DNA from: Oscillospiraceae bacterium | GTDB lineage: Bacteria > Bacillota > Clostridia > Oscillospirales > Oscillospiraceae | Assembly (NCBI GenBank): GCA_015067615.1 | Contig: SVMD01000006.1 | Location: 58,715-122,714, forward strand | Length of the DNA: 64,000 bases | Direction of reading: 5' to 3' | Part shown: positions 1 through 64,000 of the stretch, piece by piece | How positions within the stretch are numbered: position 1 is the first letter of the stretch | Layout: each line of letters begins with the position of its first letter | Program-made: the position numbers and the translations under genes | Notes under the pieces: generated by a model | Databases searched by the model: none | What the model was told of the DNA's origin: nothing | What the model saw: the letters and a program-made list of their open reading frames with translations, nothing else

Positions 1-1406
1 CTGTACTTTTCGATGAGCCGCACATATTCCTTCGCCCGGCTCCGGCGGAAGCTCTCCGTTTCCAGCAGGTTCATCAGCGCTTCATAGAGCGTGCAGTGGT
101 GGCTTTCCGCATAGTGCTTCAGGGCAGCGATGCGGGTTCTGCCCACGCCCCGGCGGGGTTCGTTGACGGTGCGCAGGAAGCTCACATCGTCTCCGGCATA
201 GATCATTCTGAGATAACAGATCACGTCCTTGATCTCCTTGCGCTTGTAAAACTCCACACCGGAGTACAGCACATAGGGGATCTTGTTTTTGATCAGGGAT
301 TCCTCCACCGTCCGGGACACATAGTGGGCCCGGTAGAGGACGCCCATGGCGGAATAGCTGAGGCCCCCATCGTGCAGCGCCCGCATATTGGCGGTCATCC
401 AGTCCGCCTCCAGCTGATTGGTTTTGGCATGGAAGTACAGGGGCTTCTTCATATCCGGGCGCACGGCGGTGAGCTTCTTTTTCAGGCGGTCCCGGTTTTT
501 GTCGATGAGGGCGTTGGATGCCGCCAAAATCTGAGGGGCGGAACGGTAGTTGGTGTTTAAGTAGATGGTTTTCACATGTTCATGGCGGCTGTCGAATTCC
601 AGAATGAACTTCACATCGGCGCCCCGCCAGGTGTAGATGGTCTGGTCCGGGTCACCCACCACAAAGAGGTTCCGGTGATACCCGGAGAGAATATCCGCCA
701 GGGCATACTGGTCCTTGTCGATATCCTGGAACTCATCCACCATGATATATTCCAGCCGGGACTGCCATTTTTCCCTGGTCTCCCTGTCATGTTCCAGAAT
801 GTACAGAGCAAAATACACCAGATCGTCAAAATCCAGGCCGTAATTCTTCCGCTGTTCATAAAAATAGCGGTACATGACCTTGTCCTTCAGGGTGGAAGCG
901 GAATTGCTCAGGTCGATGAGATGATTTAAGTCCGGGTCGATAAGGGTCTTGACGTAGCCCCGGCCGCCCTTGCGCCAGCCGATGTAATCCACCGCGTCCT
1001 TCACCGTCAGTTCCTTGGAGGTGATGCCTAAGTCCTCGAAAACCGTTTTGATCATGGCCTCCTTATCGTCCTCATCCAGCACCAGGAAGCTCTTGGGGTA
1101 CTGGACCACATGGCAGTCCTCCTTCAGCAGTCCCACGCAGAAGCCGTGGAAGGTGGTGATGCGGCCCAGGTCCTGGTCTGGCAGCTGGGTGCGGATGCGC
1201 TTTTTCATCTCGTTGGCTGCCTTGTTGGTGAAGGTGACGCAGAGGATGTTGGCGGTGGAAATGCCCAGCATCTCCACCAGATACATATACCGGGCCGTCA
1301 GGGTCTTGGTCTTGCCGGAACCGGCTCCCGCCACAACCCGGATATACCCTTCCGTTGTGGTGGCGGCTTCCAGCTGTTCCGGATTTAAATTCTTCAGATA
1401 CTCCAT
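1..1406 (-). CDS. pcrA: ATP-dependent DNA helicase, UvrD/PcrA family (3' end outside window)
   Basis: Superfamily 1A helicase that unwinds duplex DNA in repair and replication restart. The visible 468 codons carry Walker A GAGSGKT at residues 27-33, then motif Ia (TFTNKAANEMKKRI), Walker B in VDEFQDID, motif III VGDPDQTIYTWRGA, motif IV NYRS and the 2A-domain start with an LYRAH segment and NEPRRGVG. The start is the ATG preceded by AAGGAGG, and a sigma-A promoter (TTGACG, 17 bp, TATCAT) lies just upstream. The frame runs off the left edge of the window, so the C-terminal half (motifs V-VI and tail) is not seen. UvrD and PcrA cannot be told apart here; PcrA is the usual Firmicute form. It is transcribed divergently from the aro operon. 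Confidence 0.93.
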   Translation of the reverse strand, partial: MEYLKNLNPEQLEAATTTEGYIRVVAGAGSGKTKTLTARYMYLVEMLGISTANILCVTFTNKAANEMKKRIRTQLPDQDLGRITTFHGFCVGLLKEDCHVVQYPKSFLVLDEDDKEAMIKTVFEDLGITSKELTVKDAVDYIGWRKGGRGYVKTLIDPDLNHLIDLSNSASTLKDKVMYRYFYEQRKNYGLDFDDLVYFALYILEHDRETREKWQSRLEYIMVDEFQDIDKDQYALADILSGYHRNLFVVGDPDQTIYTWRGADVKFILEFDSRHEHVKTIYLNTNYRSAPQILAASNALIDKNRDRLKKKLTAVRPDMKKPLYFHAKTNQLEADWMTANMRALHDGGLSYSAMGVLYRAHYVSRTVEESLIKNKIPYVLYSGVEFYKRKEIKDVICYLRMIYAGDDVSFLRTVNEPRRGVGRTRIAALKHYAESHHCTLYEALMNLLETESFRRSRAKEYVRLIEKY

Positions 1407-1446
1407 CCGGTCCCCTCCTTCGGTTTTCGCACAAGTGTTTGGAATA

Positions 1447-1475
1447 ATGATACCATGTTTGTCCGGCTGCGTCAA
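1447..1475 (-). promoter_or_regulatory. sigma-A promoter of the helicase gene
   Basis: Read on the minus strand: -35 TTGACG (1475-1470), a 17-bp spacer, and -10 TATCAT (1452-1447). It lies about 40 bp ahead of the helicase start and diverges from the aro promoter. Confidence 0.7.
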
Positions 1476-1545
1476 GAATTCTGATGAATTTATCCTATCA
1501 TACAAATCGTCCAAAATTTCGGACAGATATTGGCAGAATTTTCCG

Positions 1546-1574
1546 TTGCATTTTTCCACCACCCGTGGTATAAT
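1546..1574 (+). promoter_or_regulatory. sigma-A promoter of the aro operon
   Basis: -35 TTGCAT (1546-1551), a 17-bp spacer, and a perfect -10 TATAAT (1569-1574) preceded by TG one base upstream (extended -10). The predicted transcript start near 1581 is about 25 nt before the leader-peptide ATG and about 190 nt before aroF. Confidence 0.8.
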
Positions 1575-1604
1575 GTCCGCAGCTACTGAACACGGAGGCA
1601 AATT

Positions 1605-1667
1605 ATGACTCATAATTTCTTTGCTGCATACTTTAGCTTCTATTACTTTTTTGGTGATAAAAAGTAA
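1605..1667 (+). CDS. Phe/Tyr-rich leader peptide of the aro operon (20 aa)
   Basis: A 20-codon ORF starts at ATG 1605, six bases after a GGAGG (1594-1598), and ends in tandem in-frame stops TAA TAG. Nine of the 20 codons are aromatic: Phe at 5, 6, 10, 12, 15 and 16, and Tyr at 9, 13 and 14, with FSFYYFF as the dense core. It lies between the operon promoter and an intrinsic terminator directly ahead of aroF. That is the arrangement of ribosome-mediated attenuators such as the proteobacterial pheA leader. The peptide itself probably has no function; its translation would sense charged tRNA-Phe and tRNA-Tyr. This role is inferred from composition, ribosome binding site, position and the competing RNA structures. 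Confidence 0.85.
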   Translation: MTHNFFAAYFSFYYFFGDKK

Positions 1668-1736
1668 TAGCGATTTGTGCTGCAAAGGGATTTTCAGAAG
1701 CCCCAAAACGTAATTTTCAGACGCTGCACGAATTGC
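1640..1736 (+). promoter_or_regulatory. aro attenuator: pause hairpin and antiterminator
   Basis: Two alternative structures precede the terminator. First, 1640-1651 and 1659-1670 are perfect 12-bp complements with a 7-nt loop, spanning the Tyr-Tyr-Phe-Phe codons and the stop codon. Second, 1670-1680 pairs with 1726-1736 over 11 bp including two G-U pairs, extendable by two pairs beyond one mismatch. The second pairing uses the 5' arm of the terminator, so the two exclude each other. A ribosome stalled at the aromatic codons leaves 1670-1683 free and favours read-through. A ribosome at the stop codon would cover that segment and favour termination. The model is inferred; no folding energies were computed. 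Confidence 0.68.
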
Positions 1737-1758
1737 CCGTGCGGCGTCTTATTTTTTT
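1720..1758 (+). terminator. Intrinsic terminator (attenuator) ahead of aroF
   Basis: An 11-bp stem (1720-1730 with 1738-1748, one G-U pair) has a 7-nt loop and is followed by TTATTTTTTT. It ends one base before the aroF ribosome binding site, so it must be bypassed for the operon to be expressed. Confidence 0.85.
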
Positions 1759-1773
1759 AGGAGATGACTTTTT

Positions 1774-2775
1774 ATGATCGCAGTTTTAAAGCATGGTACC
1801 ACCCCCGATCAGACCGCTCACCTGGTGAACTGGCTGAAGGCCATGAATCTGGATGTGCATATTTCCGAGGGCACCGAGGTCACGGTTCTGGGCCTCATCG
1901 GCGACACCAGCCGGGTGGATATGGACCTGCTGAAATCCCTGGAAATCGTGGCCGATGTGAAGCGGGTCTCCGAGCCCTACAAGCAGGCCAACCGGAAGTT
2001 CCACCCCAAGGACACCATCATCCAGTGCGGTGATGTGCGTATCGGCGGCGGCTATTTTGCCATGATCGCCGGTCCCTGCAGCGTGGAATCCGAGGAGCAG
2101 ATCATTGAGGTTGCCAAGGCCGTGAAGGAATCCGGCGCCAACATCCTCCGGGGCGGCGCCTTTAAGCCCCGGACCTCCCCCTACGCCTTCCAGGGCATGA
2201 AGGGCGAGGGCATCAAGCTGCTGCTGGAAGCCAAGAAGGAAACCGGCCTGCCCATCGTCACGGAGATCATGAACATCTCCACCCTGGACCTGTTCAGCGA
2301 TGTGGACATCATCCAGGTGGGCGCCAGAAATATGCAGAACTTTGACCTGCTGAAGGAGCTGGGCAAGACCAGAAAGCCCATTCTCTTAAAGCGGGGTCTT
2401 GCCAATACCATCCAGGAGCTGCTGATGTCCGCCGAGTATATCATGAGCGAGGGCAATGAGAACATCATCCTCTGCGAGCGCGGCATCCGTACCTTCGAGA
2501 CCGCCACCCGGAACACCCTGGACCTGGCAGCGGTTTCCGTCCTCCATGAGCTTTCCCACCTGCCTGTGGTGGTGGATCCCAGCCACGCCACCGGCAAGGC
2601 CAAGCTGGTTGCTCCCATGGCCTGTGCTGCCGCCGCTGCCAACTGCGACGGTCTGATGATCGAGGTTCACAACAATCCCTCCTGCGCCCTCTGTGACGGT
2701 GCCCAGAGCCTGACCCCCCACCAGTTTGACGAGCTGGCCCACCGGGTCCGTCTTGTCCGGGAGGCAGTGAGATGA
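1774..2775 (+). CDS. aroF: 3-deoxy-7-phosphoheptulonate (DAHP) synthase, type I-beta
   Basis: Condenses phosphoenolpyruvate and erythrose-4-phosphate to DAHP, the committed shikimate step. The 333-residue protein has an N-terminal ferredoxin-like domain (about residues 1-70) typical of Thermotoga-type I-beta enzymes, where it mediates Tyr/Phe inhibition. The barrel follows, with AGPCSVES (99-106), RGGAFKPRTSPY (126-137), LLKRG and DPSHATGKAKLV. The start ATG follows AGGAG by 10 bases and lies directly behind the attenuator terminator. It is the first structural gene of the operon and overlaps tyrA by ATGA. Feedback control by aromatic amino acids is inferred from domain architecture. Confidence 0.96.
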   Translation: MIAVLKHGTTPDQTAHLVNWLKAMNLDVHISEGTEVTVLGLIGDTSRVDMDLLKSLEIVADVKRVSEPYKQANRKFHPKDTIIQCGDVRIGGGYFAMIAGPCSVESEEQIIEVAKAVKESGANILRGGAFKPRTSPYAFQGMKGEGIKLLLEAKKETGLPIVTEIMNISTLDLFSDVDIIQVGARNMQNFDLLKELGKTRKPILLKRGLANTIQELLMSAEYIMSEGNENIILCERGIRTFETATRNTLDLAAVSVLHELSHLPVVVDPSHATGKAKLVAPMACAAAAANCDGLMIEVHNNPSCALCDGAQSLTPHQFDELAHRVRLVREAVR

Positions 2776-3602
2776 ACGTCGGTATTTTGGGTCTTGGCCT
2801 CATCGGCGGATCTCTCGCCAGAGCCTACGCCCTGGAGGGTCACACGGTCTATGCCGCGGAAAAGGATGAATCCATGCTCTCCTTTGCCATGCTGGCAGGC
2901 GCCGTTCACGGAAAGCTGGACGAAAACACCATCCCTCAGTGCGATCTGATTCTGCTGGCCATCTACCCGGAAGGCAGCGCCGGGTGGCTTGAAAAGCACG
3001 CCCCGCTGGTAAGCCGTGACGCACTGGTCATGGACTGCTGCGGCGTGAAGCGGGAGATCTGTTCCCGGTGCTTCCCCCTGTCGGAACAATATGGTTTTAC
3101 CTTCGTAGGCGGCCATCCCATGGCCGGATCCCAGTTCTCCGGCTTCAAGTACAGCCGGGCAAACCTCTTCGAAAATCAGCCCATGGTGATGGTACCCCCG
3201 GTATTTGACGATATCCAGCTGCTGGACCGGGCGAAGGAAGCACTGAAGCCCTGCCGCTTCGGCTCCTTCTCCGTGACCACTGCGGAAAAGCATGATAAAA
3301 TGATCGCCTTTACCTCCCAGATGCCCCATATCCTGAGCAATGGATTCATCAAATCCCCCACCGCGCTGGAGCATAAGGGCTTCTCCGCCGGCAGCTACCG
3401 GGACCTGACGAGAGTTGCCTGGCTGAACCCCCAGATGTGGGCGGAGCTGTTTCTGGAAAACCAGGACTTTGTACTGGAAGAGCTGGATTTTTATATTCAA
3501 AGTCTCAGCGCCTACCGGGAGGCCATCGCAAAGAGCGATATGAACACCCTGATCACCCTTCTGGAGGAAGGCAAACGCCGCAAGGAGGAGGTGGACGGAT
3601 GA
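2772..3602 (+). CDS. tyrA: Prephenate dehydrogenase
   Basis: Oxidatively decarboxylates prephenate to 4-hydroxyphenylpyruvate, the tyrosine branch. The 276-residue protein starts with a Rossmann nucleotide-binding motif GLGLIGGS (6-13) and carries the family signature GGHPMAGS (113-120), then TSQMPHILSN and a helical C-terminal dimerisation domain. There is no C-terminal ACT domain, unlike many Gram-positive TyrA proteins, so allosteric Tyr control of this protein is not evident. Its ATG lies in the aroF stop (ATGA overlap), and it overlaps aroB the same way. Confidence 0.94.
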   Translation: MNVGILGLGLIGGSLARAYALEGHTVYAAEKDESMLSFAMLAGAVHGKLDENTIPQCDLILLAIYPEGSAGWLEKHAPLVSRDALVMDCCGVKREICSRCFPLSEQYGFTFVGGHPMAGSQFSGFKYSRANLFENQPMVMVPPVFDDIQLLDRAKEALKPCRFGSFSVTTAEKHDKMIAFTSQMPHILSNGFIKSPTALEHKGFSAGSYRDLTRVAWLNPQMWAELFLENQDFVLEELDFYIQSLSAYREAIAKSDMNTLITLLEEGKRRKEEVDG

Positions 3603-4633
3603 AAACCGTCACCGTAAACGCATCCAAATCCTACGATATCAAAATCGGTCCCGGTTTGCTCGGTTCGCTGGGCACTGAGGCCGCCAAGCTGGGCAAGGCC
3701 AAAAAGATCGCCATTGTCAGCGAGACCAATGTTTACCCCCTCTACGGCGCCGCGGCAGAAAAGAGCCTGCGAGATGCCGGATTCGAGGTTTCCTCCTTCG
3801 TGTTCCCCACCGGAGAGGAAAGCAAGTGTGCAGCAACCTATCTGGAACTGCTGAATTTCCTGGCAGACAACAAGCTGACCCGGACGGACCTGATCGTGGC
3901 CCTGGGCGGCGGTGTTGTGGGTGACCTGGCAGGCTTCGCCGCAGCTACCTATCTGCGGGGCATCCGGTTTATTCAGATCCCCACCACACTGCTGGCAGCG
4001 GTGGATTCCAGCGTCGGCGGCAAGACCGCCATCGACCTGAGCGCGGGAAAAAACCTGGTGGGTGCCTTCTGGCAGCCGAGCCTGGTGCTCTGCGATACCG
4101 ATACTCTGAATACCCTGCCCTATGACATTTTCATTGACGGCTGTGCCGAGGTCATTAAATACGGCATTCTCTACGATGAAGCATTTTTCACATATCTTGA
4201 GTCCATCGGACCGGACTTTGACCGGGAAGCGGTCATCGCCCGGTGTGTGGAGATGAAGCGGGACGTGGTCATGGAGGACGAATTCGATACCGGCGCCCGG
4301 ATGAAGCTGAATCTGGGCCACACCATCGGCCACGGTGTGGAGGCGAGCTCCAATTTTACCCTCTCCCATGGAAAATCCGTGGCCATCGGCATGGCAATCG
4401 TCAGCCGGGCTTCCCACTGTCCCGAAAATGACAGAATCATTGGTATTTTGAAGAAATTCGGCCTGCCCACGGCCACTGAAACCGATGCCGATACGCTTCT
4501 CCGGTACGCCCTGTCCGACAAAAAGCGCAGCGGCGGCACGGTGAATCTGATCATCCCCGAAAAAATCGGCGACTGCGCCATCGTTCCCACCCCGGTGGAA
4601 AAAATCAAATCCTTTATCGAAGAAGGTCTTTGA
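3599..4633 (+). CDS. aroB: 3-dehydroquinate synthase
   Basis: Converts DAHP to 3-dehydroquinate using NAD and a divalent metal. The 344-residue protein has the family NAD/substrate signature GGGVVGD (103-109), then IPTTLLAAVDSSVGGKTAID, KNLVGAFWQP and the metal ligands in EVIKYG and GHTIGHGVE. The start is the ATG at 3599, which overlaps the tyrA stop (ATGA) and follows AAGGAGGAGG. An in-frame ATG at 3437 would add 54 proline/arginine/glycine-rich residues lying inside tyrA and is rejected. Confidence 0.96.
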   Translation: MKTVTVNASKSYDIKIGPGLLGSLGTEAAKLGKAKKIAIVSETNVYPLYGAAAEKSLRDAGFEVSSFVFPTGEESKCAATYLELLNFLADNKLTRTDLIVALGGGVVGDLAGFAAATYLRGIRFIQIPTTLLAAVDSSVGGKTAIDLSAGKNLVGAFWQPSLVLCDTDTLNTLPYDIFIDGCAEVIKYGILYDEAFFTYLESIGPDFDREAVIARCVEMKRDVVMEDEFDTGARMKLNLGHTIGHGVEASSNFTLSHGKSVAIGMAIVSRASHCPENDRIIGILKKFGLPTATETDADTLLRYALSDKKRSGGTVNLIIPEKIGDCAIVPTPVEKIKSFIEEGL

Positions 4634-4634
4634 T

Positions 4635-5804
4635 ATGGACATTACCATCCATCCCCGGCTTCTCCGGGGAGATATCCAAATCATCCCCTCCAAATCCCAG
4701 GCTCACAGATTACTAATCTGTGCCGCCTTTGCCAACAACGAAACCACGCTGGTCTGTCCCGAGACCAACCGGGATATCGAAGCCACGGTAGATTGTCTGA
4801 ACGCTCTGGGATCAAATATTCAGCGGACAGAAAACGGATATTCCATTGATCCTGTTTCCGTCATTCCCGAAACTGCGAGGCTTAACTGCTGTGAAAGCGG
4901 CTCCACCCTGCGCTTTATGCTCCCCATCGTGGGTGCTCTGGGTGTGGATGCCACGTTCCAAATGGCGGGACGGCTGCCCCAGAGGCCCCTGTCCCCTCTC
5001 TGGGAGGAGATGGAACGGATGGGATGCATCCTTTCCCGGCCCACAGCGGATACCATCCGCTGTCAGGGTAAGCTGAAATCCGGAGAATATGTGATTGACG
5101 GCGGCGTGTCCAGCCAGTTTATTACAGGCCTGCTTTTTGCCACAGCCCTGATGGACGGAAAAAGCAAGATCACCATCACAGGCAATCTGGAATCCAAGCC
5201 CTATGTGGATATGACCGAGCAGGCACTGAAGCTGTTTTCTGCCCCTGATTTCCACACCCCCGGATATATTGAGGTGGAGGGCGACTGGAGCAACGGAGCT
5301 TTCTTCCTGGCTGCAAAAGCCCTGGGAAGTGGGTTGAACGTCCTGGGACTGAATACTCAGTCCGCCCAGGGTGACCGGGCAGTTGTGGAAATCCTGAAGC
5401 AGATGGAGGCCGGAACACCAACCGTATCCGCAAAGGATATTCCCGACCTGGTGCCCATCCTGTCCGTAGTCGCTGCTGCAAAACATGGTGCAGTTTTCAC
5501 CGACATCCGGCGGCTGCGATTGAAAGAATCCGACCGGGTGGCCTCCACCATTGCCATGATCGAAAGTCTGGGCGGAAAGGCCGAAGCAGACGAAAATACC
5601 CTGAAAATTTACGGCACCGGGCTGACCGGGGGCACGGTGGACGCAGTGAACGACCACCGGATCGCCATGGCAGCCGCCATCGCTGCTACGGCCTGCCAGC
5701 AGAATGTGACCATTCTGGGAGCGGAATGTGTGAAAAAGAGTTATCCCAGGTTCTGGGAGGAATACGCCCGGTTAGGAGGCAATTATGAGCAGCACCTACG
5801 GTGA
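4635..5804 (+). CDS. aroA: 3-phosphoshikimate 1-carboxyvinyltransferase (EPSP synthase)
   Basis: Transfers enolpyruvyl from PEP to shikimate-3-phosphate. The 389-residue protein is at the short end of the family (about 420-445). It has PSKSQAHR (18-25), ESGSTLRFM, SSQFITGLLFA, GDWSNGAFFLAAKAL, the RLRLKESDR signature and a DHRIAMA block near the C-terminus. The start is one base after the aroB stop, with a GAAGG ribosome site inside aroB. It ends 20 bases inside aroC, so the two are probably translationally coupled. PSKSQAHR resembles but does not exactly match the usual SKS.T.R pattern; drug sensitivity class cannot be judged from this. Confidence 0.95.
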   Translation: MDITIHPRLLRGDIQIIPSKSQAHRLLICAAFANNETTLVCPETNRDIEATVDCLNALGSNIQRTENGYSIDPVSVIPETARLNCCESGSTLRFMLPIVGALGVDATFQMAGRLPQRPLSPLWEEMERMGCILSRPTADTIRCQGKLKSGEYVIDGGVSSQFITGLLFATALMDGKSKITITGNLESKPYVDMTEQALKLFSAPDFHTPGYIEVEGDWSNGAFFLAAKALGSGLNVLGLNTQSAQGDRAVVEILKQMEAGTPTVSAKDIPDLVPILSVVAAAKHGAVFTDIRRLRLKESDRVASTIAMIESLGGKAEADENTLKIYGTGLTGGTVDAVNDHRIAMAAAIAATACQQNVTILGAECVKKSYPRFWEEYARLGGNYEQHLR

Positions 5805-6873
5805 AAATTTGAAACTCTCCATTTTCGGCCAGTCCCACGGCCCGGCCATCGGCATGACCCTGGACGGTATTCCCGCGGGACTGAACGTGGATTTCGATAA
5901 ATTACAGCAGTTCCTGAACCGCCGGGCACCGGGACAGAACGACTGGTCCACCCCCCGAAAAGAGGAGGATAAGCCCGAATTTCTGGCAGGAATCCTGGAC
6001 GGCTACACCTGCGGCGCACCCATTGCCGCAGTGATTCACAACAAAAACACCCGCTCCGGAGACTATGAGAATCTCAAGGACTGCCCCCGGCCCGGTCACG
6101 CGGACTACACCGCCCAAATTAAGTACGGTGGTTTTCAGGATGCCGCCGGCGGCGGCCATTTCTCCGGACGGCTTACCGCGCCTCTCTGCATCGCAGGTGG
6201 ATTGTGCAAGCAGTGGCTGGAGGAAATGGGCATTCAGATTGGCGCCCATATTCTCGCCATCGGCGAATGTGGGGATCAGTATTTTGACCCCATGGATCCG
6301 GAACTTGAGTCCGTCGGCAAAGATTTCCCGGTGCTGGACCCGGAAGCGGGCAGTGCCATGCGGGATTTCATCGCCCAGGCCAGGGCCGCCGGAGACAGTG
6401 TGGGCGGCATCATCGAATGTGCCGTGACCGGTCTTCCTGCCGGAATCGGTGAGCCCATGTTCGGCGGCGTGGAGAGCAGGATCGCCCAGATCGTCTACGG
6501 AATTCCCGCCGTGAAGGGTGTGGAATTCGGTATCGGCTTTGACTGCGCCTGTGTACCCGGAAGCCAGAGCAACGATGATTTCGCCATTGTGGACGGAAAG
6601 ATCGTAACCCAGACCAACAACGCAGGCGGTATTTTGGGCGGCATCACCAACGGCATGCCCGTGATCTTCACCACCGCCTTCAAAGCCACCCCTTCCATTG
6701 CCTGCGGACAAAACAGTGTCTCTCTGAGCTTAATGGAAGAAAAGGAGCTGCGCATCAAGGGCCGTCATGATCCCTGCATCGTCCCCCGGGCGGTGCCTGT
6801 GGTGGAAGCGGCGGCGGCCATTGCCATTTATGACTTAATCCTGGGCAATACCCAGACAAACAGGAGGAAATAA
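5785..6873 (+). CDS. aroC: Chorismate synthase
   Basis: Forms chorismate from EPSP using reduced FMN. The 362-residue protein starts SSTYGENLKLSIFGQSHG, with the invariant GQSHG at 15-19. RRAPGQN, the DYENLKDCPRPGHAD region, AGGGHFSGRLTAP and DPCIVPRAVPVVEA are the expected family blocks. The ATG has GGAGG seven bases upstream and lies inside the 3' end of aroA. pheA follows after two bases. Length and motifs are normal. Confidence 0.97.
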   Translation: MSSTYGENLKLSIFGQSHGPAIGMTLDGIPAGLNVDFDKLQQFLNRRAPGQNDWSTPRKEEDKPEFLAGILDGYTCGAPIAAVIHNKNTRSGDYENLKDCPRPGHADYTAQIKYGGFQDAAGGGHFSGRLTAPLCIAGGLCKQWLEEMGIQIGAHILAIGECGDQYFDPMDPELESVGKDFPVLDPEAGSAMRDFIAQARAAGDSVGGIIECAVTGLPAGIGEPMFGGVESRIAQIVYGIPAVKGVEFGIGFDCACVPGSQSNDDFAIVDGKIVTQTNNAGGILGGITNGMPVIFTTAFKATPSIACGQNSVSLSLMEEKELRIKGRHDPCIVPRAVPVVEAAAAIAIYDLILGNTQTNRRK

Positions 6874-6875
6874 CC

Positions 6876-8018
6876 ATGGATTTAAAGGAACTTCGAAGCG
6901 AAATTGACGTTATTGACGACGAGCTAGTTCGCCTGTTTGGCAAGCGCATGGACATCGCCGCCCAAATCGCCGATTACAAAAAGGAAAACGGACTTCCCAT
7001 TCTGGTTCCCGCCAGAGAGCGGGAAAAGCTGGCGGACGTGGCGGAAAAAGCCGGTCCCGAGATGGCAAACTATACCCGGGTGCTGTACTCCATGCTCTTC
7101 GAGCTGAGCCGCAGCTATCAGTCTAAGCGCACCTCCACCCTGACTCAGCTGTATCACGACATCACCGCCTCCATTGAGCACACCCCCAAGCTCTTCCCCC
7201 AGCAGGCCATGGTGGCCTGTCAGGGCGTGGAGGGGGCCTACTCCCAGATCGCCTGCGAGAAGATCTTCAAGTCCCCCTTCATCATGTATTTCAAGAACTT
7301 CGAGGGCGTGTTCAGTGCCATCGACAAGGGCCTGTGCCAGTACGGCATCCTGCCCATCGAGAATTCCACCGCCGGCTCCGTGAAGAAGGTCTATGATCTG
7401 ATGATCTCCCACAATTTCTCCATCGTCCGGACTTTCCGGATGAAGGTGGACCACAATCTGCTGGTGAACAAGGGCACGAAGCTCGCTGACATCAAGGAGA
7501 TCTACTCCCACGAGCAGGCCATCAACCAGTGCAGCGAGTTTTTGCAGACCCTCCCCGGTGTCACCGTCACCGCTGTGGCCAACACCGCCGTGGCCTCCGA
7601 GATGGTTGCCAAGTCCGGCCGTAAGGACGTGGCTGCCCTGAGCAGCCGGGCATGCGCGGAGCTCTACGGCCTGTCCTGCCTGAAGCCCTCTGTTCAGGAT
7701 AAGGACAACAACCACACCCGTTTCATCTGCATTGCCAAGAATCTGGAGATCTACCCCGGCGCCGACAAGACCAGCATCATGATGATCCTGCCCCACAAGC
7801 CCGGCGCTCTGTACAAGGTCATGGCACGGCTCTACACCCTGGGCATCAACGTGACCAAGCTGGAATCCCGGCCCATCCCCGACCGGGAGTTCGAGTTCAT
7901 GTTCTATTTCGATCTGGAAACCTCCATCTATTCCGAGGAATTCGTGCAGCTCATGTGCGAGCTGGACGAGCTGTGTGAAGAATTCAAGTACCTGGGCAGC
8001 TACAGCGAGGTGGTTTGA
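6876..8018 (+). CDS. pheA: Bifunctional chorismate mutase / prephenate dehydratase (P-protein)
   Basis: Converts chorismate to prephenate and on to phenylpyruvate. Residues 1 to about 90 form an AroQ-class chorismate mutase (LRSEIDVIDDELVRLFGKRMD, then KR/E helices). About 105-285 is the dehydratase domain, with GVEGAYSQIA, PIENSTAGSV and a late TRFICIAK. About 295-375 is an ACT domain with PGALYKVM and ESRP at 330-333, which in known P-proteins marks the phenylalanine effector site. Feedback inhibition by Phe is therefore likely. An AGGAGG precedes the ATG, and the stop overlaps the aroEK start (TGATG). Confidence 0.95.
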   Translation: MDLKELRSEIDVIDDELVRLFGKRMDIAAQIADYKKENGLPILVPAREREKLADVAEKAGPEMANYTRVLYSMLFELSRSYQSKRTSTLTQLYHDITASIEHTPKLFPQQAMVACQGVEGAYSQIACEKIFKSPFIMYFKNFEGVFSAIDKGLCQYGILPIENSTAGSVKKVYDLMISHNFSIVRTFRMKVDHNLLVNKGTKLADIKEIYSHEQAINQCSEFLQTLPGVTVTAVANTAVASEMVAKSGRKDVAALSSRACAELYGLSCLKPSVQDKDNNHTRFICIAKNLEIYPGADKTSIMMILPHKPGALYKVMARLYTLGINVTKLESRPIPDREFEFMFYFDLETSIYSEEFVQLMCELDELCEEFKYLGSYSEVV

Positions 8019-9241
8019 TGAAAACCGGGCTTTTGGGCCGGAAGCTGGGACACAGCTACTCCCCCCAGATCCATGCCTACCTGGGCGATTACAGCTACGA
8101 ACTCTTTGAGCGGGAACCAGAGGATGTGGAACGCTTTCTGAAAGAGGGAGACTTTTCCGCTATCAACGTGACCATCCCCTATAAGAAAACCGTCATGCCC
8201 TACTGCCGCCTGACTGACACCGCCAAATACATGGGCAGCGTCAACACCATCGTCCGGCAGCCGGACGGAACGCTTCTGGGCCACAACACGGACTACTTTG
8301 GTTTTACCTCCATGGTTCAGAAATCCGGCCTGGATGTAAAAGGAAAGAAATGTCTGGTCCTGGGCTCCGGCGGTGCCTCCGTCACCGCCGTGGCGGTGCT
8401 GAAGGAGATGGGTGCCCATGTGGTGGTGATCTCCCGCAGCGGAGAAAACAACTACGATAACCTGCATCTGCACACCGATGCTGCCGTCATCTGCAACTGC
8501 ACCCCGGTGGGCATGTACCCGAAAAACGGTGTGTCCCCGGTGGATCTGGACCTGTTCCCCCGGCTGGAGGGCGTGCTGGATATGATCTACAACCCCGCCC
8601 GGACGCAACTCCTCATGGACGCGGAAAACCGTGGTCTTATCGCGGAAAACGGTCTGTGGATGCTGGTGGCCCAGGCGAAGGAGGCTGCGGAATGGTTCCT
8701 GAACAAGCAGTTGCCCGACAGTCTGATCCAATTTGTCTACGACAAAATGCGCCGGCAGATGGAAAACATCATCCTCATCGGCATGCCCGGCTGCGGAAAG
8801 TCCACCGTGGGCAAGCTCCTTGCGGAAAGCTTGGGAAAGACCTTCGTGGACGCGGATTCGGAACTGGAAAAAGTCTACGGTGTGGATATCCCCACAGTCT
8901 TTGCCACGGAAGGCGAAGCTGGCTTCCGGGAAAAGGAAACCGCAGTTCTGGCTGACCTTGGCAAACGGGCCGGGCTGATCATCGCCACCGGCGGCGGCTG
9001 CGTCACCCGGGAGCGGAACTACCCACTGCTGCATCAGAACGGCACGGTTTTCTGGCTGACGCGGGACCTGGACAAGCTGCCCAGCGACGGCCGCCCCCTG
9101 TCCCGGATCACCAAAATGGAAGATATGTACCGTATCCGCAAGCCCCTGTATGAAGACTTTGCCGACCACAGCATCGAAAACGACGCAGCTGTGGGAGATA
9201 CGGTGGCACAAATCATTGCAAAATGGGAGGAAGTCAGATGA
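8018..9241 (+). CDS. aroE-aroK: Fused shikimate dehydrogenase / shikimate kinase
   Basis: One 407-residue reading frame joins two consecutive shikimate steps. Residues 1 to about 240 are AroE-like: SYSP (13-16), NVTIPYKK with the catalytic lysine K56, NTD at 90-92, the nucleotide motif GSGGA (116-120), CTPVGMYP and a final GLWMLVAQA. Residues about 249-407 are AroK-like: Walker A GMPGCGKST (255-263), DAD (278-280), FREKE and an ATGGGC motif. No stop or frameshift separates them. The ATG at 8018 overlaps the pheA stop; a TTG one codon earlier is less likely. The fusion may channel shikimate; that is inference. Confidence 0.93.
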   Translation: MKTGLLGRKLGHSYSPQIHAYLGDYSYELFEREPEDVERFLKEGDFSAINVTIPYKKTVMPYCRLTDTAKYMGSVNTIVRQPDGTLLGHNTDYFGFTSMVQKSGLDVKGKKCLVLGSGGASVTAVAVLKEMGAHVVVISRSGENNYDNLHLHTDAAVICNCTPVGMYPKNGVSPVDLDLFPRLEGVLDMIYNPARTQLLMDAENRGLIAENGLWMLVAQAKEAAEWFLNKQLPDSLIQFVYDKMRRQMENIILIGMPGCGKSTVGKLLAESLGKTFVDADSELEKVYGVDIPTVFATEGEAGFREKETAVLADLGKRAGLIIATGGGCVTRERNYPLLHQNGTVFWLTRDLDKLPSDGRPLSRITKMEDMYRIRKPLYEDFADHSIENDAAVGDTVAQIIAKWEEVR

Positions 9242-9672
9242 AGATTTTAGTCATCAACGGCCCAAATATCAATATGCTGGGCATCCGGGAGCCGGGCATC
9301 TACGGCAGCAACACCTTTGCCGATCTGCTGGCCCTGCTGGAACAGACTGCCCGGGAAGAGAATATCGAAATCGAGCAGTACCAGAGCAATCACGAGGGCT
9401 GCCTGGTGGACAAGATCCAGGAGAGCTTCGGCAAGGTGGATGGAATCGTCATCAATCCTGCCGCCTACACCCACACCTCCGTTGCCATTCTGGACGCCCT
9501 GAAGGCGGTTTCCATTCCCGCGGTGGAGGTCCATATTTCCGATGTGGACAGCCGGGAGCCTTTCCGGCAGATCTCCTATGCCGGTCTTGCCTGCCAAAAG
9601 ACCATCAAGGGTCAGGGCTTGCAGGGATACCGTCAGGCCATTTTGTATCTGAAAGATTTCCTGCAAAAATAG
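9238..9672 (+). CDS. aroQ: 3-dehydroquinate dehydratase, type II
   Basis: Dehydrates 3-dehydroquinate to 3-dehydroshikimate by the dodecameric type II mechanism. The 144-residue protein shows INGPNINMLG (6-15) followed by EPGIYG with the catalytic tyrosine (Y22), QSNHEG, NPAAYTHTS and VEVHIS. The ATG overlaps the aroEK stop (ATGA) and follows GGGAGG; a TTG-to-GTG-like start 15 bases earlier is not needed. It is the last gene of the operon and supplies the dehydratase otherwise provided by AroD. No strong intrinsic terminator follows before the next promoter. Confidence 0.95.
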   Translation: MKILVINGPNINMLGIREPGIYGSNTFADLLALLEQTAREENIEIEQYQSNHEGCLVDKIQESFGKVDGIVINPAAYTHTSVAILDALKAVSIPAVEVHISDVDSREPFRQISYAGLACQKTIKGQGLQGYRQAILYLKDFLQK

Positions 9673-9693
9673 AGAATATTTTCTAAAAAGGTC

Positions 9694-9722
9694 TTTCATT
9701 TTTCTTCGATATCTGTTACTAT
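9694..9722 (+). promoter_or_regulatory. Probable promoter of the alanine-type aminotransferase
   Basis: -35 TTTCAT (9694-9699), a 17-bp spacer, -10 TACTAT (9717-9722), followed by a small GGCGG/CCGCC hairpin before the ribosome site. The -35 is weak, so read-through from aroQ is also possible. Confidence 0.45.
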
Positions 9723-9778
9723 GTACATGTACGATAAAAATTCGGCGGTATGCCGCCAGAATAAAAGGAGATACGAAA

Positions 9779-10990
9779 ATGATTCAAAGATCTGATCGCA
9801 TGGAGCAAGTTCACTCTGACATCCGCGGCGAGCTGTTCCGCCGTTCTCTGAAAATGCAGCAGGAGGGCATCAATGTCCTGAAGCTGAACACCGGCAATCC
9901 CGCAACCTTCGGCTTTACCATGGCCGATTCCATCCGCAACGCGCTGGAAGGCAACGAGCATAAGGCCGTTGGTTACTGCGACTTCCAGGGTATGCCCGCC
10001 GCCCGCCGGGCCATCTGCGACTACCACACCGGCAAGGGCATCCAGGGTATCACCCCCGACGATATCTTCATCGGCAACGGCGTCAGTGAGGTTGTCAACT
10101 TCGCTCTGATGCCCCTGCTGAACCCCGGTGACGAGGTCCTGGTTCCCACTCCCGTGTACACCCTGTGGAGCAACACCATCCTGCTGGCCTCCGCCAAGCC
10201 TGTGTACTACCGCTGTGACGAGGCTTCCGAGTGGAACCCCGATATCGCCGACATCAAGGCCAAGATCACCTCCAAGACCAAGGCCATTGTCATCATCAAC
10301 CCCAATAACCCCACCGGCGCCCTGTACCCTGAAGAGGTTCTGAACCAGATTCTTGATGTGGCCCGTGAGCATAACCTGATTGTCTTCTCCGACGAGATCT
10401 ATGACCGGATGGTAATGGATGACCGCAAGCACGTCTCCACCGCCTCCCTGGCTCCCGATCTGGTGGTCATCACCATGAACGGCCTGAGTAAGTCCCATGT
10501 GCTCTGCGGCTTCCGTGTGGGCTGGATGGTCATTTCCGGTCCCCGGGAAAAGACCACCGAGTACCGTCAGGGCATCGTGCAGCTGACCTCCCTGCGTCTT
10601 TGCTCCAACGCCCTGGCCCAGCTGGTCATTCCTGCCGCTATGGAGGACAATGAGACTCCCTTCTCCATGTGCCGTCCCGGCGGCCGTGTCTACGAGCAGA
10701 GAAAGGCCACCTGCGATGTGCTGGATCAGATCGACGGCATCTCCTATGTGAAGAACAAGGCCGCCTTCTACCTGTTCCCCAAGCTGGACGTGAAGAAGTT
10801 CAACATCACCTCCGACAAGCAGTTCGCCTCCGACCTGCTGGATGCCTGCCACATTCTGATTGTTCCCGGCAGTGGCTTCGACTGGCCCGAGCATGACCAT
10901 TTCCGCATCGTCATGCTGCCCAAGCCCGAAGAGCTTACTGAGGCTATGACCCGGATGGGCAACTTCCTGGACGGCTATCGTCAGAAGTAA
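9779..10990 (+). CDS. alaA: Pyridoxal-phosphate aminotransferase, AlaA/AlaT-like
   Basis: A fold-type I aminotransferase of 403 residues. It strongly resembles E. coli AlaA, which transfers amino groups between glutamate and pyruvate: LNTGNPATFGF near the N-terminus, GNGVSEVVNFAL, IINPNNPTGALY, SDEIYDRMV, PLP lysine K238 in NGLSKS, a C-terminal FRIVMLPKPEEL and final GYRQK. The ATG follows AAAAGGAG. Its place after the aro operon would also suit transamination of aromatic keto acids, which some members of this class perform, so the exact substrate is open. A GC-rich hairpin follows. Confidence 0.85.
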   Translation: MIQRSDRMEQVHSDIRGELFRRSLKMQQEGINVLKLNTGNPATFGFTMADSIRNALEGNEHKAVGYCDFQGMPAARRAICDYHTGKGIQGITPDDIFIGNGVSEVVNFALMPLLNPGDEVLVPTPVYTLWSNTILLASAKPVYYRCDEASEWNPDIADIKAKITSKTKAIVIINPNNPTGALYPEEVLNQILDVAREHNLIVFSDEIYDRMVMDDRKHVSTASLAPDLVVITMNGLSKSHVLCGFRVGWMVISGPREKTTEYRQGIVQLTSLRLCSNALAQLVIPAAMEDNETPFSMCRPGGRVYEQRKATCDVLDQIDGISYVKNKAAFYLFPKLDVKKFNITSDKQFASDLLDACHILIVPGSGFDWPEHDHFRIVMLPKPEELTEAMTRMGNFLDGYRQK

Positions 10991-11004
10991 ATACATCTGT
11001 CCGC

Positions 11005-11030
11005 GCCGCGGAGCCAACCGGCTCCGCGGC
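11005..11030 (+). terminator. GC-rich hairpin after the aminotransferase gene
   Basis: A perfect 11-bp stem (11005-11015 with 11020-11030) has a 4-nt loop. Only a short T-run (TTTT) follows after several bases, so it is a likely but not ideal intrinsic terminator. Confidence 0.6.
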
Positions 11031-11083
11031 ACCTGTTTTCCGGCAAATTTTACAGGATAACCTTAGATTTTCCCACATTCCTC

Positions 11084-11112
11084 TTGCAAAGCTACAGAAA
11101 AACAGTTAATAT
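11084..11112 (+). promoter_or_regulatory. sigma-A promoter of tdh-kbl
   Basis: -35 TTGCAA (11084-11089), a 17-bp spacer, and -10 TAATAT (11107-11112), about 50 bp ahead of tdh. Confidence 0.65.
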
Positions 11113-11164
11113 ATTAGGTGGTAGAAAAACTGCCAGATTATGAGATTTGATTTGGAGGACGATC

Positions 11165-12214
11165 ATGAAACAGTACATGGACGCCATCGTTAAGCCCGTT
11201 GCAGGCCCCGGCCTGGAACTGCGGCAGGTTCCCGTTCCCCAGCCCAAGGCTGGCGAAGTTCTCATCAAGGTTCACAAGACCGCTATCTGCGGTACCGACG
11301 TACATATCTACAACTGGGACCCCTGGGCTGTGGAGCACATCAAGCCCCCCATGACCATCGGCCACGAGTACGTGGGCGAGATCGCCGCCCTGGGTGAGGG
11401 TGTCACCGGCCTGCAGATCGGCCAGCGGGTCTCCGGCGAAGGCCACCTGACCTGCCACCACTGCCGCAACTGCCACAACGGCAACATCCAGTGGTGCAAG
11501 AACACCGTTTCTGTCGGTGTGGACCGGGACGGCGCTTTCGCAGAGTATGTCTGCATTCCTGAGTCCAATGTCATCCTCATCGACGAGAGCCTGGACGAGG
11601 ATGTGGTCGCCTTCTTCGATGCCTTCGGCAACGCTACCCACACCGCTCTGATGTTCCCCCTGATCGGCGAGGACGTTCTGATCACCGGCGCAGGCCCCAT
11701 CGGCATCATCGCTGCCGCCGTCTGTAAGCACGCCGGTGCCCGCCGTGTCGTCATCACCGATATCAACGACTACCGTCTGGATCTGGCCCGGAAGATGGGC
11801 GTGGACGCCGCTGTCAACACCGCCAAGGAAGATCTGCCCCAGATCATGAAGGAGCAGGGCCTGGTGGAAGGCTTCGACGTGGGTCTGGAAATGTCCGGCA
11901 ACGGCGCTGCTCTGCAGCAGATGATCGGCGCCATGCGCAACGGCGGCAAGATCTCCCTGCTGGGTATCTCCAACAAGCCCGTTCCCATGGACATGAACAC
12001 CATTATCACCAAGGGTCTGACCCTCCAGGGCATCTACGGCCGTCACCTGGACAACTGGCATCAGATGAGCTACATGGTCCAGGGCGGTCTGGACGTGAGC
12101 CCCGTCATCACCCACCGCTTCCACTACACCGACTTTGCCAAGGGCTTCGAAGCCATGAACTCCGGCATGTCCGGCAAGGTCGTTCTGGACTGGACCAAGA
12201 AGAAGGAGGACTAA
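11165..12214 (+). CDS. tdh: L-threonine 3-dehydrogenase
   Basis: A zinc-dependent medium-chain dehydrogenase that oxidises L-threonine to 2-amino-3-ketobutyrate with NAD. The 349-residue protein shows the catalytic-zinc region CGTDVHIYNWD and GHEYVGEI, the structural-zinc cysteine run CHHCRNC..GNIQWC, and a Rossmann GAGPIGIIAA. The ATG at 11165 follows GGAGG by seven bases; an ATG six codons upstream lies before this ribosome site and is rejected. kbl follows after three bases, and the two enzymes act in sequence to give glycine and acetyl-CoA. Confidence 0.95.
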   Translation: MKQYMDAIVKPVAGPGLELRQVPVPQPKAGEVLIKVHKTAICGTDVHIYNWDPWAVEHIKPPMTIGHEYVGEIAALGEGVTGLQIGQRVSGEGHLTCHHCRNCHNGNIQWCKNTVSVGVDRDGAFAEYVCIPESNVILIDESLDEDVVAFFDAFGNATHTALMFPLIGEDVLITGAGPIGIIAAAVCKHAGARRVVITDINDYRLDLARKMGVDAAVNTAKEDLPQIMKEQGLVEGFDVGLEMSGNGAALQQMIGAMRNGGKISLLGISNKPVPMDMNTIITKGLTLQGIYGRHLDNWHQMSYMVQGGLDVSPVITHRFHYTDFAKGFEAMNSGMSGKVVLDWTKKKED

Positions 12215-12217
12215 TCC

Positions 12218-13405
12218 ATGAAGTCTGCACTGAATGCTATTTCCGCTGAGCTGGATGCCATCCGCGAGGCCGGCACCTGGCGTGAAGAGCGCATCATCAC
12301 CACCCCCCAGTATTCCCGCATCAACACCACCGCCAAGCCCGGCGTGGTCAACTTCTGTGCCAACAACTACCTGGGCCTTTCCACCCATCCCGAGCTGATG
12401 AAGGCCGCCAAGGAAAGCTATGACAAGTGGGGCTTCGGCCTGTCCTCCGTCCGCTTCATCTGCGGCACCCAGCAGATCCACAAGGACCTGGAAGCCAAGA
12501 TCTCCAAGTTCGTGGGCATGGATGACGCCATCCTGTACTCCTCCTGCTTCGATGCCAACGGCGGTCTGTTCGAGACTCTGCTGAGCAAGGAAGACGCCGT
12601 CATCTCCGACGAGCTGAACCACGCCTCCATCATCGACGGCGTCCGTCTGTGCAAGGCCATGCGCTACCGCTATAAGAACAACAACATGGATGACCTGCGG
12701 GTCCAGCTGGAAGCTGCCCGTGCCGCCGGCGCCAAGAAGATCCTGATCGCCACCGACGGTGTCTTCTCCATGGACGGCTACATCGCCAACCTCCAGGGCA
12801 TCTGCGACCTGGCCGACGAGTTCGACGCTCTGGTCATGGTGGACGACAGCCATGCTGTGGGCTTCATGGGCGACCACGGCCGGGGCACTCCCGAGTTCTG
12901 CGGCGTCATGGACCGTGTTGACATTATCACCGGTACCTTCGGCAAGGCCCTGGGCGGCGCTTCCGGCGGCTACACCGCTGCCCGCCAGCCCATCGTGGAC
13001 CTGCTGCGTCAGCGCTCCCGCCCCTACCTGTTCTCTAACACCGTGGCTCCCGCCATCTGCGCTGCCACCATCCGCACCATCGAGCTGCTGGAAGAGTCCA
13101 CCGCTCTGCGGGACAAGGTTCATGAGAACGCCCGGTACTTCCGTGCCGAAATGGAGAAGCTGGGCTTCGACCTGCTGCCCGGTGAGCATCCCATTGTCCC
13201 CGTGATGCTGTACGATCCCAAGGTTGCCCACGAGTTTGCCAAGCGTATGCTGGAAAAGGGTGTCTACGTGGTGGCCTTCTGCTACCCCGTTGTCCCCAAG
13301 GGCAAGGACCGTATCCGTACCCAGATTTCCGCCGGCCACACCAAGGAAGACATCGATCTGGCTGTGAAGGCCTTCGGCGAAGTCAAGAAAGAAATGGGCC
13401 TGTAA
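12218..13405 (+). CDS. kbl: Glycine C-acetyltransferase (2-amino-3-ketobutyrate CoA ligase)
   Basis: A PLP enzyme of the alpha-oxoamine synthase family that splits 2-amino-3-ketobutyrate with CoA into glycine and acetyl-CoA. The 395-residue protein has [59 protein letters not shown] and the PLP-lysine motif [14 protein letters not shown]. It is immediately downstream of tdh in the same operon, which argues for threonine cleavage rather than 8-amino-7-oxononanoate synthesis. A strong terminator follows. Confidence 0.95.
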
Positions 13406-13421
13406 TCTCCCGATACAATAA

Positions 13422-13453
13422 AACGCCGCTGCGCAATGCAGCGGCGTTCTTTT
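13422..13453 (+). terminator. Intrinsic terminator after kbl
   Basis: An 11-bp stem (13422-13432 with 13438-13448) has a 5-nt loop and is followed by CTTTTT. It sits between convergent genes; the T-run favours the plus strand. Confidence 0.85.
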
Positions 13454-14001
13454 TATGTGCGCCAGTATTTGCCGTTTTCCCGGTCCATGAGCTTTTCGGC
13501 GATCATATCCCGGCGGATGGTGCAGAAATCGTCATGGAAGTCGGCAATGATGATATTGACCTCCCGCTCGGTGTAGATTCTGCCCGGCTCGAAAGCCTTT
13601 GCGATCTCCTCCAGGATGATCCGCTCCTTTTTCCGCTGGGCGGGGATGGCTCTCAGCTTTCCGTACTCAAAAAAGCTGTCAATGACCTTCTGCCGGTACT
13701 CCTCGTCCCGGCGGGCCTGGATGGCCGCCTCGTCGGATTCCTCCTGGATGATGTCCAGGATCCGGGCGAGAAAAACCTCCTTTTTCAGGCTGTACATCAC
13801 ATAATACTGGTTGCGGTATGAGGTGACCGCCCCGGCATCCGCCAGCTTTTTCAAATGAAACGAGATGGTTGCCGGGGTCAGCCCCAAACGCTCGGCCAGA
13901 CGCTCCACATACATATCCTCCAGGGACAGGGATTTGAGGATCTGCAACCTGGATTTGTCCGCCAGGCATTTAAAAAGCTTGATTGCTTCGGTTTCTGTCA
14001 T
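13453..14001 (-). CDS. ArsR-type HTH regulator with C-terminal DUF2087
   Basis: A 182-residue cytoplasmic transcription regulator. Residues about 1-90 are a winged helix of ArsR type (LFKCLADKSRLQILKSL, LAERLGLTPATISFHLKKLADAGAV, YVMYSLKK). Residues about 120-180 form the DUF2087 module (RKKERIILEEIAKAF, YTEREVNIIIADFHDDFCTIRRDMI), a domain often paired with such heads. No metal-binding CxC motif of classical ArsR sensors is seen. The gene overlaps the end of the upstream 118-aa gene by ATGA and is probably co-transcribed from the promoter/operator at 14397-14440. The ligand is unknown. Confidence 0.85.
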   Translation of the reverse strand: MTETEAIKLFKCLADKSRLQILKSLSLEDMYVERLAERLGLTPATISFHLKKLADAGAVTSYRNQYYVMYSLKKEVFLARILDIIQEESDEAAIQARRDEEYRQKVIDSFFEYGKLRAIPAQRKKERIILEEIAKAFEPGRIYTEREVNIIIADFHDDFCTIRRDMIAEKLMDRENGKYWRT

Positions 14002-14354
14002 TTATGTTCACTCCAATCCGCGATTTTTTGCTGAATTTCCGCCACCACGTCCAGCTTGAGCTGCTCGATGTGGGCCTTTTCGCTGTTTCCGTGGCTCCGG
14101 GCCGCTTCCAAAGCGTTCCGCCAATTGGCAGGAATCTCCTCCAGCCGTCTGCGCAGGAAATCCAGCTGCTTACTTCCATCGCCGCCGCTGACCTTTTCTC
14201 CGGCAGCGTAGACGGTGCGGAAAATGTCGTATACGTTCATGCGGATCTTTTCAAAGACCGCTTCGTCGGCCCGGTTGTCCGCGTTCAGGGCAGCCGCCGC
14301 AGCCTGACAGGCTGCGATTCTCTCTTCAAAATAGTCGTTGATCTGGTTTTTCAT
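13998..14354 (-). CDS. Hypothetical protein (118 aa) paired with the DUF2087 regulator
   Basis: I do not recognise this family. The 118-residue protein is charged and almost wholly helical (an Ala-rich stretch CQAAAAALNADN, then EKIRMNVYDIFRTVY, FLRRRLEEIPANWRNALEAA and IEQLKLDVVAEIQQKI). It has no signal peptide or membrane segment. The start is the ATG with AAGGAG seven bases upstream; 19 further in-frame codons upstream lack a ribosome site. The 4-base overlap with the DUF2087 regulator suggests coupled translation and a shared job, perhaps as a partner or effector. Function is not inferred. Confidence 0.7.
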   Translation of the reverse strand: MKNQINDYFEERIAACQAAAAALNADNRADEAVFEKIRMNVYDIFRTVYAAGEKVSGGDGSKQLDFLRRRLEEIPANWRNALEAARSHGNSEKAHIEQLKLDVVAEIQQKIADWSEHK

Positions 14355-14396
14355 GGTATTCTCCTTGTAGAATGTATTTCCCTGCCCTGTGATTTG

Positions 14397-14440
14397 ATTA
14401 TATATCGGCAATTTATTTTTGTCAATATCTAATTAGATAT
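14397..14440 (-). promoter_or_regulatory. Promoter and palindromic operator of the DUF2087 locus
   Basis: On the minus strand: -35 TTGACA (14425-14420), a 17-bp spacer, and -10 TATAAT (14402-14397), an ideal sigma-A promoter. Abutting the -35 is a perfect 16-bp palindrome, ATATCTAATTAGATAT, at 14425-14440. An AT-rich palindrome at a promoter next to an ArsR-type regulator suggests autoregulation. Confidence 0.72.
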
Positions 14441-14465
14441 CTTTCTAATCGGATGCGTCATAAAT

Positions 14466-14503
14466 CCCGGCCTGCGGAAGTCCGTAGGCCGGGTTTCTTT
14501 GTT
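14466..14503 (+). terminator. Hairpin with T-run between divergent/tandem minus genes
   Basis: A 12-bp stem (14466-14477 with 14482-14493, one G-U) has a 4-nt loop and is followed on the plus strand by TTTCTTTGTT. No plus-strand gene ends here, so it may instead end transcription of the minus-strand GNAT gene, whose stop is 24 bases away. Confidence 0.6.
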
Positions 14504-14526
14504 ATTTCATTTGACTTTGGAATTCC

Positions 14527-14934
14527 TTAATCCAGTCGTTTTACAAAAAAGTATTCCGCATACCCATCGATTTTGTTTTCGTAATGTCCAACAGCTTCGT
14601 AACCCAATGCTTCGTAAAGTTCCTTTCCCTGCCAGCTGAAGGTGTCCAAACGTATGGTATTGACCCCCATTTTTCTTGCACGCTTTTCCATCTCCTCAAC
14701 AAGCATCTTACCGTAGCCTTTTCTCCGATACGATTTGTCCACAAATACAGTAGATACATAGAGGATTTTAAAAGCGGTAATACAGGCATCCAGCCCTGCA
14801 ACGAGTACGCCATCTTCTTCAATACCAATTTGAATACTTCCATCCATCTTGTAGGAAATAAAGCTTTGGTCAAAGGCTTCCAGTCTTTCTTCTATGTCGG
14901 CCAGCTGGATTTCCGTTAAGTCAATCAGTTTCAT
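14527..14934 (-). CDS. GNAT family N-acetyltransferase
   Basis: A 135-residue acetyl-CoA-dependent acyltransferase of the GNAT fold. The central acetyl-CoA-binding motif is DKSYRRKGYGKMLVEEMEKRA (R-x-x-G-x-G), preceded by the strand ILYVSTVFV and followed by IRLDTFSWQGKELYEALGYEAV, the usual motif B with a tyrosine in ALGY. Length fits a single-domain GNAT. Codon use is more AT-rich than its neighbours, hinting at later acquisition. The acceptor substrate cannot be told from sequence. No clear operon partner. Confidence 0.85.
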   Translation of the reverse strand: MKLIDLTEIQLADIEERLEAFDQSFISYKMDGSIQIGIEEDGVLVAGLDACITAFKILYVSTVFVDKSYRRKGYGKMLVEEMEKRARKMGVNTIRLDTFSWQGKELYEALGYEAVGHYENKIDGYAEYFFVKRLD

Positions 14935-14980
14935 AATCTATCTCTCCGCAGTTTAAGATACGTGTGAGTCCAAAAGAATA

Positions 14981-15652
14981 TTAAAGTATCCCAAACACAT
15001 AGAACCCCACCGTGTTGATGGCCAGATTGGCGCACATATGGAGCAGCCAGGAGGTGAGGATGCTGCCGCTTCTTTCATTCAGGGCGTTCAGGATCAGTCC
15101 GGCTGCGAACAGTCCGGCCATGGCCACCAGAGAAACCATCAGATTCCCGCCGCCCACCATGCCGAAATGGTAGATGGCGAACAGCAATGCGCTGAACCCA
15201 TAGGCAAAGGGCCGGGAGGTGAGATTTTTCATATTCAGGAAGGCATACCCCCGGAAGAAAAACTCCTCCAACAGAGAATTGACCAGGGCGATATAGGTGG
15301 ACACATAGAGGAAGTTGGCAGCACTGACGCCGCCCTCGGAGGTTCTTGCCAGGATGATGGTATCCAGGTCAAAGAACCGGGAGATGACCATATAGCCTCC
15401 GGTGATCACCAGGAATGCACCCACACCCAGTCCCAGTGCCACCAGCAGCTCCATTTTCTTTAGCCGAAACAGATTTTTCAGCTGATCCCAGGCCCGGAAC
15501 CGGGCGAAATAGCCCAGGGGCACACAGAGAAACAGCAGGATCTTAATAGCGGATTTCACCGCATAGGGCGGCTGCACCACCCCGTCCACAAAGGACATGG
15601 CCAGCGCGCACAGAACAGTGGTAGCAAACACAAAAGTCTTTTTCCCGGACAT
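14981..15652 (-). CDS. CPBP family intramembrane glutamic endopeptidase
   Basis: A 223-residue polytopic membrane protein of the CAAX-protease/bacteriocin-processing family (Abi). It has about seven hydrophobic segments and the family motifs in order: EEFFFRGYAF (EExxxR), FSALLFAIYHFG (FxxxH) and a C-terminal LLHMCANLAINTVG. Such proteins process prenylated or peptide substrates, or act in bacteriocin self-immunity; the substrate here is unknown. The ATG at 15652 has AAAGGAGG eight bases upstream; an upstream in-frame ATG adding 17 polar residues is rejected. It is divergent from the sdp-like operon, which also encodes an intramembrane protease family. Confidence 0.85.
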   Translation of the reverse strand: MSGKKTFVFATTVLCALAMSFVDGVVQPPYAVKSAIKILLFLCVPLGYFARFRAWDQLKNLFRLKKMELLVALGLGVGAFLVITGGYMVISRFFDLDTIILARTSEGGVSAANFLYVSTYIALVNSLLEEFFFRGYAFLNMKNLTSRPFAYGFSALLFAIYHFGMVGGGNLMVSLVAMAGLFAAGLILNALNERSGSILTSWLLHMCANLAINTVGFYVFGIL

Positions 15653-15735
15653 CGATATCCCCTCCTTTCGGGGTATTTTACCATTTTTATCCACCGGTTT
15701 CAATGGCTGTTACGAAATCTTAACATTCTTCCCCA

Positions 15736-15764
15736 TTGACAGCAGCAGACCCTCATGATATTAT
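15736..15764 (+). promoter_or_regulatory. sigma-A promoter of the sdpR-like operon
   Basis: A consensus -35 TTGACA (15736-15741), a 17-bp spacer, and -10 TATTAT (15759-15764) with a TG one base upstream. The initiation site would fall inside the adjacent operator. Confidence 0.8.
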
Positions 15765-15765
15765 A

Positions 15766-15794
15766 TATTTAACAATTAGGTTAATTGTTAAATA
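15766..15794 (+). promoter_or_regulatory. Palindromic operator for the SdpR-like repressor
   Basis: A perfect 13-bp inverted repeat: TATTTAACAATTA at 15766-15778 and its complement at 15782-15794, separated by three bases. It covers the predicted transcription start and touches the ribosome site of the repressor gene, so binding would block the operon. Autorepression is inferred. Confidence 0.78.
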
Positions 15795-15809
15795 AAGGAG
15801 GCAATGCCT

Positions 15810-16073
15810 ATGAGTCTGCAAGCCACCCTCCGGGCGCTGGCGGATCCCATCCGGCGGGAGATTCTGAATCTTCTGAAAGCAGGAAAGCTATCTGCCGGAG
15901 AGATCACGGAGCATTTCGACGTCACCGCCGCTTCCATCTCCCGGCATCTGTCCGTTCTGAAAGAAGCAGATCTGATCCGGGATCAGCGTGTGGGAAAATT
16001 CATCTACTATGAGCTGAACGCATCGGTTCTGGAGGAGATCATGCTCTGGATCACCGACCTGAAAGGAGAATGA
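15810..16073 (+). CDS. ArsR-family autorepressor, SdpR-like
   Basis: An 87-residue winged-helix repressor, entirely HTH: LRALADPIRREILNLLKAGKLSAGEI, then the recognition helix region TAASISRHLSVLKEADLI and the wing DQRVGKFIYYELN. Size and sequence match the SdpR subgroup, which in Bacillus represses its own operon with the SdpI immunity/signal protein. The ATG at 15810 is eight bases from AAGGAGG; an in-frame ATG at 15804 is too close. No metal-binding cysteines are present. It is the first gene of a three- to five-gene operon and is probably autoregulated through the operator directly upstream. Confidence 0.87.
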   Translation: MSLQATLRALADPIRREILNLLKAGKLSAGEITEHFDVTAASISRHLSVLKEADLIRDQRVGKFIYYELNASVLEEIMLWITDLKGE

Positions 16074-16076
16074 CCT

Positions 16077-16907
16077 ATGATTTCCAATCTGACTCTCGTT
16101 ACCTGCCTGATCACCCTGTTTGTGACATTGCTGCTGCCTGTTATCCTGATCTCTGTGTTCTCGTTCCGGAACAAAAAGCAGAAGCTGCTCAGCGCCTGGG
16201 TCCTGGGTGCCGCCGGATTCTTCGTAACGCAGATAGTGATTCGTATCCCCATTCTCACGGTGCTGCAAAGCCAGCCCTGGTTTGTTTCCTTCAGCGTAAA
16301 CAACGGTTTTCTCTATGCCTTCACCCTGGCTTTTACCGCCGGACTGTTTGAGCTTGCCGGCCGCTTCGTGGTGGCAAAGCTAATGGCGAAGAACCTGAAT
16401 TACAAGCGGGGTCTGGCCGCCGGTATGGGCCATGGCGGTATTGAAGCCATGATCCTGATTGGTGTAACCTATCTGAACAACGTTCTCTACATCCTGATGA
16501 TCAACAACGGCACCTTTGACGCTGTGGTCAATGACGCCGTTGCCGCCGGAGTGGATGTATCCGCCCTGATGCTAATCAAGGATCAGCTGGTAAGCGCCTC
16601 CCCTGCTCTGTTCCTGCTGGCGGGCTTTGAGCGGATCCTGGCCATGACCGGCCATGTAGCCATGAGCCTGCTGGTCTGCTACGGTGTTGCCACCGGCAGC
16701 CCGTGGAAGAGCGCGCTGATTTGCCTTGGTATCCATACCCTGATGGACCTCACCGCCGGTATCAGCCTGCTGATCGGCAAGGGCCTGTCCCAGGCCGCTG
16801 CCTATGTGATCATCTACGCCATTCTGACAGTCATGGCTGTTCTGTCCGTTTTTGTGATCCGCAATATCCGCCGCCGCTGGCAAGAAACGGAGGATTACTA
16901 TGTTTAA
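16077..16907 (+). CDS. YhfC family intramembrane metalloprotease-like protein
   Basis: A 276-residue polytopic membrane protein with about eight hydrophobic segments. Family marks are the charged/polar positions inside membrane segments: GLFELAGRFVVAK (E and R) and GMGHGGIEAMILIG (H and E), then a late FLLAGFERILAM and CLGIHTLMDL. These match YhfC proteins, related to PrsW/CPBP-type intramembrane proteases. It starts three bases after the repressor and overlaps the SdpI-like gene by eight bases. A role in regulated proteolysis or immunity with SdpI is inferred from context only. Confidence 0.78.
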   Translation: MISNLTLVTCLITLFVTLLLPVILISVFSFRNKKQKLLSAWVLGAAGFFVTQIVIRIPILTVLQSQPWFVSFSVNNGFLYAFTLAFTAGLFELAGRFVVAKLMAKNLNYKRGLAAGMGHGGIEAMILIGVTYLNNVLYILMINNGTFDAVVNDAVAAGVDVSALMLIKDQLVSASPALFLLAGFERILAMTGHVAMSLLVCYGVATGSPWKSALICLGIHTLMDLTAGISLLIGKGLSQAAAYVIIYAILTVMAVLSVFVIRNIRRRWQETEDYYV

Positions 16908-17988
16908 GAAATACAAAAAGCAGCTGATCATCAGCTCCATCCTCATCCTGCTGCCCATGGTTTTCGGCCTGGTCATGTGGGATAAGCTGCCCGACTCCTT
17001 CGCCACCCACTGGGGCGTGGACGGCCAGGCGGACGGCTGGAGCAGCAAGGCCTTCGGCGTATTCTTCATGCCCCTGCTTCTGGTGGGTATGCAGCTTCTG
17101 TGCCTCTGGATCACCGATCTGACCAACCGGGGCAGGGAGCAGAGTCCCAAGGTGATGAATCTGATCTTTGGCATCATGCCCATGGTCTCTCTGTTCAGCA
17201 ACGGTATGGCCTATGCCATTGCCCTGGACAAGGTCTGGGACTGGAACGCAATCATGCCCATATTCATGGGTCTGATGTTCGTAGTCATCGGCAATTATCT
17301 GCCCAAGTGCAAACAGAATACCACCATCGGCATCAAGGTCGTCTGGGCGCTGAACAATGAGGAAAACTGGAACGCCACCCACCGGTTTGCCGGAAAGCTC
17401 TGGGTCGCCGGCGGTCTGATCACCTTCTTCTCGGCTTTCCTGCCTGTGAAGATCGGCTATCCCATCATGTTTACGGCCCTGCTGGTTACTGCCTTTGGTT
17501 CTGTTCTGTATTCTTACCTGTACCACCGCAAACAGCTTAAAAGCGGCACCGCCGCTTCTGCCACAGCGGTTCAGCTGGATCCCACCGCAAAATGGATCGG
17601 CAGAATCGGCTGTGCCATCGGCATTGTGCTTTCGATTGTCTGTGTCTTTATCCTGTTCACCGGCTCCATCCAGTACGACTTCCGGGAGGACGCCCTGGTG
17701 ATGGACGCCACCTTCTCCGCCCCCATTACGGTGCGTTATGAGAATATCGAGGATATCGAATACCGTGAGGGCAATGTGGACGGCGCCCGGACCGGCGGCT
17801 TTGGCAGCTTCCGGCTGCTGCTGGGCTTCTTCGAAAACGAGGAATTCGGTACCTACAGCCGCTACACCTACTATAAGCCCGATGGCTGCATCGTGGCCAC
17901 CGTCAAGGGTAAGACCCTGGTGTTCAGCGGCGAAAATGGGGCGGAGACCAAAGAAATCTACAATACCCTTCTCTCCAAAATTGGGTGA
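16900..17988 (+). CDS. SdpI-like multi-pass membrane protein with C-terminal PH-like domain
   Basis: A 362-residue protein. Residues about 1-60 are a DUF1648 module (first membrane segment, then WDKLPDSFATHWGVDGQADGWSSKAFGVFFMP), followed by an SdpI-type core with several membrane segments and the signature VWALNNEENWNATHRFAGKLWVAGG in pieces. After the last segment (about residue 265) the C-terminus SIQYDFREDALVMDATFSAPITVRYE and onward looks like a soluble PH-like domain. SdpI of Bacillus gives immunity to the SDP toxin and relays a signal to SdpR. No sdpC toxin gene is nearby, so the signal here is unknown. Confidence 0.82.
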   Translation: MFKKYKKQLIISSILILLPMVFGLVMWDKLPDSFATHWGVDGQADGWSSKAFGVFFMPLLLVGMQLLCLWITDLTNRGREQSPKVMNLIFGIMPMVSLFSNGMAYAIALDKVWDWNAIMPIFMGLMFVVIGNYLPKCKQNTTIGIKVVWALNNEENWNATHRFAGKLWVAGGLITFFSAFLPVKIGYPIMFTALLVTAFGSVLYSYLYHRKQLKSGTAASATAVQLDPTAKWIGRIGCAIGIVLSIVCVFILFTGSIQYDFREDALVMDATFSAPITVRYENIEDIEYREGNVDGARTGGFGSFRLLLGFFENEEFGTYSRYTYYKPDGCIVATVKGKTLVFSGENGAETKEIYNTLLSKIG

Positions 17989-18218
17989 TGAGCATGAAAA
18001 CAGATAAAAGAAAATTCATTGCACCAATTGTCGTAACCGTGTTGATGGTTGCCTATTATGTAGTCTACTTTGGCTTTTTGATCGTGCTGCTTCCCGGCGT
18101 TTGGAAGTATGTGCTGGGGCTTCTGCCCCTGGCACTCTCCGGGGTCATGGTCAAGGTATGCATAGAACGAATTCAGGAAATAAAGAAAGGTGAGGAAGAT
18201 GATCTTAGTCAATACTGA
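17988..18218 (+). CDS. Small two-TM membrane protein
   Basis: A 76-residue protein with two hydrophobic stretches (FIAPIVVTVLMVAYYVVYFGF and LLPGVWKYVLGLLPLALSGVMV in part) separated by a short turn, and a charged C-terminus IQEIKKGEEDD. The ATG overlaps the SdpI-like stop (TGATG), and the end overlaps the next gene by 20 bases, so it is very likely translated as part of this operon. I do not recognise a named family. A second ATG six bases downstream is an alternative start. Function unknown. Confidence 0.7.
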   Translation: MSMKTDKRKFIAPIVVTVLMVAYYVVYFGFLIVLLPGVWKYVLGLLPLALSGVMVKVCIERIQEIKKGEEDDLSQY

Positions 18219-18516
18219 TTACATCAGCGGCAAGGAGCTGGAAATGCTGGGCCTGGTGAAGGGCAGCACCATCCAATCCAAGCATCTGGGCAAGGATATC
18301 GCCCAGTCCTTCAAAACCCTGGTAGGCGGCGAACTGAAGGCCTACAACGACATGATGAACGAAGCCCGGGCCATAGCCACCAAGCGGATGGTTGCGGAAG
18401 CGGAAGCCCTGGGCGCCGATGCCATTGTAAACATTCGCTATTCCTCCGCTGCCGTTATGCAGGGCGCGGCGGAAGTGATCGCCTACGGCACCGCGGTAAA
18501 ATTCGTAAACAAGTAA
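18199..18516 (+). CDS. YbjQ family (UPF0145) protein
   Basis: A 105-residue cytoplasmic protein of the YbjQ/DUF74 family, which forms small oligomeric barrels of uncertain role and is sometimes labelled heavy-metal-binding. Recognisable are ILVNTDYISGKELEMLGLVKGSTI, DIAQSFKTLVGGELKAYNDMMNEARAIATKRM and ALGADAIVNIRY. The ATG at 18199 follows AAAGGTGAGG; a GTG three codons earlier is rejected. It overlaps the small membrane protein gene and ends the operon at a strong terminator. Such proteins are often linked to membrane-stress modules. Confidence 0.88.
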   Translation: MILVNTDYISGKELEMLGLVKGSTIQSKHLGKDIAQSFKTLVGGELKAYNDMMNEARAIATKRMVAEAEALGADAIVNIRYSSAAVMQGAAEVIAYGTAVKFVNK

Positions 18517-18523
18517 GCGCAAA

Positions 18524-18567
18524 AAATCCCCGAAGGTACTTAACCTTCGGGGATTTCTTTTGTTTTT
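18524..18567 (+). terminator. Intrinsic terminator of the sdp-like operon
   Basis: A 14-bp stem (18524-18537 with 18543-18556) has a 5-nt loop and is followed by CTTTTGTTTTT. The A-run on the other side makes it usable by the convergent HD-protein gene too. Confidence 0.88.
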
Positions 18568-19150
18568 ACAGGCCCAGAGCGGCCATTTCCTCGTTGATGG
18601 AAGCTTCGCAGGACCGCATGGCCAGGATGGTCTTATCCAGCAGCTCATCCAGAGTCCAGCCCAGGCGCTCGGCGCCCTCCTTGATCACATCCCGGGAGCA
18701 GCCGGCGGCAAACTTCTTGTCCTTGAACTTCTTTTTAAGTGAGCTCAGCTCCATGTCCATGCAGCTCTTGCTGGGGCGCATCCTGGCGGCAGCGCCGATG
18801 AGGCCGGTCAGTTCGTCAGCGGCGAACATGACCTTCTCCATCAGATGCACGGGCTCCACATCGGAGCAGGAGCCGTAGGCATGGGAGCAGACAGCATGGA
18901 CCAGGGCATCGGACGCATTGACTTCGGCCAGCAGCTGGGGAGCCTTCTTGCAGTGCTCCTCGGGGTACATCTCGAAGTCCACGTCATGAAGCAGGCCACA
19001 CAGGGCCCAGAAGTCGGCTTCCTCAGCGTAGCCCAGTTCGTTTGCGTACCAGCGCATGACGCCCTCAACAGTGAGGCCGTGCTGGATGTGGAAGGGTTCT
19101 TTATTGTACTTTTGCAGCAGGGCCAGTGCCTGCGCCCGGGTCAGTTCCAT
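18566..19150 (-). CDS. HD-domain hydrolase
   Basis: A 194-residue protein with a metal-binding HD domain: HGLTVEGVMRWYANELG (first His), GLLHDVDFEMYPEEHC (the HD pair), HAVCSHAYG (third His region) and MEKVMFAADELTGLIGAA (late Asp). The layout fits phosphohydrolases of the HDIG group. A conserved tail KSLKKKFKDKKFAAGCSRD-like block (here SSLKKKFKDKKFAAGCSRD) is typical of a clostridial subfamily whose substrate is not known. It has its own ribosome site (AGGAGGAATTATCC) and no operon partner. Confidence 0.85.
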   Translation of the reverse strand: MELTRAQALALLQKYNKEPFHIQHGLTVEGVMRWYANELGYAEEADFWALCGLLHDVDFEMYPEEHCKKAPQLLAEVNASDALVHAVCSHAYGSCSDVEPVHLMEKVMFAADELTGLIGAAARMRPSKSCMDMELSSLKKKFKDKKFAAGCSRDVIKEGAERLGWTLDELLDKTILAMRSCEASINEEMAALGL

Positions 19151-19207
19151 GGATAATTCCTCCTGATGAAAATTATGACCCTATTTTACGTCAGACAGCG
19201 TCATTTG

Positions 19208-22200
19208 TCAACCTATCTGCAGGATCTCCATGGCATCGATGAGCCAGGAAATCTCCCTGCCGTAGTCATCCACCCAGGCATCCCCCGCATCATTCAGAAG
19301 CAGCAGGTGGAAATCCTCATTCCCATCCGCCATGTTGATATCCATATACCGCCAGGAATCATAGGCATCATAGTAGCCGTAGATCACATCCTGTTCGCCG
19401 TATTTTCCTTTGATATCCCTCAGCCCCTTTTGGTCCGGTGCATAGGGTTCTTCCCTGTACTGAAGCTCCAGCCAGCTGCTCTGATCCTCGGGCTTGAAGC
19501 GAATGCCCTCCTCCGTATATTCATACCGGAAGCACAGCAGCCTGGGGACAGTGATTTGCTGGCTACCATGGACAAAGGATATTTCTCCGTCATGCTTTGG
19601 GAATGGCGCAAACTGTGCCCATTGGCTGGTATCGTCACTGAGGTGATTTTCCACGAACTGCAGCAGCGCGTCATCTTCTATTTTCCAGATCTGGTGGGGC
19701 GCGTTTTCTCCGTCTCGGGACTCACAGTAGAACACCCCATCGGAAAGGGTCATGCTGATAAAGAAATACGAATCCTCCTTGGGAGACAACTCAATTTCCA
19801 GGCCATGTGAGCTGTATCCGGCAAATTCCGCAGACGCATAAGCGCTTTGGGGTATTTCCCGAAGGATATTCATCAGTTCAACAGTCTCGCGGCTGGACAG
19901 ACTTTTGGCGATGGGCTGGTAATACTTATCATCCAGCTCTTTCCTGTCGCAGACCCACACATAGTTAATATCCGACAGACGCAGATTCGCCAGGACACTG
20001 TGGGCATCATCGGGGTCGGTGAAGGCATCGGACACATATTCCGGGGCCTGTCCGTGGGTCTGGTTACTCCGGTCCATGTACATGGTGGTGGCTCCGCCGC
20101 CGTACCGGAAGCGGTACATGGCATCGAGGTTTTCCGGGAAATATTCCACCACCAGGCCCGGATGGGTGTCGATGGCGTAGTCTTTCTCGTAGGCGCCGGA
20201 CCATTCCATGCCGGTGATGTCCTGGTTCAGGATCAGGAATATCCGCAAATCCTGGTAGTCGCAGTAGTAAAGCTCCGATCCGCTGGCGCAGGTTTTCACC
20301 TCGTCCCCCCGGATCAGCTTCAGCAGCCGGTAGCCATCGGCCAGGGGTTCGTAAACCGCAACACCCAGGCCCCGGCCCCCATCGTACCAGCAGCCCACAA
20401 AGAGCAGATTCTCATAGGTCTGAGGATCAAAAAACTGTACCTGCTCCATCCGCAGCAGCTGGCGGATCTCCTCCCGGTTTTCATCGGAGAGCATATCCGT
20501 TCCGCCCAGGGAGATGCTTCGCATCCACTGCTTCAGGGCGTCGTTTTCGATGATCCAGTAGCCGTCCGTCTCCCACAGATCAAATTCCGTATCCGGGGTA
20601 ATGATCACCGTGTCGGCCACATAGCGCAGCATGACATTGGTTCCATCGGTGCAGAGGATTTGTACTGACGCTCCACCCAGGTTCCAGAGCGGATCATCCT
20701 GGCCCAAAATTGCCCGGGATACGATTTCCTCCGGTGCCACATCATTGAGTATGTGAACCAGCTTATTCAGTTGGATTCTCTCGATGGTATTGTGCAGGCT
20801 CCCGGCTTCCTGATACGTCCAGCACTTTTGAATATCCCAGGTATTCAGGGTGCTGGTCCAGGCATAAGGGATGGACCCGGGAGAAGCCTTACCGGATTCA
20901 AAAACGGCCTCCACCATATAATAGCCCTGTTCCGTGAACTTCTTCACATTCAGGCACTCGGTTTCCAGTACGTCAAATACCTGAAAATCCGCCATTTGGG
21001 TATCCAGAATAAACAGAAAGCCATCCTTTCCTGTCATATCCTTTTCATATTTCTTTCCATTGGCATCTGTCAGGATCATATAATTCCAGTACAGCGTGGT
21101 GTTCACTTCCGCTTTGGGGTTCCAGTGGTATTGGGAAGCGGTGCCGAAGTAAATGTGTTTTCCGTTGTCCTCCAAGTGGTTCAGGGACATGCCACCGCTG
21201 ATGGCATACTCTCCGGCGCAGGAATCCAGGATCCGGAACCCATCGCCCTTCTTTTCATAGCGGTAGAGGGTCAGTGTCGGTCCCTGACCCTGGCAGTACA
21301 CCAGAGCGTAGCCCTCCCGGGCATCCAGGCAGACCACCTCGTCCCGGTCCATTCTCCCCTTTACCTCTTCGTAGGCGTATTCCTCGAACCACTGGACAGC
21401 CACCTTGTCAGTCCGCGCCACCGGGTCTGTCAGGAAGCAGACGGCAGTTACAATCAGAGCTGCAAGGGCCACCAGAACGATCCAGAAGGCAGGTTTCTTA
21501 TAGTTCAGCACAGTCTTCACCCTTTCTTTCACGCCCACCTCACCAAAGGCCAGGGGGCAGGCGGCGATGGAGCGGCGGCTGACAGAGCAGGACAGCAGGG
21601 CTTCGGAATAGGCCTTCTTCTCCGGAACGGCCATATCCCGGATCACTTTCTCATCACAGGCCAGCTCAATATCCCGGCACAGCAGGATGTAGGCCAGCCA
21701 CAGCACCGGGTTGAACCAGTAAGCGGAAAGAAGCGCATAGCCCAAGGGTTTCCACCAGTGATCTTTTCTTGCCATGTGGGCCCGCTCATGGGCCAGCACA
21801 TGGGAAGCGGAATCCGGTTCCATGGCGGAGGGCAGGTAGATTTTGGGCTTCACGATACCCAGTATAAAGGGCGTGTCGATGTAGTCGCAGATATACACGC
21901 CGTTGCCCACATCAATGGAGGCGGAAACCTTACGTTTCAGCCGGAGATAGCTGATCAGGGCGTAAAGAACCATCACCGCCATACCGGCAGGCCAGATAAA
22001 CGCCCAGCTGACGCTCCTTGTCTGGGCGACGCTGACAGTTGTATCCAGCTCCACATCCACCGCTTCCCCATTGGGCCTTGGCTGCAGGATTTCCAGTGTG
22101 GTATTCTGACTATCCAGCGGCGGCTCCAGGTAGAATATCTCCTCCGGCACCGTCTGGGTGCTGGGGATCAGGCTGAATACGCTTTCCAGGGACACAGGAC

Positions 22201-22354
22201 AGATCAGCCGCACGGCCACCAGTGCCCACAGGGCCACATGGATCCACCGGGGCGCCTTTTTCAGCAGCAGCCGCAGCACCAGCACCGCCAGCACCAGCCA
22301 GGAGGCGGAAATGCTCATATTCAGCGCTTTGACAAACAGCAGATCCATGGTCAT
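19208..22354 (-). CDS. BlaR1/MecR1-like M56 membrane peptidase with very long extracytoplasmic region
   Basis: A 1048-residue sensor-protease. The N-terminal third has four membrane segments (two at about 5-50, one near 115-135, one near 305-325). Between the third and fourth lies the M56 zinc-protease site HVLAHERAHMARKDHWW (about 182-198, HExxH variant HERAH) with CDEKVIRDM as third-ligand region. Cleavage by such proteins inactivates BlaI. After the last membrane segment come about 720 extracytoplasmic residues with no penicillin-binding SxxK/KTG motifs that I can see. They are rich in aromatic and acidic residues and contain repeated ILD/W-TD patterns. BlaR1 is usually about 600 aa, so this C-terminus is unusual. 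It overlaps the blaI-like stop by ATGA. Confidence 0.85.
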   Translation of the reverse strand: MTMDLLFVKALNMSISASWLVLAVLVLRLLLKKAPRWIHVALWALVAVRLICPVSLESVFSLIPSTQTVPEEIFYLEPPLDSQNTTLEILQPRPNGEAVDVELDTTVSVAQTRSVSWAFIWPAGMAVMVLYALISYLRLKRKVSASIDVGNGVYICDYIDTPFILGIVKPKIYLPSAMEPDSASHVLAHERAHMARKDHWWKPLGYALLSAYWFNPVLWLAYILLCRDIELACDEKVIRDMAVPEKKAYSEALLSCSVSRRSIAACPLAFGEVGVKERVKTVLNYKKPAFWIVLVALAALIVTAVCFLTDPVARTDKVAVQWFEEYAYEEVKGRMDRDEVVCLDAREGYALVYCQGQGPTLTLYRYEKKGDGFRILDSCAGEYAISGGMSLNHLEDNGKHIYFGTASQYHWNPKAEVNTTLYWNYMILTDANGKKYEKDMTGKDGFLFILDTQMADFQVFDVLETECLNVKKFTEQGYYMVEAVFESGKASPGSIPYAWTSTLNTWDIQKCWTYQEAGSLHNTIERIQLNKLVHILNDVAPEEIVSRAILGQDDPLWNLGGASVQILCTDGTNVMLRYVADTVIITPDTEFDLWETDGYWIIENDALKQWMRSISLGGTDMLSDENREEIRQLLRMEQVQFFDPQTYENLLFVGCWYDGGRGLGVAVYEPLADGYRLLKLIRGDEVKTCASGSELYYCDYQDLRIFLILNQDITGMEWSGAYEKDYAIDTHPGLVVEYFPENLDAMYRFRYGGGATTMYMDRSNQTHGQAPEYVSDAFTDPDDAHSVLANLRLSDINYVWVCDRKELDDKYYQPIAKSLSSRETVELMNILREIPQSAYASAEFAGYSSHGLEIELSPKEDSYFFISMTLSDGVFYCESRDGENAPHQIWKIEDDALLQFVENHLSDDTSQWAQFAPFPKHDGEISFVHGSQQITVPRLLCFRYEYTEEGIRFKPEDQSSWLELQYREEPYAPDQKGLRDIKGKYGEQDVIYGYYDAYDSWRYMDINMADGNEDFHLLLLNDAGDAWVDDYGREISWLIDAMEILQIG

Positions 22355-22713
22355 CCCTCCTCAAAGCCGTCAATGAGGCTGCGGATCTGGGCGATCTCCT
22401 CGGCAGTCAGACTTTTCCGGGTGGTAAAGGCCGCCAGGAAGGCCGGCAGGGACCCGGCAAAGGTCTCCTCCACGAATTTTTCGCTCTGCATGGCATAGAA
22501 ATCCTCCCGGGAGATTCGGGACGTAACCATGCCGTCCGCATTCTGAAAAATACCCCGCTCGCAGAGTTTCCGCAGCACCGTGTAGGTGGTGGGCTTCTTC
22601 CAGTGCAGCTGCGCTTCACAGAGCTTTACCAGCTCGCCGGAGGGCAGGGGCTCATGGGACCAGATGATATCGGCGAATTTCGACTCCACCAGGCCCAGCT
22701 TCAATTCCTCCAT
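22351..22713 (-). CDS. BlaI/MecI family transcriptional repressor
   Basis: A 120-residue winged-helix repressor: LVESKFADIIWSHEPLPSGELVKLC, KKPTTYTVLRKLCERGIFQN (recognition helix), then a C-terminal dimerisation helix pair with FVEETFAGSLPAFLAAF. These proteins are inactivated by cleavage from a BlaR1-type partner, which here is encoded immediately downstream with an ATGA overlap. The ATG at 22713 is eight bases from AAGGAGG; a GTG three codons earlier lies inside the ribosome-site spacing and is rejected. Operator-like inverted repeats precede it. No beta-lactamase gene is adjacent, so the regulon is not evident. Confidence 0.9.
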   Translation of the reverse strand: MEELKLGLVESKFADIIWSHEPLPSGELVKLCEAQLHWKKPTTYTVLRKLCERGIFQNADGMVTSRISREDFYAMQSEKFVEETFAGSLPAFLAAFTTRKSLTAEEIAQIRSLIDGFEEG

Positions 22714-22726
22714 ATGGGACACCTCC

Positions 22727-22784
22727 TTGGTTTATTGGTTGTAAACCTTTTCTTTAGTTTACTGTCAATAAACCAATTTGTCAA
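22727..22784 (-). promoter_or_regulatory. Promoter and inverted-repeat operator of the BlaI/BlaR1-like operon
   Basis: On the minus strand: -35 TTGACA (22784-22779) and a possible -10 TAAACT (22761-22756) at 17 bp. TTGGTTTATTG (22727-22737) and its exact complement CAATAAACCAA (22766-22776) flank the region, with a third GTTTA/TAAAC half site between. The repeats overlap promoter and transcription start, as expected for repressor sites. A second TTGACA at 22768-22763 leaves the exact promoter uncertain. Confidence 0.6.
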
Positions 22785-22812
22785 GAGAGAATCGCTATTC
22801 TTAAGAAATAAC

Positions 22813-22849
22813 AGGAGATTGCCACGTCGCTGCGCTCCTCGCAATGACA
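22813..22849 (-). repeat. Single copy of a dispersed palindromic repeat
   Basis: The 37-bp sequence has outer ends GGAGATTGCCAC and CGCAATGAC, with a variable centre (AGGAG pairs with CTCCT). The same ends occur twice, in opposite orientation, at 45441-45546. It lies between the acyltransferase terminator and the blaI promoter. Confidence 0.7.
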
Positions 22850-22855
22850 TATGGA

Positions 22856-22882
22856 AAGGCGGCTGCATGATGCAGCCGCCTT
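22856..22882 (-). terminator. Hairpin after the acyltransferase gene
   Basis: A perfect 13-bp inverted repeat (22856-22868 with 22870-22882) begins four bases after the acyltransferase stop on the minus strand. Only a short TTTCC follows, so termination may be partial. Confidence 0.6.
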
Positions 22883-22885
22883 GGA

Positions 22886-23914
22886 TCATACTTTGGTTTT
22901 CTTTTTGTACCAGGGAATCTGATTGGAAATGGCCCCGGCTGCCATGCTGACCAGCTTGCCCAGAAGCAGGGAGCAGACAAAGGTGGGCACCGTGATCACC
23001 AGGAACACCAGCCAGAATTTGTCCGGGGTGTGCCACTGCTTTGCCAGCGGGTATGTCCAGATATCAAAGATCTTGGACAGCAGATAACCCTCGAATACGC
23101 CGCCGGAAAGCCAGGCCAGAACCTTTGACATACCCTTCCCCACCTGGACCCGGTACAAGCCCAGAAATACGCAGGCAGCGGTGAGCATGGTCCAGATGCC
23201 GCCGTAGCCCTGGGTAAAGCCCTTGGAGAAGCCCTCGTCGGTGGTGAGGATGGAGGAGGTGGCCAGACCCATGCAGATCAGCAGCGACAGTCCCAAGCCC
23301 TGCCAGGGCTTCACCTTCGGCTTCAGCCGTCGTACCGCGGCGCCCAGGACATAATAGGTCACAGGGTACAGGGAGCTCCAGTAGTTGGGGATCAGGTCCA
23401 GGGCGGTCAGGTAGTGAGCGGAAGTCACAAAGATCATGATATTGGCGAACCGGCCCAGGGTTTTATCATCCATATGCTTCAGACCCAGGTTGATCAGGGG
23501 ACTGAACAAAACCAGACCGATGTGCATTTCGATGTACCAGGCGTAGTTGCCGAAGGTAACAAACCGCTTGATCCAGCTGTCCTGGTCTGCGTCAAAGGAG
23601 ATCAGCGGCATGATCTCTCCATCCAGTACCTGGATGGGGAAAATAATGGCGCAGCAGAGGGTATATCCGATAAGCACCGGGACCAGACCCCGATAGCAAT
23701 CGTGCAGCTCTGTCTTGTTGCACCGCAGGTAGCCGGACATCATCATAAAAATGCCGTTGCAGCTGAAGAACAGCCAGCGCCACACATCCGCCGACCACAT
23801 CCAGATGCCCACCTGGGGCTCATAATAAAAGCGGTTATATAAGAACTGGTGGACGCCCACCACGAAGAACAGTCCTGTAATGCGGATCAGGTCAATGCCG
23901 GATTGCCGCTTCAT
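22886..23914 (-). CDS. Acyltransferase 3 family membrane protein
   Basis: A 342-residue protein with about ten membrane segments. It begins GIDLIRITGLFFVVGVHQFLYN (the R...H signature region of acyltransferase-3 proteins), then FFSCNGIFMMMSGYL and YAWYIEMHIGLVLFSPLINL. Such enzymes O-acylate extracellular or cell-envelope polysaccharides, or are related to OafA/WecH. The ATG at 23914 has AGAGGTGA at good spacing; upstream in-frame ATGs either overlap the ribosome site or extend into non-homologous sequence. The acceptor sugar cannot be told. It seems to be a monocistronic gene, divergent from the DUF2974 gene. Confidence 0.85.
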   Translation of the reverse strand: MKRQSGIDLIRITGLFFVVGVHQFLYNRFYYEPQVGIWMWSADVWRWLFFSCNGIFMMMSGYLRCNKTELHDCYRGLVPVLIGYTLCCAIIFPIQVLDGEIMPLISFDADQDSWIKRFVTFGNYAWYIEMHIGLVLFSPLINLGLKHMDDKTLGRFANIMIFVTSAHYLTALDLIPNYWSSLYPVTYYVLGAAVRRLKPKVKPWQGLGLSLLICMGLATSSILTTDEGFSKGFTQGYGGIWTMLTAACVFLGLYRVQVGKGMSKVLAWLSGGVFEGYLLSKIFDIWTYPLAKQWHTPDKFWLVFLVITVPTFVCSLLLGKLVSMAAGAISNQIPWYKKKTKV

Positions 23915-24054
23915 ATGCATCACCTCTATTGGGCCATTATAGTGCGCCGGAGCGGATTCGTCAAGGAAATGACAGCTTAAGATTTTCTTTCGACCCAAAA
24001 TTGGTGGATTTGTTCACATTCCTGTGGTATGGTAAAGAAAAGGAGTGGATATGT

Positions 24055-25179
24055 ATGGCAGACTTATTTGATTACCTCCACTGGCGGGGGGATCTGACCT
24101 TTTCCCAGGTGCCTCCGGGGCCTGTGGATGCCCTGATTTTCTCGGCGCTGAGCTATCTGACCTTCCGGGGCAGCGTGGCGGAGCGTCCGGATATTCCCAT
24201 CTCTCTGCAGGAGGCATCGGAGGAATTCTTCACAGGATGTGACCAGGAGGACCGGTGCCGGGTGAAGGTGGACCTGAGCCTATTAATGGCAGCCAGTGAG
24301 ACCAAACGCTTCGGAAACACCCTGCTGCTGCAATACCGGGATATTCTGATCCCGGAGGAGGACACTCAGTTCGCCGCCATCACCTTCCTGCTGGACAACA
24401 GCAGTGCATTTCTGGCATTCCGGGGCACGGACTACTCCCTCACCGGCTGGAAAGAGGATTTCAACATGAGCTTCCAGGAGTCCGTCCCGGCCCAGCGGCT
24501 GGCGGCGGAATATGTGGAAGATATCTCCCTGCGCTATCCCATGCCCCTTTACCTGGGCGGACACTCCAAGGGCGGCAATCTGGCGGTTTACGCCGCTGCG
24601 AAGTCCCCCGCCCCCATCCGGGACCGGATCCGGGCGGTATACAATCATGACGGTCCGGGCTTTACCAGTTCTGTCATGAAGGATCCCGGGTATCTGGAAA
24701 TCGTTCCCCGGATCCAGACAATCATCCCCCAGTCCAGCGTCATCGGCATGCTTCTGGAGCACGAAGAGCCTTATACCGTCGTCAAGAGCAAGCAGATCGG
24801 CCTGCTGCAGCACGATTTTTACTCCTGGGTCCTGGACGGCCCGGATTTTGTGCCCATGGATCGGGTTTCCGAGGATTCCAAATTTCTGGACCTGACCATC
24901 AAGGAGTGGCTCTCCGGCATGACCAACCAGGAGCGCAATGAGATCGTGGATGCGGTGTTTGATCTGCTGGCCATCGGCGAAGTGAACAGCGTCTTTGACC
25001 TGATCCATCCGAAAAACGTCCGGACCTACCTGAAAACCCTGAGTACCGACGGCAAGCTCCGGCGGATGTTCAGCGAGGAATTCATGAGCCTCATGGAAGC
25101 CGCCAGAAAGACCCAGCTGGCACTGGAAGAACAACCGGAGCAATCAGCAGACGAAACAGAAAAACCGGGAGGAAGCTGA
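24055..25179 (+). CDS. DUF2974 (Mbeg1-like) alpha/beta-hydrolase family protein
   Basis: A 374-residue lipase-like protein. It starts MADLFDYLHWRGDLTFSQVP, typical of the Mbeg1-like family. The hydrolase core has FLAFRGTDYSLTGWKEDFNMSF and the nucleophile elbow GGHSKGGNLAVYAA (serine in GHSKG). An acid residue may lie in NHDGPGF, and the histidine is uncertain. No signal peptide or membrane segment, so it is probably cytoplasmic. The ATG at 24055 follows AAAGGAG; the frame stays open upstream but without a ribosome site. Substrate unknown. Inverted repeat overlapping the stop codon probably ends the transcript. Confidence 0.88.
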   Translation: MADLFDYLHWRGDLTFSQVPPGPVDALIFSALSYLTFRGSVAERPDIPISLQEASEEFFTGCDQEDRCRVKVDLSLLMAASETKRFGNTLLLQYRDILIPEEDTQFAAITFLLDNSSAFLAFRGTDYSLTGWKEDFNMSFQESVPAQRLAAEYVEDISLRYPMPLYLGGHSKGGNLAVYAAAKSPAPIRDRIRAVYNHDGPGFTSSVMKDPGYLEIVPRIQTIIPQSSVIGMLLEHEEPYTVVKSKQIGLLQHDFYSWVLDGPDFVPMDRVSEDSKFLDLTIKEWLSGMTNQERNEIVDAVFDLLAIGEVNSVFDLIHPKNVRTYLKTLSTDGKLRRMFSEEFMSLMEAARKTQLALEEQPEQSADETEKPGGS

Positions 25180-25191
25180 GCTTCCTCCCGG
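25165..25191 (+). terminator. Hairpin overlapping the stop codon of the DUF2974 gene
   Basis: A 13-bp perfect inverted repeat (25165-25177 with 25179-25191) includes the TGA stop. It is followed by AACTTATTTA, a poor T-run, and lies between convergent genes. Confidence 0.6.
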
Positions 25192-25214
25192 AACTTATTT
25201 ATCAGGCAGAGAAA

Positions 25215-26237
25215 TTATCTCTGGATACGGCCGGAGCCGTCGCCGCCTGCCAGCTTCTCAACCTCGGGAACGGTGACCATGTTGTAGTCGCCGCCGATGG
25301 AGTGCTTCAGAGCGGAAGCAGCAACTGCGAACTCAACAGCTGCCTGGGTGTCCTTGCCGGACAGCAGAGCATAGATCAGGCCGCCGCCGAAGGAGTCGCC
25401 GCCGCCGACGCGGTCGATGATGTGCAGGTTGTACTTCTTGGAGAAGCAGTAGTTCTCGCCGTCGTACAGCATTGCAGACCAGCCGTTGTCGAATGCGGAG
25501 TGGCTTTCACGCAGGGTGATAGCGACCTTCTCGAAGCCGAACTTGTCAGCCAGCTGCTTTGCAACGGACTTGTAGCCCTCGTGGTTGATGGTGCCGCCGT
25601 AGATATCGGTAGCCTCAGCCTCGATGCCGAACACGTCCTTGGCGTCCTCTTCGTTGGAGATGCAGACGTCGATGTACTTAGCCAGCTCGGTCATAGCCTC
25701 GTTAGCCTGAGCGCGGGTCCACAGCTTGCCGCGGTAGTTCAGGTCGCAGGAGATCTTGATGCCCTTGGCCTTGGCAGCCTGGCAAGCCTGCTTGCAGATC
25801 TCAACAACGTTGGGGCCCAGTGCGGGGGTGATGCCGGTGAAGTGGAACCAATCGGCGCCCTCAAAGATCTTGTCCCAGTCGAAGTCCTCGGGCTTAGCCA
25901 GCTGGATAGCGGAGTAAGCACGGTCGTAGATGCAGACGGAGCCACGCTGAGAAGCGCCCTTCTCATTGTAGTAGATACCGACGCGCTCGCCGCCGCGGAC
26001 GATCAGGGAGGTGTCGACGCCGTAGCGGCGCAGGGAGTTGACTGCAGCCTGGCCGATGGCGTGTGCGGGCAGCTTGGTAACGAAAGCTGCGTCCATGCCG
26101 TAGTTTGCCAGAGAGACAGCCACGTTGGCCTCGCCGCCGCCGAAGGTGAACTCGACGTTGGAAGCCTGGACAAAGCGCTCGTAGTTGAAGGGCTGCAGAC
26201 GCAGCATCAGTTCGCCGAAGGTAACAATTCTTGCCAT
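25215..26237 (-). CDS. kdgK: 2-dehydro-3-deoxygluconate kinase (PfkB family)
   Basis: Phosphorylates 2-keto-3-deoxygluconate to KDPG in hexuronate breakdown. The 340-residue protein has the ribokinase-fold start MARIVTFGELMLRLQP, substrate loop FGGGEANVAVSLANYG, ISCDLNYRGKLW, ISNEEDAKDVFG and the catalytic anion-hole motif VGGGDSFGGGLIYAL with the general-base Asp. These match KdgK better than fructokinase. The upstream gene eda encodes the next enzyme in the same pathway, 138 bases away on the same strand, so the two probably form an operon. Codon use is strongly biased, suggesting high expression. Confidence 0.93.
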   Translation of the reverse strand: MARIVTFGELMLRLQPFNYERFVQASNVEFTFGGGEANVAVSLANYGMDAAFVTKLPAHAIGQAAVNSLRRYGVDTSLIVRGGERVGIYYNEKGASQRGSVCIYDRAYSAIQLAKPEDFDWDKIFEGADWFHFTGITPALGPNVVEICKQACQAAKAKGIKISCDLNYRGKLWTRAQANEAMTELAKYIDVCISNEEDAKDVFGIEAEATDIYGGTINHEGYKSVAKQLADKFGFEKVAITLRESHSAFDNGWSAMLYDGENYCFSKKYNLHIIDRVGGGDSFGGGLIYALLSGKDTQAAVEFAVAASALKHSIGGDYNMVTVPEVEKLAGGDGSGRIQR

Positions 26238-26360
26238 GGTAATCAGAATCCTTTCTTATTACAATATAAATAATAAACAATGTAAAGAGCCGACAATGTA
26301 ACGAATCGAGCGGTACCCAATGGTGTACAGATTACCGCAAGTGTCAGTCACGAATTATCG

Positions 26361-26375
26361 GCGGCGATTCGCCGC
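26361..26375 (-). other. Small hairpin after the eda stop codon
   Basis: A perfect 7-bp inverted repeat GCGGCGA/TCGCCGC with one central base directly follows the eda stop in the eda-kdgK intergenic gap. There is no T-run, so it is more likely an RNA-stability or processing hairpin than a terminator. Confidence 0.5.
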
Positions 26376-27005
26376 TTATTCGCCCTTAGCAGCCTTGTGT
26401 GCGCTCTTGCACAGCTCGGTGATCTTGTCCCAGTTGCCGGCAACGACGTCAGCCTTGGGGCAGACCCAGGAACCACCAACAGCGTGGATGAAGGGGGTGT
26501 CGATGAATTCCTTGATGTTGTCATTGTTGACACCACCGGTGGGCAGGAACTTCATGGAGCCAAAGGGAGCAGCCAGATTCTTCAGAGCCTTCAGGCCGCC
26601 GTAGACGTTGGCGGGGAAGAACTTGACCATCTTCAGGCCGTGCTTCATAGCAGCCATGATCTCAGTGGGGGTGACACAGCCGGGAGCGACAGCGACGCCG
26701 TTGGCGACACAGTAGCCCACGATCTCATCGGAGAAGCCGGGGGAAACGATGAACTTAGCGCCCATCTCGATGGCCAGCTTGCACTGATCCAGGTTGACGA
26801 TGGTGCCGGCACCGACCAGAACGTCGGGGCAATTCTCGGCAACAGCCTTGATGCACTCGGGAGCGCAGGCGGTACGGAAGGTGATTTCCATAGTGTCGAC
26901 GCCACCGGCAGCCATAGCCTTAGCCAGAGGAACAGCGTCCTCGACCTTTTCCAGCACAACAACGGGGACGACGACGGATCTTGCGAGTCTTTCCATTACA
27001 GTCAT
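26376..27005 (-). CDS. eda: KDPG/KHG aldolase
   Basis: Cleaves 2-keto-3-deoxy-6-phosphogluconate into pyruvate and glyceraldehyde-3-phosphate. The 209-residue TIM barrel has the catalytic Glu in MEITFRT (E40), the phosphate-binding FLPTGGV and the Schiff-base lysine in MVKFFPAN (K128). GAGTIV and SPGFSDEIV are further family blocks. The ATG follows AGGAGG by eight bases. It precedes kdgK on the same strand, giving an enzyme pair that feeds glucuronate and galacturonate carbon into glycolysis. Confidence 0.95.
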   Translation of the reverse strand: MTVMERLARSVVVPVVVLEKVEDAVPLAKAMAAGGVDTMEITFRTACAPECIKAVAENCPDVLVGAGTIVNLDQCKLAIEMGAKFIVSPGFSDEIVGYCVANGVAVAPGCVTPTEIMAAMKHGLKMVKFFPANVYGGLKALKNLAAPFGSMKFLPTGGVNNDNIKEFIDTPFIHAVGGSWVCPKADVVAGNWDKITELCKSAHKAAKGE

Positions 27006-27068
27006 GATATTAGCCTCCTAAAAATAAGCCATTTCGGGAATGCCCGTAGACATACCTTTAACAATGTA

Positions 27069-27097
27069 ATAATACTGATTATTAGAGGAAAAATCAA
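27069..27097 (-). promoter_or_regulatory. sigma-A promoter of eda-kdgK
   Basis: On the minus strand: -35 TTGATT (27097-27092), a 17-bp spacer, and -10 TATTAT (27074-27069), about 65 bp ahead of eda. Confidence 0.65.
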
Positions 27098-27130
27098 TTC
27101 TTTTGGTATCCGTTTATACATTTTTGGCGC

Positions 27131-27152
27131 TTTGTACAAATTTGTAAACAAA
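27131..27152 (-). promoter_or_regulatory. Possible regulator site upstream of the eda promoter
   Basis: The perfect palindrome TTTGTACAAA (27131-27140) is followed directly by the related TTTGTAAACAAA (27141-27152). The tandem lies 34 bases upstream of the -35, a position suited to an activator or an upstream repressor site. No regulator gene is adjacent. Confidence 0.35.
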
Positions 27153-27214
27153 ATTTTAACACGTCTGCCACTTGACAAATCCGCCTGGATATGACCTAAT
27201 TTGAACAATTTCAG

Positions 27215-27236
27215 CCCGGCGGAATTTTCCGCCGGG
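27215..27236 (-). terminator. Hairpin after the 217-aa membrane-protein gene
   Basis: A 10-bp stem CCCGGCGGAA/TTCCGCCGGG with a two-base centre lies 12 bases after the stop of the minus-strand gene. No strong T-run follows on that strand. Confidence 0.5.
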
Positions 27237-27248
27237 TCTGTATCCGTT

Positions 27249-27902
27249 TCAGTGACTTGTGCGTCTGCCCTTGAGGAACCCGGCCAGCAGCCAGCAGGCG
27301 CCCAGTATCAGAAGCACTTTCAGCGCAACAGTCGCAGACTGCGTGTCAAAGCTCAGCAAATCAGGGATCACAAGCGTTTCTTGCCCGCCTGCAATCCTCC
27401 AAAGCTCCTTACCTCGGAATTGATATTCCGGTGAGGAACCCCTCCACACAAATCCGATGTGCGCAAACCGGGTTATAGCCGTTTCCCGCTTCACATACTC
27501 CTGAAATTCACCATTCAGGAATACATAAACATTTCCTGTCTGGTCCTGGACGTAAAATAGCCCGTCTTCACAGGCCATTGTAAATACGCCGTTCATGCTT
27601 TCTGTAAAAAACAGGGAATACCGATAACTGCCCGTCAGGTCATATACCTGAATAAATCCATTGTGATTGTTCGGCAGAATATACAGGTTATCTCCGGCTT
27701 CCACAATCTGGCTTATGCTGTTAAAACGTTCCTCGCCAAATTCATCAGAACTGACAGGTTCAAAGTAACGGCGCTGTGGTTCTTTCGCCCTATTCAATTC
27801 GCCGGATATAACACAGTACAGAGCCAGGAGAATCATAGCCAGCAGCAGAACCGGGCGAAATTCATCCAAAGTCACCCTTTGACTTTCCTTACCAAGCCGC
27901 AT
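27249..27902 (-). CDS. Hypothetical membrane protein with propeller-like ectodomain
   Basis: A 217-residue protein that I cannot assign to a family. A first membrane segment (about 17-33, VLLLAMILLALYCVI) and a last one (about 190-208, ALKVLLILGACWLLAGFL) flank an extracytoplasmic domain. That domain has strand-rich repeats of the form IVEAGDNLYILPN, IQVYDLTGSYRYSLFF, MACEDGLFYVQD and GNVYVFLNGEF, like two or three blades of a beta-propeller. The ATG at 27902 follows AAAGGGGG. It is more AT-rich than its neighbours and sits between GH2 and eda on the same strand, separated by hairpins from both. Function unknown. Confidence 0.7.
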   Translation of the reverse strand: MRLGKESQRVTLDEFRPVLLLAMILLALYCVISGELNRAKEPQRRYFEPVSSDEFGEERFNSISQIVEAGDNLYILPNNHNGFIQVYDLTGSYRYSLFFTESMNGVFTMACEDGLFYVQDQTGNVYVFLNGEFQEYVKRETAITRFAHIGFVWRGSSPEYQFRGKELWRIAGGQETLVIPDLLSFDTQSATVALKVLLILGACWLLAGFLKGRRTSH

Positions 27903-27922
27903 ACCTGACCCCCTTTTGAGAA

Positions 27923-27948
27923 ATCCGGGCACAAAACTGTGCCCGGAT
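27923..27948 (-). terminator. Hairpin after the GH2 glycosidase gene
   Basis: A perfect 11-bp stem (27923-27933 with 27938-27948) has a 4-nt loop and lies seven bases after the GH2 stop. It is followed by TTTCTC on the minus strand; a modest terminator. Confidence 0.65.
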
Positions 27949-27955
27949 GTTCGGA

Positions 27956-30211
27956 TTACTTCTTCTTGATCTTGTTCAGCTGTGCGTTCAGATCCAGCAG
28001 CTGATCCTTGGTAATGGTGATATTTGCCATGCCCACCATGCCTGCAAGGCGCAGGATGGTAAAGGAGCTCATCATCTCGAACATGGAGCTGTTCAGCTCA
28101 AAGCCCATGGCGCTGGGCTTGCCGTCGGCGCTCTTGGGCATCTGGGCCATCAGGTCACCTGCCAGCTTCATAAAGAGCATCTTGCCCCGGACGGTGGCCA
28201 TGATATCGCCTACGGTGTCGTTGATGGAGAAGTAGCCCTCAGGCATCGTGATCTCAAACCAGTTGAGGATGGCGTTCTTCTCCTGGAGCCGGTAGGCCTC
28301 GTTGAAAACTGCCACCTTCCGGATGGTGCTTTCGTCACGGCACTCCCCTGCCACAGCCACCAGCTTGGTTTCACCGGCGTTGGGCACGTCGAAACGGAAG
28401 AAGTGGTCGGCAGCTTCCTGCACGCCCAGGGAGACGCCGTTGGCAAAGAGCTCCACGGATTTCTGGTTGGAATAGACGGTGACCCTGGTCACGTCCTCCA
28501 CCCGGTCAATGTAGCGCTTACCGCAGATATGGACAAAGGGTTCGTCGGACAGCCATGCCTTGTAAGCATAGAAGGCATCCTTCTTATACTTGCGGTCGAT
28601 GGTCACAAGGCCCTTGTGGTTCTGGCCGTTCTCGCCGCCCTCGCTTCTGGCATCGGCACCGAAGTCGAACATATTCCAGCAGTGGGTGGCCCAGATGTAC
28701 TTCCGGCTGAAGAAGGTCTTGATCAGTTCCTCGTGGTAGTAGGCCTGGTATTCCTCGGTGTAGTCACCTTGGACGGGGTTGGAGGTGTGCCAGTTCAGGG
28801 CCTCGGCGCCATACTCGGAGCAGCCGATGGGGGTATTGGGGTACTTGGCATGGAACTTGTCGAACCAGGGACCGTTCATCTCGGTCTTGCCGCCATACCA
28901 GCCGAAATAGTGGTTGTAGCTGACCACATCGGGGATGTGGATAATTTCCGCGTCCATGGAGCACATGCTAAGGGCTGCCATGGTAGTCAGACGGGTCTTG
29001 TCCAGGGTGTGGACCAGATCGTTCAGGATCCGGTGGTTTTCCAGCAGATCCGGATCGTTCTCACCCTTCATGGTGATCTCGTTGGAAAGGCCCCAGACCA
29101 CGATGGAGGGGTGGTTGTAGTTCTGGTGGATCAGTTCCTTCATCTGGGAGATCGTATTCTCCCGGCCCCCGGGCATATGCTGGGAGATATAGGGAATCTC
29201 CGCCCAGATGACCAGGCCCCGCTCGTCGCAGAGGTCATAGAAATACTGGTCGTGCTGATAGTGGGCCAGACGGATGGTGGTGGCGCCCATTTCACAGATC
29301 AGGTCCATATCCTCCTCATGATGCTGGGGCAGCAGGGCATTGCCGTAATCCCAGCGGTCCTGGTGCCGGGCCACGCCCCGGAGGGGATACTCGGCACCGT
29401 TGAGGATGAAGCCCTTCTCGGGATCGATGTAGAAGCTGCGGCAGCCAAAGCGGGTGGAGACGCTGTCCAGAACCTCGTCACCGTCCAGCAGGTTCACCTG
29501 GACGGAGTACAGGTAGGGATCCTTTCTGCCGTTCCACAGGTGGACATTCAGAATGGAGATCTGGGCCTTGGAGGCGTTGCCGGTGACATTGGCCAGCACT
29601 TCGCCCTTGGCGTTACGGATAATGTACTGATACTTGTGGTGTTCCTTCCGGTTGGTCACGAAGGTACGGACCTTCACCAGGGCGTCCCGGCCGGTGACGA
29701 TGGGGGTAACACGGATGGCGGGGCTGCCGTGGTAGTGGAGGTCAAAATGGCTCTCGCCCACACAGATCAGGTTTACACCCCGGTACAATCCGCCGTAGAA
29801 GGTGAAGTCGGCCACCTGGGGATAGACGGTTTCATTGATGCCGTTGTTGACGGACACGGCGATGAAGGTCTTCTGGCCTGCCTTGATGGCATCGGTGATA
29901 TCGCAGCGCCAGGTGGAATAGCCACCCTCATGGCGCATCCGCTTCTTGCCGTTGACGTACAGCTCGGCAATGGAGTTGGCACCCAGGAACTCGATGAAAT
30001 ACTTCTCGGCCTTGGGCAGCTCATCCCGGTCCAGCTCCTTGGCATACCAGGCGGTGCCCCGGAAGTAGTCGTTTCCGCCGTCCTGGCCGTCCAGGGCATT
30101 CCAGGTGTGGGGCAGGCTGACGAAGTTCCAGCGGGAATCGATACCGGTGGGAGCTTCCGCAGCAGCCTTGGAGAAGGCCCATTTTCTGTTCAGGTTTACG
30201 ATTTGTCTCAT
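27956..30211 (-). CDS. Glycoside hydrolase family 2 beta-glycosidase (beta-glucuronidase or beta-galactosidase)
   Basis: A 751-residue, leaderless (cytoplasmic) GH2 enzyme. The jelly-roll domain (about 1-180: SLPHTWNALDG, YFRGTAWYAKEL, GANSIAELYVNG) is followed by an Ig-like domain, then the barrel with acid/base E378 in WGLSNE and nucleophile E466 in GCSEYGAE. An N-x-K triad, N531-H532-K533, sits where beta-glucuronidases have the carboxylate-reading NxK motif. This favours a glucuronide substrate, but similar residues occur in some galactosidases. Residues about 590-650 resemble a DUF4982-type module. The last 90 residues are helical and methionine-rich (MLFMKLAGDLMAQM, FEMMSSFTILRLAGMVGM). 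Nearby eda-kdgK supports uronate use. Confidence 0.88.
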   Translation of the reverse strand: MRQIVNLNRKWAFSKAAAEAPTGIDSRWNFVSLPHTWNALDGQDGGNDYFRGTAWYAKELDRDELPKAEKYFIEFLGANSIAELYVNGKKRMRHEGGYSTWRCDITDAIKAGQKTFIAVSVNNGINETVYPQVADFTFYGGLYRGVNLICVGESHFDLHYHGSPAIRVTPIVTGRDALVKVRTFVTNRKEHHKYQYIIRNAKGEVLANVTGNASKAQISILNVHLWNGRKDPYLYSVQVNLLDGDEVLDSVSTRFGCRSFYIDPEKGFILNGAEYPLRGVARHQDRWDYGNALLPQHHEEDMDLICEMGATTIRLAHYQHDQYFYDLCDERGLVIWAEIPYISQHMPGGRENTISQMKELIHQNYNHPSIVVWGLSNEITMKGENDPDLLENHRILNDLVHTLDKTRLTTMAALSMCSMDAEIIHIPDVVSYNHYFGWYGGKTEMNGPWFDKFHAKYPNTPIGCSEYGAEALNWHTSNPVQGDYTEEYQAYYHEELIKTFFSRKYIWATHCWNMFDFGADARSEGGENGQNHKGLVTIDRKYKKDAFYAYKAWLSDEPFVHICGKRYIDRVEDVTRVTVYSNQKSVELFANGVSLGVQEAADHFFRFDVPNAGETKLVAVAGECRDESTIRKVAVFNEAYRLQEKNAILNWFEITMPEGYFSINDTVGDIMATVRGKMLFMKLAGDLMAQMPKSADGKPSAMGFELNSSMFEMMSSFTILRLAGMVGMANITITKDQLLDLNAQLNKIKKK

Positions 30212-30240
30212 AATGACCCTCCTGTTTCACATTTGCTGTC

Positions 30241-30268
30241 ATTATATCATAAAGAATCGAAAATGGAA
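30241..30268 (-). promoter_or_regulatory. Promoter of the GH2 gene
   Basis: On the minus strand a perfect -10 TATAAT (30246-30241), extended by TG, has a weak -35 TTCCAT (30268-30263) at 16 bp. It sits just beyond the terminator of the upstream aminotransferase gene. Confidence 0.6.
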
Positions 30269-30276
30269 TACGAAAT

Positions 30277-30312
30277 ATAAAAAAATTGAGACGCACTTGT
30301 TGTGCGTCTCAA
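30277..30312 (-). terminator. Intrinsic terminator of the class Ic aminotransferase gene
   Basis: An 11-bp stem (30286-30296 with 30302-30312) has a 5-nt loop and is followed on the minus strand by a seven-base T-run. It begins five bases after the stop codon. Confidence 0.88.
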
Positions 30313-30317
30313 CTTAT

Positions 30318-31595
30318 TTACTTGTTCAGGAGCTTTTCCAGGGCTGCCAGCTTCAGGCTGGTGGTGAGAACTTCCATGGCCTGTTCCAGTTCTTCCACAG
30401 GGGGCAGGCTGGGGGCAATACGCAGATGGTCGTCCTTGGGGTTATAGCTGTTGGGGAATGCTGCACCGGCATTGGTCAGGGTGACACCGGCTTCCTTGCA
30501 CAGCTGCCAGACCCGCTTGGCAGTGCCGGGCATGGTGTAGAGGCTGACGAAATAGCCGCCCTTGGGGTCCACCCAGTGGGCAAAGCCCAGAGGAGCGATC
30601 TCGTGGTTCAGCCACCGGGAAACGCAGCGGAACTTGGGAGCCATGACGGTGGCATGGCGCTTCATAATTTCCAGGGTGTGGGCCTTATCCTTCAGGTACT
30701 TCACATGGCGCAGCTGGTTGACCTTGTCATAGGAGATCATCTGCACACCGAAAACGCCGGTGAAATATTCGATATTGGCTTCGGATGCGGCCATACAGGA
30801 GGTGCCGCCGCCGGCGAAGGTGATCTTGGATGTGGAGGCGAATTCGAAGACCATGTTGGGACGGCCTGCTTCAGCGCAGAGGGAGATGATATCCGGGAAG
30901 GGTACATAGTCGCCTTCGAACTCATGGAGGCAGTAGGCGTTATCCCAGATGATGGCGAAGTCGGGAGCCGCGGGCTTCAGATTGGCAATGCGGCGGATGG
31001 TTTCGTCAGAGAAGATGATGCCATCGGGATTGGAATACTTGGGAACCACCCACATCATCTTCACCAGGGGATCCTTGACGTATTCCTCGATCATGTCCAT
31101 GTCGGGACCGGTGGAAAGCATGGGAATATAGATCAGTTCCGCGCCATAGAACTCACCGATCTGGAAATGCCGGTCGTAGCCGGGGGCGGGGCACAGGAAC
31201 TTGACCTTCTCCTCCCTGCACCAGGGCCGGGGGCTGTTCAGCAGGCCATGGGTGAAGGCACGGGAGACGATATCGCACATCATGTTCAGGGAAGCGGCGC
31301 CGCCCACGAAGATCTGGGAGGACTTGCAGTCCAGCACATCTGCCCAGTAGGCCCGGGCGGAGGGCAGGCCGGCCAGCTCGCCGTAGTTCCGGGAGTCGAT
31401 GGTGCCGTCGAAGCAGTCCTCGGGAGTCTGCATCACAGTCAGGATATCACTGACCAGGTCCAGCTGCTTCTTGGCGGGCTTGCCGCGGGCCATATTCAGG
31501 TTCAGGCCCTTGGCCTTGCAGCTTTCATATTTATTGAGAACCTGGGTATATTCATGTTCCAGTTCAGCGGTGTTCATGCAAGAGTAAGCAGTCAC
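30318..31595 (-). CDS. Aspartate aminotransferase, class Ic (PF12897 type)
   Basis: A 425-residue PLP enzyme of the recently split class of bacterial aspartate aminotransferases. Motifs: LNLNMARGKPAKKQLDL, the PLP pocket GGAASLNMMCDI, CPAPGYDRHFQIGE, PKYSNPDGIIFSDE, DNAYCLHEFEG and the PLP lysine in FASTSKITFAGGG. These blocks are specific to this class and not to AspC or the AlaA-like enzyme. The likely reaction is aspartate plus 2-oxoglutarate to oxaloacetate plus glutamate. A GTG at 31595 sits nine bases after GAGAGG and is the preferred start. ATG at 31577 lacks a ribosome site; ATG at 31604 is too close to it. Confidence 0.87.
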   Translation of the reverse strand: MTAYSCMNTAELEHEYTQVLNKYESCKAKGLNLNMARGKPAKKQLDLVSDILTVMQTPEDCFDGTIDSRNYGELAGLPSARAYWADVLDCKSSQIFVGGAASLNMMCDIVSRAFTHGLLNSPRPWCREEKVKFLCPAPGYDRHFQIGEFYGAELIYIPMLSTGPDMDMIEEYVKDPLVKMMWVVPKYSNPDGIIFSDETIRRIANLKPAAPDFAIIWDNAYCLHEFEGDYVPFPDIISLCAEAGRPNMVFEFASTSKITFAGGGTSCMAASEANIEYFTGVFGVQMISYDKVNQLRHVKYLKDKAHTLEIMKRHATVMAPKFRCVSRWLNHEIAPLGFAHWVDPKGGYFVSLYTMPGTAKRVWQLCKEAGVTLTNAGAAFPNSYNPKDDHLRIAPSLPPVEELEQAMEVLTTSLKLAALEKLLNK

Positions 31596-31749
31596 AAAAA
31601 TCATCCTCTCGGAAAAATATGGGCTTATTATATGCCAGTATGTCAAAAAATGCAATATCGATATCACCAAAATTTCATTTTTCCAACTACTTTGTAGATA
31701 TGACCAAAACTTTTGCAGGTTGCAACGAAATTTTATCCATTTTTACTTC

Positions 31750-31778
31750 TTGCAAAGAAAGCTTACGGTGCATAAAAT
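31750..31778 (+). promoter_or_regulatory. sigma-A promoter of the glutamine synthetase gene
   Basis: -35 TTGCAA (31750-31755), a 17-bp spacer, and -10 TAAAAT (31773-31778). The 5' untranslated region is about 95 nt and holds a GGGG/CCCC inverted pair but no riboswitch I recognise. Confidence 0.65.
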
Positions 31779-31879
31779 AATATGGAATAATTAGGTTATC
31801 ATGGGGTTTTGTGGCATTTCTCCCCTTCCGAACCGGTTGAGAGCCGTCATTTTCCCCTTGGAAAGGATCTGTTTTTGAC

Positions 31880-33964
31880 ATGACCGATATCATCAATGTG
31901 CCTGAGATCTTCGGCAGCGACGTGTTCAACGAAGCTACCATGAAGCAGTGCCTGGATCCGGAGGTTTACTGCGCCTGGAAGCACTGCATCACCACCGGCT
32001 CTCCCCTTCAGCTTGATACTGCCAACCACATCGCCGAGGCCATGAAGAACTGGGCCACCGCCAAGGGCGCCACCCACTACACCCACTGGTTCCAGCCCAT
32101 GACCGGCATCACCGCCGAGAAGCACGACTCCTTCATCACCCCCGCCGGTGACGGCAAGGTCATCATGGAATTCTCCGGCAAGGAACTGGTCCGGGGCGAG
32201 CCCGACGCCTCCTCCTTCCCCAACGGCGGTCTGCGTACCACCTTTGAAGCCCGGGGCTACACCGCCTGGGACCCCACCGCCTTTGCCTTTGTCAAGGACG
32301 GCAGTCTGTACATTCCCACCTGCTTCTTCTCCTACAACGGCGAATCCCTGGACCAGAAGACCCCTCTGCTCCGGTCCCTGGAGGAGGTCTCCCGGGAGGC
32401 TCTGCGGATCCTGCGGCTCTTCGGCGATCACAAAACCCAGCGGGTCATTTCCTCCGTGGGTGCTGAGCAGGAGTACTTCATCATCCCCCGGGCCATGTAC
32501 GCCCAGCGGGAGGACCTGCGGCTCACCGGCCGGACCCTCTTCGGTGCCAAGCCCCCCAAGGGCCAGGAGATGGACGACCACTATTTCGGCACCATCCGCA
32601 CCCGGATCTCCAGCTTTATGAAGGACCTGGACGAGCAGCTGTGGCGGCTGGGCATCCTCTCCAAGACCAAGCACAACGAGGCCGCCCCCTGCCAGCATGA
32701 GATGGCGCCCATCTACTCCGACGCCGTCAACGCCTGCGACGCCAACCAGCTGGTCATGTCCATCATGAAAAAGTGCGCCGCCAAGCACGATCTGGTGTGC
32801 CTGCTCCACGAAAAGCCCTTCGAGGGCGTCAACGGCTCCGGCAAGCACAATAACTGGAGCCTCAGCACAGACAGCGGCGAGAACCTGTTCAAGCCCGGCA
32901 AGACCCCTGCCCAGAACGCCCAGTTCCTGGTATTCCTGGCCGCGTTCATCAAGGGTGTGGACGAATATCAGGATTTCCTCCGCTGCACCGTGGCCTCCGC
33001 CGGCAATGACCACCGTTTGGGCGGCCATGAGGCCCCTCCCGCCATCGTATCCATCTTCCTGGGCGATGAGCTGAACGCCGTTGTCCGGTCCATCATCGAT
33101 GGCACCAATTATCAGGATCCCCAGAAGCGCGTCATGCGGGTGGGCGTGGACGTGATGCCCGCTATCCCCAAGGACACCACCGACCGCAACCGCACCTCTC
33201 CCCTGGCCTTCACCGGCAACAAGTTTGAGTTCCGTATGGTGGGCTCTTCCCAGAGCGTTTCCAGCTCCAATATCGCCCTGAATACCATCATGGCCGAGGA
33301 GCTGCGGCAGTTTGCGGACATTCTGGAAGCCGCCGAGGACTTCGACAAGGCGCTGCACGATCTGGTCTGCCAGGCCTTCACCGACCATCAGCGGATCATC
33401 TTTGACGGTAACGGCTACAGCGAGGACTGGAAGCTTGAGGCAAAGCGCCGGGGCCTGAGCAACTACCCCTCCACCGCCGAGTGCATGCCCTCCTACATCT
33501 CCCGGAAGAACATCGACCTGGTCACCAGCCACGGCATCTTCTCGGAGACCGAGTTCCTGGCCCGTCACGCCATCAAGCTGGAGACCTACAACAAGACCAT
33601 GAACATCGAGGCTCTGACCATGGTGGATATGGCCCTGCACCAGATTCTCCCTGCCGCCCTGCGCTACAGCCGGGACCTGTGCGACGGGCTCAAGTCCAAG
33701 AAGGAGCTGGGCCTCTCCTGCCGGGCGGAATCCGCCCTGCTGCACCGGCTCAGCGACAACTGCGACCGGCTCTATGAGAGCATCACCGCCCTCCAGGAGG
33801 TCCTTTCCCATGTTCCCGGTGAAACCGCCGCCGCTTCCGAATACTACCGCAACACGGTGGTTCCGGTTATGGAAGCCATGCGACGCCATGCCGATGCCCT
33901 GGAAGCCATCACCGACAAGTCCTACTGGCCCTACCCCACCTACTCCGATATCCTGTTCTATTAA
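31880..33964 (+). CDS. glnN: Glutamine synthetase, type III
   Basis: Makes glutamine from glutamate, ammonia and ATP. The 694-residue length and the N-terminal block (IFGSDVFNEATMKQCL) mark the large GSIII class rather than the roughly 450-aa GSI. Catalytic blocks include HYTHWFQPMTGITAEKHDSF, VISSVGAEQEYFII, KHNEAAPCQHEMAPIY, GVNGSGKHNNWS and GGHEAPPAIVSIFLG, plus a long helical C-terminus. An AAAGGAT ribosome site lies 11 bases upstream. It is monocistronic, with its own promoter and a strong terminator. No GlnR site is evident. Confidence 0.96.
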   Translation: MTDIINVPEIFGSDVFNEATMKQCLDPEVYCAWKHCITTGSPLQLDTANHIAEAMKNWATAKGATHYTHWFQPMTGITAEKHDSFITPAGDGKVIMEFSGKELVRGEPDASSFPNGGLRTTFEARGYTAWDPTAFAFVKDGSLYIPTCFFSYNGESLDQKTPLLRSLEEVSREALRILRLFGDHKTQRVISSVGAEQEYFIIPRAMYAQREDLRLTGRTLFGAKPPKGQEMDDHYFGTIRTRISSFMKDLDEQLWRLGILSKTKHNEAAPCQHEMAPIYSDAVNACDANQLVMSIMKKCAAKHDLVCLLHEKPFEGVNGSGKHNNWSLSTDSGENLFKPGKTPAQNAQFLVFLAAFIKGVDEYQDFLRCTVASAGNDHRLGGHEAPPAIVSIFLGDELNAVVRSIIDGTNYQDPQKRVMRVGVDVMPAIPKDTTDRNRTSPLAFTGNKFEFRMVGSSQSVSSSNIALNTIMAEELRQFADILEAAEDFDKALHDLVCQAFTDHQRIIFDGNGYSEDWKLEAKRRGLSNYPSTAECMPSYISRKNIDLVTSHGIFSETEFLARHAIKLETYNKTMNIEALTMVDMALHQILPAALRYSRDLCDGLKSKKELGLSCRAESALLHRLSDNCDRLYESITALQEVLSHVPGETAAASEYYRNTVVPVMEAMRRHADALEAITDKSYWPYPTYSDILFY

Positions 33965-33973
33965 GTATAGCAA

Positions 33974-34006
33974 GGCCCTCCGGGAAATCCCGGAGGGCCA
34001 TTTTTG
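33974..34006 (+). terminator. Intrinsic terminator of glnN
   Basis: An 11-bp stem GGCCCTCCGGG (33974-33984) pairs with 33989-33999 around a 4-nt loop and is followed by ATTTTTG. Confidence 0.9.
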
Positions 34007-34081
34007 TTAATATGCATAACTGTCAGACAAATTGGAATTAATCTCTGTGTATCTTCATCTCAAAAATTTGGTGGATGTTCA

Positions 34082-34462
34082 TTTCTTGTGTCCGCACAAG
34101 AAACGAACCAAAGAAAGCGGCTGGGGGAGGCGCTGACCGCAAAGCCTTTCGTTACCGCATTGCGAATCCAACATTTATGGCCCGACTTTGAGCCGCCCTC
34201 CCCCAGACCCCCACCCGGCCCCCGTCGACGGCCTGGTGCCAGTCTTTTTTACCGGGACTGCCTGCGTCTGTTTTTCCAGCGGCTGTCCGTCTTAAAAATC
34301 GACTACTGCCAGTCTTGCGACCAGTGCCGGAAGGGGTACATAGGGGAGGGCGGCTCGAAGCCGGGGAAATATGCTAATCGACAAAAGCAGCTTCGATAGG
34401 CTTCGCGGTCAGCGCCTCCCCTATGCCATCTTCTTTGGTTACTTTCTTGCATGGCTGCAAGA
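34082..34462. repeat. Long imperfect palindromic element (MITE-like or structured RNA), no gene
   Basis: The gene-free gap from 34007 to 34536 is mostly this element. Its outer arms (34082-34151 and 34393-34462) are inverted copies sharing GAAACGAACCAAAGAAAG-like and GGGGAGGCGCTGACCGC blocks. Each tip carries its own hairpin (TTTCTTGTG/CACAAGAAA on the left, TTTCTTGCA/TGCAAGAAA on the right). Inner arms match again: GAGCCGCCCTCCCC at 34191-34204 is exactly complementary to 34343-34356. The centre has T-runs and a CCGTCGACGG palindrome. Open frames inside it are spurious. No transposase is present, and no target-site duplication was securely found. Confidence 0.72.
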
Positions 34463-34536
34463 AAGTGACACTGGTGGGTTCGCCAAATTCAATGTAGCTT
34501 ATTTCAACCGCAAATGGAAACCAACCAAATGCAGAA

Positions 34537-34565
34537 AACGCCCTCCGGGAATTCCGGAGGGCGTT
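34537..34565 (-). terminator. Intrinsic terminator of the Na/Pi cotransporter gene
   Basis: A 12-bp stem AACGCCCTCCGG (34537-34548) pairs with 34554-34565 around a 5-nt loop, nine bases after the stop. TTTTC follows on the minus strand. Confidence 0.85.
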
Positions 34566-34573
34566 GAATCGAT

Positions 34574-36376
34574 TTACTGGATATTCTTCAGGGGGGTGAT
34601 ATACTGCTCACGGCGCTTGGCCCGGGCAGAGTTGAACTCCTGGTCGTTGCCGGCATGGATCTCACGCAGGTAATCATAGTGATTCTGCAGGATCTCCTCG
34701 TTGTTTCGTGCCAGCATCATGACAGCGATGGAGGAGCACTGGTCAGAGGCACGCTCCAGATGCACCAGGGTCTCCATGAACACCAGGCCGGATTCCACGG
34801 AGCAGGCGCCTGCCTTCAGGCGCTTGGTGTGGCGGTCCCGGAGGATCATGATCATGTCGTCGATGGTCTCCTCCAGGGGCTCGATGGTCTTGGCAGCCTC
34901 GTTGTCGTCCCGACCCATGGCATCCACGGTGATATCCAGGATCTCATTGACGGCGGTGCAGACCAGCTCCAGCTCCCGCTTAGCGACGTCAGAGAAGCCG
35001 GTGCCGGCGGTCTGCATCCGCTGGGCCAGCTCCACGATATCCGTGGCGTAGTCGCCAATGCGTTCGAAATTGGGCACGGTCTGCAGCAGCATGTCCACCT
35101 GACGGTCATCCCACTCGGTCTCCACAGCCTTACTCAGGCCGATGAGGAACCGGTCGGTGGAATCGCTGAACTGGTCCAGGCAATCCTCATCCTCGTCGAT
35201 CTGCTTCACAACAGCATCATCCAGCTTTTCCAGCATCTGGGTAGCCTTGGCAAAATTCTCCTTGGCCAGGGCGCCCATAGCGGCCACAGCCTTGGTGGCC
35301 TCTGCAACGGCGATGGCAGGAGAGATATACAGATGCTCGTCCAGGGTCAGCAGCTCAGGATGACGGGCAGGCTTCTGCTTCTCGTCCTTCACAATGATCA
35401 TGGACAGCTTCACAAGCAGGTTGGTAAAGGGCACCAGCACGATGGCAGTAACCAGATTGAAGACGGTCTGGAACACGGCGATGCCGGTATCGTCCACACC
35501 GGCGATCCAGAATTCCACGCCAAAGACAGCGGCCTTCTGCATGATGCTCATGACGATCATGAACAGCACCGTACCGATGGTATTGAACACGATATGCACC
35601 ACTCCGGTACGCTTGGCATCCTTGGAGGAGCCGATGGAGCAGACCATAGCGGTGGTAACGCAGGTACCCAGGTTGATACCCATGATGATGGGGTAGGCCA
35701 TGGCAAAGGTGATGCCGGAGCCTTCAATGGCGGCAACAGTCTGCAGCATACCCACGGTAGCGGAGGAGCTCTGGACAATGACGGTGAGCACCAGACCAAA
35801 GAGGATACCGAACCAGGGGTTGTTCATCAGATCCAGGAAGGTGATGAAGGCGTCGGTGCCGATCAGGGGCTTGACGCCGTCGGTCATCAGGCTCAGACCC
35901 ACGAACAGGACGCCAAAGCCGATGGCAATGTCGCCGATGGGCTTCAGCTTCTGCTTCTTGATGAACATCAGCAGGATGATACCGATGACCAGGGCAATGG
36001 GAGCCAGGGTATCGGTGTCAAAGAGCCACAGCAGCCAGCTGCCGTCGGCCTCGATGGAGCCCAGCTGGATGATCCAGGCGGTGATGGTGGTGCCGATATT
36101 GGCACCCATAACGATGGACACAGCCTGCTTCAGATTCAGCACACCGGCACCGATCAGGGCCACAGTCAGCACGATGGTGGCCGTGGAGCTCTGGATCACG
36201 GCGGTGACCAGTGCGCCGGTGACGACACCCATGACCACATTGCCGGTGACTTTTTCCAGAACCCGTTTCAGAGTTGCGCCGGAGCTGTTTTTCAGGCCGT
36301 CGCCCATGAGCTCAATACCGTAGAGGAACATGGCCAGGCCGCCGAGCAGCTGAATGATGGCGGATAAAATCTCCAT
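34574..36376 (-). CDS. Na/Pi cotransporter family protein with C-terminal PhoU-like domain
   Basis: A 600-residue protein for sodium-coupled phosphate uptake or export at the membrane. Residues about 1-330 hold eight or more membrane segments with the two inverted family repeats: GALVTAVIQSSTATIVLTVALIG and LVLTVIVQSSSATVGMLQTVA (QSS motifs). GANIGTTITAWI and GINLGTCVTTAMV are also typical of NptA/YjbB-type carriers. Residues about 370-590 form helical PhoU-like repeats (VETEWDDRQVDMLLQTVPNFERIGDYATDIVELAQRM in pieces). The ATG follows AGGAG by six bases. It has its own terminator; phosphate regulation is not visible in the sequence. Confidence 0.93.
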   Translation of the reverse strand: MEILSAIIQLLGGLAMFLYGIELMGDGLKNSSGATLKRVLEKVTGNVVMGVVTGALVTAVIQSSTATIVLTVALIGAGVLNLKQAVSIVMGANIGTTITAWIIQLGSIEADGSWLLWLFDTDTLAPIALVIGIILLMFIKKQKLKPIGDIAIGFGVLFVGLSLMTDGVKPLIGTDAFITFLDLMNNPWFGILFGLVLTVIVQSSSATVGMLQTVAAIEGSGITFAMAYPIIMGINLGTCVTTAMVCSIGSSKDAKRTGVVHIVFNTIGTVLFMIVMSIMQKAAVFGVEFWIAGVDDTGIAVFQTVFNLVTAIVLVPFTNLLVKLSMIIVKDEKQKPARHPELLTLDEHLYISPAIAVAEATKAVAAMGALAKENFAKATQMLEKLDDAVVKQIDEDEDCLDQFSDSTDRFLIGLSKAVETEWDDRQVDMLLQTVPNFERIGDYATDIVELAQRMQTAGTGFSDVAKRELELVCTAVNEILDITVDAMGRDDNEAAKTIEPLEETIDDMIMILRDRHTKRLKAGACSVESGLVFMETLVHLERASDQCSSIAVMMLARNNEEILQNHYDYLREIHAGNDQEFNSARAKRREQYITPLKNIQ

Positions 36377-36531
36377 AGTTTACTCCTATAATAATTCTAA
36401 CGTATCTTTCATCTTCATACACCCATACCGGGCGATGATATTATTATAAGGAATTTCCATCAAGTTGTACATTGACAAAAGCGGAGGAAATTTTACATTC
36501 CTTTTTCATAAATTTAGTCAAAGTTTTACAT

Positions 36532-36969
36532 TTACTTTCCTGTGGAACCAAAACCGCCCTCTCCCCTGGCAGTTTTCTCCAGGGATTCGGCTATCTCATA
36601 GGCCGGGGTCAGCACGGGGGTAATGACCATCTGGGCGATCCGCTCGCCGTGAACCACGGTTCTTTCCTCGGTTCCGTGGTTGTGCAGCGCCACGATGATT
36701 TCGCCCCGGTAGTCACTGTCGATGACGCCCACCTTGTTGGCCGGAGCCAGGCCCCGCTTGCAGGCCATGCCGCTACGGGCGTAGATCAGCCCCGCACAGC
36801 CCCTGGGCACCGCCATAGCAAAACCCGTGGGGATGAAGGAAGTCTGGCCGGGCAGGATAGTTACGTCCTCTTCCAGACAGGCATACAGGTCCGCTCCGGC
36901 GGCCTCGACGGAGCCGTAGGTTGGAAGCTTTGCTCCCTCTCTCAGGATTTTTACAGGAATATTTTCCAT
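36532..36969 (-). CDS. dut: dUTP diphosphatase
   Basis: Hydrolyses dUTP to dUMP, keeping uracil out of DNA and supplying thymidylate precursors. The 145-residue trimeric-type enzyme has all five motifs: AAGADLYA (1), ARSGMA (2), VGVIDSDYRGEI (3), GERIAQMVI (4) and the C-terminal GEGGFGSTGK (5). The ATG overlaps the nrdG stop (TAATG) on the same strand. It is the last gene of a PAP2-nrdG-dut operon, pairing dUTP removal with deoxynucleotide synthesis. Confidence 0.96.
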   Translation of the reverse strand: MENIPVKILREGAKLPTYGSVEAAGADLYACLEEDVTILPGQTSFIPTGFAMAVPRGCAGLIYARSGMACKRGLAPANKVGVIDSDYRGEIIVALHNHGTEERTVVHGERIAQMVITPVLTPAYEIAESLEKTARGEGGFGSTGK

Positions 36970-37508
36970 TATTTCAGTCCCTTTCTCTCTCCCTGCCAGT
37001 CCTGCCAGAGGACGGTTTCGCCCTTGGCAAGGGATGCAGGTACATCAATGAGCCGCTGATTCTCGGAGCCCCGGAACCGCAGGCTTAAATTTTTCTTTGC
37101 TTCGATGAACGGGCCGTCCACCAGCACGTCCAGATAGCTGAGGTATTCGGCAGTATCTCCCAGACGCCCGGACAGGATATCCTTTTCAAACAGATAGCCG
37201 GAAAAGGCCCAGATGCTCTTGTTGGGATAGTTTTTCTTCACCTGCCGCAGCAGCTCCACCACCGCCCCCTGGTTCTGAGGCTCAAAGGGCTCGCCGCCCA
37301 GCAGAGTCAGGCCCTGGATGTAATCGGGCTTCAGAAGCTTCAGAATATAGTCGATGGTCTCCTGGGTAAAGGGTTCGCCATAAGCAAAATCCCAAGCGAC
37401 CTCGTTAAAGCAGCCGGGGCACCGGTGGGTGCAGCCGGAGACGAAGAGGCTCACCCGGACGCCGGGGCCGTTGGCAATGTCGCAGTTTTTGATGGTGGCG
37501 TAATTCAC
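36969..37508 (-). CDS. nrdG: Anaerobic ribonucleotide reductase activating protein (radical SAM)
   Basis: A radical-SAM activase that installs the glycyl radical on NrdD. The 179-residue protein has the cluster motif in SGCTHRCPGCFN (CxxxCxxC), then LTLLGGEPFEPQN (the GGE SAM-binding motif) and DVLVDGPFIEAKK, all NrdG-like. The ATG overlaps the PAP2 gene stop (ATGA). nrdD, its substrate, is not in this window, so the two genes are unlinked here. That is less common than nrdD-nrdG pairs. The gene fits a strict or facultative anaerobe. Confidence 0.94.
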   Translation of the reverse strand: MNYATIKNCDIANGPGVRVSLFVSGCTHRCPGCFNEVAWDFAYGEPFTQETIDYILKLLKPDYIQGLTLLGGEPFEPQNQGAVVELLRQVKKNYPNKSIWAFSGYLFEKDILSGRLGDTAEYLSYLDVLVDGPFIEAKKNLSLRFRGSENQRLIDVPASLAKGETVLWQDWQGERKGLK

Positions 37509-38425
37509 TGTGCTACCTCCCTTTTTCTGCCCAGTTTTGCAAAGAACCGGAAGCTCAGGGGCCAGATCAGGCCTGCGGTGACCACAATCAGGAAGTACCG
37601 CACCGCCCGGGCAGGCAGCGGGTCACCCAGCAGCACTTCCAGAGGCGCGCGCAGCCCCTCCTTCACGGCCAGAACCAGACCAAATCCCAGCACAGCTTTC
37701 AGAAGCTGTGCCCACCAAACCGCCTCTGTGGAGAAATTCACATATTTTCTCTCCCCGGCATAGACAATGGCAACACCAGTCATGCAGCCGATCATAGTGT
37801 AGGCATTTTTCAGTCCCGATTCCAGATTGTGCTCATCCGTATCCCCCGGGAAGGGATACAATTCCACAAAGACCAGCAGACCAATGGCCGCGGCGATCAT
37901 CAGGGCAATCAGCGCCTTCATGCCGCTGTGACTCTTCACACACTTTCGCAACGCCAGAATCAGCACCAACGAGGTCAGGGCTCCCACGATCACATCCTGG
38001 GGCGTGTGGACGCCGATATACATCCTGGAGAAGCCCACCAGTGCCGCCAGAATGACGCACAGCCATACCGTCCCTCTATGCTTCGCTCTGGCAGCGATGG
38101 AGCCGAAGGTGCCCACGGCAGAGGTGGTATGGCCGCTGGGGAAGGAATAGCCTGTGGCCGCCTCCCGGGCAGCTTCCAGAATGGTAAAGTTTTCGTCCAG
38201 AACCCAGGGTCTCGGGATCCGGAACCAGAGCTTCATAAACTGGTTTGCCATGGTTCCCAGGAAGCCCACGCTCATCAGCAGATAGCCCCTCTTTTTGTCC
38301 ACACACCAGAACACGATCAGCGCCAGCACCAAAAAGGCCGTTTCCTCACCCAACCGGGTGATGGTGAGCATAAACTCATTGAGCCCCGGCATCCGGATCT
38401 TTTCCAGCATATACAGAAATTCCAT
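37505..38425 (-). CDS. PAP2 family membrane phosphatase
   Basis: A 306-residue integral membrane phosphatase with about eight membrane segments. The three catalytic motifs are in order: KLWFRIPRP (KxxxxxxRP), GYSFPSGHTTSA (PSGH) and SRMYIGVHTPQDV (SRxxxxxHxxxD). These act on lipid pyrophosphates or phosphatidic-type lipids, for example undecaprenyl pyrophosphate. After the PAP2 core there are about 110 further residues with three or four more membrane segments, longer than minimal members. The ribosome site GGGAGGG is strong, and an extended -10 (TGCTATACT) lies about 30 bp upstream. It is the first gene of the nrdG-dut operon. Confidence 0.9.
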   Translation of the reverse strand: MEFLYMLEKIRMPGLNEFMLTITRLGEETAFLVLALIVFWCVDKKRGYLLMSVGFLGTMANQFMKLWFRIPRPWVLDENFTILEAAREAATGYSFPSGHTTSAVGTFGSIAARAKHRGTVWLCVILAALVGFSRMYIGVHTPQDVIVGALTSLVLILALRKCVKSHSGMKALIALMIAAAIGLLVFVELYPFPGDTDEHNLESGLKNAYTMIGCMTGVAIVYAGERKYVNFSTEAVWWAQLLKAVLGFGLVLAVKEGLRAPLEVLLGDPLPARAVRYFLIVVTAGLIWPLSFRFFAKLGRKREVAQ

Positions 38426-38484
38426 AGTATCCCTCCCGATTCCTTATCTTTTTCAGTATAGCATAGGCAAAGAGGATTTTCTAC

Positions 38485-38517
38485 AAGAAAAAACAGGGCT
38501 GCAATATCGCAGCCCTG
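38485..38517 (-). terminator. Intrinsic terminator of the AI-2E permease gene
   Basis: A 9-bp GC-rich stem CAGGGCTGC/GCAGCCCTG (38494-38502 with 38509-38517) has a 6-nt loop and is followed on the minus strand by TTTTTTCT. It begins nine bases after the stop. Confidence 0.88.
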
Positions 38518-38525
38518 CTGTTTGT

Positions 38526-39770
38526 TTACTTTTTCTCCCGCTTGACTTCCTTGGATATATCCGCAGGCCGGGGAATCGGTTTTTCTTCCCCATAGGTGTG
38601 GGTATATTCGTCCCATACCTCCATGCAGTCGTTCTTGTGGAGGCCCCGGAATACCATACGCTTGATCAGGTCGTAGATCACCGCCACCAGAGGAACGGCG
38701 ATGACCATGCCTACCAGGCCCCAGAGTCCGCCGAAGAAGATGATACCGAACAGGACCCAGAAGCTGGACAGACCCGTTCTGTCACCCAGAATCTTGGGAC
38801 CGATAATATTGCCGTCCAGCTGCTGCAGTGCAAAGACAAAGGCGATGAACCACAGGCCCTTGATGGGGTTTTCCAGCATAATCAAAATGGTGGCCGGAAC
38901 CGCGCCGATGAAGGGACCGAAGAAGGGAATCACATTGGTGATACCCACAATGGCAGAAACCAGAAGCGGGTTGGGGAATTTGAAGATCAGGCAGCCAAAA
39001 TAGCACAGCAGTCCAATGATGCCGGAGTCCATGAGCTTGCCGTCGATGAAACCGCCGAACATCTTGTCGATGAAGGCAATCTCGTCCAGGATCAGCTGGG
39101 CCCACTTGGGCTTGAAGGTGCTTCGGATCAGCATAACAGCCTGCTTGCTGAATTTTTTCCGGCTGGTCAGCAGATATACCGCCACGATCAAACCGATCAG
39201 GAAGTCCAGCAGGAACTGCAGCACCCGCAGCACGCTCTGTCCCACGCCGCTGACGATGTTGGTAATGGAGGGCACCAGGGTCTCATTGACCCATTTGTCG
39301 ATGGTGCTGTACAGAGAATCGTAGGCGGTTTCCAGATAAACAAGGATCTCATCATGCTCACCGAAGGTCTCATAACCCCAGTCAATGAGGCCGTTGAACC
39401 GGTCGGGCAGCGTCAGCCAGATATTCTGAATGCTGGTGAAGAGCTCCGGCAGGATCATGATGATCAGGAGGTAGATCACCAGAAGTCCTGTGATCATGCT
39501 GAAGGTCACCGCAAGGGGGTTCGCCAGCTTCTGCATTTTCACCGGCAGCAGATCCTTCAGTGTCTGATCATACCAGTTGCACAGGGGCCGCAGAAGATAG
39601 GCAATGATGCCGCCGTAGATAAACGGCGCCAGAATATCCACTACTTTGTCCACCGCTTCCCCCAAGCCCTGGAACCGATACAGTGCAAAGAAAAACAGGA
39701 TACTGAGGCTGATGGCGCCGAAGCCCGAGAGCATATAGTACAAATACCGGGTTCTGGGTGTTCTGTTCAA
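38526..39770 (-). CDS. AI-2E family transporter (PerM/YdiK-like)
   Basis: A 414-residue polytopic protein with about eight membrane segments. Typical pieces are ILAPFIYGGIIAYLLRPL near the N-terminus, the long amphipathic middle, FLIGLIVAVYLLTSRKKF, then GKLMDSGIIGLLCY and the signature VIPFFGPFIGAVPA. LDGNIIGPKILGD and GLWGLVGMVIAVPLVAV follow. The family was first linked to autoinducer-2 export but also includes Na/H antiporters and peptidoglycan-linked permeases, so the substrate is open. The likely start is TTG at 39770, eight bases after GGAGGG. The nearby ATG is out of frame, and the upstream in-frame ATGs lack ribosome sites. Confidence 0.87.
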   Translation of the reverse strand: MNRTPRTRYLYYMLSGFGAISLSILFFFALYRFQGLGEAVDKVVDILAPFIYGGIIAYLLRPLCNWYDQTLKDLLPVKMQKLANPLAVTFSMITGLLVIYLLIIMILPELFTSIQNIWLTLPDRFNGLIDWGYETFGEHDEILVYLETAYDSLYSTIDKWVNETLVPSITNIVSGVGQSVLRVLQFLLDFLIGLIVAVYLLTSRKKFSKQAVMLIRSTFKPKWAQLILDEIAFIDKMFGGFIDGKLMDSGIIGLLCYFGCLIFKFPNPLLVSAIVGITNVIPFFGPFIGAVPATILIMLENPIKGLWFIAFVFALQQLDGNIIGPKILGDRTGLSSFWVLFGIIFFGGLWGLVGMVIAVPLVAVIYDLIKRMVFRGLHKNDCMEVWDEYTHTYGEEKPIPRPADISKEVKREKK

Positions 39771-39898
39771 GAAACATCCCTCCTCGTTTACACATTCTTC
39801 CGGAATTATATCACAGATTCGGATTTTTGAATATAAATAAAGTGTGAATAATGAAATAATGCAAGGACTTAACCAAATCTTAACCTTGCCGCTGCCTA

Positions 39899-39927
39899 TT
39901 GCCATTTCCCGGAAGATTGGATATAAT
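39899..39927 (+). promoter_or_regulatory. sigma-A promoter of the TIGR04255-yugP group
   Basis: -35 TTGCCA (39899-39904), a 17-bp spacer, and a perfect -10 TATAAT (39922-39927), 40 bp ahead of the first gene. Confidence 0.78.
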
Positions 39928-39967
39928 GGAGGAAACACGATATACTACTTAGAAATGAGGCATGCAT

Positions 39968-40747
39968 ATGTTTTCCCACGAAAGCCGCTGTATTTACCGG
40001 AAACCGCAGCTGATCGAAGTGATCTGCCAGCTGCGCTTCCCGGAGATTCTCACCATCGGCACCACGGTGCCGGACAAATTCCAGGAGGCCATCCGGGCGG
40101 AGTTCCCCCGGTACTCCAAGCTCCAGGAGATGCCCACCCCCAAGCTGGCAGGCACCCCAGGTAATATGACGCTCCAAAAGCAGGAGCCCACCATCAACCA
40201 TCAGTTCGTCTCTGCCGACGGCACCTGGCGGGTGAATCTGACCAGCAAATTCATCTCCCTGGCCTGCAACAAATACACCTGCTGGGAGGACTTCGCCGGA
40301 AAGCTGGACAAGCCCCTGGCGGCCTTTATCCAGCTCTACAAGCCCGCCTACTTTGAGCGGGTGGGCCTGCGGTATGTAAACTTCATCTCCCGCAATGCTC
40401 TGGAGCTTTCCGGCGTTCCCTTCCGGGAGCTGATCGAGCCCTGCTGGCTGGGCCCCCTGAGTGAGGAAGCCGTTCAGGAAACCGGCTGCTCCCGGTGCAG
40501 CCTGGATGTGGAGATGAGTATTCGGGGCGGCTGCCGGGTAAAGATCCACGCCGGTCCCGGCATGGTCAAGCGGGCCGGTCAGCAGGACAAGGAAGTCAAG
40601 TTTATTTTCGATCAGGACCTGTACATGCCCGGCCAGGTGCCTGTGAAGATGTCCGCTGGCGCCCTGCAAACCTTGCACAGCCAAGCCTTTTCCATCTTCC
40701 GGGGAGCCATCACAGATAAGCTCCATGATGCCCTTGATCCCAAGTAA
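39968..40747 (+). CDS. TIGR04255 family protein
   Basis: A 259-residue soluble protein of the TIGR04255 family, whose role is not known. Family features seen are the start RKPQLIEVICQLRFPEIL, the central WRVNLTSKFISLACNKYTCWEDF and ERVGLRYVNFISR, and a C-terminal segment FIFDQDLYM ... LHSQAFSIFRGAITDKLHDAL. No signal peptide or membrane segment. The ATG at 39968 is seven bases from GAGG; an ATG two codons earlier is too close. It opens a run of five closely spaced plus-strand genes. In other genomes such proteins turn up near phage or defence genes, but nothing like that is seen here. Confidence 0.8.
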   Translation: MFSHESRCIYRKPQLIEVICQLRFPEILTIGTTVPDKFQEAIRAEFPRYSKLQEMPTPKLAGTPGNMTLQKQEPTINHQFVSADGTWRVNLTSKFISLACNKYTCWEDFAGKLDKPLAAFIQLYKPAYFERVGLRYVNFISRNALELSGVPFRELIEPCWLGPLSEEAVQETGCSRCSLDVEMSIRGGCRVKIHAGPGMVKRAGQQDKEVKFIFDQDLYMPGQVPVKMSAGALQTLHSQAFSIFRGAITDKLHDALDPK

Positions 40748-40759
40748 GGAGGTTACCCT

Positions 40760-41482
40760 ATGCCCTACGGTTATTACTACGGTTTTGACTGGACCTATCT
40801 CATTTTGGTCCTGCCCTGCATGATCTTCTCCCTGATCGCCAGCAGTCGTGTCAATTCCACCTTTCAGAAGTATTCCACCCAGTATTCCCAGCGGCGGCTG
40901 ACCGGCGCGGAGGCCGCCCGGCGGGTCCTTGCCCACAACGGTGTCACCGGTGTACGGATCGAGCGGGTGGCTGGCAATCTGACGGACCACTACGACCCCA
41001 GGACCAACGTGATCCGGTTGTCGGACAGTGTCTACACCAGCACCTCCACCGCCGCCATCGGCGTTGCCGCCCACGAAGCGGGCCACGCAGTGCAGTACGC
41101 AAAGGATTACGCCCCCATCAAGTTCCGGGCCGCCATCATCCCCCTGACCAATTTCGGCAGCAAGCTGGCCATGCCTCTGATTCTGGCGGGCATCCTGCTG
41201 ACCTTCCTGGGCAGCTTGTCCACGATGCTGGTATATCTGGGCATCGCCGCCTTTGGTCTGAGCTTTCTGTTCCAGCTGATTACCCTGCCTGTGGAATTCA
41301 ATGCCAGCCGCCGGGCCATCCGGGCCATTGAGGATGCCCAGCTTCTTACCCCCGAGGAGCAAAGGGGTGCGGAAAAGACTCTGAAGGCTGCCGCCATGAC
41401 CTATGTGGCCGCCACCGCCGTGGCCCTGGCTCAGCTGCTGAGGCTCATTATGCTCTTCAGCAACCGCCGCCGGAGAGACTGA
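40760..41482 (+). CDS. YugP-type membrane zinc metallopeptidase
   Basis: A 240-residue membrane protein of the YugP (peptidase M48-like, DUF751) family. After an N-terminal membrane segment (TYLILVLPCMIFSLIAS) comes AARRVLAHNGVTGVRIERVAG and the family block DHYDPRTNVIRLSDSVY. The zinc site is AIGVAAHEAGHAVQYA (HEAGH), then two or three membrane segments and PVEFNASRRAIRAIEDAQLLTPEE. A strong GGAGG precedes it. Active-site residues are intact, so it is probably a working protease; the substrate is unknown. It follows the TIGR04255 gene by 12 bases. Confidence 0.9.
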   Translation: MPYGYYYGFDWTYLILVLPCMIFSLIASSRVNSTFQKYSTQYSQRRLTGAEAARRVLAHNGVTGVRIERVAGNLTDHYDPRTNVIRLSDSVYTSTSTAAIGVAAHEAGHAVQYAKDYAPIKFRAAIIPLTNFGSKLAMPLILAGILLTFLGSLSTMLVYLGIAAFGLSFLFQLITLPVEFNASRRAIRAIEDAQLLTPEEQRGAEKTLKAAAMTYVAATAVALAQLLRLIMLFSNRRRRD

Positions 41483-41502
41483 GAAAGGAACGGAGGGATC
41501 CC

Positions 41503-42684
41503 ATGGAGGAAAAGGAACACAACTGGAAAGAGAATCTTCCCAATATCATCCTGAAGATATTCCTCAGCGCCTTTGTGCTGTTTTTGCTTGTTATGCCCAC
41601 CATTTTCATTGGCTTCGCCTTTTCCGATACCAGATATCTGCTTCCGGTAAGGTTAGGTGTATTCTCCGTTCTTCCGGTTCTGCTTCTTGGGCTGATCTGG
41701 GTTCCCAAAAAAGGGAAATTCATGAAGTATTGGGGCATTGGCACAGCTGTATTGGTTGTGAGCATCTTCATCAACACCGCCTATATCGAGCACGACAATA
41801 AGATCACCATCGACACCACCCCCAACATCAATCTGCACGACTATCTGCCCTTTGACCCGGATTCCAATATTGCCGTACTGGATCACAAGGCCAGTCTGAA
41901 GCTCAGCGGTGATCTTCCCGTTGTGGACGGTGCCGCGGCGGTATTTCCCCTGTATTCCGCCTTTGTCAACGCCACCTATCCCAACTACATAAGGCTCTGG
42001 GCCGGTACGTTGGAATACAACAACACCGTAGGCGGTTATGAGATGCTGGCAGATAAGAAAACGGATATTTTCTTCGGTGCCTACCCCTCCGACGAGCAAA
42101 TCGCCTACGCCAAGGCCCAGGGAACGGAATTTGTCTATACCCCCATTGGAAAGGAAGCCTTCGTGTTCTTCGTACATAAGGACAATCCCATTGACAACCT
42201 GACCACGGAGCAGATCAGGGCCATCTATTCCGGCCAAATCACCAACTGGAAACAGCTGGGCGGCAGCAGCGAGCCCATTTCCGCCTATCAGCGCAACGAG
42301 GGCAGCGGCAGTCAGAGCATGCTGATCCGGTTCATGGACGGCACGCCCATCATGGAGCCGGAGACCGAGAAAATCAATGATCTGATGTCGGGCATCATCG
42401 AGCAGGTGGCGGACTACCGGAACAAGGATGGCGCCATCGGCTTCTCCTTCCGGTATTATATGGAGGGCATCATCAAAAATCCCGATGTGAAGCTCTTAAG
42501 CATCGACGGGGTGGCCCCCACGGTGGAAAATATTCAAAACGGCAGCTATCCCATCACTGCCCCTCTCTACGCCGTGACCTGGGAAGGCAATGACAACGAG
42601 AATGTGGCGCTTCTGCTCAACTGGATCCTGTCCGAAGAGGGACAGGAACTGGTGAAAAAGACCGGCTATGTGCCCATTGGCTAA
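41503..42684 (+). CDS. Membrane-tethered PstS-like substrate-binding protein
   Basis: A 393-residue protein with three membrane segments in its first 100 residues (about 17-40, 50-66 and 77-93), then a periplasmic-binding-protein-like domain to the end. The latter has VDGAAAVFPLYSAFV, TDIFFGAYPSDEQ, KEAFVFFVHKDNPIDNLTTEQIRAIYSG, ITNWKQLGG, YQRNEGSGSQSMLIRFM and a final ALLLNWILSEEGQELVKKTGY, all typical of phosphate-binding PstS. PstS proteins are normally lipoproteins with one anchor; a three-segment anchor is unusual. No pstCAB genes are nearby, so a sensing role is possible. Confidence 0.85.
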   Translation: MEEKEHNWKENLPNIILKIFLSAFVLFLLVMPTIFIGFAFSDTRYLLPVRLGVFSVLPVLLLGLIWVPKKGKFMKYWGIGTAVLVVSIFINTAYIEHDNKITIDTTPNINLHDYLPFDPDSNIAVLDHKASLKLSGDLPVVDGAAAVFPLYSAFVNATYPNYIRLWAGTLEYNNTVGGYEMLADKKTDIFFGAYPSDEQIAYAKAQGTEFVYTPIGKEAFVFFVHKDNPIDNLTTEQIRAIYSGQITNWKQLGGSSEPISAYQRNEGSGSQSMLIRFMDGTPIMEPETEKINDLMSGIIEQVADYRNKDGAIGFSFRYYMEGIIKNPDVKLLSIDGVAPTVENIQNGSYPITAPLYAVTWEGNDNENVALLLNWILSEEGQELVKKTGYVPIG

Positions 42685-42694
42685 AGGAGGAACT

Positions 42695-43132
42695 ATGATC
42701 TACACACCCATGACCAACAAGGCCATGCGCATCGCTTACAAGGCCCATCACGGACAGCTGGACTACAACGGCATTCCCTACATCTTCCATCCCATCCATT
42801 TGGCGGAGCAGATGGACGATGAGATCTCCTGCTGCGCTGCCCTGCTGCACGACGTGGTGGAGGATACGGACGTGACCATGGAGGATCTGGCCCAGGAATT
42901 CCCTGCCCAGGTCATGGAAGTTTTGAAGCTGCTGACCCATGATGATGATGTTCCCTATTTTGACTACGTCCGGGAAATCAGCAAGCACCCAGTTGCCAAA
43001 AAAGTCAAGCTCGCAGACCTGGCCCACAATTCCGACCAGACCCGGTGTGTCGGCTCTGACCTGACGGAGGAAAGGCTGGCCTACTGGAAGGATAAATATG
43101 CAAAGGCCCAGACGATTCTGTTAGAGAAATAA
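42695..43132 (+). CDS. Small HD-domain protein of the SpoT/Mesh1 hydrolase type
   Basis: A 145-residue HD hydrolase-only protein. Motifs are AMRIAYKAHHGQ, YIFHPIHLAEQM (HP), CAALLHDVVEDTDVT (HDxxED) and VKLADLAHNSDQTR (D/N near the C-terminus). These match the ppGpp hydrolase domain of RelA/SpoT proteins without a synthetase or TGS domain. It could be a small alarmone hydrolase or act on another nucleotide. The ATG at 42695 is preceded by AAAGGAGG; the frame is open for nine more codons into the previous gene. It overlaps nothing else. Confidence 0.85.
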   Translation: MIYTPMTNKAMRIAYKAHHGQLDYNGIPYIFHPIHLAEQMDDEISCCAALLHDVVEDTDVTMEDLAQEFPAQVMEVLKLLTHDDDVPYFDYVREISKHPVAKKVKLADLAHNSDQTRCVGSDLTEERLAYWKDKYAKAQTILLEK

Positions 43133-43142
43133 GGAGAACACT

Positions 43143-43814
43143 ATGGCATCCTGGATGGTACATCTTCGTATCGCTGACAAACTCCTGGACAAGATTCCCG
43201 GCTTGTCCCCCACTGAATTCATTGTGGGTAATATCGCGCCTGACAGTGGCGTACCCAACGAGGACTGGTCCGCATTTTCTCCCGACAAGAAGGTCTCTCA
43301 CTTTAAGGGAGCCGGGAATATGGCCATTCCCGAATCCTATGCAGAAAAATACTTTACCCTTGATCAGCGATCCGGGTATAACGAACAACAGTTTAGTTTT
43401 TACCTGGGCTATCTGACCCATCTGATCACCGATGTGCTGTGGGTCCGGGACGTTTACACCCCTTCAAAGGACAAATATCCAGAGCTTTGGGCTTCTGAAG
43501 GAAAAAACAGCATCTGGAAACTTAAAGCAGACTGGTACGATCTGGACTTCAAATATCTCAGAGACCACCCCGGATTCCGGGCGTTTCGGCTGTACCTGGG
43601 TGCTGCTGGTTTTGTCAATGACTTTATGGATGAGTTCAGCACAGATGCCTTTGATAACCGGCGCCAATACATCACCGGATGGTACCTGGAGGGCAGGGAG
43701 AATTTGGACAGGAAATACCCCTTTCTAACAGAGCAGGAAATGACCGTCTTTGTAAACTGTGCCTCCGACGAGATACTGGATATTCTGCACACAAAATATG
43801 GTCTGAAACTGTAA
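43143..43814 (+). CDS. Zinc-dependent phospholipase C family protein
   Basis: A 223-residue protein of the Zn-dependent PLC (PF00882-like) family found in clostridia. Likely zinc ligands are at MASWMVHLRIADKLLD (W3/H7), GNIAPDSGVPNEDW (D), SHF, and YLGYLTHLITDVLW (H...D). No signal peptide is evident, unlike secreted phospholipases, so the substrate is probably not an external lipid. It has AAGGAG ahead of the ATG and follows the HD gene by ten bases. It ends the five-gene run at a terminator. Base composition is slightly more AT-rich than its neighbours. Confidence 0.78.
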   Translation: MASWMVHLRIADKLLDKIPGLSPTEFIVGNIAPDSGVPNEDWSAFSPDKKVSHFKGAGNMAIPESYAEKYFTLDQRSGYNEQQFSFYLGYLTHLITDVLWVRDVYTPSKDKYPELWASEGKNSIWKLKADWYDLDFKYLRDHPGFRAFRLYLGAAGFVNDFMDEFSTDAFDNRRQYITGWYLEGRENLDRKYPFLTEQEMTVFVNCASDEILDILHTKYGLKL

Positions 43815-43820
43815 AAAATA

Positions 43821-43852
43821 ACCGTCCCGGACTTGACATCCGGGACGGTTTT
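43821..43852 (+). terminator. Intrinsic terminator whose loop holds the next promoter's -35
   Basis: An 11-bp stem ACCGTCCCGGA (43821-43831) pairs with 43839-43849 around a 7-nt loop and is followed by TTTTC. The loop includes most of TTGACA (43833-43838). Confidence 0.82.
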
Positions 43853-43861
43853 CGCTATAAT
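43833..43861 (+). promoter_or_regulatory. Consensus sigma-A promoter of the AbrB-type gene
   Basis: A perfect -35 TTGACA (43833-43838), a 17-bp spacer, and a perfect -10 TATAAT (43856-43861). It overlaps the terminator of the preceding gene, so the terminator's descending arm is the promoter spacer. Confidence 0.88.
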
Positions 43862-43904
43862 TCCTCCGTGTGAAAAGTATGAAAAATGTGAAAGAAGTGA
43901 TCGC

Positions 43905-44144
43905 ATGCCCGGAGGCAAACACATCCTCGGCAAAAAGAAGCAGCAGCGGGTCTTCGGCACCGCAAAAGTAGGCGACCGGGGTCAGATCGTGATCCCCAAG
44001 GAGGCCCGGGAATTTTTCGGCATCGAGCCCGGAGATACCCTGCTGATTTTGGGTAAGAACGAAACGGGCCTCATCGTGACCAAGCCCGAAACCCTGAACG
44101 ATCTTGCCAGCCAGATCTTCCAAACTGTCGAAAAAGAGGACTAA
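43905..44144 (+). CDS. AbrB/SpoVT-type transcriptional regulator
   Basis: A 79-residue protein with a SpoVT-AbrB swapped-hairpin DNA-binding domain: FGTAKVGDRGQIVIPKEAREFFGIEPGDTLLILG, seen here in pieces of the standard pattern V.D.GRIVIP..LR. It probably acts as a dimer or tetramer on DNA. The start at ATG 43905 follows GAAAGAAG. Upstream ATGs at 43879 and 43886 are out of frame. It precedes the methionine gamma-lyase-family gene by three bases, so it may regulate its own two-gene operon. Confidence 0.85.
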   Translation: MPGGKHILGKKKQQRVFGTAKVGDRGQIVIPKEAREFFGIEPGDTLLILGKNETGLIVTKPETLNDLASQIFQTVEKED

Positions 44145-44147
44145 GAT

Positions 44148-45431
44148 ATGAAAGAATTGACACAGTTGTATACCCAGATGGGTATTTCTCCCGCGGTCTA
44201 CGCCTACGGCGAAGCCGCCATTGCCCGGTTAAGAGAGCGCTTTGACGCCATCGACCAGGTGGCCGAATACAACCAGGCAAAGGTCCTGGCCGCCTTCCGG
44301 AAGAACCGGGTTGCGGCCACCTGCTTTGCCGCTTCCACCGGTTACGGCTACAACGACGAGGGCCGTGATAAGCTGGAGCAGGTCTACGCCGACGTGTTCC
44401 ACACGGAGGCAGCCCTGGTCCGCCCCCACATCACCTGTGGTACCCACGCCCTGACCATCGCCCTTTCCGCCAACCTGCTGCCCGGCGACGAGCTGCTGTC
44501 CCCCGTGGGTCTGCCCTACGACACCCTGCAGGAGGTCATCGGCATCCGTCCCTCCCCCTGCTCCCTGGCTGAGTACGGTGTGACCTACAATCAGGTGGAT
44601 CTTCTCCCTGATGGCACCTTTGACTACGAAAACATCAAGAAGGCCATCAACGAAAAGACCAAGATGATCACCATCCAGCGGTCCAAGGGCTACGCCACCC
44701 GGCCCACCTTCTCCGTCAGCCAGATCGGCGAGCTCATCGCCTTCTGCAAGGCCATCAAGCCCGACGTGATCGTGATGGTTGATAACTGCTATGGTGAGTT
44801 TGTGGAGACCATTGAGCCCTCCGACGTGGGCGCCGACATGATCGTGGGCAGCCTGATCAAGAACCCCGGCGGCGGTCTGGCCTCCTCCGGCGGCTATATC
44901 GCCGGTACCCGCAAGTGCATCGACCGCTGTGCCTACCGGCTCTCCGCCCCCGGCCTGGGCCAGGAGGTGGGCGCCAACTTCGGCCTCATGGGTCAGCTGT
45001 ACCAGGGCTTCTTCCTGTCCCCCACCGTCACCGCCAGCGCAGAAAAGGGCGCCATCTTTGCCGCAAACCTCTATGAACCCCTGGGCTTCAAGTGCGTTCC
45101 CAATGCCACCGAGAGCCGCCACGACATCATCCAGGCCGTAGAGCTGGGCAGCGAGGCCGGTATGATCGCCTTCTGTGAGGGCATCCAGGCCGCCGCTCCC
45201 GTGGACTCCTTTGCCACTCCCATCCCCGGCGATATGCCCGGCTACGACAGCCAGGTCATCATGGCTGCCGGTGCCTTCGTCCAGGGCAGCACCATGGAGC
45301 TGTCTGCCGACGGCCCCATCCGGGAGCCCTACGCTGTCTATTTCCAGGGCGGTCTGACCTGGTACCACGCCAAGCTGGGCATTCTGATGAGCCTGCAGAA
45401 GATGGTGGACGCGGGTCTTGTGAATCTCTAA
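44148..45431 (+). CDS. Methionine gamma-lyase family PLP enzyme (PF06838)
   Basis: A 427-residue fold-type I PLP enzyme. It belongs to the family once called aluminium-resistance proteins, now PF06838. Recognisable blocks are STGYGYNDEGRDKLEQVYADVF, ALVRPHITCGTHALTIAL, GLPYDTLQEVIG, VMVDNCYGEFVE and the PLP lysine motif GSLIKNPGGGLASSGGYIAG. Members have been suggested to act on methionine or cystathionine, but the true substrate is uncertain. It is coupled to an AbrB-type gene. The downstream EamA transporter could export a product. A dispersed repeat follows. Confidence 0.9.
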   Translation: MKELTQLYTQMGISPAVYAYGEAAIARLRERFDAIDQVAEYNQAKVLAAFRKNRVAATCFAASTGYGYNDEGRDKLEQVYADVFHTEAALVRPHITCGTHALTIALSANLLPGDELLSPVGLPYDTLQEVIGIRPSPCSLAEYGVTYNQVDLLPDGTFDYENIKKAINEKTKMITIQRSKGYATRPTFSVSQIGELIAFCKAIKPDVIVMVDNCYGEFVETIEPSDVGADMIVGSLIKNPGGGLASSGGYIAGTRKCIDRCAYRLSAPGLGQEVGANFGLMGQLYQGFFLSPTVTASAEKGAIFAANLYEPLGFKCVPNATESRHDIIQAVELGSEAGMIAFCEGIQAAAPVDSFATPIPGDMPGYDSQVIMAAGAFVQGSTMELSADGPIREPYAVYFQGGLTWYHAKLGILMSLQKMVDAGLVNL

Positions 45432-45440
45432 AAAGAAACA

Positions 45441-45546
45441 CGTCATTGCGAACCAGTGCGCACACTGGTGTGGCAATCTCCTGAAGATACCAGAATGTCT
45501 ACGGGATTGCCACGCCGGTGACAACCGTCACCGGCTCGCAATGACA
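45441..45546. repeat. Paired dispersed palindromic repeat
   Basis: Two oppositely oriented units share ends CGTCATTGCGA and GTGGCAATC(TC): 45441-45483 and 45503-45546. Each has its own internal hairpin (CCAGTG/CACTGG and GCCGGTGAC/GTCACCGGC) with a different stem sequence. A third, single unit is at 22813-22849. They lie in intergenic DNA between the PLP enzyme and EamA genes. Confidence 0.82.
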
Positions 45547-45578
45547 AAAAATAAAGATAAAGAGTGAGGTTATTTATT

Positions 45579-46505
45579 ATGAGCTGGTTATTTTTCTCTG
45601 TCGCAACCGCGCTTCTGTGGGGTACCGCTGAGCTTTTCTACAAGAAGGGCGCACGGCCCGACGAAAAGTACTCCCACCTGAAGATCAGCGTTTGGGTTGG
45701 TGTTGTCATGGGCATCCACGCCGTCTACACCCTGCTGACCCAGGATATTGGCTTCAATCCCATGAACCTGCTGATTTATCTGCCCGTTTCCCTGTTCTAC
45801 ATTTTCTCCATGACCTTCTCCTACTTTGGTATGCGCTTCCTGGAGGAGTCCATCTCCGACCCCATCGAGAACACCGCCGGCGTCATCTGTGTGCTGCTGT
45901 TCGCCATTTTTATGGGCGATGAGTTCAGCGCCCTGACCTGGATCGCTGTTGCCGTCATCACCGTGGGTGTTGTGGGCGTCAGCTACCTGGAAAACAAGGG
46001 CGAGACCCCCAGAAAGAAGACCTACGGCAAAAAGCTGGCTGTGGTAGCTTTCATTATGCCCTTTCTGTACGCCCTGCTGGATGCCTTCGGCACCTTCCTG
46101 GACGACGCCTTCTTCCTGGTGGAGGATATTGCCGCTGCTCCCTTCGTGGATGTGACCGAGGAGACCATGGAGGCCGTGGCCAACACCAGCTATGAGCTGA
46201 CCTTCGCCCTATTCGCTCTGGGTCTGTTCATTTTCATGAAGGCCAAGGGTGTCAAGTTCGGCTCTGTTCCTCAGCACAAGGACAAGATCCTGGCTGCCGT
46301 GTTTGAGACTGCCGGTCAGTTTACTTATGTCTATGCCCTGGGCGGTGTGGATGCGGTCGCTGCTCCCATCCTGTCCTCCGTCTGCGTTGTCTCCCTGCTG
46401 CTGTCCCGGATCTTCCTGAAGGAGAAGCTCTCCTGGAAGACCTACGCATTCATCGCCGTTGTCATCGTCGGCATCCTGCTGCTGGCAGTTGCTGAAGAGC
46501 TTTAA
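45579..46505 (+). CDS. EamA/DMT family transporter
   Basis: A 308-residue membrane protein with ten predicted segments in two homologous halves, the EamA (drug/metabolite) pattern. The first half begins MSWLFFSVATALLWGTAELFYKKG and includes YFGMRFLEESISDPIENTAGVICVLL. The second ends ALGGVDAVAAPILSSVCVVSLLLSRIFLKEKLSWKTY, the usual E-x-L duplication. An insert between halves is longer than average (about 170-215, VEDIAAAPFVDVTEETMEAVANT). The ATG at 45579 is nine bases from GTGAGG. The cargo is unknown; amino acids are a guess from the neighbouring PLP enzyme. Confidence 0.88.
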   Translation: MSWLFFSVATALLWGTAELFYKKGARPDEKYSHLKISVWVGVVMGIHAVYTLLTQDIGFNPMNLLIYLPVSLFYIFSMTFSYFGMRFLEESISDPIENTAGVICVLLFAIFMGDEFSALTWIAVAVITVGVVGVSYLENKGETPRKKTYGKKLAVVAFIMPFLYALLDAFGTFLDDAFFLVEDIAAAPFVDVTEETMEAVANTSYELTFALFALGLFIFMKAKGVKFGSVPQHKDKILAAVFETAGQFTYVYALGGVDAVAAPILSSVCVVSLLLSRIFLKEKLSWKTYAFIAVVIVGILLLAVAEEL

Positions 46506-46515
46506 TACAAAATCG

Positions 46516-46543
46516 AAGGCCGCCCAACCGGGCAGCCTTTTTC
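46516..46543 (+). terminator. Intrinsic terminator after the EamA gene
   Basis: A 10-bp stem with one mismatch (46516-46525 with 46530-46539) and a 4-nt loop is followed by TTTC. It lies between convergent genes. Confidence 0.75.
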
Positions 46544-46547
46544 TGCT

Positions 46548-47369
46548 TTATTCAATAATCCGGATAGATTGACCTTCGAAGTCGAAGCCAAAGTACACCA
46601 CATCTTCGTAGCCATTATCCGTTTTACAGCGGATGTAGGCAGACTCGCTGTCCTCGCCCCATCCGACGAATTCATAGGTGATCGAATCCCATCCGGTGGG
46701 GAATTTCTCCCATTGGGCCAAAAGTTTGGTAAACTCCGCAGTCAGGTCGTTGTAATCGCGCCGGTCTTCGGTCCGTGAAATCAGCGGGAAAATACCGCCG
46801 CGGCCTCCGGTCTCACTGTAATTGTGATACCAGATTTCCATCTCTGTCTCGCCGTTTTTCATCTCAACGGTAAAGAACAAATCCGTACCATCCGGAGACC
46901 ACTGAGCATCCAGAATCTCAATCCAGTCCTCATTGGTTCCCTGACCTTCTCCGACAGCGGATTTTTCGGTAAAATATATACCCCTGTTCAGCCCAAGCGG
47001 ACTTGTGTAGTACTCTCCCTTAAAACTGTGGATCCCATCGGGAGACACCAGGATGATTGGCTCCCTGTCCAGCTTGACAGGCACATGGCCCGCAACGAAG
47101 ACCAGGGCCAGCATGGACAGCACGATCATTACGGTTGCAAACAGTGCGCCAAGCATGGCACTGTGGGTCCGTTCTTTCTTCAGCGCCTTCTGATAATCCC
47201 CAGTATCCACCGTTTCCACAGGAAGAACAACCTTGCTTCGCTCCAGAAGCTTCCTGCAACGGTCGCAGCGGTCACAGTGTTCACCAATAAATTCGGCTGT
47301 CTCCCGGCTGACCAGTTCCTCCGCGTACAGGGGCAGCAGATCCTCCACGATTTTGCATTCGTTCATCAT
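46548..47369 (-). CDS. Anti-sigma factor with zinc-finger domain and extracytoplasmic domain
   Basis: A 273-residue protein. The N-terminal 40 residues are a zf-HC2 zinc-binding anti-sigma domain: CKIVEDLLPLYAEELVS and GEHCDRCDRCRKLL (HxxxCxxC). A single membrane segment lies at about 72-93 (AMLGALFATVMIVLSMLALVFVAG in part), and about 180 extracytoplasmic residues follow. The ectodomain is not a family I recognise; it has WSPDGTDLFFTVEM, like a sensor beta-domain. Its start overlaps the stop of the ECF sigma gene (ATGA). It likely holds the sigma factor at the membrane until an envelope signal appears. Confidence 0.83.
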   Translation of the reverse strand: MMNECKIVEDLLPLYAEELVSRETAEFIGEHCDRCDRCRKLLERSKVVLPVETVDTGDYQKALKKERTHSAMLGALFATVMIVLSMLALVFVAGHVPVKLDREPIILVSPDGIHSFKGEYYTSPLGLNRGIYFTEKSAVGEGQGTNEDWIEILDAQWSPDGTDLFFTVEMKNGETEMEIWYHNYSETGGRGGIFPLISRTEDRRDYNDLTAEFTKLLAQWEKFPTGWDSITYEFVGWGEDSESAYIRCKTDNGYEDVVYFGFDFEGQSIRIIE

Positions 47370-47839
47370 TCTCCCTCCAATTCTGCCAGAATTTCATTTT
47401 TCGCCCGGAAGAAGGTGACCCGGGCCCAGTTTTCCGTCCTTCCCAGGGCTTCGCCGATCTCCCGAAAACTTAGGCCGTTTAAGCGCATGGCGAAGACCTG
47501 ATTTTTGGGTTCTTCCAGCTTTCGGGAAAGCTGCTCAATCCGCTTTGCGGTGTCTTTTTCGTTGATTCTTTCTTCCATTGTATCATCCTCCGCAATCGCA
47601 ACGCTGTCCAGCGGGACATGCCTTGAAAAGCGTTTTCGCTCGTTTAAGTACAGATTCTTTCCAATGGCGCACAGCCAGGTGGAGGGTTTGACCCTGCCAT
47701 CATAGGAGCCGATTTTTGTGATGGCCTTCAAAAACGTCTCCGAGGTCAGATCCTCCGCCAAGGCGGGATTGCCGCACAGAGAAAGCAGGTAGCCAAAGAC
47801 AATATGGTAGTTCTCGCGATAAAACCGTTCCAGATTCAT
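47366..47839 (-). CDS. ECF-type RNA polymerase sigma factor
   Basis: A 157-residue sigma-70 family factor with only regions 2 and 4. Region 2: FYRENYHIVFGYLLSLCGNPALAEDLTSETFLKAI. Region 4: LEEPKNQVFAMRLNGLSFREIGEALGRTENWARVTFFRAKNEI, the expected HTH. A linker of about 30 charged residues separates them. The ATG at 47839 is eight bases from AAAGGAGG; an upstream in-frame ATG adding ten residues is less likely. It is co-transcribed with its anti-sigma factor. A TGTAAC about 40-50 bp upstream might be an ECF -35, but this is weak. Confidence 0.9.
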   Translation of the reverse strand: MNLERFYRENYHIVFGYLLSLCGNPALAEDLTSETFLKAITKIGSYDGRVKPSTWLCAIGKNLYLNERKRFSRHVPLDSVAIAEDDTMEERINEKDTAKRIEQLSRKLEEPKNQVFAMRLNGLSFREIGEALGRTENWARVTFFRAKNEILAELEGE

Positions 47840-47940
47840 CCTTGGTTCCTCCTTTCCAGGTGCTTTCACCTATAATACAACGCAAAATGCAATTCGTTAC
47901 AGAGAAAAATAATTTTTGTAGGGGGCGGCCCATACAATGC

Positions 47941-47970
47941 AAAACCCGAAACCATCAGGCTTCGGGTTTT
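47941..47970 (-). terminator. Hairpin overlapping the end of the GIY-YIG gene
   Basis: A 10-bp stem AAAACCCGAA/TTCGGGTTTT (47941-47950 with 47961-47970) includes the stop codon in its loop. The T-rich arm on the minus strand allows termination. Confidence 0.7.
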
Positions 47971-48203
47971 GGGATCAGTTTCAGTTTTTCTTCTCTTGAA
48001 AGCGCTTTGATTTCAATTTCCCGACGTAGGGCGGCGGAATGGTCGCCGCATGCTTCGCTGTACACCAGTTCCAGGGGGCCCCTTCCCCGGGTGTACTTGG
48101 CGCCCTTGCCGCTTCGATGGGCTTCCAGCCGTTTTTCCACATCGGTGGTAATGCCGGTGTAAAGGCTGCCGTCACCGCAGCGAAGGATATACAGATACCA
48201 CAT
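47955..48203 (-). CDS. GIY-YIG nuclease superfamily protein
   Basis: An 82-residue single-domain GIY-YIG protein of the UPF0213 (YhbQ/YazA) type: WYLYILRCGDGSLYTGITTDVEKRLEAH with the metal-linked arginine in KRLEAH, then GKGAKYTRGRGPLELVY and REIEIKALSREEKLKLI. Here the GIY and YIG elements read LYI and YTG. Small members may act in DNA repair or competence. The ATG overlaps the stop of the upstream membrane protein (TGATG); the frame is open far upstream, but this is the family start. Confidence 0.9.
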   Translation of the reverse strand: MWYLYILRCGDGSLYTGITTDVEKRLEAHRSGKGAKYTRGRGPLELVYSEACGDHSAALRREIEIKALSREEKLKLIPKPEA

Positions 48204-48706
48204 CAGCGTCTCCTCCGCAGTCTGACCTGGAGCATGGACAGCAGGAAGTCCAGCGCGATAAAGGTCACATTGCCCATGACCAGCAGAATGGTCAGCATGA
48301 CACCCGCCAGTTCCTCGCTCTCCCCGGTCACCTCCGCCACACCCATGATGCGGATCAGGATGCTGTAGAGGACCACCATGGACACGTTGAAGATCAGAAG
48401 CTTCCATCCCCAGCGGAATTCTCTGGTTTCGATCTTCGGCTTTAAAATGGGATAATAGCCCAGAAAGGCGAACACCGCCGCCGCTTCCTTGTCCGGGCTC
48501 ATGAGCAGGCTGAGAATGGAAACCGCCGCGTACCAAGTCCAGGCGATCTTCGTTCCGCAGGCCATGTGGACAAAGGACAGTATCACCATGCAGATGGCAG
48601 GGCAGACGTAGGTGGCCACCGGGATCAGGCCGCCTAAGTTCATGATCACAACAGCAAGGGCGGCGAACACGCCGCCCATTGCCATATTCTTAGAATGGTT
48701 TCTCAT
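48203..48706 (-). CDS. Small membrane protein, ECF-transporter S-component-like
   Basis: A 167-residue protein with five or six membrane segments. It begins NMAMGGVFAALAVVIMNLGGLIPVATYVCPAI, a pattern close to the AxxxALxxxl...P start of ECF-type vitamin S-components. A conserved SPDKEAAAVFAFLGYYPILKPKIE block lies in the middle. It is a family common in clostridia without an agreed name. The ATG lies at the stop of pncB (ATGA-type overlap at 48706), so it is co-translated with nicotinate phosphoribosyltransferase. By context it might carry niacin, but this is inference; no energising module is seen in the window. Confidence 0.68.
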   Translation of the reverse strand: MRNHSKNMAMGGVFAALAVVIMNLGGLIPVATYVCPAICMVILSFVHMACGTKIAWTWYAAVSILSLLMSPDKEAAAVFAFLGYYPILKPKIETREFRWGWKLLIFNVSMVVLYSILIRIMGVAEVTGESEELAGVMLTILLVMGNVTFIALDFLLSMLQVRLRRRR

Positions 48707-50157
48707 TACACGCTCTTGTTCTTCAGCAGGCCGTACTTGATGTCCCACAGCTTCTGGCTCAGGTCCACATAGTAGGTCTGGGGATTGTCAAAGCGCTTGA
48801 CCTCATCCCAGAGGGTGTCCACCTGGGCCATGGCATAGTCCCGGATTTCCTCCAGAGTGGGCAGCTCATAGACTAGTTCACCGTTCTTAAAGATGGGCAC
48901 CTGCACTTCCTTGGCGGTGTAGTTGTAGACCACCTTCCGCTTCCAGGTGTTCTCGGGATCGAAGATCTCGATGTCCTGGGAGTCGTCCACCACCTCGTCA
49001 TGGATGCACATATAGTCGGCAATGGCCTTGCCGGTGTCGTTGCCGATGAAGCGGTAGAGCTTCTTGTAGTGGGGGGTGGTGATCTTGCCCACGTTCTCAG
49101 AGATCTTGATCTTGGGAGTGACGGAGCCGTCAGCCTCTTCCACGGCCACCAGCTTGTACACGCCGCCGAAGACGGGCTCGGACTTGGCGGTGATCAGCCG
49201 CTCGCCCACGCCGAACATATCGATCTTGGCACCCTGGCGCAGGACAGCCTGGATCAGGTGCTCGTCCAGAGAGTTGGAGACAGAAATCTTGCAGTCGGTC
49301 CAGCCGGCCTCGTCCAGCATTTCTCTTGCCTTCTGGCTCAGGTAGGCCATATCGCCGGAATCCAGACGGATGCCGCACTTGGTAATGCCCATGGGCTTCA
49401 GCACATCGTTAAAAGCACGGATTGCGTTGGGCACGCCGGACTTAAGGGTGTTGTAGGTATCCACCAGCAGGGTGGCGTTGTTGGGATACATCTCGCAGTA
49501 GGCCTTGAACGCTTCATACTCGGTGTCGAACATCTGGACCCAGGCATGGGCCATGGTGCCGCTGGCCTTGACGCCGAAGAGCTGGTCGGAGATGGTGCAG
49601 GCAGTGCCGTTGACGCCGCCGATGTAGGCAGCCCGGGCGCCCAGAATGGCGGCGTCGGGGCCCTGGGCCCGGCGGGAGCCGAATTCCAGGACGGTACGGC
49701 CCTGGGCGGCACGGACCACCCGGTTGGCCTTGGTTGCAATCAGGCTCTGGTGGTTGATGCACAGCAGCAGATAGGTCTCGATGAGCTGGGCCTCAATGGC
49801 GGGAGCCCGGACGGTGATGATGGGCTCCTGAGGGAACACCACGGTGCCCTCGGGCATGGCCCAGATATCGCCGGTGAACTTGAAATTCCGCAGGTACTCC
49901 AGGAATTCCTCGCTGAACATCTCTCTGCCCCGGAGGTATGCAATATCTTCCTCAGAGAAGTGCAGCTCCTGAATGTACTGGACCACCTGCTCCAGGCCGG
50001 CCGCGATGCAGAAGCCGCCGCCGTCGGGGCAGCGACGGAAGAACAGGTCGAAATAGGTGATGCGGTCCTTGTAACCCTTGGCGAAATAGCCCTGGGCCAT
50101 GGTCAGCTCATAGAAGTCACAGAGCATGGTCATATTCAGCTTGTCGTTTACCTTCAT
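48706..50157 (-). CDS. pncB: Nicotinate phosphoribosyltransferase
   Basis: Salvages nicotinate into nicotinate mononucleotide for NAD synthesis. The 483-residue protein has the family start MTMLCDFYELTMAQGYF, YFDLFFRRCPDGGGFCIAAGLEQ, EFGSRRAQGPDAAILGARAAYIGG, the GTMAHAWVQMF block with the phosphorylated-type histidine region, and LLVDTYNTLKSGVPNAI. GIRLDSGDMAYLS and VGERLITAKSEPVFGGVYKLV follow. The ATG at 50157 follows AAAGAGGTG. It heads an operon with the S-component-like protein and the GIY-YIG protein. Confidence 0.96.
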   Translation of the reverse strand: MKVNDKLNMTMLCDFYELTMAQGYFAKGYKDRITYFDLFFRRCPDGGGFCIAAGLEQVVQYIQELHFSEEDIAYLRGREMFSEEFLEYLRNFKFTGDIWAMPEGTVVFPQEPIITVRAPAIEAQLIETYLLLCINHQSLIATKANRVVRAAQGRTVLEFGSRRAQGPDAAILGARAAYIGGVNGTACTISDQLFGVKASGTMAHAWVQMFDTEYEAFKAYCEMYPNNATLLVDTYNTLKSGVPNAIRAFNDVLKPMGITKCGIRLDSGDMAYLSQKAREMLDEAGWTDCKISVSNSLDEHLIQAVLRQGAKIDMFGVGERLITAKSEPVFGGVYKLVAVEEADGSVTPKIKISENVGKITTPHYKKLYRFIGNDTGKAIADYMCIHDEVVDDSQDIEIFDPENTWKRKVVYNYTAKEVQVPIFKNGELVYELPTLEEIRDYAMAQVDTLWDEVKRFDNPQTYYVDLSQKLWDIKYGLLKNKSV

Positions 50158-50224
50158 AGGAAACACCTCTTTATTTGTAATGGATTTATTATAAAGCAAA
50201 AAAGCGGAAAAGGCAACGGATTTC

Positions 50225-50253
50225 TTGACAGTTGTTTCTTTTTCCGATATAGT
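50225..50253 (+). promoter_or_regulatory. sigma-A promoter of the thioesterase/P-loop pair
   Basis: A perfect -35 TTGACA (50225-50230), a 17-bp spacer, and -10 TATAGT (50248-50253), 27 bp ahead of the first gene. It diverges from pncB. Confidence 0.8.
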
Positions 50254-50279
50254 GTTCCATAGAAAGGTTGTGATACATT

Positions 50280-50666
50280 ATGGAAATTACTGTTGGCATG
50301 AAGGGCGAAGCCTTTACCGATGTGGAGCGGGCCGATACCGCCAAGGAAGTTGGCTCCGGTGACCTGCTGGTCTATGCTACCCCCTGCATGGTGGCCCTGA
50401 TGGAGGGCGCCGCCTGCGAGGCCATTGGAGAAGCACTGAAAGAGGATCAGACCACCGTTGGCACGATGCTGAACATCGAGCATACCTCCGCCACCCCTGT
50501 GGGTCTGGAGGTCCGGGCGGAAGCCGTGGTCATATCCGTAGAGGGCAAGGTCATCACCTTTGAAGTGACCGCCTACGACGAAATCGGCGAAATCGGCCGT
50601 GGCATCCATAAGCGGGTCATCGTCAATTCCCAGAGGTTCCTGGACAAGGCATATTCCAAGCTGTAA
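50280..50666 (+). CDS. Hot-dog fold thioesterase, FlK-like
   Basis: A 128-residue hot-dog protein related to the fluoroacetyl-CoA thioesterase FlK. The family features are the start GMKGEAFTDVERADTAKEVGSGDLLVYATPCMVALMEGAA (in part), the T/E/H catalytic set apparently as T34, E42 and H68, and GTMLNIEHTSATPVG. VTAYDEIGEIGRGIHKRVIVN closes it. In most bacteria such proteins hydrolyse short acyl-CoAs, not fluoroacetyl-CoA. It has its own promoter. The transcript is only 26 nt from promoter to start, so the leader is very short. Confidence 0.85.
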   Translation: MEITVGMKGEAFTDVERADTAKEVGSGDLLVYATPCMVALMEGAACEAIGEALKEDQTTVGTMLNIEHTSATPVGLEVRAEAVVISVEGKVITFEVTAYDEIGEIGRGIHKRVIVNSQRFLDKAYSKL

Positions 50667-50683
50667 CGCCTGAGGAAGACGCC

Positions 50684-51241
50684 ATGAAGCTGCTGATCCT
50701 CATTGGAAATTCCGCCGTGGGTAAAATGTCCGTTGGGCAGGAGCTGGCAAAGATCACCCCCTTCCGGCTGTTCCACAACCATATGATGATCGAGCCGGTG
50801 CTGGAAATTTTCGGAAGCTTCCGGGGTGATGTGATCCAGACGCTCCGAAAGGTCATCTTTGAAGAGTTTGCCAAGTCCGATAACTACGGCATGATCTTTA
50901 CCTTCATGTGGGCCTTCGATATGCCCTCAGACTGGGAATACCTGGAATCTGTCAAGGCGATCTTCGGTCTTCCGGAAGAGGATGTGTACTATGTGGAGCT
51001 GATCGCACCCCAGGAAGTGCGGCTGCAGCGAAACGCCACAGAAAACCGCCTGAAGCATAAGGCCTCCAAGCGGGATATTGAAGCGTCCAATGCCCGCCTT
51101 GTCCGGGACGATGAAAACTACCGCTGTGAAAGCCTCCCTGGCGAGATCCCCTTCCCCAATTATTTGCGCATCGAAAATTCGGATCTGACCCCGGAGGAAG
51201 TCGCTGCCAGAATCAAGTCCCACTTTGGTTTTCCCGAATAA
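50684..51241 (+). CDS. P-loop NTPase/kinase-like protein
   Basis: A 185-residue P-loop protein with Walker A GNSAVGKMSVG (8-18), where the usual GKS/T is GKM. Methionine takes the place of the Mg-contacting Ser/Thr; a serine follows one residue later. FHNHMMIEPVLEIFG and a long helical segment with LIAPQEVRLQRNATENRLKHKASKRD resemble small-molecule kinases such as shikimate or chloramphenicol kinases. The substrate is unknown. It lies 17 bases after the thioesterase gene with a weak ribosome site (GAGGAAG) and ends at a strong terminator. Confidence 0.75.
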   Translation: MKLLILIGNSAVGKMSVGQELAKITPFRLFHNHMMIEPVLEIFGSFRGDVIQTLRKVIFEEFAKSDNYGMIFTFMWAFDMPSDWEYLESVKAIFGLPEEDVYYVELIAPQEVRLQRNATENRLKHKASKRDIEASNARLVRDDENYRCESLPGEIPFPNYLRIENSDLTPEEVAARIKSHFGFPE

Positions 51242-51247
51242 GAAACA

Positions 51248-51283
51248 AAGCCGTACAGCTTTCGCTGTACGGCTTCTTTTTTT
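51248..51283 (+). terminator. Intrinsic terminator after the P-loop gene
   Basis: A 12-bp stem AAGCCGTACAGC (51248-51259) pairs with 51264-51275 around a TTTC tetraloop and is followed by CTTTTTTT. Confidence 0.92.
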
Positions 51284-51285
51284 CC

Positions 51286-52056
51286 TTACTTCTTTGCCTT
51301 GTCAGCAGCGATGATGCGCTTCATGGCTTCGATGCCCACCTTGATGGCGCCGGAGGTGTCCTCGGTCATCTCCATGAAGAGGCCTGCCTTCTCCCGCTCC
51401 TGGTTCCAGACAGCGTGGAAGCAGCTGCCGCAGCGGACATTCAGGGCGGCAGCCACCACAAACAGGGCGGCGGATTCCATCTCGCTGGCCTTGACGCCCA
51501 GGCGCTTCCAGCTTTCCCACTTCTGCAGCAGGTCGTAGTACACAGGGGACTTTTCGGGGCTGTGCTGGCCGTAGAAGGAGTCCTTGCACTGGACCACACC
51601 CACGTGGGTCCGGTAGCCCAGGTCCTCGGAAGCGGCCTTCAGGGCGGCGGTAATGTCAAAGTCCGCAACCGCCGGGAACTCGATGGGGGCATATTCCAGG
51701 GAGGTGTGCTCAAAGCGGATGGCGCCGGAGGCCACCACCACATCGCCGGGGCAGACGTCCATGTGGATGCCGCCGCAGGTGCCGATGCGGATGAAGGTGT
51801 CTGCGCCGATAGCGGCCAGCTCCTCCATGGCGATGGATGCGGAGGGACCGCCGATGCCGGTGGAGCAGACGGTGACCTTCTCGCCCAGCAGTTCACCGTT
51901 CCAGATATTGTACTCCCGGTTCATGCCGAAATGGACAGGGTTGTCAAAATATTTGGCAATGGCCTCGCAGCGGCCGGGGTCGCCGGGCAGGAAAACGTAG
52001 CGGCCCACGTCGCCCTCGTTGGCCCGGATATGGAATTGCATGCCGATGTCTTGCAT
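51286..52056 (-). CDS. udp: Uridine phosphorylase-type nucleoside phosphorylase
   Basis: Phosphorolytic cleavage of nucleosides, probably uridine. The 256-residue NP-I family protein has [18 protein letters not shown] (phosphate-binding GDPxR), [30 protein letters not shown] and [17 protein letters not shown] (ribose-binding EMES). FYGQHSPEK and the Q/R-bearing loop favour uridine over purine substrates, but that is not certain. The ATG at 52056 is eight bases from AAGGAGG. It appears to be monocistronic. No signal peptide; cytoplasmic. Confidence 0.9.
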
Positions 52057-52125
52057 AAATGCGGCCTCCTTGTGGAAAATATATAAAAGAAGTATAGCAT
52101 ATGCAGGACATTTTTGCAAGATGTG

Positions 52126-52674
52126 TTAATCCCTTTCCCAGGGTCTGGGGTTCTTTTCTTTGTCCTTCCTGATAATGGGCCAGATAAACAGATAGATCAG
52201 GCCGCCCAAGAATGCAGCCCAGGCAAGGAGCCATGTAACATGAAGATCCTCCGTCAATATAAATCCAGTATAACCGGTATACGCATAACCATTCAAAGCA
52301 AAGTAGGTATAATTCGTGTCTTTGAATACATACACCAGCTTCAGAACAAACAGCACCAGTCCGCCAATCAGGGACACACCGCAGGCTGCCCATTGACGAA
52401 GGGTCATAGTCCGGACTTTCGCAGTCAACGCGTTGTCAGGCTGTTTTTCTGCTTGAACCGCACTTCCCTCTCCCGAATACTGATCCCGCAGCAGGTAATC
52501 GGCGCTGACGCCAAAGAGGTCGCAGATGGCGATGATCTTATCCGCGTCAGGCTTGGCCGAATCCGACTCCCACCGGGATACTGCCTGCCGGGTGACGCCG
52601 ATGCGCTCCGCCAGTTCCTCCTGATTCCAGCCCCGGGCTTTGCGCATATTCAGAATTTTCTCTCCCATGGTCAT
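52126..52674 (-). CDS. XRE-family regulator with C-terminal membrane segments
   Basis: A 182-residue protein. Residues about 1-65 are a Cro/C1-type HTH: GEKILNMRKARGWNQEELAERIGVTRQAVSRWESDSAKPDADKIIAICDLFGVSADYLL in the standard pattern. Two or three hydrophobic segments follow (about 98-118, 128-145 and 150-170), so the regulator is membrane-anchored. The ATG at 52674 is nine bases from AGGAGG; upstream ATGs in frame lie before the ribosome site. Target genes are not evident. Such HTH-TM proteins are common in clostridia and often autoregulate. Confidence 0.87.
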   Translation of the reverse strand: MTMGEKILNMRKARGWNQEELAERIGVTRQAVSRWESDSAKPDADKIIAICDLFGVSADYLLRDQYSGEGSAVQAEKQPDNALTAKVRTMTLRQWAACGVSLIGGLVLFVLKLVYVFKDTNYTYFALNGYAYTGYTGFILTEDLHVTWLLAWAAFLGGLIYLFIWPIIRKDKEKNPRPWERD

Positions 52675-52780
52675 GGCTTTTCGCCTCCTTTTCATGGCAC
52701 CATTGTAGCGGAAATGGCCCCAAAAGGCAACCAAGCGGACAAAACATTTGCGCAACTGAATGTAACATTATCAAATTGAC

Positions 52781-52815
52781 TGAAAAAAGCACCGCAGGAT
52801 TTCCTGCGGTGCTTT
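52781..52815 (-). terminator. Intrinsic terminator of the PPC-domain gene
   Basis: A 14-bp stem (52786-52799 with 52802-52815) has a two-base centre and is followed on the minus strand by TTTTTTCA. It lies five bases after the stop. Confidence 0.88.
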
Positions 52816-52820
52816 GTTCC

Positions 52821-53249
52821 TTATTCGTTTCTGAAGATCAGCTCATCGTAGCCCGTTTCCGTGTCTGCCTCCACCCCGAAGCCGACGCCGGGCAGTTCCA
52901 TCAGAACCAGCTCGCAGGTGGTATTGACGATGCAGCCCGGACAGAGGTGGCCGCCGATGGTGCTTAGGTCCTCCTTCGACAGTGCAATGTGGATGTGACA
53001 GCGTTGAGCACTAACGGTACCGTTCAGGCTCACGATCTCGCAGTGGTCCGTGATCTCCCGGATATTCACGCCGCTGGCGTCCCGGACTCGGCCCTTCAGG
53101 ATGCAGCCTACGCCGGAGAGCACCACGCCGGAGCGGATGTTCTTCTCCCGGCAGACCTGTTTGATGGATTCCATCAGGTCCTCACCACGCTTCAACCGAA
53201 TACAGTGGCACACCATGCTGCCCGATCCGGTAACGATTCTGTGTTCCAT
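52821..53249 (-). CDS. PPC-domain (DUF296) protein
   Basis: A 142-residue protein that is a single PPC/DUF296 domain. Seen are the start VCHCIRLKRGEDLMESIKQVC, the central SGVVLSGVGCILKGRVRD and the core CHIHIALSKEDLSTIGGHLCPGCIV with clustered His (HIH...H) that can bind zinc. ELVLMELPGVGFGVEADTETGYDEL closes the fold. The bacterial proteins are trimers often called DNA-binding by analogy with plant AHL proteins; a DNA role is not shown here. It lies 15 bases after polC on the same strand and may be read from the polC operon, with its own terminator. Confidence 0.87.
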   Translation of the reverse strand: MEHRIVTGSGSMVCHCIRLKRGEDLMESIKQVCREKNIRSGVVLSGVGCILKGRVRDASGVNIREITDHCEIVSLNGTVSAQRCHIHIALSKEDLSTIGGHLCPGCIVNTTCELVLMELPGVGFGVEADTETGYDELIFRNE

Positions 53250-53264
53250 AGGGATTCCCCTTTC

Positions 53265-56200
53265 TTAGAAGAAGCTGACCTGGGATGTATCGGGCAGGTC
53301 GCCAAAGGCACCTGCGTCTTTCAGCATCTGGATATGGGTCTTGGAGGCCTTGGGACAGGCCAGGCTGAATTCCTCGATGGACAGGAACTTTTTGCCCTCC
53401 CGGCCGTTCATGATATCGATGGCGGCGTTTTCGCCCAAACCGGAGATGGCCACGAAGGGGGGCAGGATCTTGCCGTCCTTGATCAGGAACCTGGTGGCGT
53501 GGCTTTCGTAGAGGGAGATGGGCGCGAATTCAAAGCCCCGGAGGTAGAATTCGTAGACCACTTCCAGGGTGGTCAGCAGGTCCTCGTCCTTGGCGGTGGC
53601 GTCCTCGTTGCCGTCGATGGCTTCGATGTTGGCAAGAACTGCCTCCATGCCGCCGGTCATCAGGGCCGCGTCAAAGCCGCCCTTCTGGCTCCGGCGGTAG
53701 AAGTAGGCCGCGTAGAAGGCCAGGGGGTGATAGACCTTGAACCAGGCGATGCGGAAGGCCATCATGCAGTAGGCCACCGCATGGGCCTTGGGGAAGAGGT
53801 ACTTGATCTTCTTGCAGGAGCCGATATACCAGTCAGGAACACCGGCGGCCACCATTTCCTCCTCCGCACCGGGGGGCAGGCCACGGCCTTTACGGACGGA
53901 CTCCATGATCTTGAATGCCCGCTTGTCCGGCATTCCGCAGGAGATCAGATAGAGCATGATATCGTCACGGGCGCCGATGGTCTGGTCCACCGTGGCGGTT
54001 TTGGAGTTGATCAGGTCCTTGGCGTTGCCCAGCCACACGTCGGTGCCATGGGTATAGCCGCAGATTCGCACCAGGAAGTCGAACTTTTCAGGCAATGTGT
54101 CCAGCAGAACGCCCCGGGTGAACCGGGTATTGAACTCCGGAACGCCCACAGCGCCGGTGGGGCCTAAGAGCTTGTCGTTCTCGTAGCCCAGGATCTTGCT
54201 GGATGTAAAGATGGACATGGTGCCCTTGTCATCCAGGGGGATGGTCTTGGCGTCCACGCCGGTCATATCCTCCATCATCCGGATCATGGTGGGGTCATCA
54301 TGGCCCAGCATATCCAGCTTCAGGAGGTTCTCCTCCATGGAGTGGTATTCAAAATGGGTAGTGATCTGGTCGGAATTGGGGTCGTCCGCAGGATGCTGGA
54401 CAGGACAGAAGTCCCAGATCTCGTTCTCCTGGGGGATAACCACCAGGCCGCCGGGGTGCTGGCCGGTGGTACGGCGGACACCCACACAGCCTGCGGCAAG
54501 CCGGGCTTCCTCGGCACGGGAAGCAGTCTTTCCCCGCTCCTGCAGGTACTTTTTGACGTAGCCGAAGGCAGTCTTTTCCGCCACAGTGCCGATGGTACCG
54601 GCACGGAACACGTGGGAGGAGCCGAACATGGAGATACAGTACTGGTGGGCCCGGGCCTGATATTCGCCGGAGAAGTTCAGGTCGATATCCGGCACCTTGT
54701 CGCCGCCGAAGCCCAGGAAGGTCTCGAAGGGGATGTTGAAGCCGTCCTTTTCCAGCTGAGTTCCGCAGATGGGGCACTTGGCATCGGGCAGGTCCGCGCC
54801 GCAGTTAAATTCCTTGGGCACGTCCAGAATGGTGTGCTTGCACTCCGGGTTGGGGCACCGGTAGTGGGGCGGGAAGGAGTTAACCTCCGTGATGCCGGAC
54901 ATGAATGCCACGATGGAGGAACCGACGGAGCCACGGGAGCCCACCAGATAGCCATGCTCCAGAGAATTCTGCACCAGCTTCTGGGCGGACATGTAGATCA
55001 CGTCGTAGTGGCAGGAGATGATATCGTGCAGCTCCGTTTCCACACGCTTGACGAACAGCTCCGGGGGATTCTCGCCGTAGAGCCGGTGCAGCTTGCCATA
55101 GACCAGGCTCTTCAGGTCCTCCACAGAGTTTTCGATCTTGGGAGCGAACAGGTTGTGGGGCACCGGGCGGAGGGTTTCACACATATCGGCAATGAGATTG
55201 GGATTGGTGATGACGATTTCCCTGGCCTTCTCCTCACCCAGATAGCTGAATTCCTCCAGCATCTCGTCAGTGGTGCGGAAATACAGGGGATTATCCTTGT
55301 CCGCGTCCTTGAAGCCCTTGGTGGCAAGGAGAACATGGCGGAAGATTTCGTCCTCCGGGTTCAGGAAGTGCACATCGCCGGTGGCGCAGACCATTTTGCC
55401 CATTTCCTCGCCCAGGCGGATGATGGTGCGGTTCAGGTTCCGCAGGTCCTCGTCGTTCCAGACGGGGATCTTCTCTTCGGCGATCATGAAACGGTTGTTG
55501 GAGATGGGCTGGACCTCCAGGTAATCGTAGAAGGAGGCGATACGCTTCAGCTCCTCGTCGCTGCGGCCCTTAATGACAGCCTGGAACAGCTCATTGTTCT
55601 CACAGGCGGAGCCGATGATCAGGCCCTCACGGTGCTTGATGAGCTCGGATTTCAGGATTCTGGGTACCCGCTTGAAGTGGTACAGGTTGGCCTCGCTGAG
55701 CAGCTGGTAGAGATTTCGCAGACCGATCTGATTCTTGGCGAACAGGACGATATGCTGGGCATAACGGTCGTCGGCCCGGAGCTCCGAGCGGATCTTCTCC
55801 ATGGAGGGGTTGATCTGCTGCAGGGTATGGATGCCCTGCTCTTCCAGCATTTCCATGAATTTCGCCATGATCAGGCCGCAGGTGACGGAGTCGTCCGCAG
55901 CCCGGTGGTGGTTGAATTCCGGCAGGCTCAGGGCATTGGCCACAATATTCAGCTTGTGCTTATTGAGCTTTGTCATCAGGTTCTGAGACAGAACCAGGGT
56001 ATCGGCGGAGGTGAAGGTATAGGGAATACCCTGCTTTTTGCACTCTTCCCGGATAAAAGCGGTGTCAAAGTCCGCGTTGTGGGCCACCAGCACCCGGTTA
56101 CCCACAAATTGAATAAACTCCGGCAGCACCTGGGTAATATCCGGAGCGCCCTTCACCATCTCGTCGGTGATGCCGGTGAGGTCGGTGATTTCCTTGGTAA

Positions 56201-57578
56201 GGGCCTTGTGGGGGTCCACAAAGGTCTGGAAACGCTGGAGCTCCACGCCGTTTTTCATCACCACGGCACCGATCTCGATGATGGTGTCGTTCCGGGGTGA
56301 CAGGCCGGTGGTTTCCAGGTCGAAGGCCACGAATTCGTCGTCGAAGTTCATGTCCTGGGTGCCGTGGACCACGATCTTGTCGTCCACGTCGTTGACGTAG
56401 TAGCCCTCGCAGCCGTAGAGGATCTTGATGGTATCATCGGTGCCTGCCACCTTGGGGGGACCTTTCCAGTCCTCCACCACGTGCAGCGCGTCCGTAAAGG
56501 ACTGGACGCAGCCGTGGTCCGTAATGGCGATGGCCTTGTGACCCCAGGCAGCAGCCTGCTTGATGGCAGCCTTGGTGCTGGTGAGGGCATCCATATTGGA
56601 CATGGAGGTGTGCAGGTGCAGCTCCACCCGCTTCTCTCCCGGGGCGTTATCCTTCCGCTTGGGCATGGCGCCGGGCATCATGGCGTAGGGCTTCAGCACC
56701 ATCTCATTTTCGAAACGGTCCTCCACCAGCTTGCCCTGGACCCGGAACACGGAGCCCACCTTCACATTTTCAATGAAGGGCTTGGCCTCGCTGGCCTCGA
56801 AGAACCGGTTGATGCGCACGGAACCCCGGTTGTCGGTCATGTCGAACTTGACCACCCAGGCGTTGCGCTTTTTCAGCTCCTTGTGGTCCACATTAAAGAC
56901 CCGGCCCTCCACGATGACGGTGCCCATATCCATGGACAGGGTGTCCATGGGCACGGCGTTGCCCTTAAACGGCTTGCCGTAGATGGCGTCACTGGGGGCC
57001 TCCGCCTTTTTCTCCGGGGCGGCCTTTTTCGCCAGTGCCGGGGCGTCACCCAACATTTTGCTGCGCATGGATTCCATGGCATCAAAGAGGGCCTGGCCCT
57101 CCAGGGCGTTTCCGGCCTCCACGGTGATCTTCACATCTGCGGCAAAGCGCTCCCGCAGTTCCGACTCCACCTGGGGCACCAGCTCCAGAATGGGGTCCCG
57201 GCCATTGGCTTTCAGATGGATACTGAGATGATTGCCCTCCCATTCCCACCGGGCTCCGGCGAGAGATCCCCGGGTCATGGAGTCCCGGCAGACAAAGAGG
57301 TTCATCAGTTCCTCTTTTTCTATTCTTTGCAGCTCAGATGCCGGATGGGTGGACTCCAGGATCATCTCCCGCAGGCCGTACAGGGGACCGATCTCCCGGG
57401 CCACGGAATTCAGCAGCCGCTGGGGAATGTAGGATTCGCTGTGGATCAGCACATGCACGCTGCGGTATTCCATATCCACATCCGCAGCTACGATAGCCGC
57501 CTGAGAAAGGGCTGCGCGCAGCTCCTCAGGCGGCTCATAGTCGGGAAACATATTCGTAAGGTAGATTTTCTGATTCAT
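53265..57578 (-). CDS. polC: DNA polymerase III alpha subunit, Gram-positive PolC
   Basis: The replicative polymerase of low-GC Gram-positives. The 1437-residue protein has the full PolC order. An N-terminal region and an OB-fold (about 205-300, VIVEGRVFNVDHKEL) come first. A PHP domain (about 315 onward, RVELHLHTSMSNMDAL) is split by a DEDDh 3'-5' exonuclease (about 410-580, VAFDLETTGLSPRNDTIIEIGA). The polymerase core follows, with a four-cysteine zinc site (CPNPEC...CPICG, about 905-940) and the catalytic PDIDLNFSG (about 965). A C-terminal KAHAVAYCMMAFRIAWFKVYHP thumb segment is present. The ATG follows GAGGTACTT. It is the distal gene of the pyrH-ispG cluster. Confidence 0.97.
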   Translation of the reverse strand: MNQKIYLTNMFPDYEPPEELRAALSQAAIVAADVDMEYRSVHVLIHSESYIPQRLLNSVAREIGPLYGLREMILESTHPASELQRIEKEELMNLFVCRDSMTRGSLAGARWEWEGNHLSIHLKANGRDPILELVPQVESELRERFAADVKITVEAGNALEGQALFDAMESMRSKMLGDAPALAKKAAPEKKAEAPSDAIYGKPFKGNAVPMDTLSMDMGTVIVEGRVFNVDHKELKKRNAWVVKFDMTDNRGSVRINRFFEASEAKPFIENVKVGSVFRVQGKLVEDRFENEMVLKPYAMMPGAMPKRKDNAPGEKRVELHLHTSMSNMDALTSTKAAIKQAAAWGHKAIAITDHGCVQSFTDALHVVEDWKGPPKVAGTDDTIKILYGCEGYYVNDVDDKIVVHGTQDMNFDDEFVAFDLETTGLSPRNDTIIEIGAVVMKNGVELQRFQTFVDPHKALTKEITDLTGITDEMVKGAPDITQVLPEFIQFVGNRVLVAHNADFDTAFIREECKKQGIPYTFTSADTLVLSQNLMTKLNKHKLNIVANALSLPEFNHHRAADDSVTCGLIMAKFMEMLEEQGIHTLQQINPSMEKIRSELRADDRYAQHIVLFAKNQIGLRNLYQLLSEANLYHFKRVPRILKSELIKHREGLIIGSACENNELFQAVIKGRSDEELKRIASFYDYLEVQPISNNRFMIAEEKIPVWNDEDLRNLNRTIIRLGEEMGKMVCATGDVHFLNPEDEIFRHVLLATKGFKDADKDNPLYFRTTDEMLEEFSYLGEEKAREIVITNPNLIADMCETLRPVPHNLFAPKIENSVEDLKSLVYGKLHRLYGENPPELFVKRVETELHDIISCHYDVIYMSAQKLVQNSLEHGYLVGSRGSVGSSIVAFMSGITEVNSFPPHYRCPNPECKHTILDVPKEFNCGADLPDAKCPICGTQLEKDGFNIPFETFLGFGGDKVPDIDLNFSGEYQARAHQYCISMFGSSHVFRAGTIGTVAEKTAFGYVKKYLQERGKTASRAEEARLAAGCVGVRRTTGQHPGGLVVIPQENEIWDFCPVQHPADDPNSDQITTHFEYHSMEENLLKLDMLGHDDPTMIRMMEDMTGVDAKTIPLDDKGTMSIFTSSKILGYENDKLLGPTGAVGVPEFNTRFTRGVLLDTLPEKFDFLVRICGYTHGTDVWLGNAKDLINSKTATVDQTIGARDDIMLYLISCGMPDKRAFKIMESVRKGRGLPPGAEEEMVAAGVPDWYIGSCKKIKYLFPKAHAVAYCMMAFRIAWFKVYHPLAFYAAYFYRRSQKGGFDAALMTGGMEAVLANIEAIDGNEDATAKDEDLLTTLEVVYEFYLRGFEFAPISLYESHATRFLIKDGKILPPFVAISGLGENAAIDIMNGREGKKFLSIEEFSLACPKASKTHIQMLKDAGAFGDLPDTSQVSFF

Positions 57579-57600
57579 AAGTACCTCGCGATTGGGAAAG

Positions 57601-57626
57601 GGAGAATGGGGCAGCCCCCATTCTCC
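57601..57626 (-). other. Hairpin between ispG and polC
   Basis: An 11-bp stem GGAGAATGGGG (57601-57611) pairs with 57616-57626 around a CAGC loop. It lies 8 bases after the ispG stop and 23 before the polC start. CTTTCCC follows on the minus strand, so it is a weak terminator that could lower polC expression relative to upstream genes. Confidence 0.55.
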
Positions 57627-57634
57627 ATAAGTAA

Positions 57635-58672
57635 TTACAGATTCTCGATCCGCTTCAGCAGGGCGGGCAGCAGCTCGTCGTAGGGAAGCTTTTCCACCTG
57701 CTCGCCCTTTTCGAAGAGTAGCCCAAAGCCGTCGCCGCCGGCAATGCCGATATCGGCTTCTCTTGCTTCGCCGGGGCCGTTGACCACGCAGCCCATGACG
57801 GCCACGGTAATGGGCTTCTGGCAGTCCTTCAACGCTTCGTCCACCTTGTTCACCAGGCCGATCAGGTCGATGCGGGTCCGGCCGCAGGTGGGACAGGAGA
57901 TGATATTGACGCCCTCTTTCCGCAGACCGGCGGCCTTCAGGATATCCTTGGCGGCGTAAACCTCTTCCACAGGATCATCGGTGAGGGATACCCGGATGGT
58001 ATCGCCGATGCCGTCCAGGAGCAGGGCGCCGATGCCCAGAGCGGACTTAATGAGGCCCTGACGGACAGGACCGGTTTCCGTGACGCCGATATGGATGGGA
58101 TAGTCGCAGCGCTCCCGGAACAGCCGGGCGGCCTTGACCATGGTGGGCACCGTGGAGGACTTCATGGACACACAGGTGTCGTAAAAGCCCTGCTTTTCCA
58201 GCAGTTCCAGATGCTCAAAGGCGCTCTCCACCAGGGCTTCCGCCGTGGGGTGGCCGTATTTTTCCAGCAGCCGCTTGTCAAGGCTTCCGCCGTTGACGCC
58301 GATGCGGATGGGAATTTTTCTTTCCCGGCACACGTCCACCACAGCCTTGACCCGATCCTCACCGCCGATATTGCCGGGGTTGATGCGGATCTTGGCAGCG
58401 CCGCCTTCCGCGGCGGCGATGGCCAGCTTGTAGTCAAAATGGATGTCCGCAACCAGGGGCAGGGTACTTTCCTTGCAGATCTCAGCAAAGGACCGGGCAG
58501 CCTCCATATTGGGCACGGCCAGTCTTGCGATCTGGCAGCCGGCAGTCTGCAGGGCCTTGATCTGCGCAAGGGAACCTTCCACGTCGGTGGTCTTGGTATT
58601 GAGCATGGACTGGATCACCACCGGGGCGCCGCCGCCGATGGTAATGCCGCCCACTTCTATCTTTCTTGTCAT
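57635..58672 (-). CDS. ispG: 4-hydroxy-3-methylbut-2-en-1-yl diphosphate synthase
   Basis: The 4Fe-4S enzyme of the MEP isoprenoid pathway. The 345-residue protein is the short bacterial form: VGGITIGGGAPVVIQSMLNTKTTDV, ADIHFDYKLAIAAAEGGAAKIRINPGNIG and the iron-sulfur cysteines in SCPTCGRTRIDL and VMGCVVNGPGEAREADIGIAGG. The ATG at 58672 follows TGAGGT, within the last codons of rseP. It shares the operon with dxr and lies near uppS, so precursor supply and its use for undecaprenyl phosphate are encoded together. Confidence 0.96.
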   Translation of the reverse strand: MTRKIEVGGITIGGGAPVVIQSMLNTKTTDVEGSLAQIKALQTAGCQIARLAVPNMEAARSFAEICKESTLPLVADIHFDYKLAIAAAEGGAAKIRINPGNIGGEDRVKAVVDVCRERKIPIRIGVNGGSLDKRLLEKYGHPTAEALVESAFEHLELLEKQGFYDTCVSMKSSTVPTMVKAARLFRERCDYPIHIGVTETGPVRQGLIKSALGIGALLLDGIGDTIRVSLTDDPVEEVYAAKDILKAAGLRKEGVNIISCPTCGRTRIDLIGLVNKVDEALKDCQKPITVAVMGCVVNGPGEAREADIGIAGGDGFGLLFEKGEQVEKLPYDELLPALLKRIENL

Positions 58673-58677
58673 AGTCG

Positions 58678-59739
58678 TTACCTCATGAAGAGAACAAAAA
58701 TGTCCTTGAACATCACCACAGCCATCAGACCCAGCAGCGCAATCATACCGGCTGCATGGAGATAGCCTTCATACTTGGGATCAATCTTCTTCCGGGTCAG
58801 CGCTTCCACCCCAGTGGTGATCAGCAGGCACACAACCCGGCCGCCGTCCAGGGCGGGAATGGGCAGCAGGTTCATAACCGCCAGATTGATGGCGATGAAG
58901 CCGCCCACACTGAGAAGATTCAGAAACGCATCCATGGCGCTGGGGGATTCGGAAGCAATGTCTGACATCTGGGAGACGATGCCCACAGGGCCAGCCATAT
59001 CATTCAGTCCCACCTGGCCGGAAATAAGCATCTGCAGGCTCAGCCGGACCATACGCACATTGTCCGCAGCCACATTCCAGATATAGGACAGCTTTTCCGG
59101 GAAGCTTGCATCCTTGGCCCGGCCAAAGCTGAAGCCATAGTGGCTGTAGTCTTCGCCATCCTGACTGGTGTGGGTATGAGTCATGGCATAGTCGTAAAAT
59201 TCCAGGATCTGATCGCCCCGGCGGACCACCAGATCATGAACACCGGTAGGATTCAGGGAAAGGAGCATGGAGATATCATTGTTGGTAAGGATCTTCTCCC
59301 CATCGATCTCCAGGATTTCATCCCCCACCTGCAATCCATCGGCATTGTGGAAGATACAGCAGTCTTCAAACCCCTGAATCTCCGGCACCAGGATCTGGTC
59401 GGAGGGCAGGAACAAAACTGCATAGATCAGCAGTCCCGCCAGGAAATTCATGGCAGAACCGGCAACCAGGATGATTGCCCGCTTCCACCAGGCAGCCTTC
59501 TGGAAGGACCGGGGATTGTCGGTATCCTCATCCTCGCCCTCCATGGCGCAGTAGCCGCCGATAGGAATGGTGCGCACCGCGTAGAGGGTCTCCCCCACCT
59601 GTTTTTTCCAGATGGCGGGCCCCATGAACATGGAAAACTCATTGACCTGGACGCCAAAGAGCTTGGCGGTCATGAAATGGCCCAGTTCGTGGACAAAAAT
59701 CAGGATACTGAAGAGTAAAATCGCAAAAATAACGGACAT
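58678..59739 (-). CDS. rseP: Site-2 protease RseP/RasP-type zinc metalloprotease
   Basis: An intramembrane zinc protease that cleaves anti-sigma factors and signal-peptide remnants. The 353-residue protein has the zinc motif FVHELGH (HExxH at 17-21) in its first membrane segment, IPIGGYCAMEGED, and a PDZ domain at about 115-190 (LQVGDEILEIDGEKI). The third zinc ligand sits in NLAVMNLLPIPALDGGRVV (about 290-308), then a last membrane segment. It lies between dxr and ispG, the usual position. It could process the anti-sigma factor encoded at 46548-47369; that link is conjecture. Confidence 0.94.
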   Translation of the reverse strand: MSVIFAILLFSILIFVHELGHFMTAKLFGVQVNEFSMFMGPAIWKKQVGETLYAVRTIPIGGYCAMEGEDEDTDNPRSFQKAAWWKRAIILVAGSAMNFLAGLLIYAVLFLPSDQILVPEIQGFEDCCIFHNADGLQVGDEILEIDGEKILTNNDISMLLSLNPTGVHDLVVRRGDQILEFYDYAMTHTHTSQDGEDYSHYGFSFGRAKDASFPEKLSYIWNVAADNVRMVRLSLQMLISGQVGLNDMAGPVGIVSQMSDIASESPSAMDAFLNLLSVGGFIAINLAVMNLLPIPALDGGRVVCLLITTGVEALTRKKIDPKYEGYLHAAGMIALLGLMAVVMFKDIFVLFMR

Positions 59740-59751
59740 AGGGTTCCTCGC

Positions 59752-60906
59752 TTAGTTTTTGGAGAGAGTTCTGACCCACTCCCGGGCCAGACGGTCGGTT
59801 TCCAGAATCTGCTCTAAGGTAGGATTCTGGATAAAGGGAACGGCATCCACTGCGCCCCGGACCAGCCGGTAGATGTCATAGAAGCCAATTTCATCCCGGA
59901 GGTACATGGCAACGGCTTCCTCGTTGGCGCCGTTCATGGCAGGGCATGCGGTGCCGCTCTTGGCGCCGCATTCGTAGGCCAGTGCCAGGCAGGGGAAGCG
60001 CTCCATATCCGGGTGAACGAAGGTCAGGCTTGCGCAGGCGGTCAGATCCAGGGGATCCACCGGGCAGTCCAGCCGGGCAGGATAGGTCAGGGCCAGCTGA
60101 ATAGGCAGCCGCATATCCGGAGCGCCCAGCTGAGCCATGACAGCGCCGTCCACGAATTCCACCATGGAATGGACGATGCTCTGACGGTGGACCAGCACGC
60201 TGACCTTGTCAATGGGCATCCGGTACAGGCGCATGGCCTCGATGACCTCCAGGCCCTTGTTCATAAGGGTGGCGCAGTCGATGGTGATCTTGGCGCCCAT
60301 CTTCCAGTTGGGATGCTTCAGTGCGTCAGCCTTGGTAACGGTTTTCAGCTCCTCGGGGGTCTTTTCGTAGAAAGGGCCGCCGGAACAGGTTAAGATCAGC
60401 CGCTTGACTTCCCTTCTGTCAGTATTGCCCATGAGACACTGGAATATAGCAGAATGCTCCGAATCCACGGGAATAATTTCCACGTTGTACTTCTCCGCCT
60501 CCGCCATCACCAGTTCACCGGCGCAGACCAGGGTCTCCTTGTTGGCAAGGCCGATGCGCTTTCCGGCCCGGATGGCAGCCAGAGTGGGCTTCAGGCCAAC
60601 CATGCCCACCACAGCGGTGATGACGCAGTCAGCTTTTTCAATGGTCGCTGCCTCGATCAGGCCCGCCTCGCCCCAGGCGATGCGGATATCCAGATCAGAA
60701 AGCACTTCTTTCAGCCGGGCTGCGTCTTCTTCCGTGGCCATAACCGCCAGAGCGGGTTTGAATTCCCGGCACTGCTGTGCCATCAGCTCCACAGAGGAGC
60801 CCGCAGTCAAAGCCGCCACCTTAATTTCAGGCAGGCGGCTGATAATGTCCAGGCTCTGCCGGCCGATGGAGCCGGTAGAGCCTAAAATACTTACATTTTT
60901 AACCAT
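59752..60906 (-). CDS. dxr: 1-deoxy-D-xylulose 5-phosphate reductoisomerase
   Basis: Converts DXP to 2-C-methylerythritol 4-phosphate with NADPH, the first committed MEP step. The 384-residue protein has the NADPH motif GSTGSIGRQSLDII (9-22), KIGLANKETLV-type RIGLANKETLV, the metal site PVDSEHSAIFQCL and LTCSGGPFYE. KMGAKITIDCATLMNKGLEVIEA and HRQSIVHSMVEFVDGAVMAQ follow. All catalytic blocks are present. It follows cdsA with only a base or so between and precedes rseP. Confidence 0.96.
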   Translation of the reverse strand: MVKNVSILGSTGSIGRQSLDIISRLPEIKVAALTAGSSVELMAQQCREFKPALAVMATEEDAARLKEVLSDLDIRIAWGEAGLIEAATIEKADCVITAVVGMVGLKPTLAAIRAGKRIGLANKETLVCAGELVMAEAEKYNVEIIPVDSEHSAIFQCLMGNTDRREVKRLILTCSGGPFYEKTPEELKTVTKADALKHPNWKMGAKITIDCATLMNKGLEVIEAMRLYRMPIDKVSVLVHRQSIVHSMVEFVDGAVMAQLGAPDMRLPIQLALTYPARLDCPVDPLDLTACASLTFVHPDMERFPCLALAYECGAKSGTACPAMNGANEEAVAMYLRDEIGFYDIYRLVRGAVDAVPFIQNPTLEQILETDRLAREWVRTLSKN

Positions 60907-60907
60907 A

Positions 60908-61723
60908 TTACGTCACCGCCACAGGAAGCAGGATCAGCAGCATCTCAATGAGAGGTGCCACGGTCATCATGGAATCCAGCCGATCCAGAACACCGCCGTG
61001 ACCGGGGATCAGATTACCGTAATCCTTGATACCGGTCTGACGCTTGATGATGGAGAAGCACAGGTCGCCGAATACACCGGCACCGGCGCCCACAACACCA
61101 TAGATCAGCGCAAAGAAATAGTTGATCCGGAAGCCCTCCACGATCTGCAGCAGCAGGCAGTAGATCAGCATGCTGACCACAGCGGCAGCCATACCACCCA
61201 GCATGCCCTCGATGGACTTGTTGGGGCTGACCACGGGGGCCAGCTTATGACGGCCGTAGCGAACGCCCACTATGTAGGCACCCGCATCGTTGACGCAGGC
61301 AATGATAAAGGGGATCAGGGCAAAATACCGGCCGATCTTCAGGGTCAGAATCCGGATTACCGCAGTGAGCAGGAAGGGCACCAGGAAGCCGCCCAGCATG
61401 CACTCGCCCAGCATACTGATGCGGACCTTCACATGGTCCACCATCATTTCGGTAAACAGGGCGGCGGTAAAGATGAGAAGCAGCAGAAGCAGATAGGCGT
61501 GGATAGCGCCATAATAGCTCCACATGGTTACGGCAAAGGCCATAACCATACTGTAGATCACCAGCCGGTGATGGCGGACCAGTCCGGTGCTGTAGAGCAG
61601 TTCGTAGGCACCAATGGCCATCAGCAAGCCGTAAACCACAGCTGCCAGGCCCTTGGGGGCGATCAGCACCAGGAACAGCAGCGCAGCTGCCATGGCAATT
61701 CCGGCGATGGTACGTGTTTTCAT
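60908..61723 (-). CDS. cdsA: Phosphatidate cytidylyltransferase
   Basis: Forms CDP-diacylglycerol from phosphatidate and CTP for phospholipid synthesis. The 271-residue membrane protein has about eight membrane segments. The C-terminal signature is intact: VVSPNKSIEGMLGGM, then FGDLCFSIIKRQTGIKDYGNLIPGHGGVLDRLDSM. NDAGAYIVGVRYGRHKLAP earlier holds the metal-binding D. It lies between uppS and dxr in the canonical order, one base before dxr. Confidence 0.95.
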   Translation of the reverse strand: MKTRTIAGIAMAAALLFLVLIAPKGLAAVVYGLLMAIGAYELLYSTGLVRHHRLVIYSMVMAFAVTMWSYYGAIHAYLLLLLLIFTAALFTEMMVDHVKVRISMLGECMLGGFLVPFLLTAVIRILTLKIGRYFALIPFIIACVNDAGAYIVGVRYGRHKLAPVVSPNKSIEGMLGGMAAAVVSMLIYCLLLQIVEGFRINYFFALIYGVVGAGAGVFGDLCFSIIKRQTGIKDYGNLIPGHGGVLDRLDSMMTVAPLIEMLLILLPVAVT

Positions 61724-61728
61724 TGTCT

Positions 61729-62442
61729 TTATGTCCCTCCAAACCGGCGGTTGCGCCGGTGATATTCTTCAATGGCCTTGTCCAAGTCCTCAGGACTGAA
61801 ATCAGGCCACAGAACATTCATAAATACATATTCCGAGTATGCGCTCTGCCACAGCAGGAAATTGCTGGTGCGCATCTCGCCGGAGGGACGAATGATCAGT
61901 TCCGGATCCGGCACATCCGCCGAATACAGATAGCTTGCTAACAGTTCTTCCGTCAGATCCTCTGGTTTGTAAATTCCCTCTGCCACATCCCTGGCAAAGG
62001 CGGCGGCAGCCTTGACGATTTCATCCCGGCCGCCGTAGTTCAGGCAGAAATTCACCTGAACATCGTAATCCTTCGATTCCTTCACCGCTTCCTCGCAGAG
62101 CTTCTGCAGCTCCGGGCTCAAGCGGGAAAGGTCACCGAAAAAGCGGAAGCAGACCTTATTTTTCTCCATGTCCGCCAGGGCTTCCCGGAGGTACTTGCCC
62201 AACAGCTTCATGATGCCGCTGACCTCTTCCTCCGAACGCTTCCAGTTCTCAGTGGAGAAGGCATAGACCGTCAGATATTTGACGCCTAAAGTGCGGCAGT
62301 AATTGGCGATCCGGCGGAAAGCCTCGCCGCCGGCGGCGTGCCCTGCGGTCCGGGGCAGCCCCCGCTGCTTGGCCCAGCGTCCGTTGCCGTCCATGATGAT
62401 GGCAATGTGCTGGGGCACCGGTTTTTTCTCAGAAAGTGCCAA
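61729..62442 (-). CDS. uppS: Undecaprenyl diphosphate synthase (cis-prenyltransferase)
   Basis: Builds the C55 lipid carrier for cell-wall synthesis. The 237-residue protein has HIAIIMDGNGRWAKQRG with the catalytic Asp (D18), AGHAAGGEAFRRI, VKYLTVYAFSTENWKR, VNFCLNYGGRDEIVKA and the C-terminal DPELIIRPSGEMRTSNFLLWQSAYSEYVF. The likely start is TTG at 62442, six bases after GAGGTG; a GTG three codons upstream overlaps the ribosome site. A repeat-bearing gap of about 150 bases separates it from frr. Confidence 0.94.
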   Translation of the reverse strand: MALSEKKPVPQHIAIIMDGNGRWAKQRGLPRTAGHAAGGEAFRRIANYCRTLGVKYLTVYAFSTENWKRSEEEVSGIMKLLGKYLREALADMEKNKVCFRFFGDLSRLSPELQKLCEEAVKESKDYDVQVNFCLNYGGRDEIVKAAAAFARDVAEGIYKPEDLTEELLASYLYSADVPDPELIIRPSGEMRTSNFLLWQSAYSEYVFMNVLWPDFSPEDLDKAIEEYHRRNRRFGGT

Positions 62443-62463
62443 AATAAGCACCTCTTTCTTTCA

Positions 62464-62557
62464 GAATTCACAATGCAAAATGCAAAATGCAGAATTATCG
62501 AAAACCATGGCGGAGCCATACCTTCATTCTGCATTCTGCATTCATCATTCTGCATTT
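62464..62557. repeat. Inverted AATGCA-type repeat between frr and uppS
   Basis: The left part is a tandem of AAAATGC units ending GCAGAATTA (62464-62497). The right part (62523-62557) reads as ATTCTGCATTCTGCATTC and is its imperfect inverted copy. A small ATGGC/GCCAT hairpin (62506-62519) sits in the centre. It would form a long AT-rich hairpin in the operon mRNA. Family unknown. Confidence 0.7.
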
Positions 62558-62592
62558 GTATCCAGCCGGGACGAAATGTCCCGGCTGGATAC
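62558..62592 (-). other. GC-rich hairpin after frr
   Basis: A perfect 15-bp stem (62558-62572 with 62578-62592) has a 5-nt loop and starts five bases after the frr stop. No T-run follows on the minus strand, so it may be an mRNA-stabilising or partial-termination structure within the operon. Confidence 0.65.
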
Positions 62593-62597
62593 AGAAA

Positions 62598-63152
62598 TCA
62601 GATTGCCATCAGTTCCTTTTCCTTGGCGGCCAGGGCTGCGTCCACCTTCTTGATGTTCTTGTCCAGCAGATCCTGCAGATCCTTCTCTGCCTTCTTCTGG
62701 TCATCCTCGGTGATTTCGCTGTTCTTCTTCAGCTTCTTGACGTAGTCCATGCCGTCGCGGCGGATGTTGCGCATAGCCACCTTGGCTTCCTCGGCGTACT
62801 TCTTGACCTGCTTGACCAGATCCTTACGGCGGTCCTCAGTCAGCTGAGGGAAGGTCAGACGGATAACGCGGCCGTCGTTCTGGGGGTTGATGCCCAGATC
62901 GGACATCTGGATAGCCTTGCCAATATCTTTCAGGAGCTTGGTATCCCAGGGGGAGATGACCAGGGTACGGGCGTCGGGGGAAGAAATGGTAGCGACGCCG
63001 TTCAGGGGAGTCTCAGAACCATAGTATTCCACAGTGATCCGGTCCAGAACCTTAGCGTTGGCACGGCCTGCACGGACAGCGCCGAACTCCTCGTTCAGGT
63101 GGTCCAGAGCCTTGTCCATTCTTCTTGCGTAATCCTTAAAATCCACTGCCAT
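62598..63152 (-). CDS. frr: Ribosome recycling factor
   Basis: Splits post-termination ribosomes with EF-G. The 184-residue protein is a standard RRF: YARRMDKALDHLNEEFGAVRAGRANAKVLDRI at the N-terminus, the beta-domain VEYYGSETPLNGVATISSPDARTLVISPWD, NPQNDGRVIRLTFPQLTEDRRKDLVKQVKKYAEEAKVAMRNIRRDG and a helical end. The ribosome site AGGAGG is seven bases upstream. It lies 19 bases after pyrH, as in most bacteria. Confidence 0.97.
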   Translation of the reverse strand: MAVDFKDYARRMDKALDHLNEEFGAVRAGRANAKVLDRITVEYYGSETPLNGVATISSPDARTLVISPWDTKLLKDIGKAIQMSDLGINPQNDGRVIRLTFPQLTEDRRKDLVKQVKKYAEEAKVAMRNIRRDGMDYVKKLKKNSEITEDDQKKAEKDLQDLLDKNIKKVDAALAAKEKELMAI

Positions 63153-63171
63153 TGTTATTTCCTCCTAAATA

Positions 63172-63900
63172 TTAATTGGTAACGGTGGTTCCGATGGCTT
63201 CGCCCCGAACCACACGGATGATGCTGTTCTCTTCTGCCAGGCCGAAGCAGACCATGGGCATGTCGTTGTCCATTGCCAGTGCCATGGCGGTAACGTCGGT
63301 AGCCTTCAGGCCGTCCTCCAGGACCTTGGCGTAGGTCAGGTGGGAATAGCGGATCGCGTTGGGGTCCTTCTTGGGGTCGGCGGAGTAGATGGCATCCACA
63401 TTCTTGGCCATCAGTACCGCGTCAGCCTCGATCTCCACGCCGCGCAGCACGGCGCCGGTGTCGGTGGAGAAGTAGGGGTTGCCGGTTCCGGCGGCGAAGA
63501 GGACCACCTTGCCCTCGTTCAGATAGCGGTTTGCCAGGTCACGGGTAAAGTACTCGGCAAACTTGTTGATCTCCACGGCGGTGAGCACCCGGGCATCCAT
63601 GCCGTGCTGTTCCAGCACGTCCGCCACCGCGATGGCGTTCATGACCGTAGCCAGCATGCCCATGGAATCGGCATGGGTCCGCTGCATCTTGCCGCTGCCG
63701 TTCTTCACGCCACGCCAGAAGTTGCCGCCGCCGATGACCAGGCCAACCTGGACACCCATATCGACGCACTCCTTGATGGCAGAAGCCACTTCGGCGATCT
63801 TCTGAAAGTCCAGGCCGAAGCCGTCGCCCTGGGCTGTCTTTTCACCCAGCGCCTCGCCGCTGACCTTCAGCAGGATGCGCTTATATTTCAGTTCGCTCAA
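63172..63900 (-). CDS. pyrH: UMP kinase
   Basis: Phosphorylates UMP to UDP; an amino-acid-kinase-fold hexamer controlled by GTP and UTP in other bacteria. The 242-residue protein has YKRILLKVSGEALG, VGLVIGGGNFWRG, RTHADSMGMLATVMNAIAVADVLE, FAAGTGNPYFSTDT, and a late KVLEDGLKATDVTAMALAMDN. The start is a TTG at 63900, nine bases after AAGGAG. It is the first gene of the pyrH-frr-uppS-cdsA-dxr-rseP-ispG-polC operon; tsf and rpsB, often upstream, would lie outside the window if present. Confidence 0.96.
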   Translation of the reverse strand: MSELKYKRILLKVSGEALGEKTAQGDGFGLDFQKIAEVASAIKECVDMGVQVGLVIGGGNFWRGVKNGSGKMQRTHADSMGMLATVMNAIAVADVLEQHGMDARVLTAVEINKFAEYFTRDLANRYLNEGKVVLFAAGTGNPYFSTDTGAVLRGVEIEADAVLMAKNVDAIYSADPKKDPNAIRYSHLTYAKVLEDGLKATDVTAMALAMDNDMPMVCFGLAEENSIIRVVRGEAIGTTVTN

Positions 63901-63933
63901 AAACGTTCACTCCTTCTTTTCATATCCTTTCCT

Positions 63934-63962
63934 ATTTTAATATAAGAACCGGGAAATGACAA
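63934..63962 (-). promoter_or_regulatory. sigma-A promoter of the pyrH-polC operon
   Basis: On the minus strand: -35 TTGTCA (63962-63957), a 17-bp spacer, and -10 TAAAAT (63939-63934), 34 bp ahead of the pyrH start. It means pyrH can be transcribed apart from any upstream rpsB-tsf genes. Confidence 0.65.
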
Positions 63963-64000
63963 CCCAAAAAATCAAGAATTATGAAATTGTTTTCTGATTT

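Follow-up and report, generated by a model that had tools for sequence, protein, structure and literature searches.

What controls the long aromatic operon of this bacterium, and does the control respond to one amino acid or to two? The window, that is, the whole stretch of 64,000 nucleotides analysed here, comes from an Oscillospiraceae bacterium, and a short open reading frame (ORF) rich in Phe and Tyr codons lies upstream of its aroF gene. The preliminary description of this DNA had proposed control by attenuation; this mechanism is very likely right, and the comparative tests are in its favour. We put at about 90% the probability that positions 1546-1773, judged by sequence and modelled folding, are a ribosome-mediated transcription attenuator, which would adjust expression of aroF-tyrA-aroB-aroA-aroC-pheA-aroE/K-aroQ to how much charged tRNA-Phe and tRNA-Tyr is available. 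The ORF, the complementary segments, and their conservation and coevolution are read from the sequences themselves; that the element senses amino acids, and that both amino acids matter, is likely. The features are collected in Table 1.

Table 1. Features of the leader region and of the operon behind it (positions in the window)
Feature	Position	Strand	Basis
Promoter, extended -10: TTGCAT - 17 nt - (TGG)TATAAT	1546..1574	+	sequence reading; genus comparison
Shine-Dalgarno GGAGG of leader ORF	1594..1598	+	sequence reading
Leader ORF MTHNFFAAYFSFYYFFGDKK, 20 codons, 6 Phe and 3 Tyr	1605..1667	+	sequence; 30/30 genus loci and L190
Hairpin 1 core over Tyr-Tyr-Phe-Phe codons, 1640-1651 with 1659-1670	1640..1670	+	folding; comparison
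Extended base of hairpin 1, 1620-1637 with 1670-1686, bulged	1620..1686	+	minimum-energy fold
Segment 2, antiterminator 5' strand (GCGAUUUGUGC)	1670..1680	+	swap tests, footprint geometry
Antiterminator 3' strand, common to terminator 5' arm and loop	1726..1736	+	swap tests
Intrinsic terminator, 12-bp stem 1719-1730/1738-1749, U-tract to 1758	1719..1758	+	terminator scan; comparison
aroF, DAHP synthase, first controlled gene	1774..2775	+	NF006421, TIGR01361
tyrA, prephenate dehydrogenase	2772..3602	+	below curated cut-offs, best E 6e-43
aroB, 3-dehydroquinate synthase	3599..4633	+	profile search; start chosen by analyst
aroA, EPSP synthase	4635..5804	+	below curated cut-off, E 9.4e-78
aroC, chorismate synthase	5785..6873	+	profile search
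pheA, chorismate mutase - prephenate dehydratase	6876..8018	+	domain matches, below cut-offs
aroE - shikimate kinase fusion	8015..9241	+	domain matches, below cut-offs
aroQ, type II 3-dehydroquinate dehydratase	9223..9672	+	profile search
Aminotransferase	9779..10990	+	profile search; family match below cut-offs

The first eight genes of the operon overlap or are spaced by at most 2 nt. The aminotransferase starts 106 nt past aroQ and has a strong terminator-like hairpin behind it (11005-11030); it is likely the last gene of the transcription unit. The AroE and shikimate kinase domains are joined in a single ORF of 408 aa (8015-9241). On the other side of the leader, a divergent helicase-like ORF (MEYLKNLNPEQLEA..., putatively PcrA/UvrD-like by eye) occupies 1-1407 of the minus strand and runs towards the window start, and a promoter scan gives a promoter-like site near it (1475-1447, minus strand).

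Is the leader built as an attenuator? Read from the sequence, the -10 hexamer of its promoter (TATAAT, 1569-1574) is perfect and of the extended TGN type (TG at 1566-1567), whereas the -35 hexamer (TTGCAT, 1546-1551) matches three of the six consensus bases, so that the term 'consensus promoter' used earlier suits the -10 and not the -35. The promoter scan did not list this promoter because of these 3/6 matches. The ORF with its six Phe and three Tyr codons is present as described; it ends with TAA (1665-1667), followed by a tandem second stop, TAG (1668-1670). Attenuators of this class combine a short ORF, provided with a start and a ribosome site, in which codons for the end products of the operon form a run, with an intrinsic terminator between the leader ORF and the first gene, and both are found here. 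After hairpin 1 comes the segment GCGAUUUGUGCUGC, then a spacer and then the terminator, and the Shine-Dalgarno sequence of aroF (1759-1763) directly follows the end of the U-tract.

The three RNA structures named in the preliminary description are also where it had placed them. The 5' arm of hairpin 1 consists of the Tyr-Tyr-Phe-Phe codons and its 3' arm of Lys codons and the tandem stops; all 12 pairs are possible, and 10 of them form in the minimum-energy fold, the outer two bases pairing elsewhere. The antiterminator has 11 of 11 pairs, two of them G-U, and the terminator stem shares bases with it, which makes the two mutually exclusive. As a whole, the 193-nt leader folds at -59.2 kcal/mol (z = -4.96), and none of 200 shuffles is as good. 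One weak point had been suspected, namely that hairpin 1 overlaps the antiterminator by a single base and control would rest mainly on the stop codon. This weakness disappears in the predicted fold, where a lengthened hairpin 1 brings 9 of the 11 antiterminator bases into pairs with leader codons; a ribosome at the stop would also cover most antiterminator bases. In masked folding this extended base is not equally stable among the relatives. Segment 2 falls partly within the footprint assumed for a ribosome that has reached the stop codon; an overlap with this footprint is found in 81 of 94 leaders, and in all 94 the terminator begins beyond it.

How would the ribosome then decide between the two structures? 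The leaders were folded with an assumed ribosome footprint masked, at the stage before the 3' arm of the terminator emerges. For this leader the antiterminator has a probability of 0.05 with no ribosome and 0.00 with a ribosome at the stop, and of 1.00, 0.76 and 1.00 when the ribosome stalls at the first core Tyr, the last core Phe and the first Phe; these values barely shift for ribosome edges from 9 to 13 nt. A control resting on the stop codon alone is rejected for this leader in view of the extended helix; in the model, stalls at the early Phe also free segment 2. Among 30 leaders of the genus, the antiterminator exceeds 0.5 with the ribosome at the first core codon in 24, at the last in 18, at the early codon in 30, at the stop in 6 and with no ribosome in 16. 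The modelled switching thus fails in some relatives, as the antiterminator does not win at the first core codon in 6/30 and at the last in 12/30. The rule for the attenuator class is followed by this leader in the model, and among the genus leaders 24/30 obey its control-codon part and 24/30 its stop part. The folding check proposed earlier, with and without ribosome masks, therefore gives the expected switch for this leader and for most, not all, relatives. A conserved 'off' state without translation finds no support across the genus, as the antiterminator wins without a ribosome in 16/30. In the complete leader at equilibrium, the terminator wins in 30/30 with no ribosome, in 30/30 with a ribosome at the stop and in 29/30 under core stalls; therefore the switch must be kinetic.

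From these folds a scenario can be drawn. When Phe and Tyr are plentiful, the ribosome would reach the stop (1665) and cover about 1670-1676, so blocking the antiterminator; the terminator would then form and RNA polymerase would halt near 1758. A shortage of charged tRNA-Phe or of charged tRNA-Tyr would hold the ribosome at one of the corresponding codons and hairpin 1 would be kept from sequestering segment 2, and the freed 1670-1680 could pair with the emerging 1726-1736, so that no terminator forms and the operon is transcribed. With no translation of the leader, segment 2 would be tied up in the long hairpin 1, and this species would terminate by default. The control would be kinetic, settled before the 3' arm of the terminator is synthesized.

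Is the element kept in the genus? Sixty genomes were searched for the genus set; 34 same-genus genomes, host included, have an aroF match and three more have none. The element is present in 31 of the 34, namely at the 30 loci of the main set and at L190, which belongs to the same genus and stands outside the main 30. In 30/30 loci of the main set a Phe/Tyr-rich ORF lies 157-192 nt upstream of aroF, and an ORF of 10-45 codons preceded by a Shine-Dalgarno sequence and holding at least six Phe/Tyr codons is found in all of them, while the same filter passes 104 of 2520 dinucleotide shuffles and 3 of 126 reverse complements. The same promoter type (TTGC..., -10 with at least 5/6 matches) stands before all 30, with a spacer of 17 nt in 29 and of 16 nt in L025. 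Segment 2 (UUUGUGCUGC) is strongly conserved among the genus loci. In L026 a Tyr codon has changed to Ser, and the base paired with it has changed as well (A-U to C-G). Two loci of the same genus, L191 (430-626) and L192 (1-200, minus strand), keep promoter and terminator before aroF, and leader ORF, hairpin 1 and segment 2 were looked for there and are absent, as in natural deletions; their AroF proteins are only 66 and 63% identical. At L193, also of the genus, no leader was seen before aroF.

There is a further question, whether the leader reads Phe and Tyr or Phe alone. We compiled 102 leaders, of which 30 come from the genus, 49 were chosen by AroF similarity (from the best 80 loci among the matches listed) and 23 were found by model search and are not independent; one genome, G020, enters the count twice (L027, L112). 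Of their 2563 residues, 8 are Trp. The average number of Phe plus Tyr per leader is 8.70 in the reading frame and 3.08 and 3.17 in the other two. In the densest 12 codons there are 430 TTY and 377 TAY against 18 TCY and 12 TGY, and since TTY and TAY (807) far exceed TCY and TGY (30), the two alternatives at the second codon position, the sites appear to require 'Phe or Tyr'. The alignment check for conserved aromatic codons proposed beforehand thus finds a Phe/Tyr run kept in a single frame. In many distant leaders the ORF runs on through segment 2, e.g. with KVKAIRAA or SDLCC, and the ribosome itself would therefore traverse segment 2.

One might suppose an attenuator for Phe only, as in the classical precedent of enteric pheA, with Tyr codons that are carried by the pairing of hairpin 1 and have little regulatory weight. 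Phe is indeed the commonest residue, with 491 of the 887 Phe and Tyr codons, and the TAT TAC codons sit in the paired core and are nearly invariant in the genus. However, Tyr makes up the other 396, both residues occur in 101 of the 102 leaders, and Tyr is present outside the hairpin core too. In the third core pair, A-U and U-A replace each other across 70 aligned sequences (31 vs 27), which would exchange a Tyr and a Phe codon, and tyrA belongs to the operon. We therefore regard the Phe-only explanation as unlikely, and keep the attenuator that would read both amino acids.

Do the helices themselves evolve as pairs? In the 70 sequences, 94.3% of the cells of hairpin 1 and terminator are paired, and changes on both sides are seen at 22 of 24 pairs (10/12 in hairpin 1, 12/12 in the terminator). 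There are 267 double-changed cells versus 69.9 in shuffles, and the covariation score is 0.453 versus 0.158 in shuffles and at most 0.094 when slid, on an alignment that was fitted to the model and so favours it. The compensatory changes expected in both stems are thus found. For the antiterminator, the column-wise covariation in the genus is unconvincing (57 of 500 shuffles reach the score, and 22 of 500 the paired cells), an outcome that indels in the terminator loop partly explain, and we therefore relied on a swap test with its controls. Within the genus, exchanging the partner between species costs 2.2 kcal/mol, and none of 20,000 permutations matches the native pairing. Outside the 30, the test covered 75 of 96 loci, those with a terminator found, and gave -13.00 for native and -9.97 (sd 0.27) for swapped partners, a cost of 3.0 kcal/mol that is again matched by 0 of 20,000. 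As controls, the reversed sequence gives z -1.7 (238/5000 as good) and a region further upstream z +0.7. With one locus per cluster the native z is -12.0 and the reversed control shows a mild excess (z -2.2, 84/5000), figures to be read with the fact that swap tests correct only partly for relatedness. By these comparisons, segment 2 coevolves with the arm and loop of the terminator, which is telling because the terminator does not by itself constrain the part that pairs with its loop. A conserved antiterminator that excludes the terminator, the third mark of the attenuator class, is thus indicated by the swap tests, the column counts within the genus alone being weak.

These results also bear on two other explanations. 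The first is that the upstream ORF works by translational coupling, reinitiation or protection of the mRNA and that the terminator is incidental; short leader ORFs near a gene have been proposed to raise downstream translation by reinitiation (PMC4833913). Here the leader stop lies 106 nt upstream of aroF with a strong terminator in between, and neither the double-sided changes at every terminator pair nor the coevolution of segment 2 is needed for reinitiation, which makes this explanation very unlikely. The second is that a ligand or a protein binds hairpin 1 or segment 2, as in a riboswitch or a TRAP-like system, the ORF being a by-product of U-rich RNA. Such a site would fit with the strong conservation of segment 2 within the genus. 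However, outside the 30 genus loci segment 2 varies jointly with its partner, and the Phe/Tyr excess is confined to the frame that has a start codon and a Shine-Dalgarno sequence. Besides, no Rfam family (release 15) matches the window at gathering scores, and the five matches in 1500-1800 at E up to 10 (E 4.6 to 7.7) include no leader family and all lie far below the gathering score. We consider binding of a ligand or protein very unlikely, and reject T-box, TRAP-like or riboswitch control at this place for lack of a meaningful Rfam match. The attenuator read by a translating ribosome remains our preferred reading.

Then how does this leader stand beside the T-boxes of the same organism? The T-box model RF00230 finds no match in the window, though it gives 13 matches in the host genome, 9 of them above the cut-off; one is before pheS, and one below the cut-off is before trpB. 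Given the T-box at pheS, there are likely two readers of tRNA-Phe charging, a T-box that serves the synthetase and the ribosome that serves biosynthesis. The T-boxes of the host genome, G000 (C25, C20, C9, C11 and others; L141-L153), stand before valS-, ileS-, metG-, thrS- and alaS-like genes, as judged by eye, and others before pheS and trpB, by profile, and before transport and further genes. The earlier statement that Firmicutes usually use T-boxes holds for the host genome (pheS, trpB), but leader-peptide attenuators have already been reported in Firmicutes.

How far does the element extend beyond the genus? In other families of the order we inspected 15 genomes with 16 aroF loci, setting aside the second copies of G046 and G058 and the fragments of G044. 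A crude filter (at least six Phe/Tyr in up to 50 codons) passes 13 of the 16, of which L198, L206 and L208 are unconvincing by eye, and R1, a covariance model built from the 30 genus leaders (alignment A2), matches 8 of the 16 at E <= 0.01. Named genomes were also scanned with AroF; of the 80 most similar loci among the matches listed, 7 are repeats, and the 73 others include a few of the same genus or close kin, and L040 is from the genome of L190. Among these 73 of the best 80 listed, a leader with at least six Phe/Tyr is found in 49, a terminator in 55 and both in 44, and 24 have no leader by the filter. The record titles with a leader, as deposited, include Oscillospiraceae, Ruminococcus, Oscillibacter, Lachnospiraceae and Emergencia, together with a few odd titles of metagenome-assembled genomes (Treponema, Lentisphaerae). 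On the best 80 listed loci plus the window (855 kb), R1 matches 43 loci and the window at E <= 3.3e-6, 7 of the 43 being repeats of training sequences; all 44 matches are on the sense strand and end 4-132 nt upstream of aroF. A second R1 match in the window (52679-52824, E 0.057) is taken as chance. Could T-boxes substitute where the leader is lacking? No T-box reaches the gathering score in 27 such loci of relatives (24 without a dense Phe/Tyr run and 3 doubtful), and substitution is ruled out at that score in these loci.

Searches of the order, class and phylum, whose filters miss weak matches and of which the best matches alone were inspected, gave R1 matches at E <= 0.001 in 64 of 295 genomes and 46 of 148 genera of the order, and, for the class and the phylum, matches of the broader model R2 in 40 of 391 and 9 of 299 genomes, respectively. 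The gene behind the 30 best matches of the order is aroF in 27 and TrpB-like in 3; behind 36 further loci of class and phylum it is aroF in 29, pheA in 1, and another or none at weak scores in 6. At L131 aroF and then tyrA follow the leader match. R2 matches before other genes (L178, L180, L181, L185, L186, L189; E 7.7e-6 to 5e-4) are taken as chance. Some members deviate in their codons or in the gene they precede. At L161 (1480-1670) a Phe/Tyr leader of the family stands upstream of pheA and not of aroF. In L134, L138 and L139 (about 1400-1800) the RNA model matches before the TrpB-like gene (NF009057 by profile in L138, by resemblance in L134 and L139), and these leaders have one Trp codon amid Tyr and Phe. 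The aroF leader of L058 (about 1650-1750) has two Trp codons (MKNSNCTANKIWYWYYFAMNDSKVSLQCTEL), unlike nearly all others. The preliminary description had called a Phe and Tyr leader ahead of both branches a distinct design; this arrangement is present, though it is no one-off, as it recurs before aroF across order and class.

What is new in it? In enteric pheA, a leader ORF with runs of control codons, a hairpin over these codons, an antiterminator and a terminator precede the structural gene. The layout of the clostridial leader is the same, but the enteric one has Phe codons and controls pheA alone, in Proteobacteria, whereas the clostridial leader has codons of both kinds and precedes the genes of the common pathway and of both branches. 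T-boxes, too, sense tRNA charging and end in a terminator and antiterminator, as proposed for the clostridial leader, but they bind the tRNA directly, without a leader peptide. Leader families for Phe, Trp, His and others exist in Rfam. By description, the closest published element found is the uORFC-13-1 motif, which is presented as having 24 representatives in Acholeplasma and environmental sequences, all upstream of aroF, with a possible promoter, a ribosome-binding site, an upstream ORF with at least one Phe codon, a further base-paired part and an intrinsic terminator, and with control by Phe incorporation proposed (PMC8632094). The window likewise has an upstream ORF with Phe codons and then a terminator upstream of aroF; the motif differs, in a comparison by description and within the section devoted to it, by its restriction to Acholeplasma and environmental sequences and by naming Phe and not Tyr. 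Some of its environmental members might belong to the clostridial family.

Other leader peptides in Firmicutes are the Leu-rich attenuator peptide of S. aureus ilv-leu, backed by selected mutations and reporters (PMC5794164), which differs by its Leu (and Ile) codons and its non-aromatic operon, and the His leader peptides of hisS*/hisZ in bacilli, predicted by sequence, where others use a T-box (PMC2965389), which differ by histidine and by serving aminoacyl-tRNA synthetase paralogues. The word 'aroF' is absent from the main text of a later survey of 50 genomes (PMC11109978), and a survey of Actinobacteria, in its accessible part, gives no such structures for Phe or Tyr (PMC1262725). In the literature searched, which covered few subscription papers, no attenuator of aroF by Phe and Tyr is listed for Clostridia. 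The ribosome-mediated attenuation is of the classical kind and its setting is new; since the mechanism is known, the novelty lies in the family, its two-amino-acid specificity and its clostridial spread, all of which appear to be new within the literature searched. We apparently deal with a widespread two-amino-acid RNA family, and an Rfam entry would be merited because no family of release 15 matches the copy in the window.

What may this mean for the Clostridia? Textbooks present leader-peptide attenuation with the enteric bacteria, and for Firmicutes they turn to T-boxes, TRAP and riboswitches. We think it rather probable that this unnamed RNA family is the standard aromatic control of much of Clostridia, a ribosome-read OR gate in which a shortage of Phe-tRNA or Tyr-tRNA, and not of Trp-tRNA, would open the shikimate trunk and both branches, beside T-boxes for tRNA-Phe charging (pheS) and for Trp in the same cell, and that it has now and then been recruited by pheA and, with a Trp codon added, by a TrpB-like gene. 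If Phe/Tyr attenuators do stand before the whole aromatic operon in many Clostridia, the picture would have to be revised for many anaerobes. A single genome would also offer, in a system found in nature, both a T-box and a ribosome as sensors of tRNA charging, and it would become possible to test how two amino acids are integrated by the same leader.
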